Shown in pieces: positions 1-64,000 of a DNA stretch of 64,000 nucleotides. The DNA is from Ruficoccus sp. ZRK36 (GTDB lineage Bacteria > Verrucomicrobiota > Verrucomicrobiia > Opitutales > Cerasicoccaceae). The notes under the pieces were generated by a model. The model was given only the letters and a program-made list of their open reading frames with translations. It made no database searches and was not told the DNA's origin. The position numbers and the translations under genes were made by a program. Every line of letters starts with the position of its first letter. Positions within the stretch are counted from its first letter, which is position 1. The stretch lies in the NCBI RefSeq assembly GCF_019603315.1, contig NZ_CP080649.1, positions 2,366,176 to 2,430,175 on the forward strand, read 5' to 3'.

Positions 1-2254
1 TGTCCATGAAGCTCTTACCCTCAACGGCAGGGGCGGCGTCCTTGCGCAGGACGTTGAGGCCCCAGAAGGTGAAGAATATCGTGGCCTTACCGCCCATGGC
101 GACCGCGCCGTTGGCGATGATAAATGAGGCCATGGCCTTGTCCAGGTCACCGGAGAAGCACACCAGTGTGGCGCCTTTGCGCGGGCCGGAGGTGCTGGCG
201 CCATTGCGGGCAGGTGCGCCAGAGGGCCGCCAGCCAGCGGGCAGCACGTCGGTGGAGAGCCGGAGGCGACCCACGACGAGTCCCTTCTCCTTGGCTACAT
301 CGAGGCACTCGTAGCCGTTGGCGCGGCAGAAGGCGGGCAGGTCGTTCTTAAACCCGGCGTCGGAGGCGGTGACCTCCAGTATCTGCCCGGGCTTGAGAGC
401 AGTGGCCGCTTCCTTGACGCGCAGGATGGGGCCGGGGCAGGCCATGCCGGTGGCGTCGAGCTTCACGACCTCGCCACCGGAGGCTTCCTGTTTCACCGAC
501 GGGGCCGGGGCAGAGCCACAGCAAGAAGGGCCGGAAGGTGCTTGTTCCGGAGCGGTAGGGTCAAAAGAGTCCGTCTCCTTACCGACCTGCTGGAAGGTGG
601 CCTCGACCTTGGCACCGCCGACATGCGAATACACCTCGAAGCCCTTCTGAGCGAGCACACGAGCCGCGAAGTAGCTGGTCTTGCCCAGGGCACAGATCGT
701 GACCACGGGGCGGGTCTTGTCGAGCTCGCTGAGGCGACCGCGCAGCTGCGGGAAGGGGATATTGACCGCGCCGGGGAAGGGCTTGAGGGCGACCATCTCG
801 GCCGGGCGTACGTCCACGAGCTGGGCGTTGTCAGGTGTATCCGAAAGTGAATACAGGGGCTTGACGAAGCCTGAGCGGATGTTGCCGGCGGAGAAGGCCG
901 CGACATTGACTGGGTCCTTGGCTGAGCCAAAGGGCGGGGCGTAGGCCAGCTCCAGGTGCTCGAGGTCGCTTACGGTGAGCTTGCCCTTGATGGCGGTGGC
1001 GAGCACGTCGAGGCGTTTGTCCACACCGTCGGGGCCAAAGGCCTGCCCGCCGAGGATGCGGCCGTCGGCCTCGTCCCAGATGAGCTTGAGGGTGAGGTGG
1101 GTGGCACCCGGATAGTACCCGGCGTGGTTGAAGTCGCTCACGATGGTCTTGCCGTATTTGACACCGGCCTGCTGGAGGCGCTTCTCCGTGTAGCCGGTGA
1201 CGCCGGCGGCGACATCGAAGACGCGCACGATGGAGGTGCCGATGGAGCCGGGATAGGGCTGGGCCTGGCCCCCGAGCATAATGTGGTCGGCGGCGGTGCG
1301 GCCCTGGCGATTGGCGGGGCCACCGAGGGCGATGGCGACGGGCCCGCCGATGATCGGGTCGGTCGTCTCGGAGGCATCACCGATGGCGTAAATGTCCGGG
1401 TCAGAGCTCTGCATGTAGCCGTTGGCGACGATGTGGCCGCGCTGCCCCAGCTCCAGACCGGCGGCCTTGGCGAGGGCGTTCTCGGGGCGCACGCCGATGG
1501 AGAGGATGACCATGTCCGTTTCGAGTTTCTGGCCGGACTTGAGCTTGGCGCGGAGGCCGTCGCCGACCTTTTCAAAGCCGTCAATGCCGTCCCCGAGGAC
1601 GAGCTGGACACCGTTTTCGCGGAGCTCCTCCTGCACGGCCTGGACCATGTCCTTATCCATCTGTGGCAGGACCTGGTCAACGAGCTCGACCAGCGAGACA
1701 TTCTTGCCGAGGTGGACGAGCTGCTCGGCCATTTCGAGACCGATGAAGCCCGCGCCGATGATGGCCACGTGGCGAGCATCGGAGGCGGCCTCCTTGATGC
1801 GGTCCATGTCCTGAAGGTTGCGCAGCGTGTAGATGCCGGGCAGGTCGATGCCGGGCAGCGGCGGGGTGAGCGGGGAGGCGCCGGGGGAGAGGATCAGCTT
1901 GTCGTAGGCGAGGTCTTCCTCGGCGCCGGTTTCGACACTGCGCACATGGACGGTGTGGGCCTCGCAGTCGATGGCGGTGGCCTCGGTGCGGTTGCGCACG
2001 TCGAGGCGGAGCATGCTCTTGAGCGACTCGGGGGTCTGCACGGCGAGCTTGCTGCGGTCCTGAATCTCGCCACCGATGTGGTAGGGCAGGCCGCAGTTGG
2101 CGAAGGATACGTCCGGGCCGCGCTCGATCAGGATGATCTCGGCGTCCTCGTTCAGGCGACGGGCACGGGCAGCGGCGGATGCGCCACCGGCTACGCCACC
2201 GATGATGACGATGCGAAGTTTTTGCGTAGAGGGGGATTGGGCAGTTTCACTCAT
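1..2254 (-). CDS. CoA-disulfide reductase fused to rhodanese, TusA and DsrE domains (3' partial)
   Basis: Predicted cytoplasmic FAD/NAD(P)H persulfide or CoA-disulfide reductase. In order: N-terminal dinucleotide motif IIGGVAGGASAA near residues 17-28; active-site Cys54 in FANCGLPYH, as in CoA disulfide reductases; a second GAGFIG dinucleotide motif near 155-165; a rhodanese domain with active-site loop CALGKTS near residue 519; a Cys/Pro/Ser linker containing SCCGS; a TusA/SirA domain with the CPGP motif near 606; and a DsrE/DsrF-like domain from about 690 that runs off the window edge, so at least 751 residues. The start is ATG at 2254. It lies 51 bp downstream of an ArsR-type gene on the same strand. 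Family knowledge suggests sulfane-sulfur relay: the flavoenzyme core reduces disulfides or persulfides, and rhodanese, TusA and DsrE pass sulfur between cysteines. The substrate cannot be read from sequence. Confidence 0.9.
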   Translation of the reverse strand, partial: MSETAQSPSTQKLRIVIIGGVAGGASAAARARRLNEDAEIILIERGPDVSFANCGLPYHIGGEIQDRSKLAVQTPESLKSMLRLDVRNRTEATAIDCEAHTVHVRSVETGAEEDLAYDKLILSPGASPLTPPLPGIDLPGIYTLRNLQDMDRIKEAASDARHVAIIGAGFIGLEMAEQLVHLGKNVSLVELVDQVLPQMDKDMVQAVQEELRENGVQLVLGDGIDGFEKVGDGLRAKLKSGQKLETDMVILSIGVRPENALAKAAGLELGQRGHIVANGYMQSSDPDIYAIGDASETTDPIIGGPVAIALGGPANRQGRTAADHIMLGGQAQPYPGSIGTSIVRVFDVAAGVTGYTEKRLQQAGVKYGKTIVSDFNHAGYYPGATHLTLKLIWDEADGRILGGQAFGPDGVDKRLDVLATAIKGKLTVSDLEHLELAYAPPFGSAKDPVNVAAFSAGNIRSGFVKPLYSLSDTPDNAQLVDVRPAEMVALKPFPGAVNIPFPQLRGRLSELDKTRPVVTICALGKTSYFAARVLAQKGFEVYSHVGGAKVEATFQQVGKETDSFDPTAPEQAPSGPSCCGSAPAPSVKQEASGGEVVKLDATGMACPGPILRVKEAATALKPGQILEVTASDAGFKNDLPAFCRANGYECLDVAKEKGLVVGRLRLSTDVLPAGWRPSGAPARNGASTSGPRKGATLVCFSGDLDKAMASFIIANGAVAMGGKATIFFTFWGLNVLRKDAAPAVEGKSFMD

Positions 2255-2305
2255 GGCTATTATTCGATTGGTATTTTAAAGGGTTGTTTGAGCCTGACAG
2301 GCTTC

Positions 2306-2653
2306 TTAGTGAGTGGCGCTTGCTTTGCTGTCGGCGGCCTCAGGCTGCGCCGTTCCGAGCGTACACTGGAAGCTGTGGCAAAAGGCTTTGATGTTATCGC
2401 AGTCGAGCGAGTAGCAGACGCGTGGGCCGCAGCTCTGGGCGGTCAGTAGCCCGGCCTCGCGCATGGCGCGCAGATGTTGGGAGACCGTGGCCTGGGCCAG
2501 CGGAAGGGCCTCGACGATCTGGCCGCAGGAGGCCTGGCCGTGCTCCTGCAGAAAGGTCAGGATCGAGATCCGTGCCGGATGCGAAAGCGCGCGGGCGAAG
2601 TCCGCCAGGGCAACCTGCTCGGGGGTGAAGATGTCGTGATTCGGAAAAGGCAT
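2306..2653 (-). CDS. ArsR/SmtB-family transcriptional repressor, probable thiol or persulfide sensor
   Basis: 115-residue winged-helix repressor. A dimerisation helix precedes the HTH region; the recognition helix is in LAQATVSQHLRAMREAGLL (residues 52-70), followed by the beta-wing. It has cysteines at 43, 75, 80, 85, 92 and 97. Cys43 sits at the start of the HTH region, roughly where BigR/SqrR-type persulfide sensors have their first redox cysteine, and the C-terminal cysteines could supply the partner. The gene directly precedes the sulfur-transfer fusion enzyme and has a perfect palindrome just upstream, which suggests autoregulation of the pair. A classical arsenic or metal sensor is the alternative; no ELCVC-type motif is present. 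Confidence 0.88.
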   Translation of the reverse strand: MPFPNHDIFTPEQVALADFARALSHPARISILTFLQEHGQASCGQIVEALPLAQATVSQHLRAMREAGLLTAQSCGPRVCYSLDCDNIKAFCHSFQCTLGTAQPEAADSKASATH

Positions 2654-2668
2654 GATAGGTAAATCGTA

Positions 2669-2686
2669 TATCGTAAATTTACGATA
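2669..2686. promoter_or_regulatory. 18-bp perfect palindrome, likely ArsR-family operator
   Basis: TATCGTAAATTTACGATA is identical to its reverse complement. It lies 16 bp upstream of the repressor start codon in an AT-rich patch, where a bound repressor would cover the core promoter or the transcript start. ArsR-family dimers bind imperfect palindromes of this size, so control of the repressor and the downstream enzyme is the natural reading. The regulator itself is inferred from position. Confidence 0.75.
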
Positions 2687-2791
2687 AATGGAAAAACGTC
2701 AAGACGGACAGCAAATTTTTTCATGAAATATGCGAAGCCGGGCGCAGGGCTAAGTGCTAACCCGCTTACTCCATGTCGGGTAGGGCTTTGG

Positions 2792-3637
2792 TCAGAGCGC
2801 TTCGATCTCGGCCTTGATGTCGGCGGGTTTGCCGAAGTACAGGGCGCTGGTCACGATCATGTCGACACCGGTGGCAGCGTAGTCGGCGCAGTTATCGAGG
2901 TTGACGCCGCCCGCGATGGAGACTTTGACGCCGGGGCACTCGGTATGGACGGTCTCGGCGACCTGCCGGGTGTCCGCGAGGCTGAGCTTGTCGAGCTGGA
3001 CGAGATCAACGCCGCCGCGCGCCAGCTCCAGCGCACTCTCGACGTCGTGCGCCTCGGCAGCGATGAGCTTTTCGCCAAGCTGCGTCTTGAGGGCGGAAAC
3101 TTTTTTCAGAAATTCACTACGTCCGCCGATGAAGCGCAGGTGCTCGTCGAAGACCAGTACGCTCTCGGAGAGGCCGAGGCGGTGGGGGAAGGCGCCCCCG
3201 GCGAGAATGCCCTTGATGGTGAGCTTGCGGGCAAAGGGGATGCTCTTGCGTGTGGTGACGACGACGAGCTGCGGATTTACGGCGTGGACCTTATCCACCA
3301 TCGTGCGTGTGCGGGTGGCTACTCCCGAGGCATGCTCAAGCAGGTTACCGGTGACACGCCAGGCAGCATGCACGGCGGCGGCCGGGCCCCGTGCCTCCAG
3401 GATGCAGGTGCCCGCATCAGCCTGCGTGCCAGTGGGCAGGCTTATGGTCACGGCCAGCCCGAGCTTTTCGAGGATGCGTCGTGCCTCCTCGGTGGCGCAG
3501 ATCGTCGTGGGCTGGCGCGTGATGTAGCGGAGCCGTCCGGGCTGTTCGCCGATCTCAAGCAGGGTGGAGGTCAGGTCGAGGTAGGGGAGGTCCTCGCGTA
3601 TTAACTGATCAATGTCTTCGTCGCTGAAGTAAAGCAT
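2792..3637 (-). CDS. modD: ModD-type nicotinate-nucleotide pyrophosphorylase family protein
   Basis: 281 residues of the quinolinate phosphoribosyltransferase fold. It carries TTRKSIPFARKLTIK and GGAFPHRLGLSESVLVFDEH, which match the ModD branch better than classical NadC. The phosphoribosyl-binding TRK and HR pairs are present, but the lysine of the classical LIKDNH motif is replaced (LVFDEH). Neighbouring nadA makes quinolinate, so this gene sits where nadC is expected and may perform that step (quinolinate + PRPP to NaMN + CO2). ModD family members have no settled function and are often linked to molybdate transport, but no mod transport genes are seen here. ATG start at 3637; it is downstream of nadA on the same strand (89-bp gap). 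Confidence 0.85.
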   Translation of the reverse strand: MLYFSDEDIDQLIREDLPYLDLTSTLLEIGEQPGRLRYITRQPTTICATEEARRILEKLGLAVTISLPTGTQADAGTCILEARGPAAAVHAAWRVTGNLLEHASGVATRTRTMVDKVHAVNPQLVVVTTRKSIPFARKLTIKGILAGGAFPHRLGLSESVLVFDEHLRFIGGRSEFLKKVSALKTQLGEKLIAAEAHDVESALELARGGVDLVQLDKLSLADTRQVAETVHTECPGVKVSIAGGVNLDNCADYAATGVDMIVTSALYFGKPADIKAEIEAL

Positions 3638-3726
3638 GGCTGAGCCCGCATGCTTAGCGAATGCACTGCGCCAAGGCGAGCGATATCCGCTGCTGGGCTT
3701 GCACAGCCCGGAAAAGCAAACAGCAC

Positions 3727-4713
3727 TTACGCCTTTGACCAGTCGAGCATGCGCTTGATCGGGTCGTAGGCCTTGGAGCGGACGGACTCCTCCATGGTGA
3801 TCTCGGGGGAGAGGTCGCGCAGGCAGTTGCGGAGCTTTTCCACCGTGTTCATCTTCATGTAGCGGCAGTCATTGCAGGCACAGGTCTCGGTGGGCCCGGC
3901 AATGAAGATCTTACCGGGGATCTCGCGGCGCAGGCGGTTGAGCATGCCGGTCTCGGTGGCGACGATGATCTCGCGCGAGGGATGCGTCTTGCAGAAGCCG
4001 ATCATCTTCTCGGTGCTGCAAACTTCGTCGGCCATATCGCGGACGGCCTCGACACACTCGGGGTGGGCGACGACGGGTGCGCCGGGATACTGCGCCTTGA
4101 CCTTCTCCAGCGCGCGGGCAGTGAAGAGGACGTGGGCGTAGCAGCTACCCGGCCACAGGCGCATCTTGCGGCCCGTCTGGCGGGCGACCCATTGGCCGAG
4201 GTTCTGGTCGGGGACGAAAAGAATTTCCTTATCTTCGGGGATCTGCTCGACGATTTTGACGGCATTACCGGAGGTGCAGATGACGTCGGAGAGCGCCTTG
4301 ACCGCAGCTGAACAGTTGATATACGCGACGACGTAGAGGTCCGGGTTGGCCGCGCGGTAAGCAGCGAGCTTGTCCGCCGGGCACGAGTCGGAAAGGGAGC
4401 AGCCGGCCTCCAGCTCGGGGAGGAGCACGGTCTTGGAGGGGTTGACGATCTTCGCGGTCTCAGCCATGAAGTGCACGCCACAGAAGACGATGACGTCGGC
4501 GTCGGTTTCGGCGGCGTTGTAGGCCAGTCCGAGAGAGTCGCCCACGTAGTCACCCACGCGCTGGATGGCGTCGATCTGATAGTTGTGAACCAGGATGACG
4601 GCGTTGCGCTCTTTTTTGAGCGCGAGGATTTCCTCCTGAATCGCGCTGAGGGGCTCTTCGGGGCCGTTCAGCGAAGGGAGGGTCAAGGGTTCGAAGTCAA
4701 GCGTCTCGCTCAT
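3727..4713 (-). CDS. nadA: quinolinate synthase A
   Basis: 328 residues, full length. Cytoplasmic [4Fe-4S] enzyme that condenses iminoaspartate with dihydroxyacetone phosphate to quinolinate in de novo NAD synthesis. Diagnostic segments are LVHNYQ (42-47), GDSLGLA (58-64), YINCSA with Cys134, VVAHPEC near 220, and CACNDCRYMKMN near 281-292; the three cluster cysteines are expected to be Cys134, the Cys of AHPEC and one in the CACNDC segment. No nadB (L-aspartate oxidase) is in the window. The 89-bp gap to the following ModD-type gene allows co-transcription. Confidence 0.97.
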   Translation of the reverse strand: MSETLDFEPLTLPSLNGPEEPLSAIQEEILALKKERNAVILVHNYQIDAIQRVGDYVGDSLGLAYNAAETDADVIVFCGVHFMAETAKIVNPSKTVLLPELEAGCSLSDSCPADKLAAYRAANPDLYVVAYINCSAAVKALSDVICTSGNAVKIVEQIPEDKEILFVPDQNLGQWVARQTGRKMRLWPGSCYAHVLFTARALEKVKAQYPGAPVVAHPECVEAVRDMADEVCSTEKMIGFCKTHPSREIIVATETGMLNRLRREIPGKIFIAGPTETCACNDCRYMKMNTVEKLRNCLRDLSPEITMEESVRSKAYDPIKRMLDWSKA

Positions 4714-4792
4714 AAGAAAGGATGAGTAAAGGTGCTTCAGGGCCGGTACGCAGTCAAGTGCCGGGTCAGATAAGCGACTAAAGCAGGTGGCT

Positions 4793-5281
4793 TTACTTGG
4801 CAGCGCGTTCGCAGACGCCGGTGTCGGCGCGGAACAGGCAGTGCGCGGTGACTTGCAGTCGCTGTGAATCGGGCTTCATGTTGAGCTTATCACAGACCGT
4901 TTTCCCGTACCACTCCATGAAAGGCGCATCGACCTCGAAAATCTTACCACAATCTTCGCAGATGACCTGCGCCTGAAAGGTGCGGGCCTGGCGGTTGGAG
5001 TGGTAGTACTTGTTGTCGTGGCCGACGTCGATCTCGCGGATCAGGCCGCTCTCGGTCAGGATGGGCAGGGAGCGGTAAACCGTGGCACGCGAGACGGAGT
5101 CGTCAAGCTGGCGGGAACGGTCCAGCAGGTCCTCTGCCGTAAAGTGGTCATTGAGCTCGAAGGCGGCGTCAAAGATCGCCATGCGCTGATTTGTCACACG
5201 CAAGCCCTTGCTGACCAGGAACTTCTTAAAAGTATCCCGGGGGTTTTCGATTTCTACGGATTGCTCGCTTAACGCCGTCAT
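4793..5281 (-). CDS. Fur-family transcriptional regulator with altered metal-sensing motif
   Basis: 162 residues. The N-terminal winged helix contains [12 protein letters not shown] and [12 protein letters not shown], typical of Fur/Zur/PerR. The C-terminal domain keeps the structural zinc cysteines CEDC (108, 111) and a second pair, Cys148 and Cys157. The usual HHDH box just before the first Cys pair is replaced by RTFQAQ, so part of the classical sensing site is missing; His46, His88 and His94 could still bind metal. It may therefore respond to a different metal or signal than iron. ATG start at 5281; it lies upstream of nadA on the same strand with a 79-bp gap. Confidence 0.88.
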
Positions 5282-5563
5282 CTTTTTTAAATGAGACTAA
5301 ATTGACACAAGCGGGAAGGGGGGTCAAACGGGAATTAACTCGGGGAGTGTTTTTTTCTAAAAATGAGTGGCTTAAGCGTGTACGGGGTTCGTCGATTTAA
5401 GGGGTTTTTCAACGTCCAGATCATGCCGCAGACCGCTATGCATCATGATTTTGGGAGTTGACACTCATAATTATCACAGGCTTGATTGCTAATTACGTGG
5501 CCGTGTGCTATCCCTAGTGCTTCGGCTTCTTTTAACCTAATCAAAAATCAAACAAAGATCGCG

Positions 5564-7207
5564 ATGAAATTGTCACTCACTCTGCTGAAGTCTCTCTGGG
5601 TCCCCGGGGTACTGTCAGCTGCTCTATTCCTCACAGGTTGTGAATCCACCAAGACCGTCGAAGGTCCTGATGCTTCCGCCGGCCCCGAAGGTAACGTCCA
5701 CGGCTACTCTCAGGTCGAAGGCAAGGCTGTCCAGACCAAGGCCGACAGCACCAAGGCCGCCGACAAGTCTGTTATTTACGAAGACGACCTCGTCGTTGTC
5801 AGCAAGCAGTACCTCTCCGGTTCGATGGCTGGCAGCCCGTTCACGTATAAGATCAACGTCAAGGCCAAGCAGCCCGTCACCAATGTTGAGGTGAGCGAAA
5901 TGCTGCCGGCTGAGATCAAGTACCAGAGCTCCGACCCGAAGGCCAGCCTCGACCAGTTCGGGATGCCCAGCTGGGATCTGCCCGCCATGAAGGCCGGCGA
6001 CTCCAAGGACATCACCGTGACCGTGGTTCCCTCCAAGATCGGTAACTTCGAAGTTTGCAGCGTTGTCCGCGCCGATCCGATGCTCTGCCTGCCGATCTTC
6101 GTGGGTAAGCCCGAAATCACCCTGGCCAAGGTTGGCCCGGCTACCGTTGAACTCGGCAAGGACGCCACCTGGACGATCACCGCCAAGAACACCGGTAACG
6201 CCTACGCCGACAATGTCGTGATCACCGACAAGCTTCCCGCTGGTTGGACCGCCAAGAGCCCGATCTCCAAGAACGTTGGCTCCCTCGATCCCGGCCAGAG
6301 CGCCACGATGACTGTCGTCGCCACCGCCGACAAGCCCGGCAAGTTCGTCAACACCGCCACCTCGACCTTTGCACAGGGTGAGCCGGTTGTTGCTACCGCT
6401 CCGGTCCTCGTCCAGCAGTCCAGCCTGACCATCACCAAGAAGGGCCCGGCTACCGGCTACATCTTCTCTGACGTGCCGTACACCATCACCGTCACCAACG
6501 ACGGCGACACCACCCTGAACAACATCGTGGTTACTGACACGCTGCCGGACGACTTCGTGATCGAAGGCCAGCTCAAGAGCGCTACCGTCAAGGACAAGGA
6601 TACCGGCGGCAAGACCATCGTTCCTTCCATGGACCCGACCCGCAACGTGTGGGGCTACTGGCGTCCGGGCGGCAACCCGCAGACCGACGACTCGGCTGAC
6701 GAGATCGACTGGACCATCGACAGCCTCGCTCCGGGTGCTTCCAAGACCTTCACGGTCAATGGTTACGCCACCCGCCCGATGACCACCACCAACACCGCTA
6801 CCGCCACCACCGGTTCCATCCAGGAAACCGCTTCGGCCAGCACGGTTTGGAAGGCTGTCCCGGGTATCCACAGCAGCATCCGCGACTCGATCGACCCGAT
6901 CCAGATCGGCCAGGAAACCACCTACACGCTGAACGCTCTGAATCAGTCCTCGTATGAAACCTTCGCTGTCACCAGCCAGAAGGTCATCATCCCGAGCCAG
7001 CTGAAGATCGTTTCGGTCAGCGCCGGCGGTGTCATCTCCGGTCAGACTGTCACCTTCCCGCAGGTCTCCCTGGCCCCGGGTAAGGAAGTCACCCGCTCGA
7101 TCACGGTCCAGGCTGTTAGCGCCGGTACGGTCACCACTAAGGTGGAAACCATGACCAGCTTCCGTGACGATCCGGTCCTCGACCAGGAATCGACCACGAT
7201 CTACTAA
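5564..7207 (+). CDS. OmcB-like DUF11-repeat outer-membrane lipoprotein
   Basis: 547 residues. The chosen start (ATG 5564) gives a lipoprotein signal with lipobox LTGC (Cys about 25); an upstream in-frame start at 5486 would bury that signal. The mature part is about four immunoglobulin-like DUF11 repeats, seen in repeated NTGNAYADNVVITDKLP / NDGDTTLNNIVVTDTLP blocks. The closest known architecture is chlamydial OmcB and related PVC-superphylum envelope proteins, although only a few cysteines remain (for example VCSVV and MLCLP). A structural role at the outer membrane is inferred. Strong preference for C-ending codons suggests high expression. A TTGACA hexamer at 5458 may be part of its promoter, but no convincing -10 is seen. 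Confidence 0.85.
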   Translation: MKLSLTLLKSLWVPGVLSAALFLTGCESTKTVEGPDASAGPEGNVHGYSQVEGKAVQTKADSTKAADKSVIYEDDLVVVSKQYLSGSMAGSPFTYKINVKAKQPVTNVEVSEMLPAEIKYQSSDPKASLDQFGMPSWDLPAMKAGDSKDITVTVVPSKIGNFEVCSVVRADPMLCLPIFVGKPEITLAKVGPATVELGKDATWTITAKNTGNAYADNVVITDKLPAGWTAKSPISKNVGSLDPGQSATMTVVATADKPGKFVNTATSTFAQGEPVVATAPVLVQQSSLTITKKGPATGYIFSDVPYTITVTNDGDTTLNNIVVTDTLPDDFVIEGQLKSATVKDKDTGGKTIVPSMDPTRNVWGYWRPGGNPQTDDSADEIDWTIDSLAPGASKTFTVNGYATRPMTTTNTATATTGSIQETASASTVWKAVPGIHSSIRDSIDPIQIGQETTYTLNALNQSSYETFAVTSQKVIIPSQLKIVSVSAGGVISGQTVTFPQVSLAPGKEVTRSITVQAVSAGTVTTKVETMTSFRDDPVLDQESTTIY

Positions 7208-7231
7208 GATCTGAGTCAACCCTAGCTTTCG

Positions 7232-7265
7232 AGAGCCCGCAGCACACGCTGCGGGCTCTTTTTTG
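7232..7265 (+). terminator. rho-independent terminator of the DUF11 gene
   Basis: A perfect 12-bp stem (AGAGCCCGCAGC, 7232-7243, with 7248-7259) around the loop ACAC is followed by a T6 run. It lies 24 bp past the stop codon of the DUF11 lipoprotein gene. Confidence 0.93.
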
Positions 7266-7374
7266 TCTGCATCTTAGATGCTGCACATCAGGCGTTACCT
7301 GCCGAACTCATGTCTGTAGATGCAACGCGCGGAATAGAGTTGAAGGACGCGCCCGGCTTTCGCCATGGTGGGAT

Positions 7375-9630
7375 ATGGCTGAGCCTTCCGCGCATATCGT
7401 CGACGTCCTGCCCTTCGGGGGGCCGGAAAAGCCGTTGGCGTACGCGGTGCCCGCGAAGCTCAAGGGATACGTCGGACCGGGGGCGTTGGTACGCGTGCCG
7501 CTGCTGAACCGCTCGCGCCTCGGTCTGGTATGCGAAGGGCTGACGGAGGAGATCGACCCCAAGCGGTTGAAGTTCGTCCATGATGCGCTCTACGATGATC
7601 CGGTGGTGACGCCGGATTTGCTGCGGCTGGCGCAGTGGCTCGCCCGCTACTACGCGGCCAGTCTGGAGAGTGTGCTGGAGACGATCGTACCGGCTCCGGT
7701 GCGTGCCATCATGGCCCCTAAGACGACACGCCTGCTTGCCCTGGCACAGCGTCCTGCGCCGGAGGAGATGGATGCGCTGGCCCGCCGGGCTCCGCGCCAG
7801 GCCGAGTTGGTAAAGTTTCTTGAACAGCAGTCCGGTCCCGTGCCGCGCGGACTGCTCATCAGCCGCCTCAAGTTGACGCCCGGCTCTTGCGATGCCCTGG
7901 TTAAAAAGGGTATCCTGAAAGAAGTGCTGCAGGATGAGGCCCGCGAGGCTTACACGGATGAGTTGGCCGAGGATGAGGCGCTGCCGACGCAGGAGGTCAC
8001 GCTGACCGAGGAGCAGGCGGCTGCCGTGGCGGACGTTGAGCAGAGCCTGGAGGCGCGCGAGTTTCGCCCGCATCTGATTCATGGTGTGACCGGCTCGGGT
8101 AAGACCGAGGTGTACCTGCGCGCGCTTGAGCGTGTGGTGGACGAGGGCGGCAGTGTGATTTTTCTGGTGCCGGAGGTGGCGCTGACCCCGCAGACTGTCG
8201 GGAGGCTGCGTTCACGCCTGAGTAAGCGCGGACAAAAGGTCGTGGTCTGGCACAGTCACCTGAGTGCAGGCGAGCGGGCCGACGGCTGGATGGCGATGGC
8301 GCGCGGCGAGGCAAGGGTAGTGGTCGGGGCACGCTCGGCGATTTTTGCTCCGTTGAAAGACCTGCGTTTGATCATCGTAGACGAGGAGCACGAGCCGGCC
8401 TACAAGCAGGCTGAGAGCCCGCGCTATCATGGGCGCGATGTGGCCGTGTACCGGGCGATGCTCTGCAAGGCCGTCTGCCTGCTGGGCTCAGCTACACCTG
8501 CGCTGGAATCGCTTTATAATGTCGAGCTCAAGAGCTACCGGCTCAACCGCTTGAGCAGACGCGTGGACGACCGACAGCTGCCGACCGTGCATCTGGTGGA
8601 CATGAAGCGCGAGAAGCTCAGCTCACACGGGGCGGCCACGATCTCAAATATGCTCGCAGACAAGCTGCTGGACCGCTTCGAGAAGCAGGAACAGTCGATT
8701 CTCTTTCTCAATCGTCGAGGCTACTCCACGCGGATGATCTGCCCGGAGTGCGGCTATGTGGCGGAGTGCCCGCACTGCAGCGTGACACTGACCTATCACC
8801 GCTCCGATAATCGCCTGAAGTGCCATGTATGCGGCTATCAGGAGCGGCCGACGCCGCGCTGCCCCAAGTGTGGCTGCTCGAAGTACCGGGGCGTGGGATT
8901 CGGGACGCAGCGGATCGAGGAGACCGTTCAGAAGATTATCCCACGGGCTCGTATCATGCGTCTGGATACAGATACGATGAGCAAGAAGCATCTGTTCCGG
9001 AAAATTCTTTCTGATTTTCGCACCGGTAAGATCGATATCCTCGTCGGCACACAAATGCTGGCCAAGGGGCTGGACTTCCCGAATGTCACGCTGGTGGGCA
9101 TGGTGGATGCCGACATCGCACTGCACGTGCCGGACTTTCGTGCGGCCGAGCGGACCTTCCAGCTGCTCGTGCAGGTGGCCGGGCGTGCCGGGCGCGGCGA
9201 CAAGGCCGGGGAGGTCATCGTGCAGACCTTTATGCCGCATAGCCCGCCCATCCAGTACGCGCGGCGTTCGGACTTTGAGGGCTTCCTCGAGGAGGAGCTG
9301 GAGCAGCGCCGGGAGTTTCACTACCCGCCGTTTCGGCATCTGGTGCGGCACCTGTTTCGGGGGCGCAACCCGGAAAAGGTCGGCTTCTTTGCCGAGCAGT
9401 GGTCCCGCCGCCTGGAGGAGCATCTGGAGAAGCTTGATCACAACGTGGAGATTCGCGGGCCGGTCGCCGCGCCGCTGGAGAAGGTCAAGGACACCTACCG
9501 CTTCCACCTGTGGTACTTCGTGGGCAACGTCTCGAAAATCCTCCCCGACATCGTCGCGCTGAGGAAAGACTTTCCTATGGACGAAGATATCGTCGATGTG
9601 CTCGACGTGGACCCGGTGGATCTGGTCTAG
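7375..9630 (+). CDS. priA: primosomal replication protein N', PriA helicase
   Basis: 751 residues, normal PriA length. It restarts stalled replication forks by loading the replisome. The N-terminal 3' DNA-end binding domain is followed by helicase motif I GVTGSGKTEVY (237-247), DEEH (336-339) and HLLGSATPALES-like motif III. Eight cysteines at 456, 459, 465, 468, 483, 486, 496 and 499 form the two zinc sites. Motif VI ends in QVAGRAGRG. ATG at 7375 is preceded by GGTGGG; no alternative start fits the family better. It is followed by an unusual cluster of hairpins rather than a single terminator. Confidence 0.97.
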   Translation: MAEPSAHIVDVLPFGGPEKPLAYAVPAKLKGYVGPGALVRVPLLNRSRLGLVCEGLTEEIDPKRLKFVHDALYDDPVVTPDLLRLAQWLARYYAASLESVLETIVPAPVRAIMAPKTTRLLALAQRPAPEEMDALARRAPRQAELVKFLEQQSGPVPRGLLISRLKLTPGSCDALVKKGILKEVLQDEAREAYTDELAEDEALPTQEVTLTEEQAAAVADVEQSLEAREFRPHLIHGVTGSGKTEVYLRALERVVDEGGSVIFLVPEVALTPQTVGRLRSRLSKRGQKVVVWHSHLSAGERADGWMAMARGEARVVVGARSAIFAPLKDLRLIIVDEEHEPAYKQAESPRYHGRDVAVYRAMLCKAVCLLGSATPALESLYNVELKSYRLNRLSRRVDDRQLPTVHLVDMKREKLSSHGAATISNMLADKLLDRFEKQEQSILFLNRRGYSTRMICPECGYVAECPHCSVTLTYHRSDNRLKCHVCGYQERPTPRCPKCGCSKYRGVGFGTQRIEETVQKIIPRARIMRLDTDTMSKKHLFRKILSDFRTGKIDILVGTQMLAKGLDFPNVTLVGMVDADIALHVPDFRAAERTFQLLVQVAGRAGRGDKAGEVIVQTFMPHSPPIQYARRSDFEGFLEEELEQRREFHYPPFRHLVRHLFRGRNPEKVGFFAEQWSRRLEEHLEKLDHNVEIRGPVAAPLEKVKDTYRFHLWYFVGNVSKILPDIVALRKDFPMDEDIVDVLDVDPVDLV

Positions 9631-9851
9631 GCAGGACATAGTCCTGCACCTGTGATCCTTTGGATCACTCTGGCATTTTCAGGAGAAAATGCCATGAAGC
9701 GTGGCAACGAGCTCACAAGTATCAATGGTGAGCCCCAGATTTGATGTCCTGCTCATTTTCGTAATCGCTTACACGATGCGCAGCATCGAAAGTGCAGGGT
9801 CCGGCTGGACCAGCAATCAGCCTGCCGCGGGTGCGGGGCGCGTAGCCCCGC
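9631..9851. repeat. array of seven perfect inverted repeats (hairpin cluster) between priA and the YggU gene
   Basis: Directly after the priA stop codon: GCAGGAC/ATA loop (9631-9647), GTGATCC/TTT (9652-9668), TGGCATTTTC/AGGA (9671-9694), GCTCAC with an 11-nt loop (9711-9733), CGATGC/GCA (9774-9788), GCTGG/A (9804-9814) and GCGGGGC/GCGTA (9833-9851). The stems are unrelated in sequence to one another. The first three (7, 7 and 10 bp, within 64 bp) are far beyond chance; the shorter ones could be incidental. There is no clear T-run, so these are not standard terminators. They could end both convergent transcripts, stabilise 3' ends or form a structured RNA. Confidence 0.75.
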
Positions 9852-9857
9852 AAAAGC

Positions 9858-10139
9858 TCACGCCTGGTCCAGTCGCTCGCGGACCTCGGACTGGCTGAGG
9901 CCGTCGATCTGGAAAACCTTACTCGGGCTGGTGTCGCCGGAGAGCAGGTGTATCGAGGATTCGGATACGTCTAGCCACTTGGCCAGCAGCTTGGTCACAG
10001 CCTTGTTGGCCTTACCGCGTTCGGGTGGGGCCTGCGTCTTTATCTTGAAGGCCTCGCCCAGCCAGCCTGCCGCGGCATCGCGGGAGGAGGAGGGGACGAC
10101 CTTTACGGCCAGGCGGCTGGATGGCGCAGGGGAGGGCAC
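9858..10139 (-). CDS. YggU/DUF167 family protein
   Basis: 93 residues, matching the small DUF167 fold: VKVVPSSSRDAAAGW, then FKIKTQAPPERGKANKAV and a C-terminal strand with LLSGDTSPSKVFQI. The conserved PPxxGKANxA core is intact. The biochemical role of the family is unknown. It lies 4 bp downstream of the haem-binding protein gene on the same strand, so the two are probably co-transcribed. Confidence 0.9.
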   Translation of the reverse strand: MPSPAPSSRLAVKVVPSSSRDAAAGWLGEAFKIKTQAPPERGKANKAVTKLLAKWLDVSESSIHLLSGDTSPSKVFQIDGLSQSEVRERLDQA

Positions 10140-10143
10140 GGGA

Positions 10144-10566
10144 TCAGTCGAGCCCGAAGGTTGCCTTCAGACCGGCGGCGAGCTCCTTGCGCTCCTCGGG
10201 GGTGAGCTTGGCTTCGGGGTGCATGGGCAGGTAGCTTTCGAGGGGCATCCAGCCCTCCTCGACAGCTTCGGCAGATTCATCGACGCCGTGCCCGTAGTTT
10301 TTCTCGTTGATGTTAAAGTCTGAGCGACCCTCCTCGACATGGTGGGCGATCCAGGCAGAGACGGGGTAGATCTTCGCGTACCAGGGCCAGACGGTTTCGT
10401 TACTGTGGCAGTCGGCGCAGGCACGGGTGAAAAGCTCTTTGGTGCGGGGGGAGTTCCAGTTCGGTTCGTTTTCGACCGGGGGATTTGTCTTATTGACGGG
10501 GATAAACTGGATGCCGATGAAAACGAGAACGACGACGAAGAATAGATTACGCAGGGCCTTTTTCAT
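10144..10566 (-). CDS. membrane-anchored haem-binding domain protein (single CxxCH)
   Basis: About 140 residues. The N-terminal [21 protein letters not shown] is a single membrane anchor or uncleaved signal. The periplasmic part has one covalent haem motif CADCH followed by [18 protein letters not shown], characteristic of the Haem_bd (PF14376-type) domain. ATG 10566 is preferred because it begins directly with the basic and hydrophobic signal; ATG at 10575 or 10593 would add 3 or 9 residues. Likely an electron-transfer or redox accessory protein; its partner is not identifiable. Confidence 0.85.
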
Positions 10567-10757
10567 GGAGAACATTGTCCAGCTCAGGGGCATTTAGGCA
10601 AGAACGGGTTACCTGTTCGGGGAAAATAAGTCGTTGATTGAGACTGTGTTTCAAAACAAAGCGCTCGGCGCGAGGCGTTTTTAAGTCTGTGTTTTCAGGG
10701 GGCGCAGCGTGTTTTTACCGTTGCCAAACGGGCGGTGGCGGCATGCTTTGGAGCGCT

Positions 10758-12071
10758 ATGTTTCAGACTCTGCCCGGTTTTCGTGAGTTTTACCCGGAGG
10801 ATTGCGCGATCCGCAATTACATCTTTGGCGTGTGGCGTGAGACGGCGCTGCGCTTCGCCTTCCAGGAGTTCGACGGCCCGCTGCTGGAGCCGCTGGAGCT
10901 GATCACGGCCAAGAGCGGCGACGAGATCGTCAGCCAGCTCTTTAACTTTGAGGACAAGGGCGGGCGTGCGGTGACCCTGCGCCCCGAGCTGACCCCGACG
11001 CTGGCCCGACTGGTCGGCGCCAAGGCCGGCAGCATCAAGCGTCCGGTCAAGTGGTTCGGGATCGCCGAGAATTTCCGCTACGAAAAGCCTCAGAAGGGCC
11101 GGCTGCGCTCGCACTACCAGCTCAACGCCGACATCCTGGGTGAGTCTTCTCCCGCGGCCGACGCCGAGGCCATCGCGCTGCTCATCTCGACGCTGTGCGC
11201 CTTTGGGCTGAGCGAAAAGGAATTTGTCCTGCGCCTGAGCGACCGCGACCTGTGGCTGCTCCTGCTGGAGCAACACGGGCTGACGGGCGATGTCGCCACC
11301 GGCGCGCTCAACGTCATCGACAAGATGGAGCGCGAGTCGCCGGAGTCCCTGCTCAAGATGATGCAGGGTAAGGGTGTGCCCGCTGCCGAGGCCGTGCTGG
11401 CTGACGCTCAGAAGCTCGTGGCCTGCACTTCACTCGAAGCGGTCGAAGCGTTTTTCGCGGACCGCGGGGGCGACGTCAAAAGCGGTGACCGTGTCTCGGC
11501 CCGTCTGGACCAGTGGCGCGAGTTGCTGGCTCATCTCGATGCGATGGGATTCGCCGGGTTTATCCGGGTGGACCTCGGGATCGTGCGCGGGCTGGCCTAC
11601 TACACGGGGTTTGTTTTTGAGGCCTTCCAGACGGTGGGTAAGGGCCGCGCGCTGGCCGGTGGTGGTCGCTATGACCACCTCGTCGAAAAGCTCGGCGGCC
11701 AGCCGATGCCAGCCGTTGGCTTTGGCATGGGGGATGTGACCCTGCGTGACCTTCTGGAGGATCGTAAGCTGCTGCCCGACCCCAAGCCCGAGCTCGACGG
11801 CTACGTCGTGGTGGGCAGTGGCGAGGCCGAGCGCCGCGCCGCGCTGCGCGATGTGGCGGCTCTGCGTAAGCAGGGCTTCAAGATCGACCACCCGCTCAAG
11901 CAGCAGGGCTTTGGGAAGCAGTTCAAGACCGCCGGTGCCTCCGGGGCACGCTTTGCGCTGATTTACGGCGAGGAGGAAGTCGCTCAGCACAAACTCAAGC
12001 TCCGCAACCTCGCCAGTGGCGAGGAGGGCCTCGTCGACTTCCCCGAGATGGTGAAGCAGATGGGGGCGTAG
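10758..12071 (+). CDS. hisS: histidyl-tRNA synthetase
   Basis: 437 residues. Class II synthetase charging tRNA-His. Motif 2 is RYEKPQKGRLRSHYQLNADI (107-126), histidine motifs are RGLAYYTGF and GGGRYDHL, and a C-terminal anticodon-binding domain is present (GYVVVGSGEAERRAALRDVA to the end). ATG 10758 follows GGAG with a short spacer and begins with the family-typical FQTLPGFREFYP; longer in-frame extensions to 10638 look non-coding. The C-terminal domain argues for HisS rather than the regulatory subunit HisZ, which lacks it. Confidence 0.93.
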   Translation: MFQTLPGFREFYPEDCAIRNYIFGVWRETALRFAFQEFDGPLLEPLELITAKSGDEIVSQLFNFEDKGGRAVTLRPELTPTLARLVGAKAGSIKRPVKWFGIAENFRYEKPQKGRLRSHYQLNADILGESSPAADAEAIALLISTLCAFGLSEKEFVLRLSDRDLWLLLLEQHGLTGDVATGALNVIDKMERESPESLLKMMQGKGVPAAEAVLADAQKLVACTSLEAVEAFFADRGGDVKSGDRVSARLDQWRELLAHLDAMGFAGFIRVDLGIVRGLAYYTGFVFEAFQTVGKGRALAGGGRYDHLVEKLGGQPMPAVGFGMGDVTLRDLLEDRKLLPDPKPELDGYVVVGSGEAERRAALRDVAALRKQGFKIDHPLKQQGFGKQFKTAGASGARFALIYGEEEVAQHKLKLRNLASGEEGLVDFPEMVKQMGA

Positions 12072-12076
12072 GACGT

Positions 12077-12144
12077 TGGCGCTTCAGCCTGTCGCAACAG
12101 GCGCCATGCAGGGTCCATGCTTCAGGTGATAGTATATTATCATC
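12077..12144. repeat. two tandem hairpins downstream of hisS
   Basis: The first is bipartite: TGGCG (12077-12081) with CGCCA (12102-12106) enclosing CCTGT/ACAGG around a CGCA loop (12088-12101). The second is GGTGATA paired with TATCATC (one G-T pair) around GTATAT (12125-12144). Neither is followed by a T-run. Confidence 0.5.
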
Positions 12145-12317
12145 TGTTGTCGTGGGAACCATTTGTATACGTTGTCTAGATGATTTTCCTTATTCCTTCT
12201 CAGGTGTAGAGTGGGTTGAGCTTGGCGTAATTAGTCTTTCGGATTCGCTAAAAAGCCCGATGGATTTTTTTACAAAAAATGCTACACTATGAATTAAGCC
12301 TGTAACTGCCCCATCCC

Positions 12318-12785
12318 ATGACCCTTAAAAAACTTATCCTGCTTTTGCTGCTCGCTGGCGTGAGTTACGCCTTCTACGGCTACGTGACGACTCAGTTCAG
12401 CCAGCCTGCGATTGCCTACAAGCGCTATGTCTCGGCTCTACTTGCAGGGGACAGCTCGCGGGTGCAGGATGTGATCGGCTCGGATCAGGCGCAGCAGGCC
12501 TTTGCCCTGCATGATGCCCGGATGGATAATCTGGCGGGTGAGCCACGCCTGACCTGGTACGAGTTTTTGCGGCGGCAGGACTCCGTGGACGGGAATACCG
12601 TACAGCTCGTTGTGCTCTGCCACATCCGCGTCGACCCCGCCGGGAAGGATACCTATATCGGCTCCGAGGATCGACGGGAGCGCCACTATGTGACGCTGGT
12701 AAAGGAAGACTCATCCTGGAAGGTCGCCAAGTTCGAGGATTCCTCGACCGCTGCTCATACCGCTACGGTGCTGAAGCGACGCTGA
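12318..12785 (+). CDS. membrane-anchored protein of unknown function
   Basis: 155 residues, not recognised. The N-terminal TLKKLILLLLLAGVSYAFYGY is a signal anchor; the rest is a compact alpha+beta domain with YKRYVSALLAGDSSRVQDVI, then strands ending in HYVTLVKEDSSWKVAKF. This layout resembles small NTF2-like or DUF4878-like exported domains, but no motif is decisive. It stands alone between hisS and sdhC, in the same direction as both. Confidence 0.6.
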   Translation: MTLKKLILLLLLAGVSYAFYGYVTTQFSQPAIAYKRYVSALLAGDSSRVQDVIGSDQAQQAFALHDARMDNLAGEPRLTWYEFLRRQDSVDGNTVQLVVLCHIRVDPAGKDTYIGSEDRRERHYVTLVKEDSSWKVAKFEDSSTAAHTATVLKRR

Positions 12786-13201
12786 TTTTGACCCTGTTTA
12801 CACCGTCAGAAGGCGTGTTTTTACCCCATAGCGGATAACGGCGTAATATTAGTTTTTTTCACAAGCAGCGGTTGGCAGGCTGATTGCCTGTGCTAATGCT
12901 ACGAATCTGCTCCGAATCGGGCAGGGGAGGGGGATAAAGTCGCTCCCAAGGAGAGGTTTTTCGCGGTCGTATGGGTCTGTGCCGCATCAGCATTAGAGCA
13001 CGTCGGAATTGGGCTCTAGATAGAATTGAGACCCATTCGCATTGCTAATGCTGCGCATTGATAAGCTAAACTGATTTTATGCAAGGAGTGTTCTTATATT
13101 AAGCATTCATGCTTTACTACGGTTGCATCGACTGGGTGTGTCGTTCAAGTTTCAGCATAAGCAAAGGTTATGGGATTCGCCCATGACCAGTCGCGACAAC
13201 C
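12786..13201. promoter_or_regulatory. 416-bp leader region of sdhCAB with a repeated TGCTAATGCT motif
   Basis: No gene is supported here. The decamer TGCTAATGCT followed by (A/G)CG occurs at 12891-12903 and again at 13043-13055, 152 bp apart. The inverted octamer AGCATTAG lies at 12989-12996. Three related copies in one leader suggest binding sites for a regulator of succinate dehydrogenase. The sdhC start is not preceded by a recognisable ribosome binding site. Confidence 0.45.
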
Positions 13202-14029
13202 ATGAGTGCTGCCAAGAAAGTAATTCTCCCTTCGCTGGTCAAAAAATACCTGATGGCTGGATCAGGCATTATACTGGTGTTATTCGTCCTCGGACACATG
13301 CTGGGTAATCTCCAGTTCTTCGGTCCCCCGGAGATGATTAACGCCTATGCCTACCACCTGCATCACCTGCCCGGAGCCCCGGTCACCCTGTGGCTGATCC
13401 GTGCCTTCCTGCTTGCGTGTGTGGTCGTCCACATCGCCATGGCAGTTCTGCTGGTGAAGGAAAACCGGGAAGCCCGCCCCCAAAACTACGCGAAGCAGGG
13501 CTTCCGCGAATCCGACTACGCTGCGCGTACGATGCCGATGAGCGGGCTGATTATTCTGGCCTTCATCGTCTTCCACATCCTGCAGTACACCGTGCGCGTC
13601 GTGCCGGAGCACTATAACGCCACCATCGGGCAGGCCCCGGTGGAAGTCGCCCACATGCAACTGGAGTACTTTGATGTGTTCGCAATGATGGTAAAGGGCT
13701 TCTCCAGCCCGATCGTCTCGATCTTCTACATCATCGCAGTTGGTCTGCTGTGCGTGCACCTGACCCACGGGGTTTCGAGCATGTTCCAGTCCCTGGGCGT
13801 TCGTAACGAACTGTGGCGCGGCCGCCTGAAGTGCCTCGCCTCGGCCTACGGGTTGTTCGTTTTCATCGGCTTCGCGTCGATCCCGGCTTCCGTGCTGTTC
13901 TTCGGCCACGGCAAGACCTACCTCGCCGAAAAGGAAGCCGAATGGGCCGCAGCCCCGGCAGCCGAAGTCTCCGTCAATGACGCCCCCGGCGCCAACACGC
14001 AGTTCGTAACTTTGAACGAAGGACGCTAA
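13202..14029 (+). CDS. sdhC: succinate dehydrogenase cytochrome b subunit
   Basis: 275 residues. Single large membrane subunit of the Bacteroidetes/epsilonproteobacterial B-type (diheme) complex, with five membrane segments (about 20-40, 65-85, 110-130, 175-195, 215-235). Candidate haem ligands are His residues in [28 protein letters not shown] and VHLTHGV. The C-terminal 40 residues are a soluble Ala/Glu-rich tail. It is followed after only 2 bp by sdhA, and no separate SdhD is present, as expected for this type. It anchors the complex and passes electrons to menaquinone. Confidence 0.94.
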
Positions 14030-14031
14030 GC

Positions 14032-15981
<1,950 letters not shown>

Positions 15982-16009
15982 GGCCATTAATCATTAGCAA
16001 AGTTTTACT

Positions 16010-16771
16010 ATGGATCTGCACCTTAGAGTCTGGAGACAGAAAGACAGCGAGACGCCCGGCAAGTTCGCCAACTACGAACTGAAGGACGTGAGCGAAGACT
16101 CCTCGTTCCTGGAGATGCTCGACATTCTGAACGAGCAACTCGTCGCAAAGGGCGAAGAGCCGGTGGCCTTTGACCACGACTGCCGCGAAGGTATCTGCGG
16201 GATGTGCTCGCTCGTTATCAACGGCATGGCCCACGGTCCCGAGCGGGCCACCACGGTCTGCCAGCTGCACATGCGGCACTATCACGACGGCGACACCATC
16301 ACGATCGAGCCGTGGCGTGCGAAGCCCTTCCCGGTCATCAAGGACCTGATCGTGGACCGCACGGCCTTTGACACGATCATCCAGGCGGGTGGCTTTATCA
16401 CCGCCCGTACCGGTAGCCCTCAGGACGCCAACGAGATTCCGATCGCCAAGCCCATCGCCGACAAGGCCATGGACGCGGCGGCCTGCATCGGCTGTGGTGC
16501 CTGTGTGGCAGCTTGCCCGAATGGCGCGGCTATGCTCTTCACCTCGGCCAAGTGCTCGCAGCTGAACCTGCTCCCGCAGGGGCAGCCCGAGAAGGACCGC
16601 CGCTCACTCGCCATGGTCAAGGCCATGGACGAGCAGGGCTTCGGTAACTGCACGAACTACGGTGAGTGTCAGGCCGTCTGCCCGAAGGGAATCACGCTCG
16701 ACTTCATCGCTCAGATGAACCGCGACTACGCGGTCGCGCGTGTCCGCCACTTCTTCGGCGCCGCGATGTAA
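16010..16771 (+). CDS. sdhB: succinate dehydrogenase iron-sulfur subunit
   Basis: 253 residues. Electron wire of the complex. [2Fe-2S] cysteines are Cys58, Cys63, Cys66 and Cys84 ([10 protein letters not shown]...TTVC). The C-terminal ferredoxin half has [16 protein letters not shown] and [15 protein letters not shown] for the [4Fe-4S] and [3Fe-4S] clusters. It is the last gene of the sdhCAB operon, 28 bp after sdhA, and is followed by a terminator. Confidence 0.97.
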
Positions 16772-16801
16772 GGTTCTTTCAAACCTTTACCCCAAACCAA
16801 G

Positions 16802-16844
16802 TGACGTCGGTTCGCCTTTGTGCGGCCGACGTCATTTGTTTTTT
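16802..16844 (+). terminator. terminator of sdhCAB
   Basis: The 9-bp stem TGACGTCGG/CCGACGTCA (16802-16810 with 16826-16834) encloses a 15-nt loop and is followed by TTTGTTTTTT. It is 30 bp past the sdhB stop. Confidence 0.85.
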
Positions 16845-16872
16845 AGGGGGGTAGGGAAGGGATAAAACAAGA

Positions 16873-16928
16873 AAGGCCGGAAAGAACGGAAAGGGGCGAG
16901 CGCCCAGACTTTCGTTCTTTCCGGCCTT
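16873..16928 (-). terminator. long hairpin, likely minus-strand terminator after the SurA-like gene
   Basis: A 16-bp perfect outer stem (AAGGCCGGAAAGAACG with CGTTCTTTCCGGCCTT) is extended, past one bulged G, by AAAG/CTTT and capped by GGGC/GCCC around GAGC. On the minus strand it is followed by TCTTGTTTTA, a moderate U-tract. It sits between convergent sdhB and the SurA-like gene, next to the sdh terminator. Confidence 0.75.
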
Positions 16929-17002
16929 CCTGTATCGGACCTGTTCACCTGAACAGACCCCAAAGCGGGGAGCGCTCGGCTCGCGGTTACTTTGTTACCG
17001 GC

Positions 17003-18082
17003 TTAGCTGTCGGCACCGTTGGCGCCGAGCTTCATCTGCATGGTGCCGGGGGAGCTTCTCATGCCGCCGGCTTCCTTCAGGAAGTACTTGATGTAGGCAT
17101 TCTTGCGCAGGCGTTCGATCCAGCGTTGCTGGGCCTGGCGGGCGAGCTGGGCGGTGATCTCCTGCTCGATGTCGCCGCGGACTTTCTCCAGCTCCTTGAT
17201 GCCGGCCTCGCGCTTGTCCTTGACCTTGAGGATGTAAATGTAGTCTTCGACCTGAATGGGCTGGGAGTATCCGCCCTTATCGAGGGCAAAGGCCTGGTCT
17301 GCGAGTTGGGGGATGAGGTCGGCGCGGTTGATCCAGCCCCAGTCGCCGCCTTCGTCGCGCTGGTCATCCTGGCTGTAGGTCTTGGCCAGCTCGGCGAAGT
17401 CCTCGCCAGCTTCGAGCTTTTGGATGATTTCGTTAGCGGTCTGCTGGAGCAGGTCGGGATTTTCCCCGGCGATGGGCACGAGCATGATCATGCTCAGGTC
17501 CACGCCCTCCTCCTCAAAGTAGCGGCTCTTGTTCTTCTGGTAGTACTCTTCGATTTTCTTGGGGCTGACTGCGGTCTGGGAGGGCAAGGACTGCATGCGC
17601 ATGTAGGAGACGATGATGTCGTCCTTGAGCTGATCGCGGAAGTCCATCTCGCTTTTTCCCTGAATCCGGAGGAAGTCGAGGAAGGCCGAGCGGTCACCGT
17701 TAAATTCCTTGGTGATGTAGTCGTCGTACTCCTTCTGGAGGTAGGTGTCCGGGATGTGGGCGCCCTTGTCGTAAAAGTCGCGGATGATGAGGATGCGGTC
17801 GACGAGGTTCTGGAGGATTTCGCGGGTGACGATGGCGATGTTCTTGTCGAACTCAAAGCGCGTGCGCGAGTTCATGCGGATCTGGGGGATGAGTGGGGTG
17901 ACTTCCTTGCGCAGCTCCTCCAGCGTGATGATCTTGTCCTCGACCTGAGCGGCGATCCCGTTGGTAAACTTGAGGTCCCACTGGTTTTTCTGGGAGGCTT
18001 GGGGGTTCGCCAGTTGCGCGTGCAGCCCGTATGATGCGACCATGAGACCGGCGCAAAGGGTGAGGGTGGAAAACTTCATCAT
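17003..18082 (-). CDS. SurA-like periplasmic peptidyl-prolyl isomerase/chaperone
   Basis: 359 residues. The cleavable signal MKFSTLTLCAGLMVASYGLHA is followed by a SurA_N-type helical chaperone domain (VNGIAAQVEDKIITLEELRKE to about 180) and one parvulin domain (about 195-300) with SMIMLV, AELAKTYSQDD and GGDWGWINRADLIPQLADQAF. It probably assists outer-membrane protein folding. It is 29 bp downstream of mfd on the same strand. ATG at 18082 or 18079 are equivalent choices. A long hairpin terminator follows. Confidence 0.9.
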   Translation of the reverse strand: MMKFSTLTLCAGLMVASYGLHAQLANPQASQKNQWDLKFTNGIAAQVEDKIITLEELRKEVTPLIPQIRMNSRTRFEFDKNIAIVTREILQNLVDRILIIRDFYDKGAHIPDTYLQKEYDDYITKEFNGDRSAFLDFLRIQGKSEMDFRDQLKDDIIVSYMRMQSLPSQTAVSPKKIEEYYQKNKSRYFEEEGVDLSMIMLVPIAGENPDLLQQTANEIIQKLEAGEDFAELAKTYSQDDQRDEGGDWGWINRADLIPQLADQAFALDKGGYSQPIQVEDYIYILKVKDKREAGIKELEKVRGDIEQEITAQLARQAQQRWIERLRKNAYIKYFLKEAGGMRSSPGTMQMKLGANGADS

Positions 18083-18111
18083 GCGGATAAAAAAAATCAG
18101 GCCGGACAGGC

Positions 18112-21100
18112 TCAGGCCGGTGTCCGGTTTTGGGTGGTTTTTAGAAAAGTCTGAATTTCGTTCAACTTAGCTAGCGGTTTTTTCGCGGTCAAGCGGGGAA
18201 ACCGGTTACCGATCTGTAGATAAGACCCCTCACGGGCGTTGGCCAGACGGCATTTTAGGCGGTTTCCTTCTGTTTCGACGAGGCTGATGCCATTTCGTTC
18301 AGCCAGAGCGCGAATTTCCGTCATTTTTATGAGGCACTTGACGGCTTCGGGCCATGGGCCGAAGCGGTCCTTCATCTCGGCGGCGGCCTCGGTGATCTGC
18401 TCCAGGTTTGAGGCGAGGGCCAGACGGCGGTAAAAATCGATGCGCAGACGGGCTTCACCGATATAGGCGACGGGGATGAAGGCCTCGACGGTTTCGCCGC
18501 GTTTGTCGGAGAGCTCATCGGCCTTGAGGGCGTGGAAGCGGTCGGGAGTCTCCTGCAGGGGCTCCTCGCCCTCGCGGTACTCACCCACCAGCACGAAGTC
18601 CAGCCGGACGTTGGCGCGGATGAGGGCCGCGGTGCTGTCTCCCTTGAGGCGGGCCACGCTCTGGCGCAGCAGCTGGCAGTACAGGTCGAAGCCCACTCCG
18701 GCGATGTGGCCGCTCTGTTGGGCTCCGAGGATATTACCGGCGCCGCGTAGCTCCAGGTCGCGCATGGCGATGCGGAATCCGGCCCCGAGCTGGTTAAACT
18801 GCCGGATCGCTCCGAGGCGCTTGCGGGCCACGTCGAGCAGGCGGGTGTGGCGGTGCAGCAGCAGGTAGGCGAAGGCCTGGCGGTTGAAGCGTCCGACGCG
18901 CCCACGCAGCTGATAAAGCTGGGACAGCCCAAAGCGGTCCGCGCCCTCGATGATGATGGTGTTGCAGTTGGGGATATCGAGGCCGGACTCGATGATTGTC
19001 GTGCAGACCAGCACGTCGAACTCCCCGGCCACGAAGCGCGTCATGATCTCCTCCAGCTCGCCGGGCTCCATCTGCCCATGGCCGACGGCGACGCGCAGGT
19101 CGGGCACCATCTCCTGTAGGCGCAGGGAGACAGCCTCGATGGTCTGGACACGGTTGTGCAGGTAAAAGACCTGGCCACCGCGCTTGATCTCGAACTCGAC
19201 CGCTTCCTTGATCAGCTTGGGCTCGTAGGCCTTGACGATGGTCTGGATGGGCAGGCGGTCGCGCGGGGGCGTCTCGATCACGCTCATCTCGCGGGCGCCG
19301 ACCAGCGCAAAGTAAAGGGTGCGCGGGATGGGGGTGGCGCTCATGCTGAGCACGTCGATGTCGTGCCGCATGATCTTGAGCTTTTCCTTCTGGCGCACGC
19401 CGAAGCGGTGCTCCTCGTCGATGATGAGCAGCCCCAGATCGCGGAATTTAACGGCCTTGCCGATGAGGCTGTGGGTGCCGACCACGATGTCGATGTCACC
19501 CTGCTTGAGCTGGCGGCGCACCTCGGTCTGCTGCCGGGCGGTGCGGAATCCGCTGAGCATCTCCACCGTGATCGGGTAGTCGGCGAAGCGCTCCTTAAAG
19601 TTGTTAAACATCTGCTGGCACAGGACCGTGGTCGGGAGCATGACGGCGACCTGCTTGCCGTCGAGGACGGCCTTCATGGCGGCGCGCAGGGCGACCTCGG
19701 TCTTCCCGAAGCCGACGTCGCCGCAGATGAGGCGGTCCATCGGCTGAGGCTTTTCCATGTCGGCCTTGGTCTGGTCGATGGCGGTGAGCTGGTCCGGTGT
19801 CTCGCGGAAGGGGAAGGCATCCTCAAAGGAGTGCTGCCAGGGCTGGTCGGAAGAAAAGGCGTAGCCGGGGCGTGCGTTTCGCTCGGCCTGGAGGGAGAGA
19901 AGCTGGGCGGCGAGGTCGAGGGTGGCGCGCTCGGCGGCGCGGCGGGTTTTGTCCCAGGCGTTACTGCCAAGACGGCCGAGCTTGGGGGCGCGCTTGCTCA
20001 GGCCGACGTAGCGGCTGAGCAGGTGGCTCTCGTGCAGGCGTACGTGCAGGGTGATGCCCTCGTCGAACTCCAGCGAGATGACCTCCTCCTGCTTCTTGCC
20101 GGTGTCGAGACGCTGGAGGCCGCGAAAGATGCAGACGCCGTGCTGGAGGTGGACGAGGTAGTCGCCGTTGGCGAGCTCGGAAAAGTCGAGCATCTGGTCC
20201 ACCTGCTGGCGCTCGGGGAGCTTACGGCGGCGCCGGCTGACGTAGAGCCGCTGGCGGCCTGCGACCTCGGACTCGGTGGCGTAGACGACCTTTTGCGCCC
20301 CGTCGTCGAGTCGGAAGCCCTCGGGCAGGTTACCGCGCAGGAAGTCTGCCTTGAGCGTTTTGGCGCCGGGGATCTCGCCAAGAATTTCGCGCAGGCGCGT
20401 CTCCTCGCCCTCGGTGCGGCAGACGAAGTGGAGCTGGTGCCCGTCAGCCTGCCAGGTGGCGAGCTGCTTCAGGAATTTCTCGCGGGACTCGTTCCCGGCG
20501 GCGACGCGGACGATCCCGAGCTTGTCGGTGTCGGCAAAGGTGCGGTAGTTCTCCAGTGACTCCGTGACCACGGTGCGGCTCTGTGTCTGCTCCGGGAAGA
20601 GGCGCTGCGCGCTCTCGACATCGGTCAGGCCGACCCAGTGGTCGGGCTTGTCGGTGCGGCGATTGATCACCGTCTGGAAGTTCCGCGCAGGGGCGGCGAT
20701 GTTTTCCGGGATCTGGAAAAGGTCGGTAAAGGACGACTCGAGCTTGTCGGGCTGGCGAAGGACCCAGCGGACATTGTCCGGGAGATAGTCTAGGACAGTG
20801 GCCTTGCGCTTGCCCTCCAGCCCGGCTTGGGCGGAGGCGATTATGAGCTGATCGACAGTGTCCTCGGAACGCTGCGTGGTCGGATCGTAGGTGCGGATGG
20901 ACTCGATTTCGTCGCCGAAGAAGTCGATGCGCAGCGGGGCTGAGGCGTTTAGCGGGTAAACATCGATCAGGCCGCCGCGGACGGCGTACTGCCCGGGGGT
21001 TTCGCAGACCGCCTCGGCGTCGTAGCCGAGCTCGGTGGCGAGTCGCTCGGAGAGGGCGGTGAGGGAGGTACGCTGGCCGGGCTTGAGCTTAAGCTGGCCC

Positions 21101-21489
21101 CGGCTCATGGTCTTGGGGTCGGGGCAGGACTGAAGCAGGCTGGCCGGTGTCCCTGCAAGGACGACCGGTGAGAGGGCATTTGCCTCCCGCAGGGCGGTGA
21201 GGGCGGCGATGGTGTCGCAGCGCAGCTCGAAGGCGCGCGGATCGTCGTCCTCCAGGCTGCCCAGATCGGGCAGGCGCTCGATACGGGGGAGCGGGCGGCC
21301 ACTCCACCCGGCAAAGAGCTCCAGAGCGTCCGTCCAGGATTCGAGGGACTTCCAGTCGTGAGCCAGCAGAACGGTAGCCGGAGCTGGCTCCTCGCAGAGG
21401 AGCTCCTCGGTCAGGGCGGGTACGGCGGCATCGGCCGCGCCGGTAATCAGCAGGGAATGAAAAGACTCAGGCAGACATACCGGCTTCAT
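18112..21489 (-). CDS. mfd: transcription-repair coupling factor Mfd
   Basis: 1125 residues, normal length. Removes stalled RNA polymerase and recruits UvrA. The order is UvrB-like N-terminal domains, an RNA-polymerase interaction domain near LANGDYLVHLQHGVCIFRG, a RecG-like helicase with GDVGFGKTEVA near residue 588 and DEEHRFGVRQKEKLK near 690, HNRVQTIE, then TRG/TRCF C-terminal domains. Its ATG overlaps the stop of the upstream deacetylase gene by 4 bp (ATGA), so they are translationally linked. The SurA-like gene follows. Confidence 0.97.
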   Translation of the reverse strand: MKPVCLPESFHSLLITGAADAAVPALTEELLCEEPAPATVLLAHDWKSLESWTDALELFAGWSGRPLPRIERLPDLGSLEDDDPRAFELRCDTIAALTALREANALSPVVLAGTPASLLQSCPDPKTMSRGQLKLKPGQRTSLTALSERLATELGYDAEAVCETPGQYAVRGGLIDVYPLNASAPLRIDFFGDEIESIRTYDPTTQRSEDTVDQLIIASAQAGLEGKRKATVLDYLPDNVRWVLRQPDKLESSFTDLFQIPENIAAPARNFQTVINRRTDKPDHWVGLTDVESAQRLFPEQTQSRTVVTESLENYRTFADTDKLGIVRVAAGNESREKFLKQLATWQADGHQLHFVCRTEGEETRLREILGEIPGAKTLKADFLRGNLPEGFRLDDGAQKVVYATESEVAGRQRLYVSRRRRKLPERQQVDQMLDFSELANGDYLVHLQHGVCIFRGLQRLDTGKKQEEVISLEFDEGITLHVRLHESHLLSRYVGLSKRAPKLGRLGSNAWDKTRRAAERATLDLAAQLLSLQAERNARPGYAFSSDQPWQHSFEDAFPFRETPDQLTAIDQTKADMEKPQPMDRLICGDVGFGKTEVALRAAMKAVLDGKQVAVMLPTTVLCQQMFNNFKERFADYPITVEMLSGFRTARQQTEVRRQLKQGDIDIVVGTHSLIGKAVKFRDLGLLIIDEEHRFGVRQKEKLKIMRHDIDVLSMSATPIPRTLYFALVGAREMSVIETPPRDRLPIQTIVKAYEPKLIKEAVEFEIKRGGQVFYLHNRVQTIEAVSLRLQEMVPDLRVAVGHGQMEPGELEEIMTRFVAGEFDVLVCTTIIESGLDIPNCNTIIIEGADRFGLSQLYQLRGRVGRFNRQAFAYLLLHRHTRLLDVARKRLGAIRQFNQLGAGFRIAMRDLELRGAGNILGAQQSGHIAGVGFDLYCQLLRQSVARLKGDSTAALIRANVRLDFVLVGEYREGEEPLQETPDRFHALKADELSDKRGETVEAFIPVAYIGEARLRIDFYRRLALASNLEQITEAAAEMKDRFGPWPEAVKCLIKMTEIRALAERNGISLVETEGNRLKCRLANAREGSYLQIGNRFPRLTAKKPLAKLNEIQTFLKTTQNRTPA

Positions 21490-23495
21490 TCAGCGATGGG
21501 CGCGGGCAGCCAGGTCACGGGCTTGTCACCAGCGGTAAGCACGAGCAGTTGTGGTGTTTCCCGGTAGGAGGGGTTCTTACCCTCGGTATCAAAAACGAGC
21601 AGCACACGGTGGTCACCCTCGTCGAGAGAGGGGGTCTCGCCGTTCGTCAGCTCGACCGGTTTGCCGTCCACGGCGGCGTAGGCGAGCAGTCTGCTGGTTT
21701 GGACCTTAAGGGGGGCCTTGCTGTCCAGATAGATGTCGGCCACGGCGGCGATATAGGCGGGCTCGTTTTTCACGGGGTCGGCGGCCTTGCGCCAGTCTTC
21801 GCCCTTGACCAGCGTGACGAAGCGGTCGCGGATCACAATCTGGTGCTGGTCATCGCTGAGGGGGTGCCACTTACCCAGGGGGCTGTCGTTGAGGGGGGTG
21901 AGCGGGGCGTCCAGCTCGCTGAGGGGGATCAACTTCTCGAAATCAAAATCAGCCTTCACAATGGGGCCGACTGCGGCGACGCCATCGCGGGAGCCCGGGG
22001 CGCTGGTGGTGTCGGGCGCATCGAGGTAGACCGCGTAGAGGCGGCCAGCTTTATCGCCCTGGATGAAGTCGATCTGCGCGGCGGCAAAGACCGGGCCGTC
22101 GCGGTCGGCGGGCTCGCTGCTGAGCTGGAGGGCCGGGAAGTCGAACTGGGTGGATTTACCGTCGGCAAGGGCCGGGAGGCTAACCTCGCGCAGGCCGTCC
22201 TTGTAGAGGCGGGGCAGGCGCAGGGTGACGCTGATGTCGCTCAGGGGCTGGGTGCCAGCATTGTCGAGCGAGAGGGACCAGCCCTCGGTGGCCGTACGCT
22301 CCAGCGTAGCCGTGAGGCCGGGGAATTTACTCTGGGTGTGGCCTTCCTTGGCGAAGCCGGGGCCGTTGGAGGACCAGTCGATCTGGCTGGGCACGGGCTG
22401 GGAGGCCGGGAAGGGGAGATTGACGAGCCAGGTGTCGGCGTCTGAGCCGGGCTGGACATCCAGCACCTGACCGTCGAGCTGGACCTTTTCGGGCTTGGGG
22501 CCTTTCAGGCGCAGGGTCAAGGGGATGGGATCTCCGGCAAAGGCGGCAGTGGGGCGCGTGATCTCAAACTGGTCCTTGTGGCCGGGGACGGGCGTGATCT
22601 GAGTCTGCGAAGCCTGGAGCATGTAGGAGGCGAGCTGGGTCTGGTCGCAGTACCAGAAGTCATCGCGCCCGGTGTATTGGCTCAGAACTTCCTTGAACTT
22701 GACCAGCTCCTCGGCGGGCTGCCAGGCGTGGACGCCTACGTTGATCGCGTGCGACTTTTTGCGGTAGGGCTCGGGGTTGGAGAGGATTTTGTCCATCTGC
22801 TTGTGGAACTTGTCCGCCTCGATCTTGCGGTCGCCGGGTCGCACCTGATTCGCGGTGGAGGCATAGCCCTCGGGCATTTCGGCATTGTTGAGGACAAAGC
22901 CCTCGTAGACGTTTTGGTGGTAGCCGCTGCGGATCCAGGCCTCGGTGATGCGGTCGATGGCGAGCGGATCGTCGCGATCCTGATAGCGCCCGTAGGGGAA
23001 GGCGAAGGAGGTCAGCGGGCGGTCCACATCGCTCTCACGCTCAATGCGGTTGAAGAGGATTTCGTAGAAAAGGGCGTTGGCGTTGAGGGTAGGCAGGAAG
23101 TAGTGCGTGACGGTGTGCCCGGCGACGCTGCAGCCCTCGGTGTTCAGCTGCTGCGCGAACTCGGCTTGCCCCTTACGGCCCCAGGAGCCGTTGAGGTAAA
23201 AACTGCCCTGCATGCCAATCTCGGCCATGGCCTTGTGCATGTTGAGGGAGTTGGCGTTGTTGTCGTCCCAGCGAGCGGTAAAGGCCCACTCTTTGTCCTC
23301 GTAGACTGGGGCTATCTCGACCTTGACGGGGGAGCCGGTTATGACGAGCTGCTCCTCAAAGACCGGGATGCCCAGCTTGTTGACGGGTGTCGGCGCGGGC
23401 GCATCAGCAGCTCTAGCGGCGATGGGCAGCCCGAGGGCAGCGGTGGACAGACTGAGGCAAAAGAGCCGACGAACTGAGTCGCGGGAGGTAAACAT
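21486..23495 (-). CDS. secreted polysaccharide deacetylase-like protein
   Basis: 669 residues with an N-terminal signal (VRRLFCLSLSTAALGLPIAARA). Residues about 60-260 carry a NodB-like polysaccharide deacetylase fold: WAFTARWDDN (first metal Asp region), GSFYLNGSW, SVAGHTVTHYF (HxxxH metal pair) and FAFPYGRY. The remaining 400 residues are beta-rich domains of unknown role. It may de-acetylate cell-wall or environmental glycans. It is first in an operon with mfd, a functionally odd pairing. Confidence 0.82.
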   Translation of the reverse strand: MFTSRDSVRRLFCLSLSTAALGLPIAARAADAPAPTPVNKLGIPVFEEQLVITGSPVKVEIAPVYEDKEWAFTARWDDNNANSLNMHKAMAEIGMQGSFYLNGSWGRKGQAEFAQQLNTEGCSVAGHTVTHYFLPTLNANALFYEILFNRIERESDVDRPLTSFAFPYGRYQDRDDPLAIDRITEAWIRSGYHQNVYEGFVLNNAEMPEGYASTANQVRPGDRKIEADKFHKQMDKILSNPEPYRKKSHAINVGVHAWQPAEELVKFKEVLSQYTGRDDFWYCDQTQLASYMLQASQTQITPVPGHKDQFEITRPTAAFAGDPIPLTLRLKGPKPEKVQLDGQVLDVQPGSDADTWLVNLPFPASQPVPSQIDWSSNGPGFAKEGHTQSKFPGLTATLERTATEGWSLSLDNAGTQPLSDISVTLRLPRLYKDGLREVSLPALADGKSTQFDFPALQLSSEPADRDGPVFAAAQIDFIQGDKAGRLYAVYLDAPDTTSAPGSRDGVAAVGPIVKADFDFEKLIPLSELDAPLTPLNDSPLGKWHPLSDDQHQIVIRDRFVTLVKGEDWRKAADPVKNEPAYIAAVADIYLDSKAPLKVQTSRLLAYAAVDGKPVELTNGETPSLDEGDHRVLLVFDTEGKNPSYRETPQLLVLTAGDKPVTWLPAPIAE

Positions 23496-23654
23496 GGGAG
23501 TAACGGTTTAAGTATGGTTGGCGCCGTCGGAGGCAAAACCTGCATTTATATATCAAGTGCTGCCGATGGCAAGCATCCAGCCAAGCCCTTCTCAAATCCT
23601 CCGGAAAGCGGATTCAAGACATGTCTTTTATAAAATAGAGCGTCTTGGGCGCGC

Positions 23655-24344
23655 TTAGCGCTGGGCGAATGCCTCAAGGGCTTCGCGGGCGGCGTTTTCC
23701 TCGGCGTCCTTTTTCGAGCGGCCCTGGCCCATGCCGCAGACCTTACCGCCCACGCGCAGCTCCATGATAAAGGTGAGGGCATGGTCGGGCCCCTCGCTGT
23801 GGACGAGGTCGTACTCGATCGTGGTGTCGGGGCTGTTACCCTGGATAAGCTCCTGCAGGCGACCCTTGGGGTTGTCCTCGCGGAGCAGCCTCTCGGTGCG
23901 GGCGCGGATGTCGCCGTACCAGGGGAGGACCGTGCGCCGGGCGGTCTGGAAATCACTGTCGAGATAGACCGCCGCCACCACGGCCTCCAGGGCGTCCTCC
24001 AGGCTGGAGTTGCGCTCTCGGCCACCGGCCTTTTCCTCCTGCTCGCTCAGGCGGAGGACTTCGCTCAGATGCAGGTCGCGGGCGATGTCGGCCAGGTGCT
24101 GACCCTTGGCCAGGGCGGAGCGGGCCCTCGCGAGGTGCCCCTCGCGTTCACCGGGGAAAAGTTTAAACAATTGCTCGGCCAGAATGAGCGCCAGCACCGA
24201 GTCCCCGAGGAACTCCATGCGCTGGTTATGCCAGCTGGTGCCGTCGGCCAGCAGCGAGGGATGCGTCAACGCACGCTCCAGCAGCGAGGTATCCCGAAAG
24301 GCGTACCCGATGCGTTCCTGAAAGGCGTGGAGATCGTCGGACAT
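23655..24344 (-). CDS. rnc: ribonuclease III
   Basis: 229 residues. Cleaves double-stranded RNA in rRNA processing and mRNA decay. The signature QRMEFLGDSVLAL is at 41-53, the second acidic site is SSLEDALEAVVAAVYLD, and the double-stranded RNA-binding domain begins at NPKGRLQELIQ (about 155) and ends with SKKDAEENAAREAL. ATG 24344 is chosen; an in-frame extension to 24497 is unrelated to the family. It lies downstream of parA and a membrane protein gene. Confidence 0.95.
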   Translation of the reverse strand: MSDDLHAFQERIGYAFRDTSLLERALTHPSLLADGTSWHNQRMEFLGDSVLALILAEQLFKLFPGEREGHLARARSALAKGQHLADIARDLHLSEVLRLSEQEEKAGGRERNSSLEDALEAVVAAVYLDSDFQTARRTVLPWYGDIRARTERLLREDNPKGRLQELIQGNSPDTTIEYDLVHSEGPDHALTFIMELRVGGKVCGMGQGRSKKDAEENAAREALEAFAQR

Positions 24345-24367
24345 GAATAGGTGATACGGTGCAGGGA

Positions 24368-25027
24368 TTACAGAAGCAAAATCACGATAGATACGGCAAG
24401 CACAACTGACACGCCTACCCAGGCGATTTTCAGAATAAGACTTATCGAGGAATTTAGCAGATAGTATGTGAACATATAAAATCCACACAGTATCCATGTT
24501 ACTCCTAGGATGATGTCAACGGGGTGGTGTTTTTTCCAGTATTCTTCTCCTCCCATGATCCAGCTGCCGATAATTGCCGTGAGGGTGAGAAAAATAAACG
24601 TCAAGCAAGATATGGAGTTCAGCAGTGACCAGAAACCCTGAGGAGGACTGTCGGATGGGCGGGCTTCACAGAGGAGTCGATCATCATCTTCATGGTGGTA
24701 TTCGTCTGCCTCATCATACTCGTTGTTCTCTTCTATGAGTACCCTGGGGCTTCGTAAAAGCTTGTTGATCAATAGGGCAAGTATGCCAGTGCCAATTCCA
24801 ACCAATAGGAAAGGAGGTTTCCACCGCCAATCCGGTCGGATAAAATGGTACATGGATACGAGAAAAATGAAGCCGAATGCAGCCAGCCAGAGCTTTGCCA
24901 TGCCTTTAAGGCCGTATCGTTTCCCGTTACGATCCCGGGCCAAAGAAAACACAAGAAACACGAGCCCCATCGGGACGAGCGTAATCAGTGCAAAAAGCAA
25001 GTAGCTGCTATAGTTGTCTTCATCCAT
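24368..25027 (-). CDS. six-segment membrane protein, unknown, low G+C
   Basis: 219 residues, not recognised. About six hydrophobic segments (9-29, 44-62, 68-88, 134-156, 170-190, 193-215) are split by a very acidic cytoplasmic or periplasmic loop EENNEYDEADEYHHEDDD. Its base composition is visibly more AT-rich than both neighbours (parA, rnc), which suggests recent acquisition. It fits between them with gaps of 6 and 23 bp, so it is probably co-transcribed. Confidence 0.7.
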   Translation of the reverse strand: MDEDNYSSYLLFALITLVPMGLVFLVFSLARDRNGKRYGLKGMAKLWLAAFGFIFLVSMYHFIRPDWRWKPPFLLVGIGTGILALLINKLLRSPRVLIEENNEYDEADEYHHEDDDRLLCEARPSDSPPQGFWSLLNSISCLTFIFLTLTAIIGSWIMGGEEYWKKHHPVDIILGVTWILCGFYMFTYYLLNSSISLILKIAWVGVSVVLAVSIVILLL

Positions 25028-25033
25028 TCAACC

Positions 25034-25813
25034 TTACTTCAGGTCGAAGCGTTTGATGAACTCCTTGGCGAACTTCTTGTAGGCGTGGGAGCCGGCGCCG
25101 AGGCGCTCGTACTCGAAGATCGACTGGCCAAAGCTGGGGGCCTCGGAGAGGCGGACGGTGCGCGGGATGCAGGTGTCGAAGACCAGGTCGCCGAGGTGCT
25201 CCTTGACCTCCTGTACGACCTGGCGCGAGAGGTTGGTGCGCTTATCGTACATGGTCATGACGACGCCACCGACGGCGAGGCCGGGGTTGACGCCCGCGCT
25301 GGTGAGCTGCTCGACCACGTTCATGATCTGGCCGAGACCCTCCATGGCGAGGTACTCGCACTGGAGCGCGACCAGTAGGTAGTCGGCAGCGGCGAGGCCG
25401 TTCATGGAGATCATGCCCAGGGCGGGCGGGCAGTCCAGGATGATGGCCCGGTACTTGCCGGACTCACGCAGAGGCTTTAAAACATCGCGCAGGCGGATGA
25501 GGTAGTCCTCCTGCTGGCCCAGCTCGATCTCGATGGCGGCGAGGTCCACCTCGGAGCCGATGAGAAAGAGGTTCTTCTGGCGGGTCTCGATAACGCGCTC
25601 CTCGGCCGCGCCGTCTCCGTGCAGGGCACCGTAGAGGCTGGAGCCGGGGGTCTTCTCAAAGCCCAGGGCGCTGGTGGCATTGGCCTGCGGGTCGAGGTCG
25701 ATGAGGAGGGTGGGGACTTTACGCTCGGCCAGGGCCCAGCCGAGGTTGATGGCGGTGGTGGTCTTGCCGACGCCGCCTTTTTGGTTGGCGATAGAAAATA
25801 CGGTGCAGCTCAT
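25034..25813 (-). CDS. parA: ParA/Soj-family partition ATPase
   Basis: 259 residues. The deviant Walker A KGGVGKTTTAIN lies at 12-23, and Walker B ILDCPPALG and the TMYDKRTNLSRQV segment are typical of chromosomal ParA/Soj. It drives segregation of origin DNA together with ParB. No parB gene or parS-like site is visible in the window, which is unusual for a Soj-type gene, so its partner must lie elsewhere or it serves another cargo. Confidence 0.93.
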   Translation of the reverse strand: MSCTVFSIANQKGGVGKTTTAINLGWALAERKVPTLLIDLDPQANATSALGFEKTPGSSLYGALHGDGAAEERVIETRQKNLFLIGSEVDLAAIEIELGQQEDYLIRLRDVLKPLRESGKYRAIILDCPPALGMISMNGLAAADYLLVALQCEYLAMEGLGQIMNVVEQLTSAGVNPGLAVGGVVMTMYDKRTNLSRQVVQEVKEHLGDLVFDTCIPRTVRLSEAPSFGQSIFEYERLGAGSHAYKKFAKEFIKRFDLK

Positions 25814-25947
25814 AGTGAGGAGGGGCGGTTAGGATTTCGCCCAGACTCTTGCCTAAACGGCCCCCTTGGCAAACATTTTGCTGCTTTGAGTGAAAAACCG
25901 CTTGAAAGGTGCGCCGCTTTGCGCAGACTAACCGGTTTTTCGCACGG

Positions 25948-26022
25948 GGTGCGGTAGCCAAGTGGTAAGGCCGGAGTCTGCAAAACTCCTATACGGCGGT
26001 TCGATTCCGCCCCGCACCTCCA
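25948..26022 (+). tRNA. tRNA-Cys (anticodon GCA)
   Basis: A 7-bp acceptor GGTGCGG/CCGCACC, U discriminator at 26019 and encoded CCA (26020-26022). The anticodon stem GGAGT/ACTCC holds loop CTGCAAA with anticodon GCA; the T arm is GGCGG-TTCGATT-CCGCC. The U73 discriminator is the known CysRS identity element. Confidence 0.97.
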
Positions 26023-26032
26023 ATTTTTCCCC

Positions 26033-26119
26033 CCAGCCGGTTGTGAGGCTGGATGTCTGCGCGGAATCGCGCGCTACGCGGCAATATTGTACCGGAGCCG
26101 GGTACATCCGTTCGAACGG
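26033..26119. repeat. four tandem hairpins after tRNA-Cys
   Basis: CCAGCC/GGCTGG (26033-26052, 8-nt loop), GCGCG/CGCGC (26059-26072), TGTACC/GGTACA (26088-26106) and the 12-nt palindrome CCGTTCGAACGG (26108-26119). Short T-rich sequence (AATTTTTCC) precedes them directly after the tRNA. Similar tandem dyads occur in other gaps of this window. Confidence 0.6.
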
Positions 26120-26168
26120 TGGGGCAGAATCGCCTTGCCTGTAGGCGCAGGCGTGCAAGCATGGGGCT

Positions 26169-26681
26169 ATGTCTATTCGCCTAGTCCGCTTTCTTCTGTG
26201 TCGGATCTTACTGCTCACGCCCGTTTTCTTTTTGGGGGCCTGTGACGAGAACCTCACGGACCTCCCCAGCTTTTATCTGGAGATGGGCAACTCCTACAAC
26301 ACTCTCGACCATGGTCGGGAGCTTTCTCTGGACAAAAGCGGGCTGAACTACTTCGTCTTCTCCAAGCCGATCGTTCCCTCCTGGAGCGTGCTCAACGTCG
26401 AGCTGGTCCGGGTGCAAAACGGGAAGCTGGCCATGCGCTTTTACTTTGATGATGAAGGGCAGCGTGAGCTGTACCGTACCTCCGTCACGAACAAGGGACG
26501 CATGATTATCACGGTTGTGGACGGTAAGGCCATCGGTGCGCGCCAGATCGACGGCCCGATGGAGGGTGGAGTGTTCTATACCTTTACGGAATTGTCCGAC
26601 GATGAGTTGATGAAGCTCGTCGCCAGCATGCAGGAAAGCCTGCTTGAAATGAACCGCCTGAAAAAGAGCAACGGTATATGA
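26169..26681 (+). CDS. lipoprotein with SecDF-P1-like domain
   Basis: 170 residues. The signal ends in lipobox FLGAC. The mature part, MRFYFDDEGQRELYRTSVTN then GRMIITVVDGKAIGARQIDG and GGVFYTFTELSDDELMKLV, follows the strand-helix pattern of the P1 head subdomain of SecD/SecDF. This suggests a stand-alone periplasmic domain, not a translocase. Its stop overlaps the next start by 4 bp (ATGA), so it is coupled to the M23 peptidase. Confidence 0.7.
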   Translation: MSIRLVRFLLCRILLLTPVFFLGACDENLTDLPSFYLEMGNSYNTLDHGRELSLDKSGLNYFVFSKPIVPSWSVLNVELVRVQNGKLAMRFYFDDEGQRELYRTSVTNKGRMIITVVDGKAIGARQIDGPMEGGVFYTFTELSDDELMKLVASMQESLLEMNRLKKSNGI

Positions 26682-27724
26682 TCCATCCCCTGCGGCTCAT
26701 TGGCGCGCTTGTTGCCTGTGCATGCGCGCTCTCTGTCTCTTCCATCTGTGCGGCCCAGTCTCAGCCAGTCGCGCCGATCCCGGCATACTGGCCGACACCC
26801 GACGGCAGCTATTTTCAGACGGGGGATATCATGCCCCTGCTTCAGCCGACGGCCTCCGGGCGGCCTGAAAGCGGCCTCTATGGCTGCGTGCGCAACGGGG
26901 GCACCCGTTTCCACGAGGGCGTGGACCTGAAGCCCATCGGCAAGGACCGCAACGGCAATGCGACGGACCCGATCTACGCGGTGATGGCCGGACGCGTGGC
27001 GTATGTGAACCGTGTCGCGGGTAACAGCAGCTACGGGCGCTACGTGGTGATCGAGCATATGGACCTCGATGTGGCTGTCTACACCCTGTATGCCCACATG
27101 GCGGATGTAGACTCGGACATCCAGCCCGGTATCCGTGTCGAGGCTGGCCAACGGCTCGGCCGCATGGGGCACTCCGCAGGCGGTTACTCCATCCCTCGCA
27201 GCCGCTCGCACCTGCACTTCGAGATCGGGCTGCGCGACTCGAATCGCTTTCAGGACTTTTACAAGTACAAGCGCTATGGCGGTAAAAACCACCACGGCAA
27301 CTACAACGGGATGAACCTGACCGGGATGAGCCCGCTGATCTTTTTTGAGCAGGCGCGGACCGGGCAGTTGAACAGTATGCAGGGGCTGGTGCAGGCGCAG
27401 CCTGTGGCCTTCACGCTGCAGATTTCCACCCGTGATGCCCCGGACTTTATCGCGCGCTATCCGGCGCTGCTGACCCGCCCGATCCCTGCGCAGGGACTGA
27501 CGGGCTGGGAGGTGGACTTCACCGCCGAGGGCATGCCGATTCGCTGGACGCCCCTGACAGCAGAGGACATCGGGACGCGCCGCGATGGCGATATCTCGCT
27601 GGTCAACTACAACGAGGAGCTCTTAAAGGACAACTGCCGTAAGACGATCGTGATTAAAAACGGCCAGCCCACTCTCGGCTCCGGGCTCAAGGACAAGCTC
27701 CAGCTCATCTTTGGGTTCCGTTGA
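26678..27724 (+). CDS. secreted M23-family (LytM) peptidase
   Basis: 348 residues with a signal peptide (LIGALVACACALSVSSICAA). The LytM zinc site is complete: HEGVDL (first His and Asp) and HLHFEIG (HxH). It is predicted to cut peptidoglycan cross-bridges or act in envelope remodelling. An insertion of about 10 residues (KDRNGNATDP) follows the first motif, and about 120 C-terminal residues have no recognised domain. Translationally coupled to the upstream lipoprotein, which may be a partner. Confidence 0.88.
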   Translation: MIHPLRLIGALVACACALSVSSICAAQSQPVAPIPAYWPTPDGSYFQTGDIMPLLQPTASGRPESGLYGCVRNGGTRFHEGVDLKPIGKDRNGNATDPIYAVMAGRVAYVNRVAGNSSYGRYVVIEHMDLDVAVYTLYAHMADVDSDIQPGIRVEAGQRLGRMGHSAGGYSIPRSRSHLHFEIGLRDSNRFQDFYKYKRYGGKNHHGNYNGMNLTGMSPLIFFEQARTGQLNSMQGLVQAQPVAFTLQISTRDAPDFIARYPALLTRPIPAQGLTGWEVDFTAEGMPIRWTPLTAEDIGTRRDGDISLVNYNEELLKDNCRKTIVIKNGQPTLGSGLKDKLQLIFGFR

Positions 27725-27812
27725 TCGGTGGGATGCTTGTTCGATACGCGTCCGTGCTTTTCTGTTTTGCCACTTGCGGAGTGGAAGGGTAGAACCCGCT
27801 ACAATCCCAACC

Positions 27813-28394
27813 ATGGCGCGTAAATCCAGTCGTAACCTGTGGACGGCCAAGCTGTCCGGTAAACCCGTTCCGGGTGCCAAAGCTCTGGCGACGCCTGCAT
27901 CTGGGGTACGTGTGGCCTTTGAGGGGCTGGTGTTGGGGATCGACCCGAGCCTGCGCGGTAGCGGGCTGGCGCTGGTGGAGTTCCGGCGGGGAAAGACGCC
28001 GCGCCTGCTGGCCAGCGAGACCGTCCGCAATCGCCCGAAGCTGACCTTTCCGGAGTGCTTGGGGAAAATCGCGGAGCGGGTCAGTGTGATGCTTCAGCGG
28101 GAGCCCGCCTGTGTGGCCCTGGAACAGACGATCTATGTGCAGAATTTTCAGACCGCGCAGATCCTCGGAGCTGCCCGTGGAGCGGCCATCGCTCAGGCGG
28201 CCATGCGGGGTGTACCGGTTTATGAATACGCGCCGCTACGGATCAAGCAGGCTGTGGTCGGCGCGGGGCGTGCCAGTAAGGAGCAGGTCGCCAGTATGAT
28301 GAAGGCGCATCTTGGCCTCTTGACCGAGCTGCCCTTCGATGAGTCCGACGCTGCGGCTGCCGCCTGCTGCCACGCCTGGACCTGGCGGGGGTAG
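27813..28394 (+). CDS. ruvC: crossover junction endodeoxyribonuclease RuvC
   Basis: 193 residues. Resolves Holliday junctions. Catalytic acids are Asp44 (GIDPSLRGSG), Glu104 (VALEQT), and Asp176/Asp179 (PFDESDAAAAA). There is an N-terminal extension of roughly 40 basic residues before the first strand, which usual RuvC lacks. The start could be later, but no ATG lies between 27813 and the core. ruvA and ruvB are not in the window. Confidence 0.9.
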   Translation: MARKSSRNLWTAKLSGKPVPGAKALATPASGVRVAFEGLVLGIDPSLRGSGLALVEFRRGKTPRLLASETVRNRPKLTFPECLGKIAERVSVMLQREPACVALEQTIYVQNFQTAQILGAARGAAIAQAAMRGVPVYEYAPLRIKQAVVGAGRASKEQVASMMKAHLGLLTELPFDESDAAAAACCHAWTWRG

Positions 28395-28587
28395 GGCACA
28401 TGTCTCGTAGGTGGCCCCTTCTGAAGCACGAGCGATTAGCGTGCATTAGCGCAGTATTGCCGTGCGGATCTTTATATTAGAATGCTTAAATGTGTGCATT
28501 ACGACTTCTAAGGGGTTGTCGTGGTAGCCATCGCAAATTATTTATACCTGCGTATGGGGTTAAACAATTAATAAAAAGGGTAATTAT

Positions 28588-29175
28588 ATGTCATTTCTAT
28601 TGAGAAAACTATTCCTGGCCGCTGTTCTAAGTGTCGCTGCTACGGCACTTGCTCATGCGGAGCTCACCTACTCGGTGGATAGCGTGAACAAGCTTATCAC
28701 CTTCACGGGGACAGCGACTGGCACTCCTGAGTTTGGTTTGATTTACGATGAAGTTTCATGGTCGATTGATACCATAGTTGGTGGCGAATCCACTGGTGGT
28801 CAGGCAAATCTGAGTTCACCTGCTATCAGTAGTTCAAATAGTTCAATCTCTGATGGACCTTATCTGGATTGCATCTCAGGTGTAGATTCGGGGGCTTACA
28901 TATTGCTTACGCTGAGCCTTGATTCGGATACCGAAACTACGCTGACCGCTGGTGGCTTGAGCTTTTACTACGGTGGTACCGGCAGCTCGAGTGTCGCCTA
29001 TATAGATTCGCTCACCACTTCCGAGATACCCTTCGAAATCGAAGTCGGCACTGGTTTTGGTAGCATTACATACGCGACTGTGCCGGAGCCAGTCCACTAT
29101 AGTGCTGCGGTCATGGTTGGGATGCTCGCGTTTTGCCTGAGCCGCCGAGTGTATAAAAAACGCACGGCCCGCTGA
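28588..29175 (+). CDS. PEP-CTERM-type exported protein
   Basis: 195 residues. The N-terminal signal LFLAAVLSVAATALAHA leads into a Ser/Thr/Gly-rich beta domain. The C-terminus VPEP, hydrophobic segment (AAVMVGMLAFCL) and basic tail (RRVYKKRTAR) form a PEP-CTERM sorting signal for exosortase processing. DNA is less GC-rich than its neighbours. The function of the exported domain is unknown. A terminator follows. Confidence 0.8.
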   Translation: MSFLLRKLFLAAVLSVAATALAHAELTYSVDSVNKLITFTGTATGTPEFGLIYDEVSWSIDTIVGGESTGGQANLSSPAISSSNSSISDGPYLDCISGVDSGAYILLTLSLDSDTETTLTAGGLSFYYGGTGSSSVAYIDSLTTSEIPFEIEVGTGFGSITYATVPEPVHYSAAVMVGMLAFCLSRRVYKKRTAR

Positions 29176-29207
29176 GCTGACTCAGCCTGATTCTCTATTT
29201 ACTTCAA

Positions 29208-29240
29208 ACGTCGCTGGCATCACGTCAGCGGCGTTTTTTT
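29208..29240 (+). terminator. terminator of the PEP-CTERM gene
   Basis: Stem ACGTCGCTG (29208-29216) pairs with CAGCGGCGT (29226-29234, one G-U) and is followed by T7. It lies 33 bp past the stop codon. Confidence 0.88.
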
Positions 29241-29347
29241 ATATGAGAAAGTGGGCATCGCTCCACGTGTGGAATGCGACGGGCGACTCCGTTTGTTTTG
29301 TGAAGGGCAGTGTCTGCAATCGCACTGAAATGGGATGCTATGCTCGC

Positions 29348-29377
29348 AAAAAAAGCCCGGGCGGATGGCCCGGGCTT
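29348..29377 (-). terminator. terminator of the YceI gene
   Basis: Stem AAGCCCGGGC/GCCCGGGCTT (29353-29362 with 29368-29377, loop GGATG). On the minus strand it ends in T7, 35 bp past the YceI stop codon. Confidence 0.92.
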
Positions 29378-29411
29378 GAGAAAGGGGAGCGGCGTGTGGG
29401 CCGCTTAAGAT

Positions 29412-30026
29412 TTACTTGGTGGGGTTCGGTCCGGGGGTGTCCACGATCTTGTGGTGGCCCTGGATGCTCAGCTCGATGGAGACATCGTCACCGACGACAG
29501 GAGCGCCAGCGTCAAGGCCCCACTCGGAGCGCTTGATCTCGGTGGTGGCTTCCCAGCCGTTGATGAGCAGACCCTGGTAGGGGCCGACGCCTTCCTGCTG
29601 GCCGAGGTACTTGACCTTGAGAACGACAGGCTTAGTCACGCCGAGCATGGTGAGGTCGCCGGTGACATCATAGGTGTCAGCGCCGGTCTGCACCCACTTG
29701 GTGCTCTTAAAGGTGATGGTGCCGTATTTCGCTGTGTCGAAATACTCATCCTGCATCAGGTGGTTGTTGCGCTTGGCATTACCGGTATCGATGCTCTTGA
29801 CCTCGATCGTGGCGTTGACCGTGCTCTTGGTCATGTCACTTTCATTGACGGTGATTTCACCGTTGAAGTCACCGAACTTGCCGGGCACCTGGTTAAGGAA
29901 GTGGCGGACCTTAAAGCCGACCTCGGAGTGAACCGGATCGATCGTGAAGATCGTTTGAGCGGCCTGAGCCGGCAGCCATGCCACCGCGCCAAGTGCCAAT
30001 ACAGTGAGGAGTTTGATATGTCTCAT
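29412..30026 (-). CDS. YceI-family periplasmic lipid-binding protein
   Basis: 204 residues. The signal LTVLALGAVAWLPAQA is followed by a YceI lipocalin-like barrel: FTIDPVHSEVGFKVRHFL, GKFGDFNGEI, MQDEYFDTAKYGTITFKST and GDLTMLGVTKPVVL. YceI proteins bind isoprenoid or polyisoprenoid chains in the periplasm. It is downstream of the sigma/anti-sigma pair (30.0-31.4 kb) on the same strand with a 31-bp gap, so it may be a target or co-transcribed. Confidence 0.93.
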   Translation of the reverse strand: MRHIKLLTVLALGAVAWLPAQAAQTIFTIDPVHSEVGFKVRHFLNQVPGKFGDFNGEITVNESDMTKSTVNATIEVKSIDTGNAKRNNHLMQDEYFDTAKYGTITFKSTKWVQTGADTYDVTGDLTMLGVTKPVVLKVKYLGQQEGVGPYQGLLINGWEATTEIKRSEWGLDAGAPVVGDDVSIELSIQGHHKIVDTPGPNPTK

Positions 30027-30057
30027 GCTGATAGGTTAGGGTTTGTAAGCCCTCATC

Positions 30058-30858
30058 CTATAGCAGGTCATCCATTTCTGCAACTGGTGCACGAACAATT
30101 AGCACGCAGAGATTTTCAGGCCCCTGCCAGGCCATAATGGAAAGATCCTTACGCTGGAAAACAACGGGAATGCCATTATCGGGAACACGGCCTTTGCCGA
30201 GCGACTTGTCCAAAAGGTAGAGGCAGAAGGTGTCGTCCCCCTTCATTTCGATAAAGCTGATGAGCTTACCGTTGATCTCGAAGGTTCCAAAACCGACCTC
30301 GGCCAGTGCGTCCACCTTGGGGGGGAGCATGCCGGGGGCACGCAGCCCGGAGGAGTTGAGCTGGTGGCGGATCTGGTCCAGGTCGGAAACGTTTGCGCTG
30401 AGTTTGGGGTCGCGGGCGAAATGCTCGCCGATGCGGTCGTAGTACTGGTCCAGATCGGGCTCGGCCTCGACCTGGCTCGGGTCGAGCAGGATGGCCCCGA
30501 AGCCGAAGAGGATGACCACAGTCGCGGCGATAGAGATGATGCTGGAGCGCTTCCACCAGGGGCGCTGGCCGGGGATGGGCGAAGAGGCAGCAGGCTCGGG
30601 AGCGGACTGCTCAGGGAAAGGTATGGTCTTACGGTCGGGGTCGAGCGCGAGGAGCTTGTCTTTGAGGTCGGCGGGGGGCTGAACGTCAGCGAGCTTACCA
30701 GCAAAGATTTCGTCAAAGTTCTGCTCATCCTCAAACCACTGGGCCAGCTCGGGGTCCTGCTCAGCCATCGCCAGGGCTTCGGCGAAGACTGCTTCGTCGA
30801 TATCCGGCATATCCGCGCGGTAGGCGCTGAGAATGGCTTTGGCTTCAGTTCGGTCCAT
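30058..30858 (-). CDS. probable membrane anti-sigma factor
   Basis: 266 residues. The acidic helical N-terminus (AKAILSAYRADMPDIDEAVF) is followed by one membrane segment (SSIISIAATVVILFGFGAILL, about 106-126) and a periplasmic domain of about 130 residues. That architecture, immediately after an ECF sigma gene (21-bp gap), is typical of a transmembrane anti-sigma factor. It has no ZAS zinc motif (HxxxCxxC) and no close family could be named from sequence. Confidence 0.75.
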   Translation of the reverse strand: MDRTEAKAILSAYRADMPDIDEAVFAEALAMAEQDPELAQWFEDEQNFDEIFAGKLADVQPPADLKDKLLALDPDRKTIPFPEQSAPEPAASSPIPGQRPWWKRSSIISIAATVVILFGFGAILLDPSQVEAEPDLDQYYDRIGEHFARDPKLSANVSDLDQIRHQLNSSGLRAPGMLPPKVDALAEVGFGTFEINGKLISFIEMKGDDTFCLYLLDKSLGKGRVPDNGIPVVFQRKDLSIMAWQGPENLCVLIVRAPVAEMDDLL

Positions 30859-30879
30859 GGTTGGTTAGCGGCAGAAGGA

Positions 30880-31389
30880 TCAGGAGGCGGTGCGGTTACT
30901 CAGGAGGATGGTTTTGAGTTGAGCCTTACCCCGTGAAAGCCTGGACATGACGGTCCCGATGGGGATATCCAGGACCGAGGCAATTTCTTTGTAGCTGAGC
31001 TCCTTAAGGTAAAAGAGGGTAAGCGGTGTGCGGTAGGCTTCGTCGACCTGGTCGAGTGCATCGACAGCGCTTTTGCCATCGAGAGTACGCGCGATGCCGG
31101 GCTCGACGGCCGGGGCTTCCACTTCAAGAATTTCGTTTTCCTGAGTAGTGACATTGGCCGATCGACGGCGCAGGCGCAGGAACTCACGGTAGAGGGTAGT
31201 GAAGAGCCACGACTTGACCTTGGCGGCATCCCGGAGGCTGTCGCCTTTTTCCGCGTAAATAACGAAAGTCTGCTGTGTGAGGTCGGAGGCTTCATGCTCG
31301 TTTTTCGCCAGTGAATACGCGAAGCGGTACAGAGGAGTATAGTACTCCTCCACCAGCTCGCTGAAATTCAGTTTGGCGTGATCAGACAT
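30880..31389 (-). CDS. ECF-type RNA polymerase sigma factor
   Basis: 169 residues from ATG 31389 (TTG at 31398 is possible). Region 2 is YTPLYRFAYSLAKNEHEAS-DLTQQTFV, with VKSWLFTTLYREFLRLRR (promoter -10 contact); region 4 is LTLFYLKELSYKEIASVL followed by PIGTVMSRLSRGKAQL. It directs RNA polymerase to an unknown regulon, probably autoregulated with the adjacent anti-sigma gene. Confidence 0.93.
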   Translation of the reverse strand: MSDHAKLNFSELVEEYYTPLYRFAYSLAKNEHEASDLTQQTFVIYAEKGDSLRDAAKVKSWLFTTLYREFLRLRRRSANVTTQENEILEVEAPAVEPGIARTLDGKSAVDALDQVDEAYRTPLTLFYLKELSYKEIASVLDIPIGTVMSRLSRGKAQLKTILLSNRTAS

Positions 31390-31496
31390 GAGAGGCAAAA
31401 CAGCTCAGGGATATTCCCGAGTTTGGCAAGAAATTAGCAGTATATGATAGTTTGTGAAAAGGGTGTAAAAGCCTGTGATTGGCGGCTTTATTGGCG

Positions 31497-32582
31497 TCAG
31501 CCGAGGATGAGCATGGCATCGCCGTAACTGTAGAATCTGTACTCCATGGCAATAGCCTCGGCGTATAGCTCTTTCAACCATTTAATCCCGTCGGTGCTGC
31601 CGGGAGTCAGGAAAGCCGAGACCAGACACAGCAGGGTGGAGCGGGGCAGGTGGAAATTTGTGATCAGCCCCTCAGCGCTGGAGCAGACAGCGGGCGGGTA
31701 GACGAAGAGGTCGGCCTCACCCACATAGGTCTCGCTCAGGTCGGCCCCGGCGGGAGCCTTGCGGGTGTAGTCCTCGCAGGCACGCAGGCTGGTCGTGCCG
31801 ACAGCTATGCGGGGGCCATCCGCTTTGTTGGCGAGGGCCTGCCGGGCCTGAGGTGGGATCTCGTAAATCTCGCGGTGGATGAGGTGATCCTCGATGCGCT
31901 CGGCCTTGATGGGCTGAAAGGTGTCGAGCCCGACATGCAGGCGCACATCGTAGAAGCGTGCTCCGTCCCGCACCACAGTGGCCAGCAGCTCCGGGGTGAA
32001 ATGCAGCCCGGCGGTGGGGGCGGCAGCTGCGACCTTGTGGGAGGGGTCGGCGTAAACGGTCTGGTAGCGTGTCTCGTCGAGCTGGCGCAGCGAGGGGTCG
32101 GCCTCGCGGCTGCGCTCAATGTACGGAGGCAGGGGGACCTCACCGATGCGGTCGGTCAGGGCGATGACGTTTTTATCCACCCCTTCCACGGAAAAGTGTA
32201 CCAGTCGCTCGCCGGTAGGCTTCACGTCGAGGACTTCGGCCAGGTAGCCGGGGCCGGAAAAGGTGGAGCCGGGCTGGAGCTTTTTACCGGGCTTGAGCAG
32301 GCACCAGAAGCGGTCTTTATCGCGGTCGGGGTGCAGGAGCAGGCACTCGACAGCGCCACCGGTGACGCGCTGGCCACGCAGGCGGGCCTTGAAGACGGAT
32401 GCGCTGTTGCGGAAGAAACGCGTGCCCGTCGGCAGGTGCTTGGGCAGCTCTCGGAAGACGGTGTGCGTGACTTCGCGGGTGGTGCGATTGACGACCATGA
32501 GCCGGGACTCGTCCCGCTGTTGAGCCGGGACCTGCGCGATCAGTTCCGGGGGCAGCGGATAGTCGAATACGTCGGTGTTCAT
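31497..32582 (-). CDS. queA: S-adenosylmethionine:tRNA ribosyltransferase-isomerase
   Basis: 361 residues. Transfers ribosyl from SAM to preQ1 in tRNA, giving epoxyqueuosine. Family blocks include FDYPLPPELIAQVP, RDESRLMVV, AAPTAGLHFTPELL, HVGLDTFQPIK and NFHLPRSTLLCLVSAF. ATG 32582 gives the normal length; an in-frame extension to 33131 overlaps the divergent PPK2 gene and is rejected. Confidence 0.96.
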   Translation of the reverse strand: MNTDVFDYPLPPELIAQVPAQQRDESRLMVVNRTTREVTHTVFRELPKHLPTGTRFFRNSASVFKARLRGQRVTGGAVECLLLHPDRDKDRFWCLLKPGKKLQPGSTFSGPGYLAEVLDVKPTGERLVHFSVEGVDKNVIALTDRIGEVPLPPYIERSREADPSLRQLDETRYQTVYADPSHKVAAAAPTAGLHFTPELLATVVRDGARFYDVRLHVGLDTFQPIKAERIEDHLIHREIYEIPPQARQALANKADGPRIAVGTTSLRACEDYTRKAPAGADLSETYVGEADLFVYPPAVCSSAEGLITNFHLPRSTLLCLVSAFLTPGSTDGIKWLKELYAEAIAMEYRFYSYGDAMLILG

Positions 32583-32753
32583 CGGAAAGCGGACATTTGT
32601 CGGTGGTCTTTGGCACAGGGTCAATGGCCAACTGTGTAAAGAATGCCGGTGGCAAGCGGGGGCTGGCGCAAGTTTCGCGTGACAGGCCTTACTGGTTGGT
32701 GCGGGTGTTGTTATGGGCTTGTTACGAGCTGTCGTTGTGTCAGTATTTCTGAC

Positions 32754-33692
32754 ATGAAGAAGAAATCCCTTAAGCCTGATGCCTCTCTCACCATCAAGCT
32801 CGGCGAGAGCGATACTGTGAAACTCAAACTCGGGGATGTGATGGTCCCACCGGGGAAGCCGATCAGCCTGAAGAAGGACTTCGATCCGGCCTTTACCGCC
32901 GACTACAAAAACGAAAAGGCGGCCAAGGCCAAGGTGCGGGCGAACGTCAAACGCCTGAGCAAGCTGCAGGATATGCTCTACGCGCAGGACAAGTACAGCG
33001 TGCTGATCATCTTTCAGGCCATGGACGCGGCGGGTAAGGACGGGGTCATCAAGCATGTCATGTCCGGCGTCAATCCGCAGGGCTGCCAGGTGACGAGTTT
33101 TAAGACCCCTTCGTCCGAGGAACTCGACCACGACTACCTCTGGCGGTCGATAAAGGCGCTGCCTCGCCGGGGCGAAATCGGGATCTTTAACCGCTCACAC
33201 TACGAGGAGGTGCTGATCACCAAGGTGCACCCGGAGATCCTTGAGCGGCAGAAGCTGCCTCCGTCTGCCCGCGGTGAAGACGTCTACGAGAAGCGCTACG
33301 AGCAGATTAACCACTTTGAGAACTATCTGGTCGAGAACGGGACCATCATCCTGAAATTTTTCCTCAACCTGTCGAAAAAGGAGCAGGCCCGTCGCTTTCT
33401 GGCGCGAGTGGAGAACCCGGACAAGAACTGGAAGTTCTCCGATGCCGACTATGCCGAGCGCCAGCACTGGGATGCCTATCAGGAGGCGTATGAGACCTGC
33501 ATCAACAGGACCAGCACCTCGCATGCGCCGTGGTTTGTGATCCCGGCGGACCATAAGTGGTTCACGCGGCTGGCGGTGTCCGAGGCGATCGTACGCTCGC
33601 TCTCGCTGCTGCCGCTCGCATACCCGACGGTCAGCGCCGAGCATAAAAAAATGATCACCGCCATCGGCAAAAAACTGAAAAAAGAAGTTTAG
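32754..33692 (+). CDS. ppk2: polyphosphate kinase 2 family protein
   Basis: 312 residues. Uses polyphosphate to phosphorylate nucleotides. Walker A MDAAGKDG lies at 90-97, the lid/Walker B block IFNRSHYEEVL at 144-154, and FFLNLSKKEQARRFLARVENP, KNWKFSDADYAERQHWDAY and SHAPWFVIPADHKWF are typical PPK2. Single-domain length suggests an AMP- or NDP-phosphorylating class; the nucleotide preference cannot be set from sequence. Divergent from queA. Confidence 0.94.
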   Translation: MKKKSLKPDASLTIKLGESDTVKLKLGDVMVPPGKPISLKKDFDPAFTADYKNEKAAKAKVRANVKRLSKLQDMLYAQDKYSVLIIFQAMDAAGKDGVIKHVMSGVNPQGCQVTSFKTPSSEELDHDYLWRSIKALPRRGEIGIFNRSHYEEVLITKVHPEILERQKLPPSARGEDVYEKRYEQINHFENYLVENGTIILKFFLNLSKKEQARRFLARVENPDKNWKFSDADYAERQHWDAYQEAYETCINRTSTSHAPWFVIPADHKWFTRLAVSEAIVRSLSLLPLAYPTVSAEHKKMITAIGKKLKKEV

Positions 33693-33812
33693 GGCGGGGG
33701 AGCACGCGAGACTGCCGATTGGGGCGAGCGCGCATGGGGTTTATGCAGCGAATGCGGCTCCAGCCGGAGCTTGCTTTGGGGGAATTTTCTGCTAGGTTAT
33801 TGGCGGATTATT

Positions 33813-34448
33813 ATGTCCGAGAGTAATGCCATGACCGGAGCCCTGGCGTCCCCGGCTGCATCCCATGCGGCCGAGGCGGATACCGATATGTCTCTGGTCA
33901 AGCAGGTGCAGGCGGGCGAGGTCTCGGCCTACGACAAACTCGTCGTGAAGTACCGGGAGCGTTTATACGCAGTGGTTTACAATCTTACCGGTAATCGGGA
34001 AGACGCCAACGACCTGGCACAGGAAGCCTTTATTAAAGCCTTTCGCTCGATCCATCTTTTCCGCGGGAAGTCCTCGTTTTTCACCTGGCTGTACCGGATC
34101 GCGGTCAACAATACGCTGACCCACCTCAAGCGTAACCGCATGCGCCGCTTTCTGAGCCTGGAAAAAGTGGACGAAGAAGTTCACAGCTCGGACATCCTGG
34201 AGAAGCTGACGGCCCGTAATCGCTCGGATAAACCGGCGCTGATGCACGAGTTACAGGAAAAATTGAACGAAGCGCTCCAGAAATTGTCTCTTAAACATAG
34301 GACTGTTGTTGTGCTGTTCGAAATTGAGGGATTAAGCCATCAGGAAATCGCCGAGATCACCAAGACCTCGGAGGGTACTGTACGCTCACGCCTTCACTAT
34401 GCGAAGCAGCAGCTTCAGGCCAGTTTGAAGGAATATCTGGAACAATAG
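33813..34448 (+). CDS. RpoE-like sigma factor
   Basis: 211 residues. Region 2 is YDKLVVKYRERLYAVVYNL with REDANDLAQEAFIKAF and FFTWLYRIAVNNTLTHLKR; region 4 is HRTVVVLFEIEGLSHQEIAE plus SEGTVRSRLHYAKQQL. The N-terminal Ala-rich 25 residues look disordered. ATG 33813 is chosen; the extension to 33771 is unsupported. It heads an apparent unit with a small membrane protein and an HtrA-like protein, the same order as envelope-stress operons (sigmaE, anti-sigma, DegP-like). Confidence 0.94.
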   Translation: MSESNAMTGALASPAASHAAEADTDMSLVKQVQAGEVSAYDKLVVKYRERLYAVVYNLTGNREDANDLAQEAFIKAFRSIHLFRGKSSFFTWLYRIAVNNTLTHLKRNRMRRFLSLEKVDEEVHSSDILEKLTARNRSDKPALMHELQEKLNEALQKLSLKHRTVVVLFEIEGLSHQEIAEITKTSEGTVRSRLHYAKQQLQASLKEYLEQ

Positions 34449-34473
34449 CTGCTAAGTCCCGAATCTTTATTCT

Positions 34474-35037
34474 ATGCAGGATCATCAAAAGCCTCAATCC
34501 TCTCACGTCTCGGTCGAAGATCTTCTGCGCCTCAAGCGCTATGAGAAACCCGACCAGGCCTATTGGGAACGCTTTGATCGTGAGCTCCACCAGAAATCCT
34601 GGCAGGCTCTCGCTAAACCTCAGCCCGCTCTGTGGCGTGGCTTGAAAGCCGTTGGCGGCAAGTTGTTTGTCCCTGCTCTGCCGTTGTCGGCAGCGGCAGC
34701 GTTTGTAGTGGCATTCAGCCTCAATCATTTTCCGGCCTACGTGGCGTCCGGCCCGTCTGAGCAGCCCGTGTACACGGCCTCGGCTCCGGTCAGCGTGGAC
34801 CGTGCAGCCCCGGTGGCAGGCATGGCCAAGGACTTTTCCGATGGCAGCCATCAGGCGACCTTCGTGGTCGGCCAGTTTGACAGCCGCGACAGCACCTCTA
34901 ATACCGGAAACGTAACCATGGTAGCGGCTTCCCGCCCCATGCCGGTGGAGTCGAACCACAATGTCCACTACGTCGGCGGCTCGTTCGACGGTGGCTTTGG
35001 GTCCGAAAGCCCCACTGCTCAAGCACGCGTCTACTAA
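34474..35037 (+). CDS. candidate anti-sigma protein, single membrane segment
   Basis: 187 residues. The helical N-terminus (SVEDLLRLKRYEKPDQAYWE, then RFDRELHQKSWQAL) precedes one hydrophobic segment (FVPALPLSAAAAFVVAFSL, about 66-86) and a low-complexity tail of about 100 residues. It follows the RpoE-like gene by 25 bp, so anti-sigma function is inferred from position and topology; no known anti-sigma motif was seen. Confidence 0.7.
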   Translation: MQDHQKPQSSHVSVEDLLRLKRYEKPDQAYWERFDRELHQKSWQALAKPQPALWRGLKAVGGKLFVPALPLSAAAAFVVAFSLNHFPAYVASGPSEQPVYTASAPVSVDRAAPVAGMAKDFSDGSHQATFVVGQFDSRDSTSNTGNVTMVAASRPMPVESNHNVHYVGGSFDGGFGSESPTAQARVY

Positions 35038-35061
35038 GGTCTACGTCATGAATAAGACGGC

Positions 35062-36294
35062 ATGGATGCGAGTTGGGCTCGCGTTGGTTTTTTTTTGAGC
35101 GGATGGGTCGCCCAGGCGGCTCCTGAGAGCACGAATAGTGGCGGGCCTCTGGCTCTGCAAAAGCGCGTCATCGATATTTACCGGGCCAACGAAAAGGCCG
35201 TGGTGAAGGTGTTTGCGGCCTTTGACGGGAAGCAGCCCGGCGGCAAGTCGGTGCTATTCATCGGGACGGGCTTCTACATCAGTAAGGAAGGCCACATCCT
35301 GACCAATACGAACGTGACCTACGGGGCGGATCGGATCTGGGTCGAGCGTAACGGTATCGCCTATGCCGCAGAGCTGATCGGCAGCGATCCGCTGACGAAT
35401 GTCTCGATCATCAAAGTTTTTGCCCTGCCGGCGGATTTTCAGTTTCTGCGGCTGAGTGACTCGCCAGACGCGCCGCCGATCGGCTCGTTTCTGGTCGCCT
35501 TGACGTGTGAGCTGGGGCAGGACCCCGGCCCCTCGCTCGGGCTGGTCTCCGGCTGGAACACCAACTACGGCGAGCGCGTGCTGCCGACGATTTACCTGCG
35601 CTCGGACATCCCCTCCGACGGTGGCGAGGGCGGCTCCCCGGTGTTTGATGTAAACGGCTCGCTGGTCGGGATGCTCATCGTAGCTCTGCCTGAGATCCGC
35701 TCGTCCTTTATCCTGCCTGCGCGCGCCATCCAGCGTATCCGCGACGACATACTTTTCTCCGGTAAGGTCACCTATGCGTACTTCGGGCTGCAGACCCGGC
35801 AGAAGTCCAATCTCGACAGCGGCCCGTGGGTCGAAGTCGAAGGCCTGGTCGAAGCCGGCCCGGCCGCTCAGGCTGGCTTGAAAGTCGGCGACAAGGTCCT
35901 GGAGATGGGCGACTTTACGATTACAACGGATGCGGACCTGCGGATTGCGTCGTTTTACCAGCGTCCGGACGAGTTTGTGCCCTTGCTGATCGAGCGTGAC
36001 GGTGAGCGCATGGAGCTGAGTGTGAAGCCCGGTGCGCGTGAGGCACCGCCCTCAGCGATGCCGCCGGTCGGCGCGAATACCCCGCAGGCGGAGGATGCCG
36101 CTGTTTCAGAAGGCGAGGCCAGCGCTCCTGTCGCACAGGAGACCGATGCCGATGTGGCTCAGCAGAGCACAGAGGCAGCAGAGGAACCCGCCTCAGCCCA
36201 GGAGCAACCGGCTACTGCGAAAAACAGCGCTGAGAATGGGGCGGGCGATTCCGAGAACAAGTCGGAGAAGGCTGAAGAATCCCCGGCCTCCTGA
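35062..36294 (+). CDS. HtrA-like PDZ protein lacking the catalytic triad; N-terminus frameshifted
   Basis: 410 residues in the open frame from ATG 35062. A trypsin-like domain (about 40-240) aligns with DegP, but all three catalytic residues differ: His in TNNHVV is Asn in TNTNVT, Asp in TDLAVLKV is Asn in TNVSIIKV, and Ser in GNSGG is Gly in GEGGS. One PDZ domain follows (WVEVEGLVEAGPAAQAGLKVGDKVLEM region), then a Glu/Ala-rich disordered tail. The natural start appears to be ATG 35048 (AAGG upstream), coding NKTAWMRVGLALVFF, which meets a TGA at the T9 run; one extra T would join it to LSGWVAQAA and complete a signal peptide. Likely a periplasmic pseudoprotease of the sigma-factor unit. Confidence 0.8.
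   Translation: MDASWARVGFFLSGWVAQAAPESTNSGGPLALQKRVIDIYRANEKAVVKVFAAFDGKQPGGKSVLFIGTGFYISKEGHILTNTNVTYGADRIWVERNGIAYAAELIGSDPLTNVSIIKVFALPADFQFLRLSDSPDAPPIGSFLVALTCELGQDPGPSLGLVSGWNTNYGERVLPTIYLRSDIPSDGGEGGSPVFDVNGSLVGMLIVALPEIRSSFILPARAIQRIRDDILFSGKVTYAYFGLQTRQKSNLDSGPWVEVEGLVEAGPAAQAGLKVGDKVLEMGDFTITTDADLRIASFYQRPDEFVPLLIERDGERMELSVKPGAREAPPSAMPPVGANTPQAEDAAVSEGEASAPVAQETDADVAQQSTEAAEEPASAQEQPATAKNSAENGAGDSENKSEKAEESPAS
35088..35096 (+). repeat. T9 homopolymer inside the HtrA-like signal-peptide codons
   Basis: Nine consecutive T residues. Upstream frame (from ATG 35048) and downstream frame differ by one base across this run; ten T would give a continuous signal peptide. A candidate for slippage, phase variation or an assembly error. 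Confidence 0.85.
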
Positions 36295-36392
36295 TGAGGC
36301 AACGCGTATCCAATGTTTGGATACGGATTTAGCTAAGCTACCATCTCATCTGCCTACGAGCACGGATGTGTGCTCGGGGATGTGGTATTTAA

Positions 36393-37364
36393 CTAGCCCA
36401 GGTAGAGCGCAGCAGGCGGGTGGCGATCGTCGTCGCGCGGCTCCGGACGCCAGCGCAGGCGCAGCTTTGAGCCCTGGTGCTCGGGGCGGGATTTGTGGCT
36501 GATGCCCTGCTGCATATCCACCCATATCTGGTGGCGCAGCTGCTCCCAGTACTGCTCGACGTAGCGGGTGGTGGTCTCGTCGTGCTCCGAGTCTGCCTGT
36601 TGGATACCGGTGGCGAGGGCGGGCATTTCGGTGGCGATAAATTTCTCCAGACGCTCGATGGCGTAGTCGATGTGCCGATGGGCGGAGGCGATGTCCTGCT
36701 CGCGCAGGTTCTGCACGCTCTGGCGTGCCTGGAGGATGGTCAGGCGGGGCAGGGTGATCCCGCTAAGGTAGGTCTGGCGAATTTCGTCCGTGTGGCCGTC
36801 TGCCAGTTGATTGAAATGGCGGATGGCGCGGTCCACGCGCAGGCCGCTGGCGGCCGCCTCTTCAAAGCGCTCATGGGCGTTGGCGTGAAAGGCGCGGTTC
36901 TGGGCGTCATACTGGGCGCACATCGCGGCGCGTGCCTGCCCGAGGTCCTTGATAAACTCGCGGATCGCGGTGTTGAACTCGTCGAGACTCCTGCGCAGAT
37001 CGCGGTAAAAGACCTTGATGTGGGCGCCGGTCCGGTAGGGGACGTCGTGGTCACTGAGAAAGCGCTCAAGGAGGCGCTCGGTCTGCTGGCGCAGCTCCTT
37101 CCAACGCTTGGCGCGGTCCTTGATGATGTTGATCTGGCCGTTGATGGCGGTCACGATCATCTCGATTTCCCGGCGCTTGGGCTCGGATGTCTGGGAGGAG
37201 AAGCCGACCCGCTCGGTGAGGGTAAAGGACTCCTCAAGCTGCGACATGCGCTGCTTCATCTCCTGGACGGAGGACTTCATCTGGGAGACCTCCTGGTTCA
37301 GGCACAGTTCCTCCTCGATATTATCGATGATCTGAGGTGTGCTTGGCAGGAGAGAGTCGTCCAT
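36393..37364 (-). CDS. coiled-coil protein of unknown function
   Basis: 323 residues, not recognised. Almost entirely alpha-helical, with a heptad-rich N-terminus (IDNIEEELCLNQEVSQMKSS to about 60) and helical segments up to about 300; the last 30 residues are Arg/Pro-rich. No signal peptide or membrane segment. ATG 37364 follows AAGGGTC, a plausible ribosome binding site, and removes an unlikely 14-residue extension. It stands alone, convergent with the HtrA-like gene; a 9-bp palindrome (CGTATCCAA/TTGGATACG, 36305-36325) lies between them. Confidence 0.65.
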   Translation of the reverse strand: MDDSLLPSTPQIIDNIEEELCLNQEVSQMKSSVQEMKQRMSQLEESFTLTERVGFSSQTSEPKRREIEMIVTAINGQINIIKDRAKRWKELRQQTERLLERFLSDHDVPYRTGAHIKVFYRDLRRSLDEFNTAIREFIKDLGQARAAMCAQYDAQNRAFHANAHERFEEAAASGLRVDRAIRHFNQLADGHTDEIRQTYLSGITLPRLTILQARQSVQNLREQDIASAHRHIDYAIERLEKFIATEMPALATGIQQADSEHDETTTRYVEQYWEQLRHQIWVDMQQGISHKSRPEHQGSKLRLRWRPEPRDDDRHPPAALYLG

Positions 37365-37565
37365 AACTTGACCCTTGACGCTACTTATACATCGGTGGGC
37401 TGGCAAGAATCTTTGTGGGGTAATCAGCCTATTTTTAATAGAAATACCTTGTAGCCGTTAGGCGCGGGTAGAGTTCGGTAAAAAGGCTGAGTTGTTTGCG
37501 GGGTGCAGGTGTGGATCAACTTTGAGTTGTCGCGAAAGAAACGATATGGTGTATACTTAGGGATT

Positions 37566-38951
37566 ATGCGTATTGAGAAAGACTCTATGGGCGAGATGGA
37601 AGTGCCGGAGGAGGCACTCTATGGGGCGTCAACGCAGCGGGCCGTGCTGAACTTTCCGATCAGCGGCCACCGGATGCCGGAAGGGTTTATCCGTGGGCTG
37701 GGACTGGTCAAGTGGGCCTGTGCGGATGCCAACGAAAAGCTGGGCCGCCTCACACCGGAAAAGGCGGAGCTGATCAAGCGTGCCTGCCAGGAGGTGATCG
37801 AGGGTAAGCTCTCGGAGCATTTCCCGGTCGATGTTTTTCAGACGGGTAGTGGGACCTCTTCAAACATGAACCTGAACGAGGTCGTCTCGAATCGCGTCTG
37901 CCAATACGTGGACAAGCCGATCGGCTCGAAGCAGCCGATCCACCCGAACGACGACGTGAACCTCGGGCAGTCCTCCAACGACATCGTACCGACCGTGCTG
38001 CACGTCAGCCTGGCGGTGGCGATCAAGGAGACTCTTGTCCCCGCGCTGAAGCAGCTCTTCGAAGAGCTCGACGCCAAGGCGGAGGCTTTTGAACAGATCA
38101 TCAAGATCGGGCGCACACACCTGATGGACGCGACCCCGCTGTCGCTGGGGCAGGAGTTCTCCGGCTATGCTGCGCAGGTGCGTAAGGCTGTCGTCCGGGC
38201 CGAGGACGCCATCGACCGGCTGGAGGAACTGGCTATCGGCGGGACCGCCGTCGGCACCGGGATCAATTGCCACCCGGACTTTCCGGGGCTGGTCTGCGAG
38301 GTCTTACGCGAAAAGACGGGGATCGGGTTCCGCGAGGCGGACAACCATTTCGAGGCGCAGGGCGGGCGCGACGACTGCGTAGAGGTCGCCGGGCTGCTGG
38401 CCACCATTGCCGCCAGCCTGACGAAGATCGCCAACGACATTCGTCTGCTCGGCTCGGGGCCGCGCTCAGGGCTGGGTGAGTTGAATCTGCCGCCGACGCA
38501 GCCGGGCTCCTCGATCATGCCGGGTAAGGTCAACCCCGTGATGAGCGAGATGATCGTGCAGGCCTCCAACTATGTCATCGCCATGAGCAATCTCGTGGCC
38601 ATGTGCGGGCGGGATGGCCACTTTGAGCTAAACGTAACGATCCCGACCATCGCCTACGCGCTGCACGACAGCGTGCTTGTGCTGGCCAACGGGGCGACGA
38701 CCTTTGCCGAGCGCTGCGTGAGCGGGATCGAGCCGAACGAGGTCCGCTGCAGCGAGCTGGTGGAGCGCTCGCTCATGCTGGTGACGGCTCTCAACCCGTA
38801 CATCGGCTACGACAACGCCGCGCGAGTGGCCAAGAAGGCCCACAAGGAAAACAAGACCCTGAAGGAAGTTCTGCTCGAAGAAAAGCTGATGGACGAGGCC
38901 GAGATCGACAAGGCGCTCGATCCGAAGGCGATGATCCACCCGAAGGCGTAG
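37566..38951 (+). CDS. fumC: class II fumarate hydratase
   Basis: 461 residues. Interconverts fumarate and malate in the TCA cycle, the step after succinate dehydrogenase. Family blocks are TGSGTSSNMNLNEV, HPNDDVNLGQSSND, GRTHLMDATPLSLGQE and the signature GSSIMPGKVNPV with the flexible catalytic Ser loop. The start at ATG 37566 (RIEKDSMGEMEVP) matches the family; the longer frame from 37503 is not conserved. TATACT at 37552-37557 lies so close to the start that a very short leader is possible. Confidence 0.96.
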   Translation: MRIEKDSMGEMEVPEEALYGASTQRAVLNFPISGHRMPEGFIRGLGLVKWACADANEKLGRLTPEKAELIKRACQEVIEGKLSEHFPVDVFQTGSGTSSNMNLNEVVSNRVCQYVDKPIGSKQPIHPNDDVNLGQSSNDIVPTVLHVSLAVAIKETLVPALKQLFEELDAKAEAFEQIIKIGRTHLMDATPLSLGQEFSGYAAQVRKAVVRAEDAIDRLEELAIGGTAVGTGINCHPDFPGLVCEVLREKTGIGFREADNHFEAQGGRDDCVEVAGLLATIAASLTKIANDIRLLGSGPRSGLGELNLPPTQPGSSIMPGKVNPVMSEMIVQASNYVIAMSNLVAMCGRDGHFELNVTIPTIAYALHDSVLVLANGATTFAERCVSGIEPNEVRCSELVERSLMLVTALNPYIGYDNAARVAKKAHKENKTLKEVLLEEKLMDEAEIDKALDPKAMIHPKA

Positions 38952-39102
38952 CCAAGGACTTTGTCCCTGGCCCATGGCCATCGTCGGCTCAAGCGAACTT
39001 CTGTGCCGCCAGGGGCGCAGCTCGTCTGGCCGTGTCCCCGTGTGTCGTGCGGGGGTGGCGGATGCTGGAAGGTTTAACTGTAGTGGATAAGTACTACAGC
39101 AA

Positions 39103-39546
39103 TCAGCCTCCGCAGATGCAGTCTGTGGGGGTGTCGAGTGCCTCGTCGGCGACCATGAACTCAAAGATGGTCTCGATGTCATCGCGGTCGGTGAGCCCGG
39201 AGGATTTTTTAAACTCCTCCAGACGGCCGGTGGCGAAGTCGCGCCAGCCGACTTTGGATAGGAAGCCGTTCCAGATCATCAGGTCTCCGGCATTCAGCTC
39301 GCGGCCATTTTGGAAGCACCAGCGGAGGATCTCCTCGTCTGAGCCGCCCTGAAGTGTGCGCTCACGAAGGTCGGAGTACTTGACGCGCAGGAAGTTACAG
39401 CAAAAGCCGTCGAAGCCTTCACCCAGTCGGTCGCAGAAGTCTTCACGGAGTTCATCAGCGGCGAACTTGCGGATCTTGTCCAGCATGCGTGGGAAGTAAA
39501 CCATGCCGCTTGTTTGGAGAGAGGGAGCGATAGGGACAGATTTCAT
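39103..39546 (-). CDS. DUF5069 domain protein
   Basis: 147 residues. SGMVYFPRMLDKIRKFAADELREDF and GGSDEEILRWCF are the conserved blocks of DUF5069, a soluble family of unknown function common in Verrucomicrobiota and Planctomycetota. The C-terminal end CICGG could bind metal but this is speculative. Convergent with fumC; the 151-bp gap between them holds only weak dyads. Confidence 0.85.
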   Translation of the reverse strand: MKSVPIAPSLQTSGMVYFPRMLDKIRKFAADELREDFCDRLGEGFDGFCCNFLRVKYSDLRERTLQGGSDEEILRWCFQNGRELNAGDLMIWNGFLSKVGWRDFATGRLEEFKKSSGLTDRDDIETIFEFMVADEALDTPTDCICGG

Positions 39547-39632
39547 ATGTTTATCAGCATACCTCTAACAGCGTTAGGCGCAACGTGTGAGCCTAGAAAA
39601 AAACTGATTGATTTTCTCTCTGGCAGAGGCGA

Positions 39633-41081
39633 TCAACGGCGCTTGCGGGAAGGCTGGCTGAGCTTGGCGATAAAGGCGTCTGCGAGGCGCCGGTCTTTAA
39701 TGAGTGTGGGGAGCGAGACCGTCTGGCCGTCGGTGGTGTAGATCTTGATATTGAAAAATGTAGTGTTCCCCGAGGACATGCTCTGGTGGGCCTCCATGCG
39801 CTCGATACGCTCGCGGGGGATGGTCTGCAGCTTACTCGGTACGAGGATGCCCCGGCGGATCTCCAGCCGGTCGTCAAAGAGGCTGATGCGCAGGGCGGCC
39901 AGGAGCGATGAGCCGATGCCATAGGCGATAAGCAGCCCGAACCCGAGGAAGACGAGCGGAAAGATTTTCGGCATGCTGCTGTTCCAGGCGAAGATCGCCC
40001 CGACGATCATCCCGACGCCGATGATGATGGGGATGAGCAGGAGCAGGAGATGGCGCATGGGGCGCAGCTCCAGGACCTCGGCGCCGGAAAAGTCCGGGCG
40101 GATCGTGAGGCCGGAAATCGTAGAAATATCTGCCAGCGGGGGAGGAGCGGCGTAATCATTCGTCTCCGGCGGGCGGGCGTCGGCGCTGCTCTCCGGGGTG
40201 ATGAAAACCGGCACGCGAAAGGTGGACTTGTAGTCCACGCCGGGGGATTTTGCGCTGGCGGTCAGCTCCCAGTAGTTCTGTGTCCGGGCGTTAATGCGCT
40301 GGGTAGGCTTACAGGAGTAGGGGATGAAAAAGAGGACGGGCAGCGCGGTGCGCGTAGGGTCGTTAGCAAAGGCTTCCTGCTCGATGGTCTGCTCGTCCTC
40401 CCAGAGCGTTTCGCGGTGAGTGCTGCGGTTTTTACCGGTGCCGGAGGTCCACTCATGGACGCTGCGCAGCTTGAGCTTGAAACCCTCCTCGGGGTGGACC
40501 TTGGCCTTGGTGAGGATGACGCCCCCGAGATTACCGCCGATGACGCCGGGTATCTCCGCCAGCTCAAAGACTGAGGTGCCGTACTTACGCCAGCGCAGGA
40601 GCTGATAAACGGCGGCTCCGGCCAGCCCGATGCCGATGAGCGGAAACAGCAGCACGAAGTAGGTGGCCGGTTCGCGGCCCAAGTCGCCGGAGTTGATCAT
40701 GGCGATCGTTGCGCCCCAGGCGATGACGTTCCAGAACGCAGCGAAAAAGCCCAGCATGACCACGCCGGAGAGCCCGCTGTCCTTGATCCGTCCGCTGGCC
40801 CACGTCTTGTTGTGGAGCCAGGGTTGGCCGGGGTACAGCTGAGCGAGCTTTTTGGATTCGTTACCCCTTACGAGGGTATAAAAAGCCAGCCCGATCACGC
40901 CCAAGCCGACCACGATAAACAGGCTGCACAGGGCATAGGCCATTATCGGCTGGTCGCCTTTCTCCAAGGCGGCATTGAAGGAGACAGCGCCAAGGCCTGC
41001 GAAAAAGGTACCAAAGAGAAAGAGAAAGATCGCTCCGGGCAGGGAACGGGTATTACCGGAAGTCGAGATCTGGAGTGACAT
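39633..41081 (-). CDS. multi-pass membrane protein, possibly DUF3592-like
   Basis: 482 residues. Two N-terminal membrane segments (about 15-36 and 48-68), then two more around residues 105-128 and 140-160; a large soluble beta domain (about 165-340) and two further segments (about 350-372 and 378-400) precede a C-terminal PH-like domain with LFDDRLEIRRGILVPSKLQT. The YPGQPWLHNKTWASGRI block recalls DUF3592 proteins. Role unknown. Confidence 0.65.
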   Translation of the reverse strand: MSLQISTSGNTRSLPGAIFLFLFGTFFAGLGAVSFNAALEKGDQPIMAYALCSLFIVVGLGVIGLAFYTLVRGNESKKLAQLYPGQPWLHNKTWASGRIKDSGLSGVVMLGFFAAFWNVIAWGATIAMINSGDLGREPATYFVLLFPLIGIGLAGAAVYQLLRWRKYGTSVFELAEIPGVIGGNLGGVILTKAKVHPEEGFKLKLRSVHEWTSGTGKNRSTHRETLWEDEQTIEQEAFANDPTRTALPVLFFIPYSCKPTQRINARTQNYWELTASAKSPGVDYKSTFRVPVFITPESSADARPPETNDYAAPPPLADISTISGLTIRPDFSGAEVLELRPMRHLLLLLIPIIIGVGMIVGAIFAWNSSMPKIFPLVFLGFGLLIAYGIGSSLLAALRISLFDDRLEIRRGILVPSKLQTIPRERIERMEAHQSMSSGNTTFFNIKIYTTDGQTVSLPTLIKDRRLADAFIAKLSQPSRKRR

Positions 41082-41216
41082 GCCGGATGAAAAATACCGG
41101 ACTCACCGGGCTGCTGGCAAGCCGCAGTACGCGAGGTATGGTGGCCGAGTGTGGGCATAAAATAACCGCGCGGCCAACAGGGGCGGCGCGGTTACGGGGA
41201 GAAAGTTGTTTGTCGG

Positions 41217-41636
41217 TTACTCCTTACCGGAGACGAACTCGAGGGTGCCGTCGGCCTTGAGGCGGCGGTAGTAGCACCCGCTGCGAGCGGTGCCGGAGCT
41301 GTCCTTGGTGTGGCAGGCGCCCTTGCCCTTGGGGCGGACGAGGTAGAGCAGGGAGTTCTGCTCGCAGTTGACGCGGATCTCGACGATTTCGAGGAAGTCG
41401 CCCGAGGTCTTGCCCTTGATCCAGAGCTCGTTACGGGAGGTGCTCCAGAAGGTGGCCATGCCCTCGGCAATGGCGGTCTTGAGGGCGAGCTCGTTTGCGT
41501 AGCCGAGGATGAGCACCTCGCCGGTGTCAGCGTCCTGGGCGACAGCGGGCAGCACGTCGGCCTCACAGTTGGCGACTTTTCTGAGTTTCGTAAAGTCCAG
41601 GTTCAGGGTGGAGCCTTCTTCGAGTTCCTTGCTCAT
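41217..41636 (-). CDS. hisI: phosphoribosyl-AMP cyclohydrolase
   Basis: 139 residues, cyclohydrolase only (no HisE pyrophosphohydrolase part). Opens the purine ring in step 3 of histidine synthesis. FWSTSRNELWIKGKTSGDFL and the metal-site CEQNSLL and ACHT...GCYYR cysteines are typical. It is isolated from other his genes in the window. GTG/ATG alternatives were not needed: ATG 41636 begins at the family boundary. Confidence 0.95.
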   Translation of the reverse strand: MSKELEEGSTLNLDFTKLRKVANCEADVLPAVAQDADTGEVLILGYANELALKTAIAEGMATFWSTSRNELWIKGKTSGDFLEIVEIRVNCEQNSLLYLVRPKGKGACHTKDSSGTARSGCYYRRLKADGTLEFVSGKE

Positions 41637-41715
41637 GGGATCAATCGTGTCTAGATGTGTATGTCTGTGAAGGAAGGAGCGTTAAAACTGGCGGGGGCCA
41701 TGTCGAGGCAAAAGA

Positions 41716-41775
41716 CAGGCTACGCCTGCCAGCGTTATCGCTGAAACGGTAGGGTTGGCCGATACCAGCAGGCCA
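41716..41775. repeat. three tandem hairpins between hisI and the polyketide synthase gene
   Basis: CAGGC-TAC-GCCTG (41716-41728), CAGCG-TTAT-CGCTG (41730-41743) and TGGCC/GGCCA with a 10-nt loop (41756-41775). No T-run follows. They lie 15 bp past the end of the polyketide synthase gene (minus strand) and upstream of hisI. Confidence 0.5.
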
Positions 41776-41790
41776 GCTCGGTAGTGCTGA

Positions 41791-42831
41791 CTAGCGACCG
41801 AGGCGGAAGGAGTGGGCAGCGAAACCGGCACCAAAGCTGGTCAGCCACAGATCCTTGCCGTCGAGCTGGTCGATGGAGTCGGACTTCAGGTACTCGTCGA
41901 GCGCGAAGAGGACGGAGGGGCTGCTCATGTTGCCATAGTTGGCCAGAACGACCTCTGCCTCGTGCAGGTTCGGGTACTTGATCTTCTTACCGACGGCGAT
42001 CAGCACGTCGCGGCCACCGGCATGGGAGAGGACATGGGAGATGGTGCTCTTGTCCTGCTTCGCGTAGAGGCTTTCGACGGCCTTGGCGGCCTTTTGCGGG
42101 ACGGAGAGGTGCAGCTTGTTGCGGAGCTTGCCGTCCTTGTTCTCAAAGCGGAGCAGCTCGCGGTCCTCGGGGATGTGGACGGTGTCAAAGCCCTTGGTCT
42201 TCAGGCCGGTGGGGCCGGGCTTGTCGGACCAGATGCTGGCCGAGCAGCCGTCGCCGAAGAGGCAGAGGGAGACGAGGACGCCGGGGTCGTCGTCGATGTA
42301 AAAGGCGGAGGAGCAGATTTCCACGGCGATGACGCCGACCTTCATGCCGGGGTTGGCGGCGATCATACCCTCGGCGGCGCGAAGGGTGGGGACCGCGGCA
42401 CCGCAGCCGAGGCCGACGATGTCCTGCAGGTAGGTGTCGCGGCGCATGTTGAGGCGCTCGGCCACGTAGCTGGTGATGCCGGGGCAGATGTAGCCGGTGC
42501 AAGTGCAGGCGATAATGGCGTCCAGCTCATTGGCCTTGAGGCCAGCCTGGTCGAGGGCATCTGTCAGGGCCTGAGCGGCCAGGAGGGGACCTTCACGCTC
42601 GAACTCGCGGTTGAGCTGACCCCCGTCCTTCTTGAAGACGTTCTGGATATCCGGCACGGCGAGGTGGCGCTTTTCGATGCCGCTGGCACCGCCGATAAGC
42701 ACTTTCTCCAGGATGTACCTGGAACGGGGAAGCAGCTGCTTGAAAGGCTCGGTCGGCTGGAGCATTTCCCAGCAGTCTTTCTGAGTATAAGCGGTCGGGG
42801 GGACGCGGTTGGCGAGAGCTTGAAGATACAT
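41791..42831 (-). CDS. type III polyketide synthase (chalcone/stilbene synthase family)
   Basis: 346 residues. Makes aromatic or pyrone polyketides by condensing acyl-CoA with malonyl-CoA. The catalytic triad is complete: Cys143 in GLGCGAA, His270 in SHAGGRDVL and Asn301 in YGNMSSPS. The C-terminal GFGPG loop is altered to GAGFAAHS. There is no adjacent methyltransferase, isoprenylcysteine methyltransferase-like or tailoring gene, so the product is unknown; bacterial relatives make alkylresorcinols, alkylpyrones or tetrahydroxynaphthalene. Confidence 0.92.
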   Translation of the reverse strand: MYLQALANRVPPTAYTQKDCWEMLQPTEPFKQLLPRSRYILEKVLIGGASGIEKRHLAVPDIQNVFKKDGGQLNREFEREGPLLAAQALTDALDQAGLKANELDAIIACTCTGYICPGITSYVAERLNMRRDTYLQDIVGLGCGAAVPTLRAAEGMIAANPGMKVGVIAVEICSSAFYIDDDPGVLVSLCLFGDGCSASIWSDKPGPTGLKTKGFDTVHIPEDRELLRFENKDGKLRNKLHLSVPQKAAKAVESLYAKQDKSTISHVLSHAGGRDVLIAVGKKIKYPNLHEAEVVLANYGNMSSPSVLFALDEYLKSDSIDQLDGKDLWLTSFGAGFAAHSFRLGR

Positions 42832-43344
42832 TAATGCGCGAAGTTGAACAGAAAATGGACCACCGGCAGGCCTCCGCAGAACGCGGTGGGTCGGCTGAAA
42901 AGATGAGGAAATCCCACGATACTTAAAAAGTCCAAGGTGTTTGATTTCACCTTGAAGGCCAGATTGTCAAGCCACGATGCGCTTTGGCAGCCGCAGTGCC
43001 GAGTGATAAAAGGAGCTTTTTTACCGGTCACGCGGGGGGATTAATGCCTGATTTTCCGGCTCAGAGCCCGTCATTGTGCGGATTCAGGAGGGATAGATGA
43101 GAAAAAATACGGAACTGTGGGCAGTTGAGACGGACCAAGGTAATTCGCCGTTGTCATCGACGGTCAACATCCCTATGTCATGCCCTTGAATAGGCTGCCA
43201 CACCGCTTGCAGCGAGTGGGTAAGCTTATTCAAACCATGTTCTCTTTGTGGGGTTCATATCCCTGCGAGGGTGAACCGGCGCTTCAGCTCTCACTGGATA
43301 TGTCGATTTACCCGCTGATTAACTACACTGCTCACACCCGATCC
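42832..43344. other. 513-bp intergenic region between divergent genes
   Basis: No convincing gene. It separates the polyketide synthase (minus) from a secreted protein (plus) and must hold promoters for both. The only clear structure is an inverted repeat CAAGGTG/CACCTTG with an 8-nt loop at 42933-42954, about 100 bp upstream of the polyketide synthase start, a possible regulator site. Small open frames here lack supporting features. Confidence 0.5.
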
Positions 43345-44904
43345 ATGTTTTCCCTGAACCTCCTTTCCCGACCGGGAAAAGTGGCTGCGCTGCTCGTGAT
43401 GAGCGCGCTGTGCCTGAACGCCCAATTCGCCCCGCAGCCGACCGCCGTCCTGCGTGGCCCGCCGCTGCCCTCGATCTCGCAGAAGGTGAACGCCTTTGGC
43501 TATGCCACGGATACGAACCAGATGATCCAGTTTCTGGCGCTGCTGACGCTCGGGCAGGTCGGGTACCCGATGTTTCCGGGGGCTTCGCAGACTGAAAACG
43601 CCGGGGTGGTGTGCTTCGAGTCCGGAGCTGGGCTGAGCGCGACGTCCATGAGATACGCGATGCTGGTCAAGTTTGACGCTAACAGCTCGATCCCCGGACG
43701 GATCAAGGCTGAGGGGATCGCGGTGAAGAATGTCGCGGGCTGGACCGTGATCGCGCCCGACCAGACCTCCCTGAGCTACGTCAGCGAGGGAAATATCGAG
43801 GAGATTCTGCGCCTGTTGCGCAAAGAGCGCAGCTTTGATTTCGAGTTCGAGATGGTACAGAGCCCGGCCAACCTGCTGAGCACCGGCGCAAAAGATCCGG
43901 GTGCCGCGTATTTGCGGAATATCGACACCGGACTGGTTGGGCTGAGCCTTGACCAGGAAAACTTCCAGCTCGGTATCCGCCAGGTGGCGCACGCGGGTAC
44001 GCCGGAGGCCACTCTCTTTTCGGCCAAGGCCGGTGGAGATGTGCCGGTCGCCCGCTTTGTCCCGGCCACCGGTAATGCCGGTTTGATTTACCACGTCGAT
44101 CCGGTCGCCGTCAGTGACTACCTCAAAGTCTTTTTCCAACGCATGGAGGTCGCCGGTGAGAGTGCTGAAAATGCGAAGGTTCACGATAAGCTGGAGGAAA
44201 CGCTGAAGACCATCGCCCATGACTGGGATGGCACCGGGGCGTACCGCCTGGAGTTTGAGCCCGAGATGATGCACTACGCAGGGGTTATCGGCGGGGACTG
44301 GGAGCAGGAGCCCTTTAGCCAGCTGCTGGACGAGCTTTTCAATGAGATCGTGCCCGCCATGCTGACAGAGGTGCCGGTGCAGGAGTATGCCAGCGCTGTG
44401 CAGACGGCGGCGGGTGCTTCGCAGACCGGTCCGGTTTCGTCGGCTCTGCCCGGAGCCCTGGGTAATGTCGTGGCCGGGAGCAGCCTGAACACGCTCGACC
44501 AGTATGAACCGCCCAGCCACCAAATCGTGGACGGGATGATCGTAGTCTCTGACCAGCCAGCACAGCTGGAGGCGCTGGCCGCAGCCGTAGCCGCAGACGA
44601 GACGGCCGAGACCTCGCTGGCGGATAAACTTACCCTCAATAACGGTGAGGCGCTGAGCGGGTATATCGACCTCAAGCAGATATACCTGCAGAGCCTGCGT
44701 CAGATGCGGATACCCAATACGCCCTCGACCAGCCTCATGCTCCGTCAGCTTGGCGCGATGGACCTGCCGCCCATGCAACTGAATGTCCAGACCGGCTCAA
44801 ACACCCTGACCGGCACCCTGACCATCCCGGTGGAGACGATTCGTACGCTCTCCGGCACGCTTCAGGGACTGCGCCAGAATGTATCCGAGCAGCGGATGCA
44901 GTAG
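43345..44904 (+). CDS. large secreted protein of unknown function
   Basis: 519 residues. ATG 43345 begins a good signal peptide (MFSLNLLSRPGKVAALLVMS, cleavage near LNAQF); the longer frame from 43180 would bury it. The body has no recognised motif. It has few cysteines, several alternating strand/helix units, and a Gln/Ala/Ser-rich segment around residues 350-390. It might be an enzyme scaffold or binding protein in the periplasm; nothing in the neighbourhood clarifies its role. Confidence 0.75.
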   Translation: MFSLNLLSRPGKVAALLVMSALCLNAQFAPQPTAVLRGPPLPSISQKVNAFGYATDTNQMIQFLALLTLGQVGYPMFPGASQTENAGVVCFESGAGLSATSMRYAMLVKFDANSSIPGRIKAEGIAVKNVAGWTVIAPDQTSLSYVSEGNIEEILRLLRKERSFDFEFEMVQSPANLLSTGAKDPGAAYLRNIDTGLVGLSLDQENFQLGIRQVAHAGTPEATLFSAKAGGDVPVARFVPATGNAGLIYHVDPVAVSDYLKVFFQRMEVAGESAENAKVHDKLEETLKTIAHDWDGTGAYRLEFEPEMMHYAGVIGGDWEQEPFSQLLDELFNEIVPAMLTEVPVQEYASAVQTAAGASQTGPVSSALPGALGNVVAGSSLNTLDQYEPPSHQIVDGMIVVSDQPAQLEALAAAVAADETAETSLADKLTLNNGEALSGYIDLKQIYLQSLRQMRIPNTPSTSLMLRQLGAMDLPPMQLNVQTGSNTLTGTLTIPVETIRTLSGTLQGLRQNVSEQRMQ

Positions 44905-44974
44905 GCGTCTGAGCGCGCCCCTGGCGGGCAGCTTATTCGTTTAGAATCCGGATGATGCTGCGGTGAGGCGGTAA

Positions 44975-45532
44975 TCAGTTCCGCGTCGGATCGTCGGGTG
45001 CGTCGGCGAGAAAGATCAGCTCCGGTGAGGTGCTGGCCAGAATCTCGCGCCACATGGCCGGGCCATCAAGCCCTTCCATCAGGTGGCCGCTGATTGGGAC
45101 GACGAGCCAGGCGTTCTGCTTGCGCTCGGTCTCGAGCTGACCCTCGGACCAGCCTGAGTAGCCCAGAAAGGCACGGACCTCGATCCCCGGCTGCTCGGCC
45201 ATGAGGGACTGGACCTTGTCCTCGGAGACCCCGAAGTAAACACGGAAGGCGGCGCTCTCCGGTATCCAGTGCCAGGCGACCAGCAGGACCTGATCCTTTT
45301 GGACCGGGCCACCCTCGTAGACGGGGACGTGTGCCAGCGGCCCAAAGGTGTAGTCGTCGTTTAACTCGCCGAGCGTCTGGCCTGTGGGGCGGTTGATGAT
45401 GACGCCGAGAGAGCCATCCTCCTCATCATGTGCGGAGATCAGGATGATCGTTTTGCGGAAGTTCGGGTCATGCAGGCCCGGATGGGCCACCAGAAGTGAG
45501 CCAGAGTAGGGCGGTGGGTCTTGGGGCTGCAT
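44975..45532 (-). CDS. YqgE/AlgH family protein
   Basis: 185 residues. SGSLLVAHPGLHDPNF, GVIINRPTG, VYEGGPVQKDQVLLV and FLGYSGWSEGQLE are the family hallmarks. The exact function of YqgE/AlgH is not settled; it is named from alginate regulation in Pseudomonas. ATG 45532 is used; TTG 45541 is possible. It follows the dCMP deaminase gene on the same strand (33-bp gap). Confidence 0.93.
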   Translation of the reverse strand: MQPQDPPPYSGSLLVAHPGLHDPNFRKTIILISAHDEEDGSLGVIINRPTGQTLGELNDDYTFGPLAHVPVYEGGPVQKDQVLLVAWHWIPESAAFRVYFGVSEDKVQSLMAEQPGIEVRAFLGYSGWSEGQLETERKQNAWLVVPISGHLMEGLDGPAMWREILASTSPELIFLADAPDDPTRN

Positions 45533-45565
45533 GTCAGTCAAAAAAGGGGCGCGGGGTGGTCAGGG

Positions 45566-46045
45566 TCAAAGTTTAATCACCTCGACACCGGCCTCTTGCA
45601 GAAGTTCAAGCGCGATGGGATCGTTGCGGTAGTCGTCGAGGTATTTGACGACCTTGATCCCGGCGGCGCAGAGGATCTTGGCGCAGTTGATACAGGGGAA
45701 ATGGGTGATGTAGGCGGTGGCTCCGTCCAGATTGACGCCGCGGCGCGCGGCATCGGCGATGGCATTCTGCTCAGCGTGGACGGTGCCCTGCTCGTGGCTG
45801 TCACGGATGCGGGACAGGTGCGGCGAGCCGGGGAGGAAGCCATTGTAACCGGCCGCGATCAGGCGGTTTTTATGCTCGTTATCCGAGACGATGACACAGC
45901 CCACATGGAGGCGCTCGCAGGGGGAGCGTGAGGCCATGAGGATGCTCATGGCGGCAAAGTATTCGTCCCAGGAGGGTCGTTTCGCCCAGCCGTTGACCAA
46001 CTTCTTGAGCTCGTCGATCTGGCTGGAGAATTGCGCAGTTTCCAT
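45566..46045 (-). CDS. deoxycytidylate/cytidine deaminase family enzyme
   Basis: 159 residues. Zinc-dependent deaminase; HAEQNAI supplies the His and catalytic Glu, and PCINCAK the two zinc Cys. The N-terminus RPSWDEYFAAMSILMASRS and the internal insertion (NGFLPGSPHLSR) match dCMP deaminase (ComEB-like), which makes dUMP for thymidylate synthesis. Its start codon (46045-46043, minus) overlaps the rhomboid start codon (46044-46046, plus) inside CCATGG. Confidence 0.92.
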   Translation of the reverse strand: METAQFSSQIDELKKLVNGWAKRPSWDEYFAAMSILMASRSPCERLHVGCVIVSDNEHKNRLIAAGYNGFLPGSPHLSRIRDSHEQGTVHAEQNAIADAARRGVNLDGATAYITHFPCINCAKILCAAGIKVVKYLDDYRNDPIALELLQEAGVEVIKL

Positions 46046-46940
46046 GGGGTATAAGCTTGAGCCTGCGCCCCGGTGCCGCAACCCTAAAGGCGTGCACGAA
46101 TCCGTCCCCGAAGGGCTGGCCGTGGTCGGCGAGTATACGAGCTTTGGCGAGGCCAACGAGCGTGCTCTGGTCGTGCTCTCGATGGGGTTATCCTACCGCA
46201 TGCTCCATCTGGGCGGGTACTACCTGCTGTGTGTGGACGACCCCCATGCGCCTGCCGTGGCCGAGCAGTTGGTGCGGTTTGAGAGGGACAATGCCAACTG
46301 GCCGCCCTCGCAGGGCGCAGAAAAAGCCCCGCCCGTGCGGCATGCGGCTGTGGGGCTGTGGATTTACGGTATCACCCTGAGCGTGTGCTTCGCAGCCGCG
46401 TGGCTATGGCCCATGCTGAAAGTCTGGGGCGCGAACAGCTCGCAGGCGGTAATGGGGCAGGGGGAGGTTTGGCGCTGCTTCACGGCGCTGCTGCTGCATG
46501 CCGATATCGCTCATCTGGCGGGCAATCTCGTCTCTGGCGTGTGCCTGATCTGGCTCGTCGTGCAGGTCTACGGTAACCGTGTGGGCTGGCTGCTGACGGT
46601 GCTCAGTGGCGTGCTGGGTAACGCCTTCTGCGCGTGGCTCTACCGGGCGGAGGCATATCGCTCGCTGGGGGCCTCGACGGCGATATTTGGAGCGCTGGGG
46701 CTGCTGGTGGGGCACGCGATGGCGGTGGGCTTCAGTCCCGCCGGGTGGAAGCGCCTGCGCTCGCGTCTGGTGCCGCTGGCGGCAGGGCTAACCGTGCTGG
46801 TGATGACCGGGACCACGGGTGAGAACACGGACATCCTCGCGCACGTGGCAGGGTTTGGCGCGGGGACGGTTCTGGGCCTGGCGGCCAGCCTGTGGAGCCG
46901 TTTGCGGGGTAAGAAAAGCACCTCATCCCCGGTATCCTAA
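46044..46940 (+). CDS. rhomboid-family intramembrane serine protease
   Basis: 298 residues. A soluble N-terminal domain of about 95 residues precedes six membrane segments. The rhomboid motifs are LLHADIAHLAGNL (TM2 His/Asn oxyanion site), GASTAIFG with the catalytic Ser, and AHVAGFGAG with the catalytic His. Substrate unknown. If ATG 46044 is right, the start lies on the divergent dCMP deaminase start; a GTG at 46092 is the nearest internal alternative. Confidence 0.85.
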   Translation: MGYKLEPAPRCRNPKGVHESVPEGLAVVGEYTSFGEANERALVVLSMGLSYRMLHLGGYYLLCVDDPHAPAVAEQLVRFERDNANWPPSQGAEKAPPVRHAAVGLWIYGITLSVCFAAAWLWPMLKVWGANSSQAVMGQGEVWRCFTALLLHADIAHLAGNLVSGVCLIWLVVQVYGNRVGWLLTVLSGVLGNAFCAWLYRAEAYRSLGASTAIFGALGLLVGHAMAVGFSPAGWKRLRSRLVPLAAGLTVLVMTGTTGENTDILAHVAGFGAGTVLGLAASLWSRLRGKKSTSSPVS

Positions 46941-47029
46941 CGGCCTCGGGTCGATGCCTTAATTGGCTTTCCAGCCTTGCGTTGTGGGCGAGGGTACACA
47001 TCCTTAAACCCATCTTAATCTAATCTGTT

Positions 47030-47824
47030 ATGATCAAAAAAATTCTCCTGACTCTTCTCGCCCTTTTCATCATCGCCTGTGTGGTGCTTTACTTCTTCCT
47101 GGACAGCATCGTCAGCTCCTCCGTCAAGTCCGCCATTAACACCTACGGCCCGAAGGCCACGCAGACGGCCGTCAGCGTGGAAACGGTTGGCATCTCAGTG
47201 TTTTCCGGTAACGCCCTGATCGCTGACCTCAAGGTCGGCAACCCCGATAACTTCCAGCCCCCGGCCAACGCCTTTAGCCTCGGGGAAATCAGCGTGGACA
47301 TCGAGCCCAGCTCCGTGATGAGCGATACGATCGTGATCAACGAAATCGTGATCAAGGAAGCGGAGTTTAACTACATCACGAAGACCTTTACCTCCAGCAA
47401 CCTGCAGACGATTCTGGACAACGTAAAGGACTTCTCCGGTAAGGCTGATGACACCACTCAGGCACCTGCGCAGGCACCCGCCACCGAGCCCGACGCAGCT
47501 CCCAAGAGCAGCAAGAAGTTTGTCATCCACAAGGTGACTGTCGAGGGGGCCACCGCCAACGCCACCGTGCTGGGGCAGTCTGTGAAGGTTAAAATCCCGG
47601 ACATCCACCTCAACAACGAGAGCGAGACGGGTATCACCCCGGCAGCCGTGGTGGACAAGGTGCTCTCCGACGTCCTCGTGGCCATCATCGATCAGGTATC
47701 CAAGCAGGTCGAAGAGATCGCCAAGGACCCGGCAGGGGCCGGGCTGAACATCATCAAGGGTGCGACCGATACCGGTGACGACGCGGTTGATGATGCCGTG
47801 AACGCGGTCAAGAACCTGTTCTAG
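47030..47824 (+). CDS. membrane-anchored AsmA/DUF748-like protein
   Basis: 264 residues. The N-terminal MIKKILLTLLALFIIACVVLY is a membrane anchor. The beta-rich periplasmic part contains VGISVFSGNALIADLKVGNP and VINEIVIKEAEFNY, typical of the repeating units in AsmA/DUF748 lipid-transport-like proteins. The Ala/Pro/Gln-rich linker (residues about 141-165) splits it from a C-terminal domain. Function unproven. A terminator follows. Confidence 0.75.
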   Translation: MIKKILLTLLALFIIACVVLYFFLDSIVSSSVKSAINTYGPKATQTAVSVETVGISVFSGNALIADLKVGNPDNFQPPANAFSLGEISVDIEPSSVMSDTIVINEIVIKEAEFNYITKTFTSSNLQTILDNVKDFSGKADDTTQAPAQAPATEPDAAPKSSKKFVIHKVTVEGATANATVLGQSVKVKIPDIHLNNESETGITPAAVVDKVLSDVLVAIIDQVSKQVEEIAKDPAGAGLNIIKGATDTGDDAVDDAVNAVKNLF

Positions 47825-47852
47825 TATTCAGCACACAGAACCTTTTAATACT

Positions 47853-47882
47853 GGCGGCCTCCACATCGGGGGCCGCTTTTTT
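47853..47882 (+). terminator. terminator after the AsmA-like gene
   Basis: A GCGGCC/GGCCGC stem (47854-47859 with 47871-47876) extended inward by TCC/GGG, followed by T6. It is 29 bp past the stop codon. Confidence 0.85.
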
Positions 47883-47999
47883 ATGGATAGGCATTGGGCG
47901 TTCGCAGGTCGCTAAAGCCCTACGGGTTCATTACTGATAAGCAATCAGACTGTGCGAGAGCAGGCAGGTCCCCTCTGGTCCCTCCGGTGTCGCATTACC

Positions 48000-48050
48000 A
48001 GAACACGCACGTGGGTGTTCTCTTCGAGAGCGGCTGAGTGCCTGGCCGCT
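48000..48050. repeat. three tandem hairpins ahead of the 48.1-kb minus-strand gene's 3' end
   Basis: AGAACAC/GTGTTCT (48000-48021, 8-nt loop), CTCT-TCG-AGAG (48020-48030) and AGCGGC/GCCGCT (48029-48050, 10-nt loop). They overlap end to end and lie between convergent genes. No T-run is present on either strand. Confidence 0.55.
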
Positions 48051-48055
48051 TAAAG

Positions 48056-49009
48056 CTAGCGGCGGATACCGAGCGTGCGATCCACCTCGGTGACCGACTC
48101 GTCGCGGGGCATGGGCTTGGCGTCGATGATAGCCGTGATCTCAGTGGTGGACATGATGCGGCGCGGCGTGAAGGCGTCCTGCTCGGACGGGTCCGCGATG
48201 AAGACAATCTTCATCTCGGTTTTCTGGTGCAGCGGGTAGACGGGGCCCTCCTGCGGCAGCCAGTTCTCGGAGAGGAATAATACGTCACCCTTGATGAGGC
48301 GAAGATTTTTCTGCTCGGGCAGTTTAACCCGCGAGATGCTGATCTCGCTCAGTAAATGCAAACTGGGGGTGCCCTCGTAGTCGTCCGCGTCGATCAGGGT
48401 GACCGTGCCCTCCAGGTACTTGGGGTCGGTCTGCAGGGTCATGTCGAAGTTGAAGTCCTCGGAGGCGAGATCGGCGTTGATGGGCCAGCTTTCGCCGACG
48501 GAGACGGGAGCCTCGGGAGCAAAGATATCCTCGTCGGTGATGGAGTTATCGCGCAGGGCGATAATCTGGTTGAGGAAGCTGACTGCCTCGGGGGAGAGCT
48601 TCTCTCCATCGGCGGTGGTGTAAATCTTTTCGCGCAGCTTGAGCTTGGCGGAGAAAACCGTGCCGGGTGCGAGCAGTTGCTGCGCCTCACCACCGTTTTT
48701 ACTGCCAGTAAACTCGATCACCGTGAAGCGCTCCTCGGTGGCCTTACCGGTGGCGTTGTTCTTGATGACCGATACATTTGCCTCAAAGACGGTATGAGAG
48801 CTGGTGCGGTCGGAGCCGACGATCGTCCCTTTCTGGGTGATGATCGTGCTGGATGAGGTGGTGCGATCATCTCTGAACCAATAGCTGTCACCGGTACGCT
48901 TGGGCGAGAACAGCCGAGGCGTGATGGTATCGGCAGCCTGGACGGCTGCAGCGATGGTCAGAGCGAAGATGGGCAGAGAGTGCCGGAGGATAGAAGAGAG
49001 GCGATGCAT
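48056..49009 (-). CDS. exported protein of unknown function
   Basis: 317 residues. The signal LRHSLPIFALTIAAAVQA is followed by a beta-rich body with no recognised motif; the polypeptide has alternating short strands and an acidic central part. The 3' end faces the tandem hairpins. It resembles other Verrucomicrobiota exported proteins without assigned role. No partner is evident; the next minus-strand gene upstream begins 105 bp away. Confidence 0.7.
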   Translation of the reverse strand: MHRLSSILRHSLPIFALTIAAAVQAADTITPRLFSPKRTGDSYWFRDDRTTSSSTIITQKGTIVGSDRTSSHTVFEANVSVIKNNATGKATEERFTVIEFTGSKNGGEAQQLLAPGTVFSAKLKLREKIYTTADGEKLSPEAVSFLNQIIALRDNSITDEDIFAPEAPVSVGESWPINADLASEDFNFDMTLQTDPKYLEGTVTLIDADDYEGTPSLHLLSEISISRVKLPEQKNLRLIKGDVLFLSENWLPQEGPVYPLHQKTEMKIVFIADPSEQDAFTPRRIMSTTEITAIIDAKPMPRDESVTEVDRTLGIRR

Positions 49010-49113
49010 GGCGAAGTGTCCTACGATTCGGGAAAACCTTTAGGCACTTTATTCGCCGGGTCAAGGGCTGGGTTCCGGTCTTTATCCCCGCTGTTTAAGG
49101 GTCAAACCGTGCC

Positions 49114-49866
49114 TCAATCAGGTTTTTTAAAATAGTAATCAAAGACCCCGGTGTTGGGGGAGATCGTCTCCCACTGCAGGGTCTGAGAGTGTCCGCTGCT
49201 GAGCTGGGTCTCGACCAAATAGGGGAGGAGCACGCCGTTCACCGTCCGCCAGTCAGCGTAGGTGCTGCGCGAGTAGCGGGTCGTGCCCCCGTTTCCATCG
49301 GGCAGAAATACCTCTCGCTGGATCGGTAGCAAGCTCTCCTCAGATAGATAATAAAGTTCGAAGCCGGATGTGTCTGGGCGCGTGATCTTGATCACGTAGG
49401 TAGCACTGCCATCAACATCCTGGGCAGGAGCCAGGCGATAAGTGTAGGGGGTGTCACGATAGTGGACGAGTGGGTCAATGATATCGGATTCGCGCACGAT
49501 GTCACTCTGCTCGTCCCCCTCCAGCTTTATACAGTCTCCCTTGTGGTTGTTGATGCTTTTGGAGAACCAGCAGGTTTTGCCGTCATAGCCGAGTGTGAGC
49601 TTGGTCACATCATGATCCATGACGATGCGGATCTTATCGGGATACTTTTGTACGATGATGACATCGGCGATATGTTCGCCGTCCTTGGTCAAATCTCCTT
49701 CGCTCCTCAGGCTTACCAAATCTTTGATCGCGTATAGGCCCCCGCGGGCCTCGATATGGCGATCAAGGATATCTTTCAGCTCGGGGTCGTTAATACCGGC
49801 ACGAGCATGGCCCGAGACAAATAGCAAAACAGGCAAAACGAGTACAAGGAGGGCAGAACGCATCAT
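49114..49866 (-). CDS. LolA/LolB-like periplasmic protein
   Basis: 250 residues. After a signal peptide (LLVLVLPVLLFVSGHARA), the segments DRHIEARGGLYAIKDLVSLR, YPDKIRIVMDHDVTKLTLGY and ELYYLSEESLLPIQREV match the outer-membrane-lipoprotein sorting fold (LolA superfamily). Lipoprotein or lipid carrying is possible, but a general LolA-like binding protein is equally likely. ATG at 49866 or 49863. Confidence 0.75.
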   Translation of the reverse strand: MMRSALLVLVLPVLLFVSGHARAGINDPELKDILDRHIEARGGLYAIKDLVSLRSEGDLTKDGEHIADVIIVQKYPDKIRIVMDHDVTKLTLGYDGKTCWFSKSINNHKGDCIKLEGDEQSDIVRESDIIDPLVHYRDTPYTYRLAPAQDVDGSATYVIKITRPDTSGFELYYLSEESLLPIQREVFLPDGNGGTTRYSRSTYADWRTVNGVLLPYLVETQLSSGHSQTLQWETISPNTGVFDYYFKKPD

Positions 49867-50006
49867 TTCAATATCGGCGTGAAAGAAGTATTATTTAAGG
49901 GGAAATATGCTAATGTTTTCAGCGGTTATTAATGCGTTACTCTCGTTTATACAGATGCAGTAAATCTATCTGTACGCACTGATGCTGTACACGCCAAAGT
50001 CGGCAA

Positions 50007-50414
50007 TTACCCTTCAGAGTCCGAGGTAGAGGCGGGCGGAGATACCGACGAGGTGCCAGCGTTTCCCAGGAGCCCCGCGCCGAGCTGAAGGCCCTGCATG
50101 AGGGTCTGCGATCCGGCGTCAAACCCGCTCTGCCACATCTGGTAGCGGGCAGCGTCGGACTCGGCAGTCTTGTTGACGACGGCTTCGTCGGGATTGGCGA
50201 CGATCTTCAGGCCAGTAATCTCGACAGTGCCGTCCGGATTGACCCTGGCGGACTCGATGGTGATGTCAGTTGCCTTTGGGCTGCTGTATTCCACCCAGTC
50301 ACCACCGGCCACGCTGGCCGTTGTGGTGGCGGAGGCGGGCACGTTGTTGCAGCCGGTGAGGAGGGCAGCAGCGCCCAGGGCGAGCGCGAGGAGGGTGTGG
50401 TAATAAATTTTCAT
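50007..50414 (-). CDS. small lipoprotein, last gene of the capsid cassette
   Basis: 135 residues. Lipobox LLTGC with Cys22. The rest is small-residue rich, with a central TGLKIVANPDEAVVNKTAES helix and a Gly/Ser/Pro tail. Not recognised. It is 9 bp downstream of the DUF1353-like gene and is probably the promoter-distal member of the phage-like operon, although it could be a host gene. A spanin-like role is possible but unproven; no other lysis genes are present. Confidence 0.65.
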   Translation of the reverse strand: MKIYYHTLLALALGAAALLTGCNNVPASATTTASVAGGDWVEYSSPKATDITIESARVNPDGTVEITGLKIVANPDEAVVNKTAESDAARYQMWQSGFDAGSQTLMQGLQLGAGLLGNAGTSSVSPPASTSDSEG

Positions 50415-50423
50415 GAGGTTGTG

Positions 50424-50996
50424 TTATTTGAGTTTTGTGGTGCGGGGGCCGGCGTCCTCGAAGGCATTACCGGCCCAGGCCCAACGGTAAAAGTGCTGAA
50501 ACATGCGCAGACCGAAGCGGTGCAGATGAGCGCGCCAACGCGGAAAACCGCCCGCCCGCAGCATACGGTAGTAGATGCCCCCTGCGGCCCAGATGGAGAG
50601 GTCGCGGGTGGAGAGTTTCCAGCCCATATCAGTCAGCTCATCCAGCGTGAAGGGGTGAGCAGAGCAGTCCCGCGCCGCGGCAGCTTGACTGAGCTTGCGA
50701 ATGGCTTCTTTCGTAGCCACGAGCGCATGCGTGCCCTTATCCATGAGGTCATGGAGTCGGCCAGCCCCACGCAGCACGCCCTTGAAGCCATCGCCTGCGG
50801 GAGTGCTGGCGAAGTCCGTCAACTCACCGGGGTGTGCGTAAAAGATGACGCCGAGTTTGCCGTCGTAGAACGCGGTGAACTCCTGCGGTCGCCAGATGGC
50901 GTAGCTGGTGGAGGACTTTCCGCGTCGCCGCAGGCGCCGCCCCCAGCGCGGTTCTGCGCTGGGGACGGCCGGATCGGTGAGCCAGGTACTATTCAT
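50424..50996 (-). CDS. DUF1353-like phage protein
   Basis: 190 residues from ATG 50996. The core AHPGELTDFASTPAGDG and RGAGRLHDLMDKG resembles DUF1353 phage proteins (TDFASxP and HD motif), whose role is unknown. A C-terminal basic and aromatic helix (FPRWRAHLHRFGLRMFQHFY) follows. It lies 16 bp after the SGNH fibre-like gene. The longer frame from 51290 overlaps that gene and is rejected. Confidence 0.65.
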   Translation of the reverse strand: MNSTWLTDPAVPSAEPRWGRRLRRRGKSSTSYAIWRPQEFTAFYDGKLGVIFYAHPGELTDFASTPAGDGFKGVLRGAGRLHDLMDKGTHALVATKEAIRKLSQAAAARDCSAHPFTLDELTDMGWKLSTRDLSIWAAGGIYYRMLRAGGFPRWRAHLHRFGLRMFQHFYRWAWAGNAFEDAGPRTTKLK

Positions 50997-51012
50997 GGCT
51001 GTATGGCTTTTA

Positions 51013-54000
51013 TTACCAGCCTTCGGCGTCGTAGATGGCCTTGACGGCGGCGGCGATGGCGTCCTTGCCGTACTGATTGGGGTGGATGCTGTCCTGTGTG
51101 GTGGCGTAGAGCGTGCCGGTGCCATCGTCCCAGATGATGTCACCGACCTTGAGGGTGGCGCTGTTCGGGATGATGCTGGTCGAGGTGCTGAAGCTGCTCG
51201 ACACGATCCAGTAGTCGTACTGCACACTGGTCGGCGTCGGCACGCTGCTGACGAAGCCCTGGAAGTGGTCGGGCGAGTAGTTGGCGGCATTGATGATCGG
51301 GTCGTCCTCGGTCGAGCCGCTGTAGCGCCACGGGGTCACACGGTACTGGAGCGCAACCTGAAGCTGTGTCTGTCCGGGGAAACGCGGGTCCCACGTGTCA
51401 CCCTCAGCGGTCAGGTCGTCGATCATCGTCTGCCATGCATCCACCACGTAGGCAGTCCCGAAGATACGGCGGGCGCCAGCGAGCAGGTCAACGTAGTAGT
51501 CCCCGAAGTCTGTCTGCCGCGAACGTGAAATGAGCAGTGAGCCCTCAGCACCGCCCGCCCCGGACTCGAATGTCATGTACGAGGCCGCAGGAGCGCAGGC
51601 GATAAAGACGATGTGCTTATCTGCGGTGCGCTGCCATTCGCGAGTCTCGGCGATAGCACCGAGGACGGCACCGACACGGTTCGGGCCATCATTAGCACCG
51701 ACCTCGAAAATCCACGGGAGCACGTCGTACCCCTCTCCGCCGCGCGCATCGGTAATGACCTGCCCGAGCGTCTCAAAGGATTTGCGGCCACCGGCCCCAC
51801 GGTTGTAAACCGTCCGGCCAAACAGCGTGGACATGGTATTGCCGAGCTGATACGCCAGCGAGTCGCCGTAGAGGACGATCGCGCCGCCGGTGGTCGGGCT
51901 TGCTGTGACTTCTGTGCCGACCGTCGGGAACTGCGCAGTCTCGGCGATGCTGGCCGCTACGGGCGATCCGTCCGCCGTCCATGTCAGATAGCGCCCATCG
52001 GCAGTAAAGGCCGGGCTGGTGTTCGCGGTACCGGCGATAGCGGAAATGTCCACGCTTGCGCCGTCCTCGGTCAGGCCGATTGTGCCGCCGCTGAGCGCGA
52101 CCTGATATACCTTATCCTTGGCCGCTTGCAGATCGAGGCGCACGATGGTGCCCGCCGTCTGGCCGTGGGAAAACTCCAGCTCGTCGAGCCGGTTGGAGAC
52201 GCTGAGCTGCACGCTTGCGCCGTCCGCGATAGAGGCGAGCGGAGCCATGGCAATGCGCCGCCATGTGCCGTCACCGTTCGAGACCATCCAGTCGCCCACC
52301 TCCAGATCGAGGCCGTTGACCGTGCCCGCCGTGCCGACGATGACATACTGGTTTTCGGGGTAGTATTTATGCGCGCGGATGTCGCTCACGCGGATGGCGG
52401 TCGCATCGGCAAACTCGGTATTCTGGATTTTGACCCGGACGGCAGCGGCAGTGACCGCCGTAGCGAGCCGGTGGATACTGGAAAACTGCCCGTCGCTGAT
52501 GGTGATGCTGCTGTCCACGATCCGCGTGCCGGAAGTGTTCTGGAGGTCGGTCGTCGTTGAGGAGCTTCCCTCCGTCGTCTCCATGACCCCGCTGATCACG
52601 ATGCGCTCGCCAACGGCCAGCGTAACCGCATCTGTGTCTTGGGTCATCTGGCCCGTCGATGTGCTTACCTTGGTGTTTTTCGCCCAAAAGCTGTGCGGGG
52701 TGTTGACGTAAATCTCCTCCATATTGGAGCCCCCGGAGGTTGACCAGCCAGAGGCTGCGAGCACGAGCTCACCCGGCATTGTGCCGGCCGAGGCGTCAAA
52801 GTTCGAATCGCGGCAGATGTAGTCACCGGCATCACCGGGGATGATCACCCACGCGATGTCATCGTCGCTGTCGGTCGGGGTGTGGCTGCGGTCCTCGACG
52901 TACACGAGGGTATCACCTACCGCTACCGCCGTAGCCGAACCACCGGGAGGCGTGAACGTACCAGCCACGCCGCAAATCCAGTACGCGCCGGGATAGACGA
53001 CACCGGAGATGCTGGCATACCCGGCAGGGGGATTACCGGCGGAGGCATCCCAGAAGCCCTGAAACTCAAGCGCCTGCGAGAATACGCCCGGCTTGGCCCG
53101 GCGAGCCGTGATGGCGTAGCCGCTCTGGTTCGTGACCACAGCCGTCCGTGCCGGTATACCCGGCCCCCGCAGGGCATGCACGGGGTACTCGTTCAGGTAC
53201 AGCCCGATGTCCTCGATAGAGGTCTCAACGTGGCTGAGCGGTTTGAACGCATTTAAATAGCGCGCGTCAGCTGTTTGCAGGTTGAGGGCGTCTGTGTCTG
53301 CGATGGCATCACCCACACCGGTCAGGCGATTGCCGTTAAAATCAACGCTGCCGCCGCTGGCAACTTCCAGCCCTGCGAAGCTGGGGCTGTCGCTTTCACC
53401 GAGGCCGAGGTTCTCGCGGGCTGCTGCCGTGTCGGTCAGCCCAGCCAGGTTTGCGTTTTGCTTCAGGTAGCGCGCGTCGGATTCGTCGCTGTTATAAAAA
53501 GTTTCCGTTTCGTTGTCCACCGGGGTGGAAGACTGGCTGAGGCCACCGCCCAGCACGCGAATCGGTCCGGCGCATACCGTGCGGGTGATGCCCGGATCGT
53601 CGTTGGTGACGACGCCAATCGTCAGCCAGCGGTCACCGGCTGCGATATTGCTTTCGGCGGAGCTGATCGAGATGAGCGCGTGGCAGTCATCCTGTTCGCC
53701 GCCTTCCCAATCAGTTAGGGACAGAGTGGCGTTGAGGTCAGCGGCGGAGAGCGTTTTACTGCGGATGGGGGTCAGCGTGATGTCCGGGCCGCGCAGGTCG
53801 TAGTTATCCGCGTCGTCGTCCTCGTCAAAGCGCGCTGCGAGCTCGTCGTCGAGCGGCTTGATTTCCAGGGTGACGGCTGAGATGTCGGAGATGTCCTGGA
53901 GCTCGCCCTCGTTGAAGAACGCGATCTCGAACTGCACGTCGTCCCCGGCACGGAATTTGGGCCGGTATCCGTCGTCGTCACGCAGGATGTCGGTGAACGA

Positions 54001-54057
54001 TGTGAAGGTGAACAGGTCCGCCTGGATGCGGATGCGAGTTTTGGATAAAGTACTCAT
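51013..54057 (-). CDS. phage fibre-like structural protein with C-terminal SGNH hydrolase
   Basis: 1014 residues. Residues 1-155 are a beta domain resembling virion attachment domains. Residues about 175-260 contain tail-fibre repeats (SDARYLKQNANLAGLTDTAA, ARENLGLG, TADARYL). A long middle part is beta-rich. From about 720 an SGNH/GDSL hydrolase follows: YGDSLAYQ (729 region, catalytic Ser), EVGANDGPN (785 region) and DSIHPNQYG (989 region, Asp/His). It probably binds a surface glycan and removes acetyl groups. It is the only tail- or fibre-like gene in the cassette. Confidence 0.87.
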   Translation of the reverse strand: MSTLSKTRIRIQADLFTFTSFTDILRDDDGYRPKFRAGDDVQFEIAFFNEGELQDISDISAVTLEIKPLDDELAARFDEDDDADNYDLRGPDITLTPIRSKTLSAADLNATLSLTDWEGGEQDDCHALISISSAESNIAAGDRWLTIGVVTNDDPGITRTVCAGPIRVLGGGLSQSSTPVDNETETFYNSDESDARYLKQNANLAGLTDTAAARENLGLGESDSPSFAGLEVASGGSVDFNGNRLTGVGDAIADTDALNLQTADARYLNAFKPLSHVETSIEDIGLYLNEYPVHALRGPGIPARTAVVTNQSGYAITARRAKPGVFSQALEFQGFWDASAGNPPAGYASISGVVYPGAYWICGVAGTFTPPGGSATAVAVGDTLVYVEDRSHTPTDSDDDIAWVIIPGDAGDYICRDSNFDASAGTMPGELVLAASGWSTSGGSNMEEIYVNTPHSFWAKNTKVSTSTGQMTQDTDAVTLAVGERIVISGVMETTEGSSSTTTDLQNTSGTRIVDSSITISDGQFSSIHRLATAVTAAAVRVKIQNTEFADATAIRVSDIRAHKYYPENQYVIVGTAGTVNGLDLEVGDWMVSNGDGTWRRIAMAPLASIADGASVQLSVSNRLDELEFSHGQTAGTIVRLDLQAAKDKVYQVALSGGTIGLTEDGASVDISAIAGTANTSPAFTADGRYLTWTADGSPVAASIAETAQFPTVGTEVTASPTTGGAIVLYGDSLAYQLGNTMSTLFGRTVYNRGAGGRKSFETLGQVITDARGGEGYDVLPWIFEVGANDGPNRVGAVLGAIAETREWQRTADKHIVFIACAPAASYMTFESGAGGAEGSLLISRSRQTDFGDYYVDLLAGARRIFGTAYVVDAWQTMIDDLTAEGDTWDPRFPGQTQLQVALQYRVTPWRYSGSTEDDPIINAANYSPDHFQGFVSSVPTPTSVQYDYWIVSSSFSTSTSIIPNSATLKVGDIIWDDGTGTLYATTQDSIHPNQYGKDAIAAAVKAIYDAEGW

Positions 54058-54088
54058 GGTATTTTTTTGTTTGAAAAGTGGAGTGGGA

Positions 54089-54550
54089 TTAGAGGCCGTT
54101 CAGCTGGTCGCCACTGATGCGGTTGATACGCTTGCGGGTGACTTCGAGGCCGAACTGTGTGCGCACCTCGGGAGAGGGCGTCGGGGCGGTGGGGACGCGC
54201 ACGGGCAGATCGCCGTCGCGGATGCGGTCGAGGATGTCGAGGGCTTCGTCGACAGCCTCTTCCTGCGACTCTGTCAGGACAAAGCCACGGATGAGGCCGG
54301 GGATCTCTGCCAGCGCGAGCTGGCAGGCTGTGCGCTTGAGCTCCGGCGGGATCAGCGTCTCATCCTCGGAGAGGACATTGGTCTCACAGCTTCGGATCTC
54401 GGTGCGGATGCGTGCGACCGTCTGCTCCAGGATCGCAGCCAGTGGGTCGGCGCTGCCCCCGCGATGGGGGCGGGTGTGGAGAGTCTCGATCTGCGCAGCG
54501 TTGAGGATGGTGCGCAGGTCAGACTCGGTGAGTGGTATCCAGTTTGTCAT
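54089..54550 (-). CDS. gp36-like (DUF1320-type) head-tail connector candidate
   Basis: 153 residues from ATG 54550. Predominantly helical: ESDLRTILNAAQIETL, LERTVARIRTEIR-like segments and PELKRTACQLALAEIPGLI. Its size and position after the major capsid gene match Mu gp36/DUF1320 proteins, which are believed to complete the neck. The assignment rests mainly on gene order. Confidence 0.6.
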   Translation of the reverse strand: MTNWIPLTESDLRTILNAAQIETLHTRPHRGGSADPLAAILEQTVARIRTEIRSCETNVLSEDETLIPPELKRTACQLALAEIPGLIRGFVLTESQEEAVDEALDILDRIRDGDLPVRVPTAPTPSPEVRTQFGLEVTRKRINRISGDQLNGL

Positions 54551-54611
54551 GACAGAACAATAATGATTGTGGAAGGGCGGGGGAGTGGCCGCCCGCCCTC
54601 CCGGTTGGTGG

Positions 54612-55553
54612 TTAGGAGGCGCTGAGCGCGAGCTTGCGGATGCCCAGCTCACTGGTGGCCATGACCGTGCTGTAGTGCTCGACGGTCAGGTCCGTGTACT
54701 TGGCGGATTCTTCCACGTAGACGCGGAAGCTGCCGCCGCCGTCCACCGGCGTGACGAAGCGCTTCAGGTTCGAGGGCTCGTCCTTCGTCACGGCGTTCTG
54801 CTCGTAGAAGGCGTAGACGGCGTTACCGATCAGGCCGCTCTTGTCGCTGGCGCTGCTCTGGTAGCGGGCACCGGCGATGCGCACGCCGTCGACGAACAGC
54901 TTGCGGGCGAGGCTCTGAGGGTCCAGGGCCAGCGAGCGGAAGGCCCCTGCGTTCTCCTGGCTCTCGTAGGCGTTCGCGCGCAGATCCCAGGCCGACTCGC
55001 CGAAGAGCAGGCGGTTCGGGCGCACACCGCTCTCGTCGGTGGCGTCGATGAGGGCGGCGCGGATATCGGCATCGGGGGAGGAGTCGTCGTCCCAGACGTT
55101 GCTGGTGGCGGTGGCGGCACTGTCGAGCGCGTTGATGGCGCGGCGCAGTTCGTTGCGAAGCAGGCGCTGGAGCAGGATCTGCACATAGCGCTCCTGCCAG
55201 TCGTCGCCGTAGACCTCGTCGTGGTCGATGCGCATGGTCAGGCCCTTGTTGAGGGTCTTGGCGTTGACGGTGTCGCCGCTGTACTCGACGCGTTTGAAGG
55301 CGCTGCCGATGGCGCGGACGTCATCCGTCTCGGAGAAAAACGCCTCGGCGTTGGTCGCACGCTTGAACTCGAAGCGTCGGCCGACAGACACACGCGGGGC
55401 GACGAACTCGAGCAGCTCGTCCAGGTTCTCGGGGTCTTTCCAGCCGACGGTGAAGGCCGTCAGCGGTTCGGAAAAATGAGCGGCGTTGAAGCGGCTCTCA
55501 TTGGCTGCTGCGATCTCACCGGGATGGGTGGTATCAAGATTTTCGGTATTCAT
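54612..55553 (-). CDS. putative major capsid protein
   Basis: 313 residues. ATHF-like N-terminus without signal, then mixed helices and strands; FAPRVSVGRRFEFKRA, RIDHDEVYGDDWQERYVQIL (long spine-helix-like stretch) and RPNRLLFGESAWDLR, with a C-terminal strand region. Its order after the protease and decoration genes and its length fit Mu-type major capsid proteins (HK97 fold). No family motif is decisive, so the call rests on size, fold pattern and synteny. Confidence 0.8.
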   Translation of the reverse strand: MNTENLDTTHPGEIAAANESRFNAAHFSEPLTAFTVGWKDPENLDELLEFVAPRVSVGRRFEFKRATNAEAFFSETDDVRAIGSAFKRVEYSGDTVNAKTLNKGLTMRIDHDEVYGDDWQERYVQILLQRLLRNELRRAINALDSAATATSNVWDDDSSPDADIRAALIDATDESGVRPNRLLFGESAWDLRANAYESQENAGAFRSLALDPQSLARKLFVDGVRIAGARYQSSASDKSGLIGNAVYAFYEQNAVTKDEPSNLKRFVTPVDGGGSFRVYVEESAKYTDLTVEHYSTVMATSELGIRKLALSAS

Positions 55554-55591
55554 AAATGGGAATGATAGAGGGTGAATGGATGGGACTCGTG

Positions 55592-56131
55592 CTACATGAG
55601 CGGGAGCATGACGACCTTGTCCGGGGCTTTGCGCAGGATCGTCGTCAGGGTGGCGATATCCACCTCGCTGTCGCCGGAGAAGGACTCGGAGACGACGACC
55701 TTACGCGGTGCGCAGGGCTCGACTTCGATCACGGCATTGTTGCCGGTGGATGTCGTCAGCGCGCGGCCCACCTGGTAGTAAGTGCCAGCCGTGGTGGGCT
55801 GATTCTGGATCTTGCCGGCGTTGGCGGTGTAAACGTCCTGCCCAGCGGTGATGGCCTCAGAGGCGATCATCAGCACGGTAGACGCGGCGGTGGACAGCAG
55901 GTTGACGCTGACGAGCTCGCCCGGTTCACCCGTGTCGCAGACGACGCCCAGCGGGCTTTCATCGGCGTCGCAGAGGGCGACCGTGCTCGCCGTCGAGCCG
56001 GTTTTACCGATCAGGTAACGGGCCTCGATGGTGCTCTCAAGAGTGCGGGTGATAACCCCGGTGTGGGTGCCCTCTGCGGTGTTCGAGAACACCGGACGGG
56101 CGCGGAACAGTTTCTTAATGAAGTTGATCAT
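55592..56131 (-). CDS. DUF2190-like capsid decoration protein
   Basis: 179 residues from ATG 56131. VALCDADESPLGVVCDTGEP, then TVLMIASEAITAGQDVYTAN and YYQVGRALTTSTGNNAVIEV are the blocks of DUF2190/decoration proteins that trim the capsid surface. About 20 N-terminal residues are basic and aromatic. It lies between the protease and capsid genes, a common order in Mu-like heads. Confidence 0.8.
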   Translation of the reverse strand: MINFIKKLFRARPVFSNTAEGTHTGVITRTLESTIEARYLIGKTGSTASTVALCDADESPLGVVCDTGEPGELVSVNLLSTAASTVLMIASEAITAGQDVYTANAGKIQNQPTTAGTYYQVGRALTTSTGNNAVIEVEPCAPRKVVVSESFSGDSEVDIATLTTILRKAPDKVVMLPLM

Positions 56132-56217
56132 GATAATGATGATTGGTGTTGGATGGAGGATCTCTCGGGGTCGGAGCCAGATATAGGCAGAGTGTCGTTG
56201 AAAATGGATACGTGTGA

Positions 56218-57327
56218 TCAGATAAAGTTGAGCTGGTCGTAGAGCTCGGGGCGGTCGCGCTTCATCGCGCTCCATGCGGTGGTGAAGTCCTCGCCTGTGC
56301 TGTCAACGCGCTCGTTGACCAGAGCGAGGAAGTCGCGACGCTTGCGAACTAGCGGTGCGCGGCTGCCGAGTGCGCCGGTGCGTGGCTGCGTATGCAGCGC
56401 GAAGCGGGTGTTGCAGAGTTCGCGCAGACCGCCCTCGAAGTCCGCCTCCAGCCCGCTCTCCCAGCTTTCGCGCTCATGCGGGAGGATGCGCCCCCGCAGT
56501 AGGGCATGGTCGATCAGGAGCGAGATGCGCGCACGGCGTTCATTGGCGAAGTTTTCTTCCGCCTGATCGCGTGCCTTTTCGTGTTCGTTGGCCAGGCGGT
56601 AAAAACGCTCATTTTCGTTGCTCAGCTCCTCGCGGCCGGAGGACAGGTTTTCGCCTTCCTGCTCCCAGCGCCGGGCATTGTCGGCCATTTCAAGACAGGC
56701 GCTGCGCCAGTCGCCCTCGGGGTTGACGCCGAGCAGGTCGAGGATGTCCAGGGCCTCGACAGGGCGGGTGTCCTGTTCATTGAGGTTTGCTGTGTGGTTG
56801 GAGCTTTCGTCGGTGAATGTATCCGATGTTGGATACGCTGAGGAATTGGCAATGGCCTCGCCAGGGATGTTGGGTTGGTTGGTCAGGCCGATGGAGATGA
56901 GGCGCACGGGCTCGTAGAGATTGCCTTCGAGGTGGCGCATGCCCCAGCGCGGGGAGAGGAACTTGTAGAAAGCGTTGCCCAGCAGCTCCCGGCCGGCCTG
57001 AGACCAGCGGGGCAGGACGTAGAGCCCGTCGTCGCGGTCCTGCATGTCGGATATCCAGGCGTAGGCCCGTGTGTCGTCGTGCCCGCTCTGGCCCGCGAAG
57101 CCCGGATCGTCCGGGTGGCCGATGTAGACGGGTAGCCCTCCGAAGCGCCTTGCGAGCCGACCGCGCAGGGACTTGAAATACTCGCACATGGTGGCGGCGG
57201 CCTGACGGCTCAGGCGCTGGATGCCCCGCGGGTGCGGCCAGTCCCCGTAGTCAGCGAGCTTGAGCCAGCCGGTGGTGGCGTTTGCCCATTCCTGGGTGAC
57301 GAGGGTGCAGATAGTGTCTTCTTTCAT
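56218..57327 (-). CDS. Mu-I-type phage protease with scaffold-like C-terminus
   Basis: 369 residues. The N-terminal protease region contains LPVYIGHPDDPGF, AYAWISDMQDRDDGLYVLPR, FYKFLSPRWGMR and GLTNQPNIPGE, as in Mu gp32 (I protein) proteases that process the prohead. From about 190 the sequence is charged and helical, consistent with an internal scaffold. It follows the portal by 63 bp; a MuF-type minor head protein, usually found between these, is missing. Confidence 0.85.
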   Translation of the reverse strand: MKEDTICTLVTQEWANATTGWLKLADYGDWPHPRGIQRLSRQAAATMCEYFKSLRGRLARRFGGLPVYIGHPDDPGFAGQSGHDDTRAYAWISDMQDRDDGLYVLPRWSQAGRELLGNAFYKFLSPRWGMRHLEGNLYEPVRLISIGLTNQPNIPGEAIANSSAYPTSDTFTDESSNHTANLNEQDTRPVEALDILDLLGVNPEGDWRSACLEMADNARRWEQEGENLSSGREELSNENERFYRLANEHEKARDQAEENFANERRARISLLIDHALLRGRILPHERESWESGLEADFEGGLRELCNTRFALHTQPRTGALGSRAPLVRKRRDFLALVNERVDSTGEDFTTAWSAMKRDRPELYDQLNFI

Positions 57328-57390
57328 GGATACAAAAATCAGTTTTGTTGATAAGGTTTAGCGAAAGGTGCGTACTTCACAGATGCTCGC

Positions 57391-58608
57391 TCATGCCGCA
57401 CTGAGCGGCTTGTCGCTCTTTCCCAAGAGGCGCCGGACGAACTGGTTGATGACCTTCGGAATCGCGGTGCTCAAAAGGTCGCGCGCGGTATCGAGCTCCT
57501 CGGCGGAGAGACCGCTCTCCTTGTGGCGGATAACCAGCCGCGCACGCGGTTGATCCGTTTTAAAGAGATAGCGCAGGACGGGGCGGTCCACCTGCGTATG
57601 GAGTGTGCCAGCGATGTGCGCGGCGTCCTCGCGCTCGATGAGGGCGGTCTCCTTACCCTGCAGCGAGATGCCAGCCCCGGAGTCGGCGACCGTGCCCATG
57701 CTGCTGCCGCGCCAGAGGGTGGCGATGGCCTTGTCCATGCGGTCCACGAGCGCGGGGTAGGGTAGCTCGCCGGTCCCGCGCAGGTCGATGGCCTCGATCT
57801 CGGTGCCGCTCGACATGAGTGCGTGGAACTCCGCTCCAAAGTCGCGGACGGCGTCGCGGGCGGCCTCCCACTCGGGGGTGCCGGGGGCGGCATCGGTCAC
57901 ACCGCGCACGCCGGGCATGCCGTTGCGCTCGCAGTACACGAGCCAGTCACGCAGTGGCAGATGCTTAAACAGATAGGCGATCGCGGTGGCCTCCATGAGT
58001 CCGTCACCGGTGGTGACGAGCCAGCCGTCCTGCTCCAGTTCTCGGCCCTCGGATGCCGTGTCACTCTCCAGAAAACGCAGGCGTCCGGTGCGGTTTTCCA
58101 TGAACCACAGGGGCACGAAGCGGAACTGCGCGGTCAGGAGTGTGCCGGGCATCTCGGGCTGTCCTTCTTCAGTACGCATAGTATTGCGAACCGGCTGCCA
58201 GACGATTTCGTGCACCGCGTAGTGCTTGCCGACGGCGTCCATCATTTGACGTACGAGCAGGGAAAAGCCGCCCGACTCGTTCAGGTCACAGGCGTGGGCA
58301 GCAGTGAGCTGACGATAGAAAAATTCCAGCGCGGCCTTGTGCCGGGCGGCTTCCTCGGATGCGTCAAAGGTCTCAATGTCCCACCCAAAGCGACCGATGG
58401 CTTTCTTGCGCTTGGTGGCGACCGCCTTGACCAGGTCGTCGCGCTGCTCGATCGCCTCCCAGGCCAGGCTGGCCTGGCGCAGCTCTCCGGCATGAAAGGC
58501 ATCAAGCATGCGGGTGAGTGTGTCCGGGTTGAGGTGCCGGATCGGGTTAAATCTGGCCCGGCGTGAGCTGCGGGCGCGGTCAGTAGGGATGAGGGAGGCG
58601 GTTTTCAT
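57391..58608 (-). CDS. DUF935-type portal protein
   Basis: 405 residues from ATG 58608. RMLDAFHAGELRQASLAWEA, RDDLVKAVATKRKKAIGRFG and WLVYCERNGMPGVRG match Mu gp29/DUF935 portal proteins, which form the dodecameric DNA gate of the head. LWRGSSMGTVADSGAGISLQ precedes the C-terminal helix. The extension to 58653 is not needed. Confidence 0.92.
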   Translation of the reverse strand: MKTASLIPTDRARSSRRARFNPIRHLNPDTLTRMLDAFHAGELRQASLAWEAIEQRDDLVKAVATKRKKAIGRFGWDIETFDASEEAARHKAALEFFYRQLTAAHACDLNESGGFSLLVRQMMDAVGKHYAVHEIVWQPVRNTMRTEEGQPEMPGTLLTAQFRFVPLWFMENRTGRLRFLESDTASEGRELEQDGWLVTTGDGLMEATAIAYLFKHLPLRDWLVYCERNGMPGVRGVTDAAPGTPEWEAARDAVRDFGAEFHALMSSGTEIEAIDLRGTGELPYPALVDRMDKAIATLWRGSSMGTVADSGAGISLQGKETALIEREDAAHIAGTLHTQVDRPVLRYLFKTDQPRARLVIRHKESGLSAEELDTARDLLSTAIPKVINQFVRRLLGKSDKPLSAA

Positions 58609-58653
58609 GGACGGTTTTTTTTGTGTATTTAAATTTGGATACGTAGGTAGCAC

Positions 58654-60042
58654 TCAGCGTGTGCCGGAGCGGGCGGAGCCGAGGGATTCGTAGTGGGCGG
58701 CAGCGGCAGGCTTGCGCCCGGCGTAGAGGGCCAGGGCGAGCGCCCAGAAGCGGTCGGCATGGCCGTTGGCGCCCCGTTCGGCGCAGAAGCGGATGTTCCC
58801 CGAGGCGGTGGCTTCTTTTTTCACGGCGCGCAGGTCGGCGCGGATGCGTTTGTCCGCGGGGATGCGCAGGGTGCGCCCTTCGAAGGCGCTGCGCACCGGG
58901 TAGGCGAGGGCTTCCTTGAGACCGGCGGTAAAGGTCAGCCCCTCGATGCGGTAGGCCCCATAGCGAGCGGTGGCGCGCTCGGCGAACTGCCGCCCGAGGC
59001 CGCTCTGGTCGATACAGGCGCGGCGCAGGGTGGGCAGGGACAGGAAGGCGTCGAGGACTTCCTCCTGCTGCGCGAACGGCGTGCGCTCCAGCGTGGTGAC
59101 GTTGCGGGTGAAAAACAGGTCGTTGATACGCTCGACCAGCCAGAAGACGGACAAGTCGTGCTCGCGGCCAATGTCCACGCCCAGGTAGAGGTCGTGGGCG
59201 AGGGCCAGGTCGCGGCCTTGCCGGGGGGCTTCAGGGGTGATCTCCCAGCTGTCGCCGGGCTCATACTCACATTCGCTGATCATCTCCCAGGACAGAAACG
59301 CGCTCGTGTCATCAGCCGGGCGGCAGAGATACTCCTGCATAAAGCTCTCCTCGTCGGCGCAGGAGTGGCGGATAAAGTCGTAGTATTCGCCCTCGTCCAT
59401 CTGACTGCGTGGGTCCTCAGGCGGGAGCTTCTCCTTGAGCTTCTTTAAAAAGCCCTGATCGAGCGCGTCCTGCAGGGTGACGCGGTGGTGCGAGAAGCCC
59501 TTCGGGTTGCCCTGCTCGGTGATCTCGCGGATCAGGCGGTTAAAGAAGTTATCCGAGCCGCGGTGGGTGGAAACGATCTCCAGCTGACCGCCCCAGGTGA
59601 TCCCGGGGTAGGCGATGGCGTAGAGCTGACGCGGGTCCGGGTGGAGGGCGAACTCGTCGAGCAGGCGTGTGCCGCGCTTACCGGCCTGTGCGTCGGCATT
59701 GCTGGAGAGGCAGTGCAGGCGCCGGCCGTTGGCAAACTCCAGCACAAAGGCCGAGGCTTGCCCGCCGCTAATGACCTTCAGGCCCAGCTCAGTGGCTGCA
59801 CACTGCAGGATGGAGGCGAAAGACTTCGCATCCTCCAGAAAGAGGCGGGCCTGTGCCTCGTCGCGGGAGGACACCCAGGCGTCGAGTCGGGCGTCCGAGC
59901 GGGACTGCTCGCGGACAAGCCGGTAGGCGCTGGTCCAGGACAGGCCGATCTGGCGCGATTTTTCCATGATCTTCAGCCGGGAATCGTCCTCGATCCACTT
60001 GCGCTGATAGGGCAGGAAAAAGGGTTGTTCGTGGGCGGTCAT
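58654..60042 (-). CDS. phage terminase large subunit (Mu gp28-like)
   Basis: 462 residues. ATP-driven DNA packaging motor. Walker A EKSRQIGLSWTS lies at 27-38, Walker B is RLLDEFAL near 128, and the RNase H-like nuclease has GVDIGREHDL near 290, CIDQSGLGRQF near 345 and NGHADRFWALALAL near 437. Its ATG overlaps the TerS stop by 4 bp. Full length, no sign of decay. Confidence 0.94.
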   Translation of the reverse strand: MTAHEQPFFLPYQRKWIEDDSRLKIMEKSRQIGLSWTSAYRLVREQSRSDARLDAWVSSRDEAQARLFLEDAKSFASILQCAATELGLKVISGGQASAFVLEFANGRRLHCLSSNADAQAGKRGTRLLDEFALHPDPRQLYAIAYPGITWGGQLEIVSTHRGSDNFFNRLIREITEQGNPKGFSHHRVTLQDALDQGFLKKLKEKLPPEDPRSQMDEGEYYDFIRHSCADEESFMQEYLCRPADDTSAFLSWEMISECEYEPGDSWEITPEAPRQGRDLALAHDLYLGVDIGREHDLSVFWLVERINDLFFTRNVTTLERTPFAQQEEVLDAFLSLPTLRRACIDQSGLGRQFAERATARYGAYRIEGLTFTAGLKEALAYPVRSAFEGRTLRIPADKRIRADLRAVKKEATASGNIRFCAERGANGHADRFWALALALYAGRKPAAAAHYESLGSARSGTR

Positions 60043-60617
60043 AGGAGTTTGAGCATGCGCTCGATCTCGTGAAGGGTTTCGGGGGTGAGGCTCAGGGGGC
60101 CGCTTTTGCGCTGAAGCTGCTCCAGCATCTTGTGCTTCTTTTCCTCGCGTTCGGCGCGCTCCTGCTCGTAGTCGCTGAGCTTGAGCTCGAGCGTCATGAG
60201 CTGGGTGTTTGAGGAGCTGAGCCGGTGGATGATCATGGCCAGCGTGTTAAACTCGGAGAGCTCGCTGGGCTTGGCCGTTGAGATGTGGTCGAAGAGCAAC
60301 TGCCAGATTTGGACGAGCGAACCGCGGGCATTGGCATGGCCGGGGTTATACTCCTTCATGAGGGTGTTGGTCTGATCGCGGACCTGGCGCAGGCTGGCCA
60401 GGTGCCCATCGAAGGCCGTGGGGAAGCCCGCCTGGGAGGGGGCGGAGCCAGTGGCTCCACCCGCCTCTTTTTCGGGTTGCCGGTTTTCCATCGTCTGCCC
60501 GGATGTGGGGGCCGACTCGATGGGGCCGACCGGCATCGGCTTCTCACGACTGCTCTGGCTAGGCTTATGGCTCTCTGACTCCGTTTGACCGGAGAAAGTC
60601 TGTTTGGGGGTGCTCAT
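60039..60617 (-). CDS. putative terminase small subunit
   Basis: 192 residues. The first 70 residues are Ser/Pro/Gln/Glu-rich and likely disordered; the rest is helical with LRQVRDQTNTLMKEYNPGHA and a final coiled coil (KLSDYEQERAEREEKKHKML). Position directly before terL and overlapping it by 4 bp supports TerS (Mu gp27/DUF3486-like), though a DNA-binding HTH is not obvious. Confidence 0.7.
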   Translation of the reverse strand: MSTPKQTFSGQTESESHKPSQSSREKPMPVGPIESAPTSGQTMENRQPEKEAGGATGSAPSQAGFPTAFDGHLASLRQVRDQTNTLMKEYNPGHANARGSLVQIWQLLFDHISTAKPSELSEFNTLAMIIHRLSSSNTQLMTLELKLSDYEQERAEREEKKHKMLEQLQRKSGPLSLTPETLHEIERMLKLL

Positions 60618-60632
60618 CTTCTGGCGCGTTGC

Positions 60633-60902
60633 TCAGGATTCGCTCAGGCCGTTGGCGTCGAGGAAGTCCTGCCCCCCGGCACCGAGGCGGTAGCGGCGGT
60701 CGGCCGGATCGAGATCGGGCAGGCTGCTGTCGATGAGCCGCTTGTCGTCGAGATAGGTGAGCTCGCGGCGCAGGAGGCGCTCGGTGATGTCGTAGCCGGC
60801 GGCACGGATGCCGGTCAGCAGGGTCTCGACCGGGAGAAAGGCGGGGGCGGCTGCCTCCAGTTGCAGGAGGATGGTTTGGCGGAGTATCTGGCGTTTGATC
60901 AT
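60633..60902 (-). CDS. small winged-helix-like protein, first gene of the capsid cassette
   Basis: 89 residues from ATG 60902. LRQTILLQLEAAAPAFLPVE, then ETLLTGIRAAGYDITERLLR and a RRELTYLDDKRLIDSS strand/turn read like a winged helix. Mu gp26-like genes occupy this position. It may be a packaging accessory or regulator. The 183-residue frame from 61184 crosses the promoter region and is rejected. Confidence 0.65.
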   Translation of the reverse strand: MIKRQILRQTILLQLEAAAPAFLPVETLLTGIRAAGYDITERLLRRELTYLDDKRLIDSSLPDLDPADRRYRLGAGGQDFLDANGLSES

Positions 60903-60951
60903 GGATGGCGGAAAGTTGGCTGTCGGAAGCGGCTGGCCGGTAGCGGCGCCG

Positions 60952-61077
60952 CGTGATGAGTCAGATATTATCACGTATTTTAAATCACACAATCGTTCGG
61001 TTGGGTGGGTTAGATCGGTTGGGATATAGCGATGCGCGGGCTGATCGGGGGTGTTTGCGGAAGTGGATAATATCCAC
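60952..61077. promoter_or_regulatory. divergent control region with two operator-like dyads
   Basis: CGTGAT/ATCACG (60952-60975) overlaps a possible minus-strand promoter (-35 TTGTGT at 60992-60987, 16-bp spacer, -10 TAATAT at 60970-60965) serving the capsid cassette. A second, nearly perfect palindrome GTGGATA-A-TATCCAC lies at 61063-61077. The 269-bp gap also serves the divergent subtilase. Promoter hexamers are weak, so the call is tentative. Confidence 0.4.
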
Positions 61078-61171
61078 ATGGTGAAAGGGTTGTGGAAATA
61101 GTCCGAAGGGTGTTTATATTTTGGGCTGTCAAAACCGGGTAAATCCCTCATGGTCGGTGCGTTTTTTCTAC

Positions 61172-64000
61172 ATGAGGCGCACACGCACAGTTCGGCTGAC
61201 AGTGGCGGCCCTGCTGGGGGCTGCGTTCGTGGGCTTTTTGCTTTGGCCCGGAGGGCGCAGTGATTCTGAGCTGCGGCAGCGGATCTCTGCCCGAGCGCCT
61301 GCGCAGAACAAAGGTGTGCATGTCGCTGACTCTCCCGTACCAGCTATGCGAAAGTCGGACCCACAACCTGTGCGCGCCACGCAGCCAAGCCCTGCCCTGC
61401 GGGATCGACTCGCGGGCGAGCAGATGCTGGCAGAGCGCTGGGAGCGTTTACCCGATGGGCGTCGTCGCCACCTGCGTATCGTGCGAGACGCCGAACGGCA
61501 GCGCCCGGTGCGGGTGGTGGATATTTATGAGAAGAGGGACGGCGTGGAGACGCTGGTTTCGCAGACGGCTATGCTGGCTGATCGCTTGCTGCTTTCCCTG
61601 CAGACTCCGCAGCAGGCTGATGTGCTACAGGCACGCCTCGCGCAGGCCAGTTACAGGGCGGTGCCGAGCGGCTCTCCCTATCTGCTCTTGATCGAGCTGG
61701 ATGCGGGCGGGATCGACGCCGTGCCGGCTGCCATGCGGGATCTGGCAGACATCGCTCCGGGTGGCGCTGCTCCCGGGCCGGACTACCTCCGCTTCCCGAC
61801 GGCGACGCCGGACGATCCGCTTTTCCCCTACCAATACGCGCACGAGCTCATCGGCAGCGAGGAGGCCTGGGATGTCACGAGCGGCTCCTCATCCGTCGTG
61901 GTGGCAATCCTTGATACGGGGATGCAGCTCGATCATCCCGATCTGGCGGCGAACCTGTGGACGAACCCCGGCGAGATCCCCGGTAATGGAATCGACGACG
62001 ACGGTAATGGGTTCGTGGACGATGTGCATGGTTGGGATGTGTTCGACGATGACAATGACCCGAGCGATGACCATGGGCACGGGACGCATGTTTCCGGTAT
62101 CGTCGGCGCCGTCGGCGGAAATGGCACTGGCGTCACCGGTGTAAATGGAACCGTGTCGCTGCTGCCGATGCGGATAGGCAGCCAGAGCTTTTTATCTTCC
62201 GATGTAGTGGTGGCTCTGGATTACATCCGTGATCTTAAACTGAACCGCAACGTCAACGTCGTTGTATCCAATAACTCATACAGCGGTGAAGGCTACACGA
62301 CAGCCGAGTATGACGCCATCGCCCGGCAGGGTGAGGCAGGTATCCTTTTCGTAGCGGCAGCTGGTAATGACGGGATCTACGTGGACGAGCAGCCGCGCTA
62401 TCCCGGTGCGCTGGATATTGGCGCCATCATCAATGTGGCGAACTCGGACCAGGACGACAAGCTGGCCGATGACTCAAACTACGGGGCGGTCTCGGTGGAT
62501 ATTTGCGCGCCCGGTACCAGCATTTACTCAACGGCGATGGGCGGCGGCTACCAGTTGTGGAGCGGGACATCCATGGCAGCTCCGCATGTGGCTGGAGCAG
62601 TTGCGCTGGCATACGCGGCTGACCCGCAGGCAGAGTCTACGGCTGTGAGGACCCTGCTGCTGGAGCAGGCAGATCAAGTGGCCACGATGGATGGGAAGGT
62701 CGCAACAGGCTCACGGCTCAGCGTGTCCCGACTGGTCGATGCCGTGGCGGGGGTGAACCGAGTTGAAGTCGTTTCACCCGGTAAGGCTGTGTTGCTGGAG
62801 AGTCTGGAGACCACTCTTGTGCTGCGCGCTGAGGTAACGGTGGCAGGTGAAGCCGTGCAGCCTGAGTCAGCGGTTGAGTGGGTGGCTGATCCCTCCGAGG
62901 GAGTCACGGTCACAGCAGAGAGCTTGACGCAGGCCAGGGCAGTTTTTTCGCAGGAGGGTATCTATACCCTGACCGCTTCTGTCGAGACAGGCGGTGTGGT
63001 GCGTACGGATACCCGTCAGGTGGTGGCTGCCGGGAGACCCGTCAGTAGTGGCTTGGCGGCGGAGTGGCTGTTTGATGGCGAGGGGGCCGCTGCCGATAGT
63101 TCCGGGAATGGGCTGGATGCTGTTTTTGAAGGAGGGACTGGACGAGGAACTGGTGTCGCCGGGGGCGCGTACGCAGGCACCGGGACAGAGGGAGAGCATG
63201 CGCGCGTGGATCATCTGCCAAGCCTGCCCGAGGTCAGCGTGAGCGCCTGGGTCAAGGCCGACTCCGAGGCCGGGCTTTTCCCGCGCATTGTGGACGGACC
63301 GGAGTGGGCGTTCTTTCTGGGGCTGACCGGTGGCACAGATATCAAGTGCCTGAAGTTTGTACGCTACTACGAGGACGATGTTTACTCCTGGTACACCCCT
63401 GAGGGGACGATTGTGGCGGGACAGTGGTACCATGTTGCCGTGACTTGGAAAGACACCGATACCGCACCCAGCCTCTATATCAATGGTGTCGCTCAAGAGG
63501 TCGGCGGCAGAGGCTTCAAAATCGGTGGACTGCGAGTGGGCGGTGGGACGGCCTACCTCGGGAATGGCCCGGATGGTGACCGCAGCCTGGACGGACAGAT
63601 CGACGAGCTCAGGATCTATAACCGCGAGCTGTCTCCCGAGGAGGTTGCTCTGCTGGCCGCTAATCACAGCCCTGTCCCTGAGGGATTATCCGCTGGGACG
63701 GTGACTGAGACGCAGGACTGGAGCCCGCATGCCAGCGTGACTGACGAGGATGGCCCGGTGGAGCCAGTTCTGTCGTGGTCAGTCGTCAGTGGACCAGGAG
63801 AGGTGAGCCTGTCCGGGGAGATGAGCGATAGCCCGACGTTCAATTTTGAAATGACCGGCGTCTACCGAATCCGCCTGGAGAGCTCGGATGGTTCCGCCGT
63901 TGTTCGCAAGGAGTGGGCCGTGGATGTCGGTGCCGTGTGTCAGGTTTCCATGACAGTCCAAGACGGCGAACTCCTTCTGATGTCCGGGCAGAGTTACCCG
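61172..64000 (+). CDS. secreted subtilisin-like serine protease with LamG-like domain (3' partial)
   Basis: At least 943 residues, open to the window edge. The N-terminal VRLTVAALLGAAFVGFLLWP is a signal or anchor, followed by a propeptide of roughly 200 residues. The S8 catalytic triad is complete: Asp in ILDTGMQLDHPDL (near 247), His in HGHGTHVSGI (near 301), Ser in SGTSMAAPHVAG (near 465). DDDGNGFVDDVHGWDV looks like a calcium-binding loop. Residues about 630-830 form a LamG/concanavalin-like domain (EWLFDGEG, WYHVAVTW, GQIDELRIYNREL), then Ig- or PKD-like sequence. Its start codon was chosen as the first ATG giving the signal. Likely degrades extracellular protein. Confidence 0.93.
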   Translation, partial: MRRTRTVRLTVAALLGAAFVGFLLWPGGRSDSELRQRISARAPAQNKGVHVADSPVPAMRKSDPQPVRATQPSPALRDRLAGEQMLAERWERLPDGRRRHLRIVRDAERQRPVRVVDIYEKRDGVETLVSQTAMLADRLLLSLQTPQQADVLQARLAQASYRAVPSGSPYLLLIELDAGGIDAVPAAMRDLADIAPGGAAPGPDYLRFPTATPDDPLFPYQYAHELIGSEEAWDVTSGSSSVVVAILDTGMQLDHPDLAANLWTNPGEIPGNGIDDDGNGFVDDVHGWDVFDDDNDPSDDHGHGTHVSGIVGAVGGNGTGVTGVNGTVSLLPMRIGSQSFLSSDVVVALDYIRDLKLNRNVNVVVSNNSYSGEGYTTAEYDAIARQGEAGILFVAAAGNDGIYVDEQPRYPGALDIGAIINVANSDQDDKLADDSNYGAVSVDICAPGTSIYSTAMGGGYQLWSGTSMAAPHVAGAVALAYAADPQAESTAVRTLLLEQADQVATMDGKVATGSRLSVSRLVDAVAGVNRVEVVSPGKAVLLESLETTLVLRAEVTVAGEAVQPESAVEWVADPSEGVTVTAESLTQARAVFSQEGIYTLTASVETGGVVRTDTRQVVAAGRPVSSGLAAEWLFDGEGAAADSSGNGLDAVFEGGTGRGTGVAGGAYAGTGTEGEHARVDHLPSLPEVSVSAWVKADSEAGLFPRIVDGPEWAFFLGLTGGTDIKCLKFVRYYEDDVYSWYTPEGTIVAGQWYHVAVTWKDTDTAPSLYINGVAQEVGGRGFKIGGLRVGGGTAYLGNGPDGDRSLDGQIDELRIYNRELSPEEVALLAANHSPVPEGLSAGTVTETQDWSPHASVTDEDGPVEPVLSWSVVSGPGEVSLSGEMSDSPTFNFEMTGVYRIRLESSDGSAVVRKEWAVDVGAVCQVSMTVQDGELLLMSGQSYP

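Follow-up and report, generated by a model that had tools for sequence, protein, structure and literature searches.

A predicted non-catalytic HtrA-type protein in a putative envelope-stress operon of Verrucomicrobiota, with a frame break at a T9 run in its signal peptide

Introduction

Envelope-stress signalling is best known from Proteobacteria, in which an active HtrA cuts an anti-sigma factor. The Escherichia coli circuit of RpoE, RseA, RseB, DegS and RseP, as outlined in passages of PMC8103513, includes an ECF sigma factor, a membrane anti-sigma factor and a periplasmic partner, with the C-termini of outer-membrane proteins (OMPs) as the signal. In the AlgW/MucA/MucB system of Pseudomonas aeruginosa, the PDZ domain of an HtrA reads a C-terminal aromatic peptide, the WVF tail of MucE, and thereby controls the anti-sigma factor (passages of PMC8545111). 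MamO of magnetotactic bacteria is an HtrA-type pseudoprotease under selection that binds metal and takes part in magnetite formation (excerpts of PMC4794232). Regarding expression, Thermus dnaX, with its nine As, and Shigella mxiE are described cases of transcriptional slippage, the added nucleotide leading in mxiE to the longer product (excerpts of PMC1088944).

The locus analysed here lies in a stretch of 64,000 nucleotides from Ruficoccus sp. ZRK36 (the window, to which plain coordinates refer), where an HtrA-like protein, called pseudo-HtrA below, is encoded behind a sigma factor gene and a candidate anti-sigma gene. The locus shares with the E. coli circuit, as those passages present it, the ECF sigma factor, a candidate membrane anti-sigma factor, RseP and, in the proposal made below, a periplasmic partner and an OMP signal; it differs in that the HtrA of the operon is predicted to be catalytically dead and that the anti-sigma protein itself carries an OMP-like tail. 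It would share with AlgW/MucE an HtrA-type PDZ that reads an aromatic C-terminus in order to control an anti-sigma factor, although AlgW is an active protease and its ligand, in the passages cited, is a third protein and not the anti-sigma factor. Pseudo-HtrA resembles MamO, as excerpted, in being an HtrA-type pseudoprotease under selection, but it is encoded in a sigma operon, whereas MamO serves magnetite formation and those excerpts describe no sigma operon for it. The putative slippage site is, like those of dnaX and mxiE, a run of A or T, and unlike them it lies within a signal peptide, so that slippage would here decide export. Among the matches listed in the open-access literature, no paper dealt with a Verrucomicrobial pseudo-HtrA or with slippage in its signal peptide, and neither is described in the excerpts of PMC6411480, PMC3711429, PMC5009743 and PMC11642142.

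The operon and its distribution

The first gene (33807-34448, plus strand) encodes an RpoE-like ECF sigma factor, recognised by the Pfam domains Sigma70_r2/r4_2 and by the NCBIfam RpoE model (2.1e-42, under the cut-off of that model). It is followed by the gene for a candidate membrane anti-sigma factor (34474-35037, plus strand), assigned by position, synteny and hydropathy and belonging to no Pfam family, and by the open frame of pseudo-HtrA as it had been delimited before (35062-36294, plus strand, 410 residues). The presence of both upstream genes agrees with the preliminary description of this DNA, and the order of an ECF sigma gene and then, in the anti-sigma position, a gene for a membrane protein is the RpoE/RseA-type layout. 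The same genome encodes one active HtrA with two PDZ domains and an RseP-type site-2 protease (TIGR00054, 203.9 bits, cut-off 147.55).

The three genes occur on the same strand and in the same order in all 20 loci of the set L040-L059. In the wider survey 114 of 116 fetched loci were analysed, the other two being 10-base stubs; 90 of the 114 were recognised as operons by an automatic test and L104 was added by HMM hits, and the remaining 23 comprise 12 active HtrAs without the pair, five pseudo-HtrA loci that a contig end or a stretch of Ns makes unjudgeable (L107, L138, L153, L157, L164) and six unlinked ones. Thus, the 102 pseudo-HtrA loci outside the window, each from a different genome, divide into 91 with the three genes in order, six unlinked and five unjudgeable. 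The unlinked genes, with no sigma gene in about 2 kb upstream, belong to families f17 (L169, L170, L172, L177), f9 (L181) and f28 (L184); the sigma/anti-sigma pair sits elsewhere in the genomes of f17 and f28, and in the f9 genome, where pseudo-HtrA is present, no sigma match was found at 1e-30. A search of 40 genomes of f29, f32, f33, f37 and f38 gave a match in 22, and each of the 22 f29 loci found carries the operon. The claim that the pseudoprotease is tied to an RpoE-like/anti-sigma pair is therefore strongly supported (91 of 102 loci, and 22 of 22 in f29), and the accompanying terms "envelope stress" and "sensor or chaperone" are retained as putative functions.

The sigma match is likewise missing from the sampled genomes of f1, f11, f17 and f20 in which no close pseudo-HtrA was found (9/9), and it is present in six such f14 genomes; in f14 the HtrA matches are solely at the level of ordinary HtrAs, two of which (L122 and L123) were checked as active. 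The f14 loci with the pair and without a close pseudo-HtrA are L192-L194 and L196-L198, and in four of these six genomes the next gene resembles the window gene at 37503-38951, which we take to be fumarase-like. A scan for GAAC-type promoters upstream of the sigma gene gave no consistent motif in the rows tried. The window contains a second pair of ECF sigma and candidate anti-sigma genes on the minus strand (30058-31398), the anti-sigma protein of which ends in Leu.

An HtrA layout without the catalytic triad

Pseudo-HtrA presents the layout of HtrA/DegP (Do) proteins, a trypsin-like domain followed by a PDZ domain: Pfam places Trypsin_2, devoid of catalytic residues, at residues 68-204 (35263-35673, plus strand, 7e-18) and PDZ_2 at residues 242-322 (35785-36027, plus strand, 2.3e-8), and a C-terminal acidic tail rich in Ala, Glu and Ser (36058-36291, plus strand) is variable across the family in alignment A1. 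The model TIGR02037 matches with an E value of 1.4e-29, but scores 103 bits, where its cut-off is 416, and a profile-profile alignment gives a probability of 100 and an E value of 2.2e-49. The retention of the protease fold and the PDZ, proposed earlier, is thus supported by Pfam, sequence and profile matches. The triad was mapped by three routes, namely alignments to solved HtrAs, a MAFFT alignment with 13 active homologues (12 from genomes of the phylum plus L001 of the own genome) and the profile-profile alignment. All three place Asn84 (35311-35313) on the catalytic His, Asn113 (35398-35400) on the Asp and Gly190 (35629-35631) on the Ser, all on the plus strand, in agreement with the replacements first proposed, and the active HtrA of the same genome (L001, C1:2354738) reads TNAHVV, TDLAVVK and GNSGGP.

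The replacement is conserved in homologues, as had been asked of it. Among 103 family rows, the window included, His at position 84 occurs in none, Asp at 113 in one (L166) and Ser at 190 in 12; 90 rows have none of the triad residues, no row has two and none the complete His-Asp-Ser triad of these serine endopeptidases, which is present in 13/13 active homologues. A triad rebuilt from other positions, which would have contradicted the earlier proposal, was not found by sequence among 102 rows; there is no conserved His column, the best being position 78 with 63 of 102 rows. Other positions are fixed, since Arg180 (35599-35601, plus strand) is found in 102/102 family rows and is Gln in 13/13 active rows, Pro157 is found in 102/102 and is Val or Met in the actives, and the PDZ loop glycine Gly242 is retained in 98/102. 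Two AlphaFold models built with four sequences (the window and L037-L039) reached mean pLDDT values of 40.9 and 46.9, with a poor protease domain and good values solely in the PDZ; the Foldseek matches, which were built on the first of these models, were left out of the triad argument. A search of viral contigs for extra folding rows gave a single distant match, which was set aside.

Of 273 genomes in the order, 246 contain a match to the protein (E at most 1e-3), and of 387 in the phylum, 274 match the 21-row profile A1 (1e-20); both totals include ordinary HtrAs. In a tree of 65 rows, the 52 pseudo-HtrA rows form one side of a 100/100 branch, the pattern expected from a single ancient loss; this tree has no fixed root, contains few active rows and includes several long branches. 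On sequence grounds, pseudo-HtrA is best regarded as an HtrA-fold pseudoprotease, predicted to be non-catalytic, whose triad loss has been conserved over a long time. The f29 proteins appear further changed, as in the two tested Pfam sees the PDZ only, the protease domain being too altered; the third operon gene with a PDZ is found there at L205 7-888, L206 2700-3566 and L215-L236.

The candidate anti-sigma protein and its aromatic C-terminus

The product of the second gene consists of a short N-terminal part, a hydrophobic window at residues 65-83 and about 100 further residues. A hydrophobic window of at least 1.3 is present in 91 of 92 candidates, and the N-terminal stretch LLRLKR.E.P is common to them; the overall sequence is barely conserved (mean column identity of 20% in 40 rows), and none of 40 members matched any Pfam family, a known RseA or zinc-finger domain included. 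We infer that this gene encodes an anti-sigma factor.

The protein ends in Arg-Val-Tyr (35026-35034, plus strand), a proposed PDZ ligand. In the 91 operon rows the last residue is Phe in 61 and Tyr in 22, that is, aromatic in 83; such residues prevail within 25 of the 28 family codes, and weighted by family the residues at -1, -2 and -3 are hydrophobic in 25%, 60% and 27%, respectively. Terminal Phe or Tyr is found in 1/90 of the sigma factors and 3/90 of the pseudo-HtrAs, and the background from crude gene calls is 19/234 (5/54 in the window, where an antisense ORF stands in place of the anti-sigma gene and is counted as aromatic, and 14/180 in flanks, where a piece of the L045 anti-sigma gene is likewise so counted). 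L045, whose anti-sigma ORF is interrupted by Ns, was for that reason excluded from the counts of tails and signal peptides, and L238, from the same genome, has the tail SIY in another frame together with the T9 run described below; the tails of L093 and L104 were assigned by HMM hit. The eight non-aromatic tails include those of four of the five members of f7.

Tails of f29, f14, f33 and of the unlinked loci were counted apart from the 91. Where the pseudo-HtrA gene lies elsewhere in the genome the anti-sigma tail is aromatic in 5/5; f29 has Phe in 11/22 and Met in 11/22, all the Met in genus g90; the two f33 genomes have one Arg and one Tyr; and all six f14 genomes without a close pseudo-HtrA end in Lys-Phe, from which it follows that in f14 something else reads the tail or it serves another purpose. 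Four proteins encoded downstream of sigma-factor paralogues have the last residues His, Gly, Lys and Lys (L208, L209, L210, L212), the paralogous loci L211 and L213 being unclear and outside this comparison. Two Omp85 proteins of the own genome end in TVF and FPF. The C-terminus of the candidate anti-sigma protein is thus of the PDZ-ligand, OMP-like type, and may bind a PDZ. The preliminary description contained neither this tail nor the frame break that follows.

The 5' end of the pseudo-HtrA gene and the T9 run

The ATG at 35062, previously taken as the start of pseudo-HtrA, is probably not the true one, and translation more likely begins at a conserved ATG at 35048 in another frame, with a Shine-Dalgarno-like AAGG (35036-35039, plus strand) 8 bases before it that overlaps the anti-sigma stop codon. 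From this ATG the zero frame (35048-35098, plus strand) runs for 16 codons, MNKTAWMRVGLALVFF, and stops at a TGA where a run of Ts ends. This start gives a good signal peptide yet lies outside the mature frame; comparison of the frames places the break at nine consecutive Ts (T9, 35088-35096, plus strand), the proposed slippage site between signal peptide and mature protein. If a T is added, or if the ribosome shifts by -1, the frame leads through LSGWVAQA-APEST into the mature protein, and the N-terminus so restored is a good signal peptide, as judged both by inspection and with a simple score.

The same T9 is found in L040, L041, L042 and L046, in which the stretch that begins 90 bases ahead of the anti-sigma stop and ends at the run contains no in-frame ATG, GTG or TTG. 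Within f1, T9 is present in seven of the nine genomes seen, including L237 and L238; the remaining two, L043 and L044, lack the run and encode a normal signal peptide in frame. A scored comparison of 90 operon rows, which excludes L104 and L045 and whose score and threshold were devised after the first T9 cases, yielded runs of at least nine Ts in 20 rows (16 T9, the rest T10). In 15 of these 20 (14 T9 and one T10) a good signal peptide is missing in frame and present at +1, and in each of the 15 the zero frame ends at most 26 bases from the run; they belong to f1 (five), f21 and f5 (three each) and f2, f3, f19 and f30 (one each). The other five (L098, L101, L143, L144, L163) are in frame, and among the 70 rows that lack a run of this length, 68 show a good signal peptide in frame. 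Runs of at least nine Ts or As number 11 in the 218 kb of L040-L059, 10 of them at this 5' spot, and eight in the 3.76 Mb of the own genome, T9 being one of them and some being intergenic. On a quick 90-row tree the frame-break state requires eight changes, at least four of them being forced by supported branches, so the break has come and gone; given this and its presence in 15 of 90 rows, it is not essential to the circuit.

A homopolymer of at least nine with a long product in another frame is a slippage-type layout, and the secreted pseudo-HtrA is, as judged from sequence, probably made through restoration of the frame at T9 by RNA polymerase slippage.

Other A runs were observed in passing. 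The dnaX gene at L244 1001-1009 (G000:C1:2866139-2866147) has A9 followed by TAA in another frame, and in clade relatives (L247-L266) dnaX has A9-A11 in 16 of 20 loci, which suggests that gamma and tau of this clade are made by transcriptional slippage and counts in favour of slippage at T9. A further A9 lies among the initial codons of a different open frame, MASKKKAKKK (L242 1001-1009, G000:C1:2277425-2277433).

A proposed circuit

These data are compatible with an envelope-stress module of one bacterial class, composed of an ECF sigma factor, a membrane anti-sigma factor and a secreted pseudo-HtrA, in which a non-catalytic PDZ protein would guard the anti-sigma factor and its secretion would be restored by slippage at T9; we assign this reading a probability of about 0.5. 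Since pseudo-HtrA is not expected to cleave, its role would resemble that of E. coli RseB, a shield over the anti-sigma factor, and not that of DegS. The simplest link between a retained PDZ and a tail of the PDZ-ligand type is that the one holds the other, and pseudo-HtrA would thus grip the Phe/Tyr C-terminus of the anti-sigma protein and protect it from a real site-1 protease. Unfolded outer-membrane proteins, with tails of the same type, would compete for the PDZ pocket, and in the presumed direction of control the exposed anti-sigma factor would then be cut by the active HtrA and RseP, both encoded in the genome, in favour of a putative envelope-stress regulon. In this genus and in several other lineages the secreted form would arise only after restoration of the frame within the signal peptide, most likely through the addition of one U by RNA polymerase, and the break may determine or switch how much guard is exported. 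A further formulation, in which the anti-sigma factor bears a mimic of an OMP tail held by a dead HtrA, and the rate of slippage at T9, evolved repeatedly within the class, fixes the amount of the sensor, is put forward tentatively, at somewhat less than even odds.

Alternative explanations

Regarding expression only, T9 may instead serve phase variation or a -1 shift of the ribosome, or may be an error of sequencing, readings that together we consider unlikely though worth keeping in mind. Within f30, related genomes differ by one T, T9 being out of frame in L096 and T10 in frame in L098 and L101, as such non-slippage readings would allow; nevertheless, T9 is found in all seven f1 genomes with the run and T10 in none, which speaks against phase variation, and the recurrence of this T9 frame break across six family codes, in genomes assembled separately, speaks against sequencing error. 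The heptamer U_UUU_UUU would permit a -1 shift leading to the same protein, but among the 15 frame-broken rows a Shine-Dalgarno-like element lies upstream in only three and a downstream fold with z < -2 in two. This result does not favour a ribosomal shift, and bacterial sites devoid of such helper elements remain compatible with it. Transcriptional slippage is the preferred route to the exported protein.

As for the role of that protein, the value of the tail in f14, where no close pseudo-HtrA was found, makes the main rival one in which the tail is a docking signal for an active HtrA (site-1) or for RseP, pseudo-HtrA being a decoy that competes for those or for OMP tails. The Lys-Phe tails in 6/6 of those genomes and the active two-PDZ HtrA of the own genome accord with it, but the tail and pseudo-HtrA are linked in 91 of 102 loci and the PDZ of pseudo-HtrA is retained though the rest decays, so that we regard it as doubtful, a shade more so than the non-slippage readings of T9. 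A new role of the trypsin-like domain in the binding of lipid, glycan or metal, in the manner of MamO and with the tail being incidental, is improbable: the new invariant Arg180 and Pro157 of the protease domain and the MamO precedent (excerpts of PMC4794232) would fit, whereas in the two f29 proteins tested Pfam sees the PDZ and not the protease domain, and a conserved His column is missing. Residual cutting by residues from other positions or by an unusual catalyst, to which Ser190 in 12 of 103 rows might point, is very improbable, given the complete absence of His from the catalytic site (0/103) and, again, from any conserved column.

Implications

Frame-broken genes of this type may be labelled as truncated or broken by gene callers. 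A slippage site within a signal peptide, if true, would be an unusual form of dose control for a secreted regulator. In numerous lineages of one class, the operon and the PDZ appear to have been retained while the chemistry of the protease was given up, and these lineages make testable the question of whether the HtrA of such circuits serves as a cutter or as a reader.
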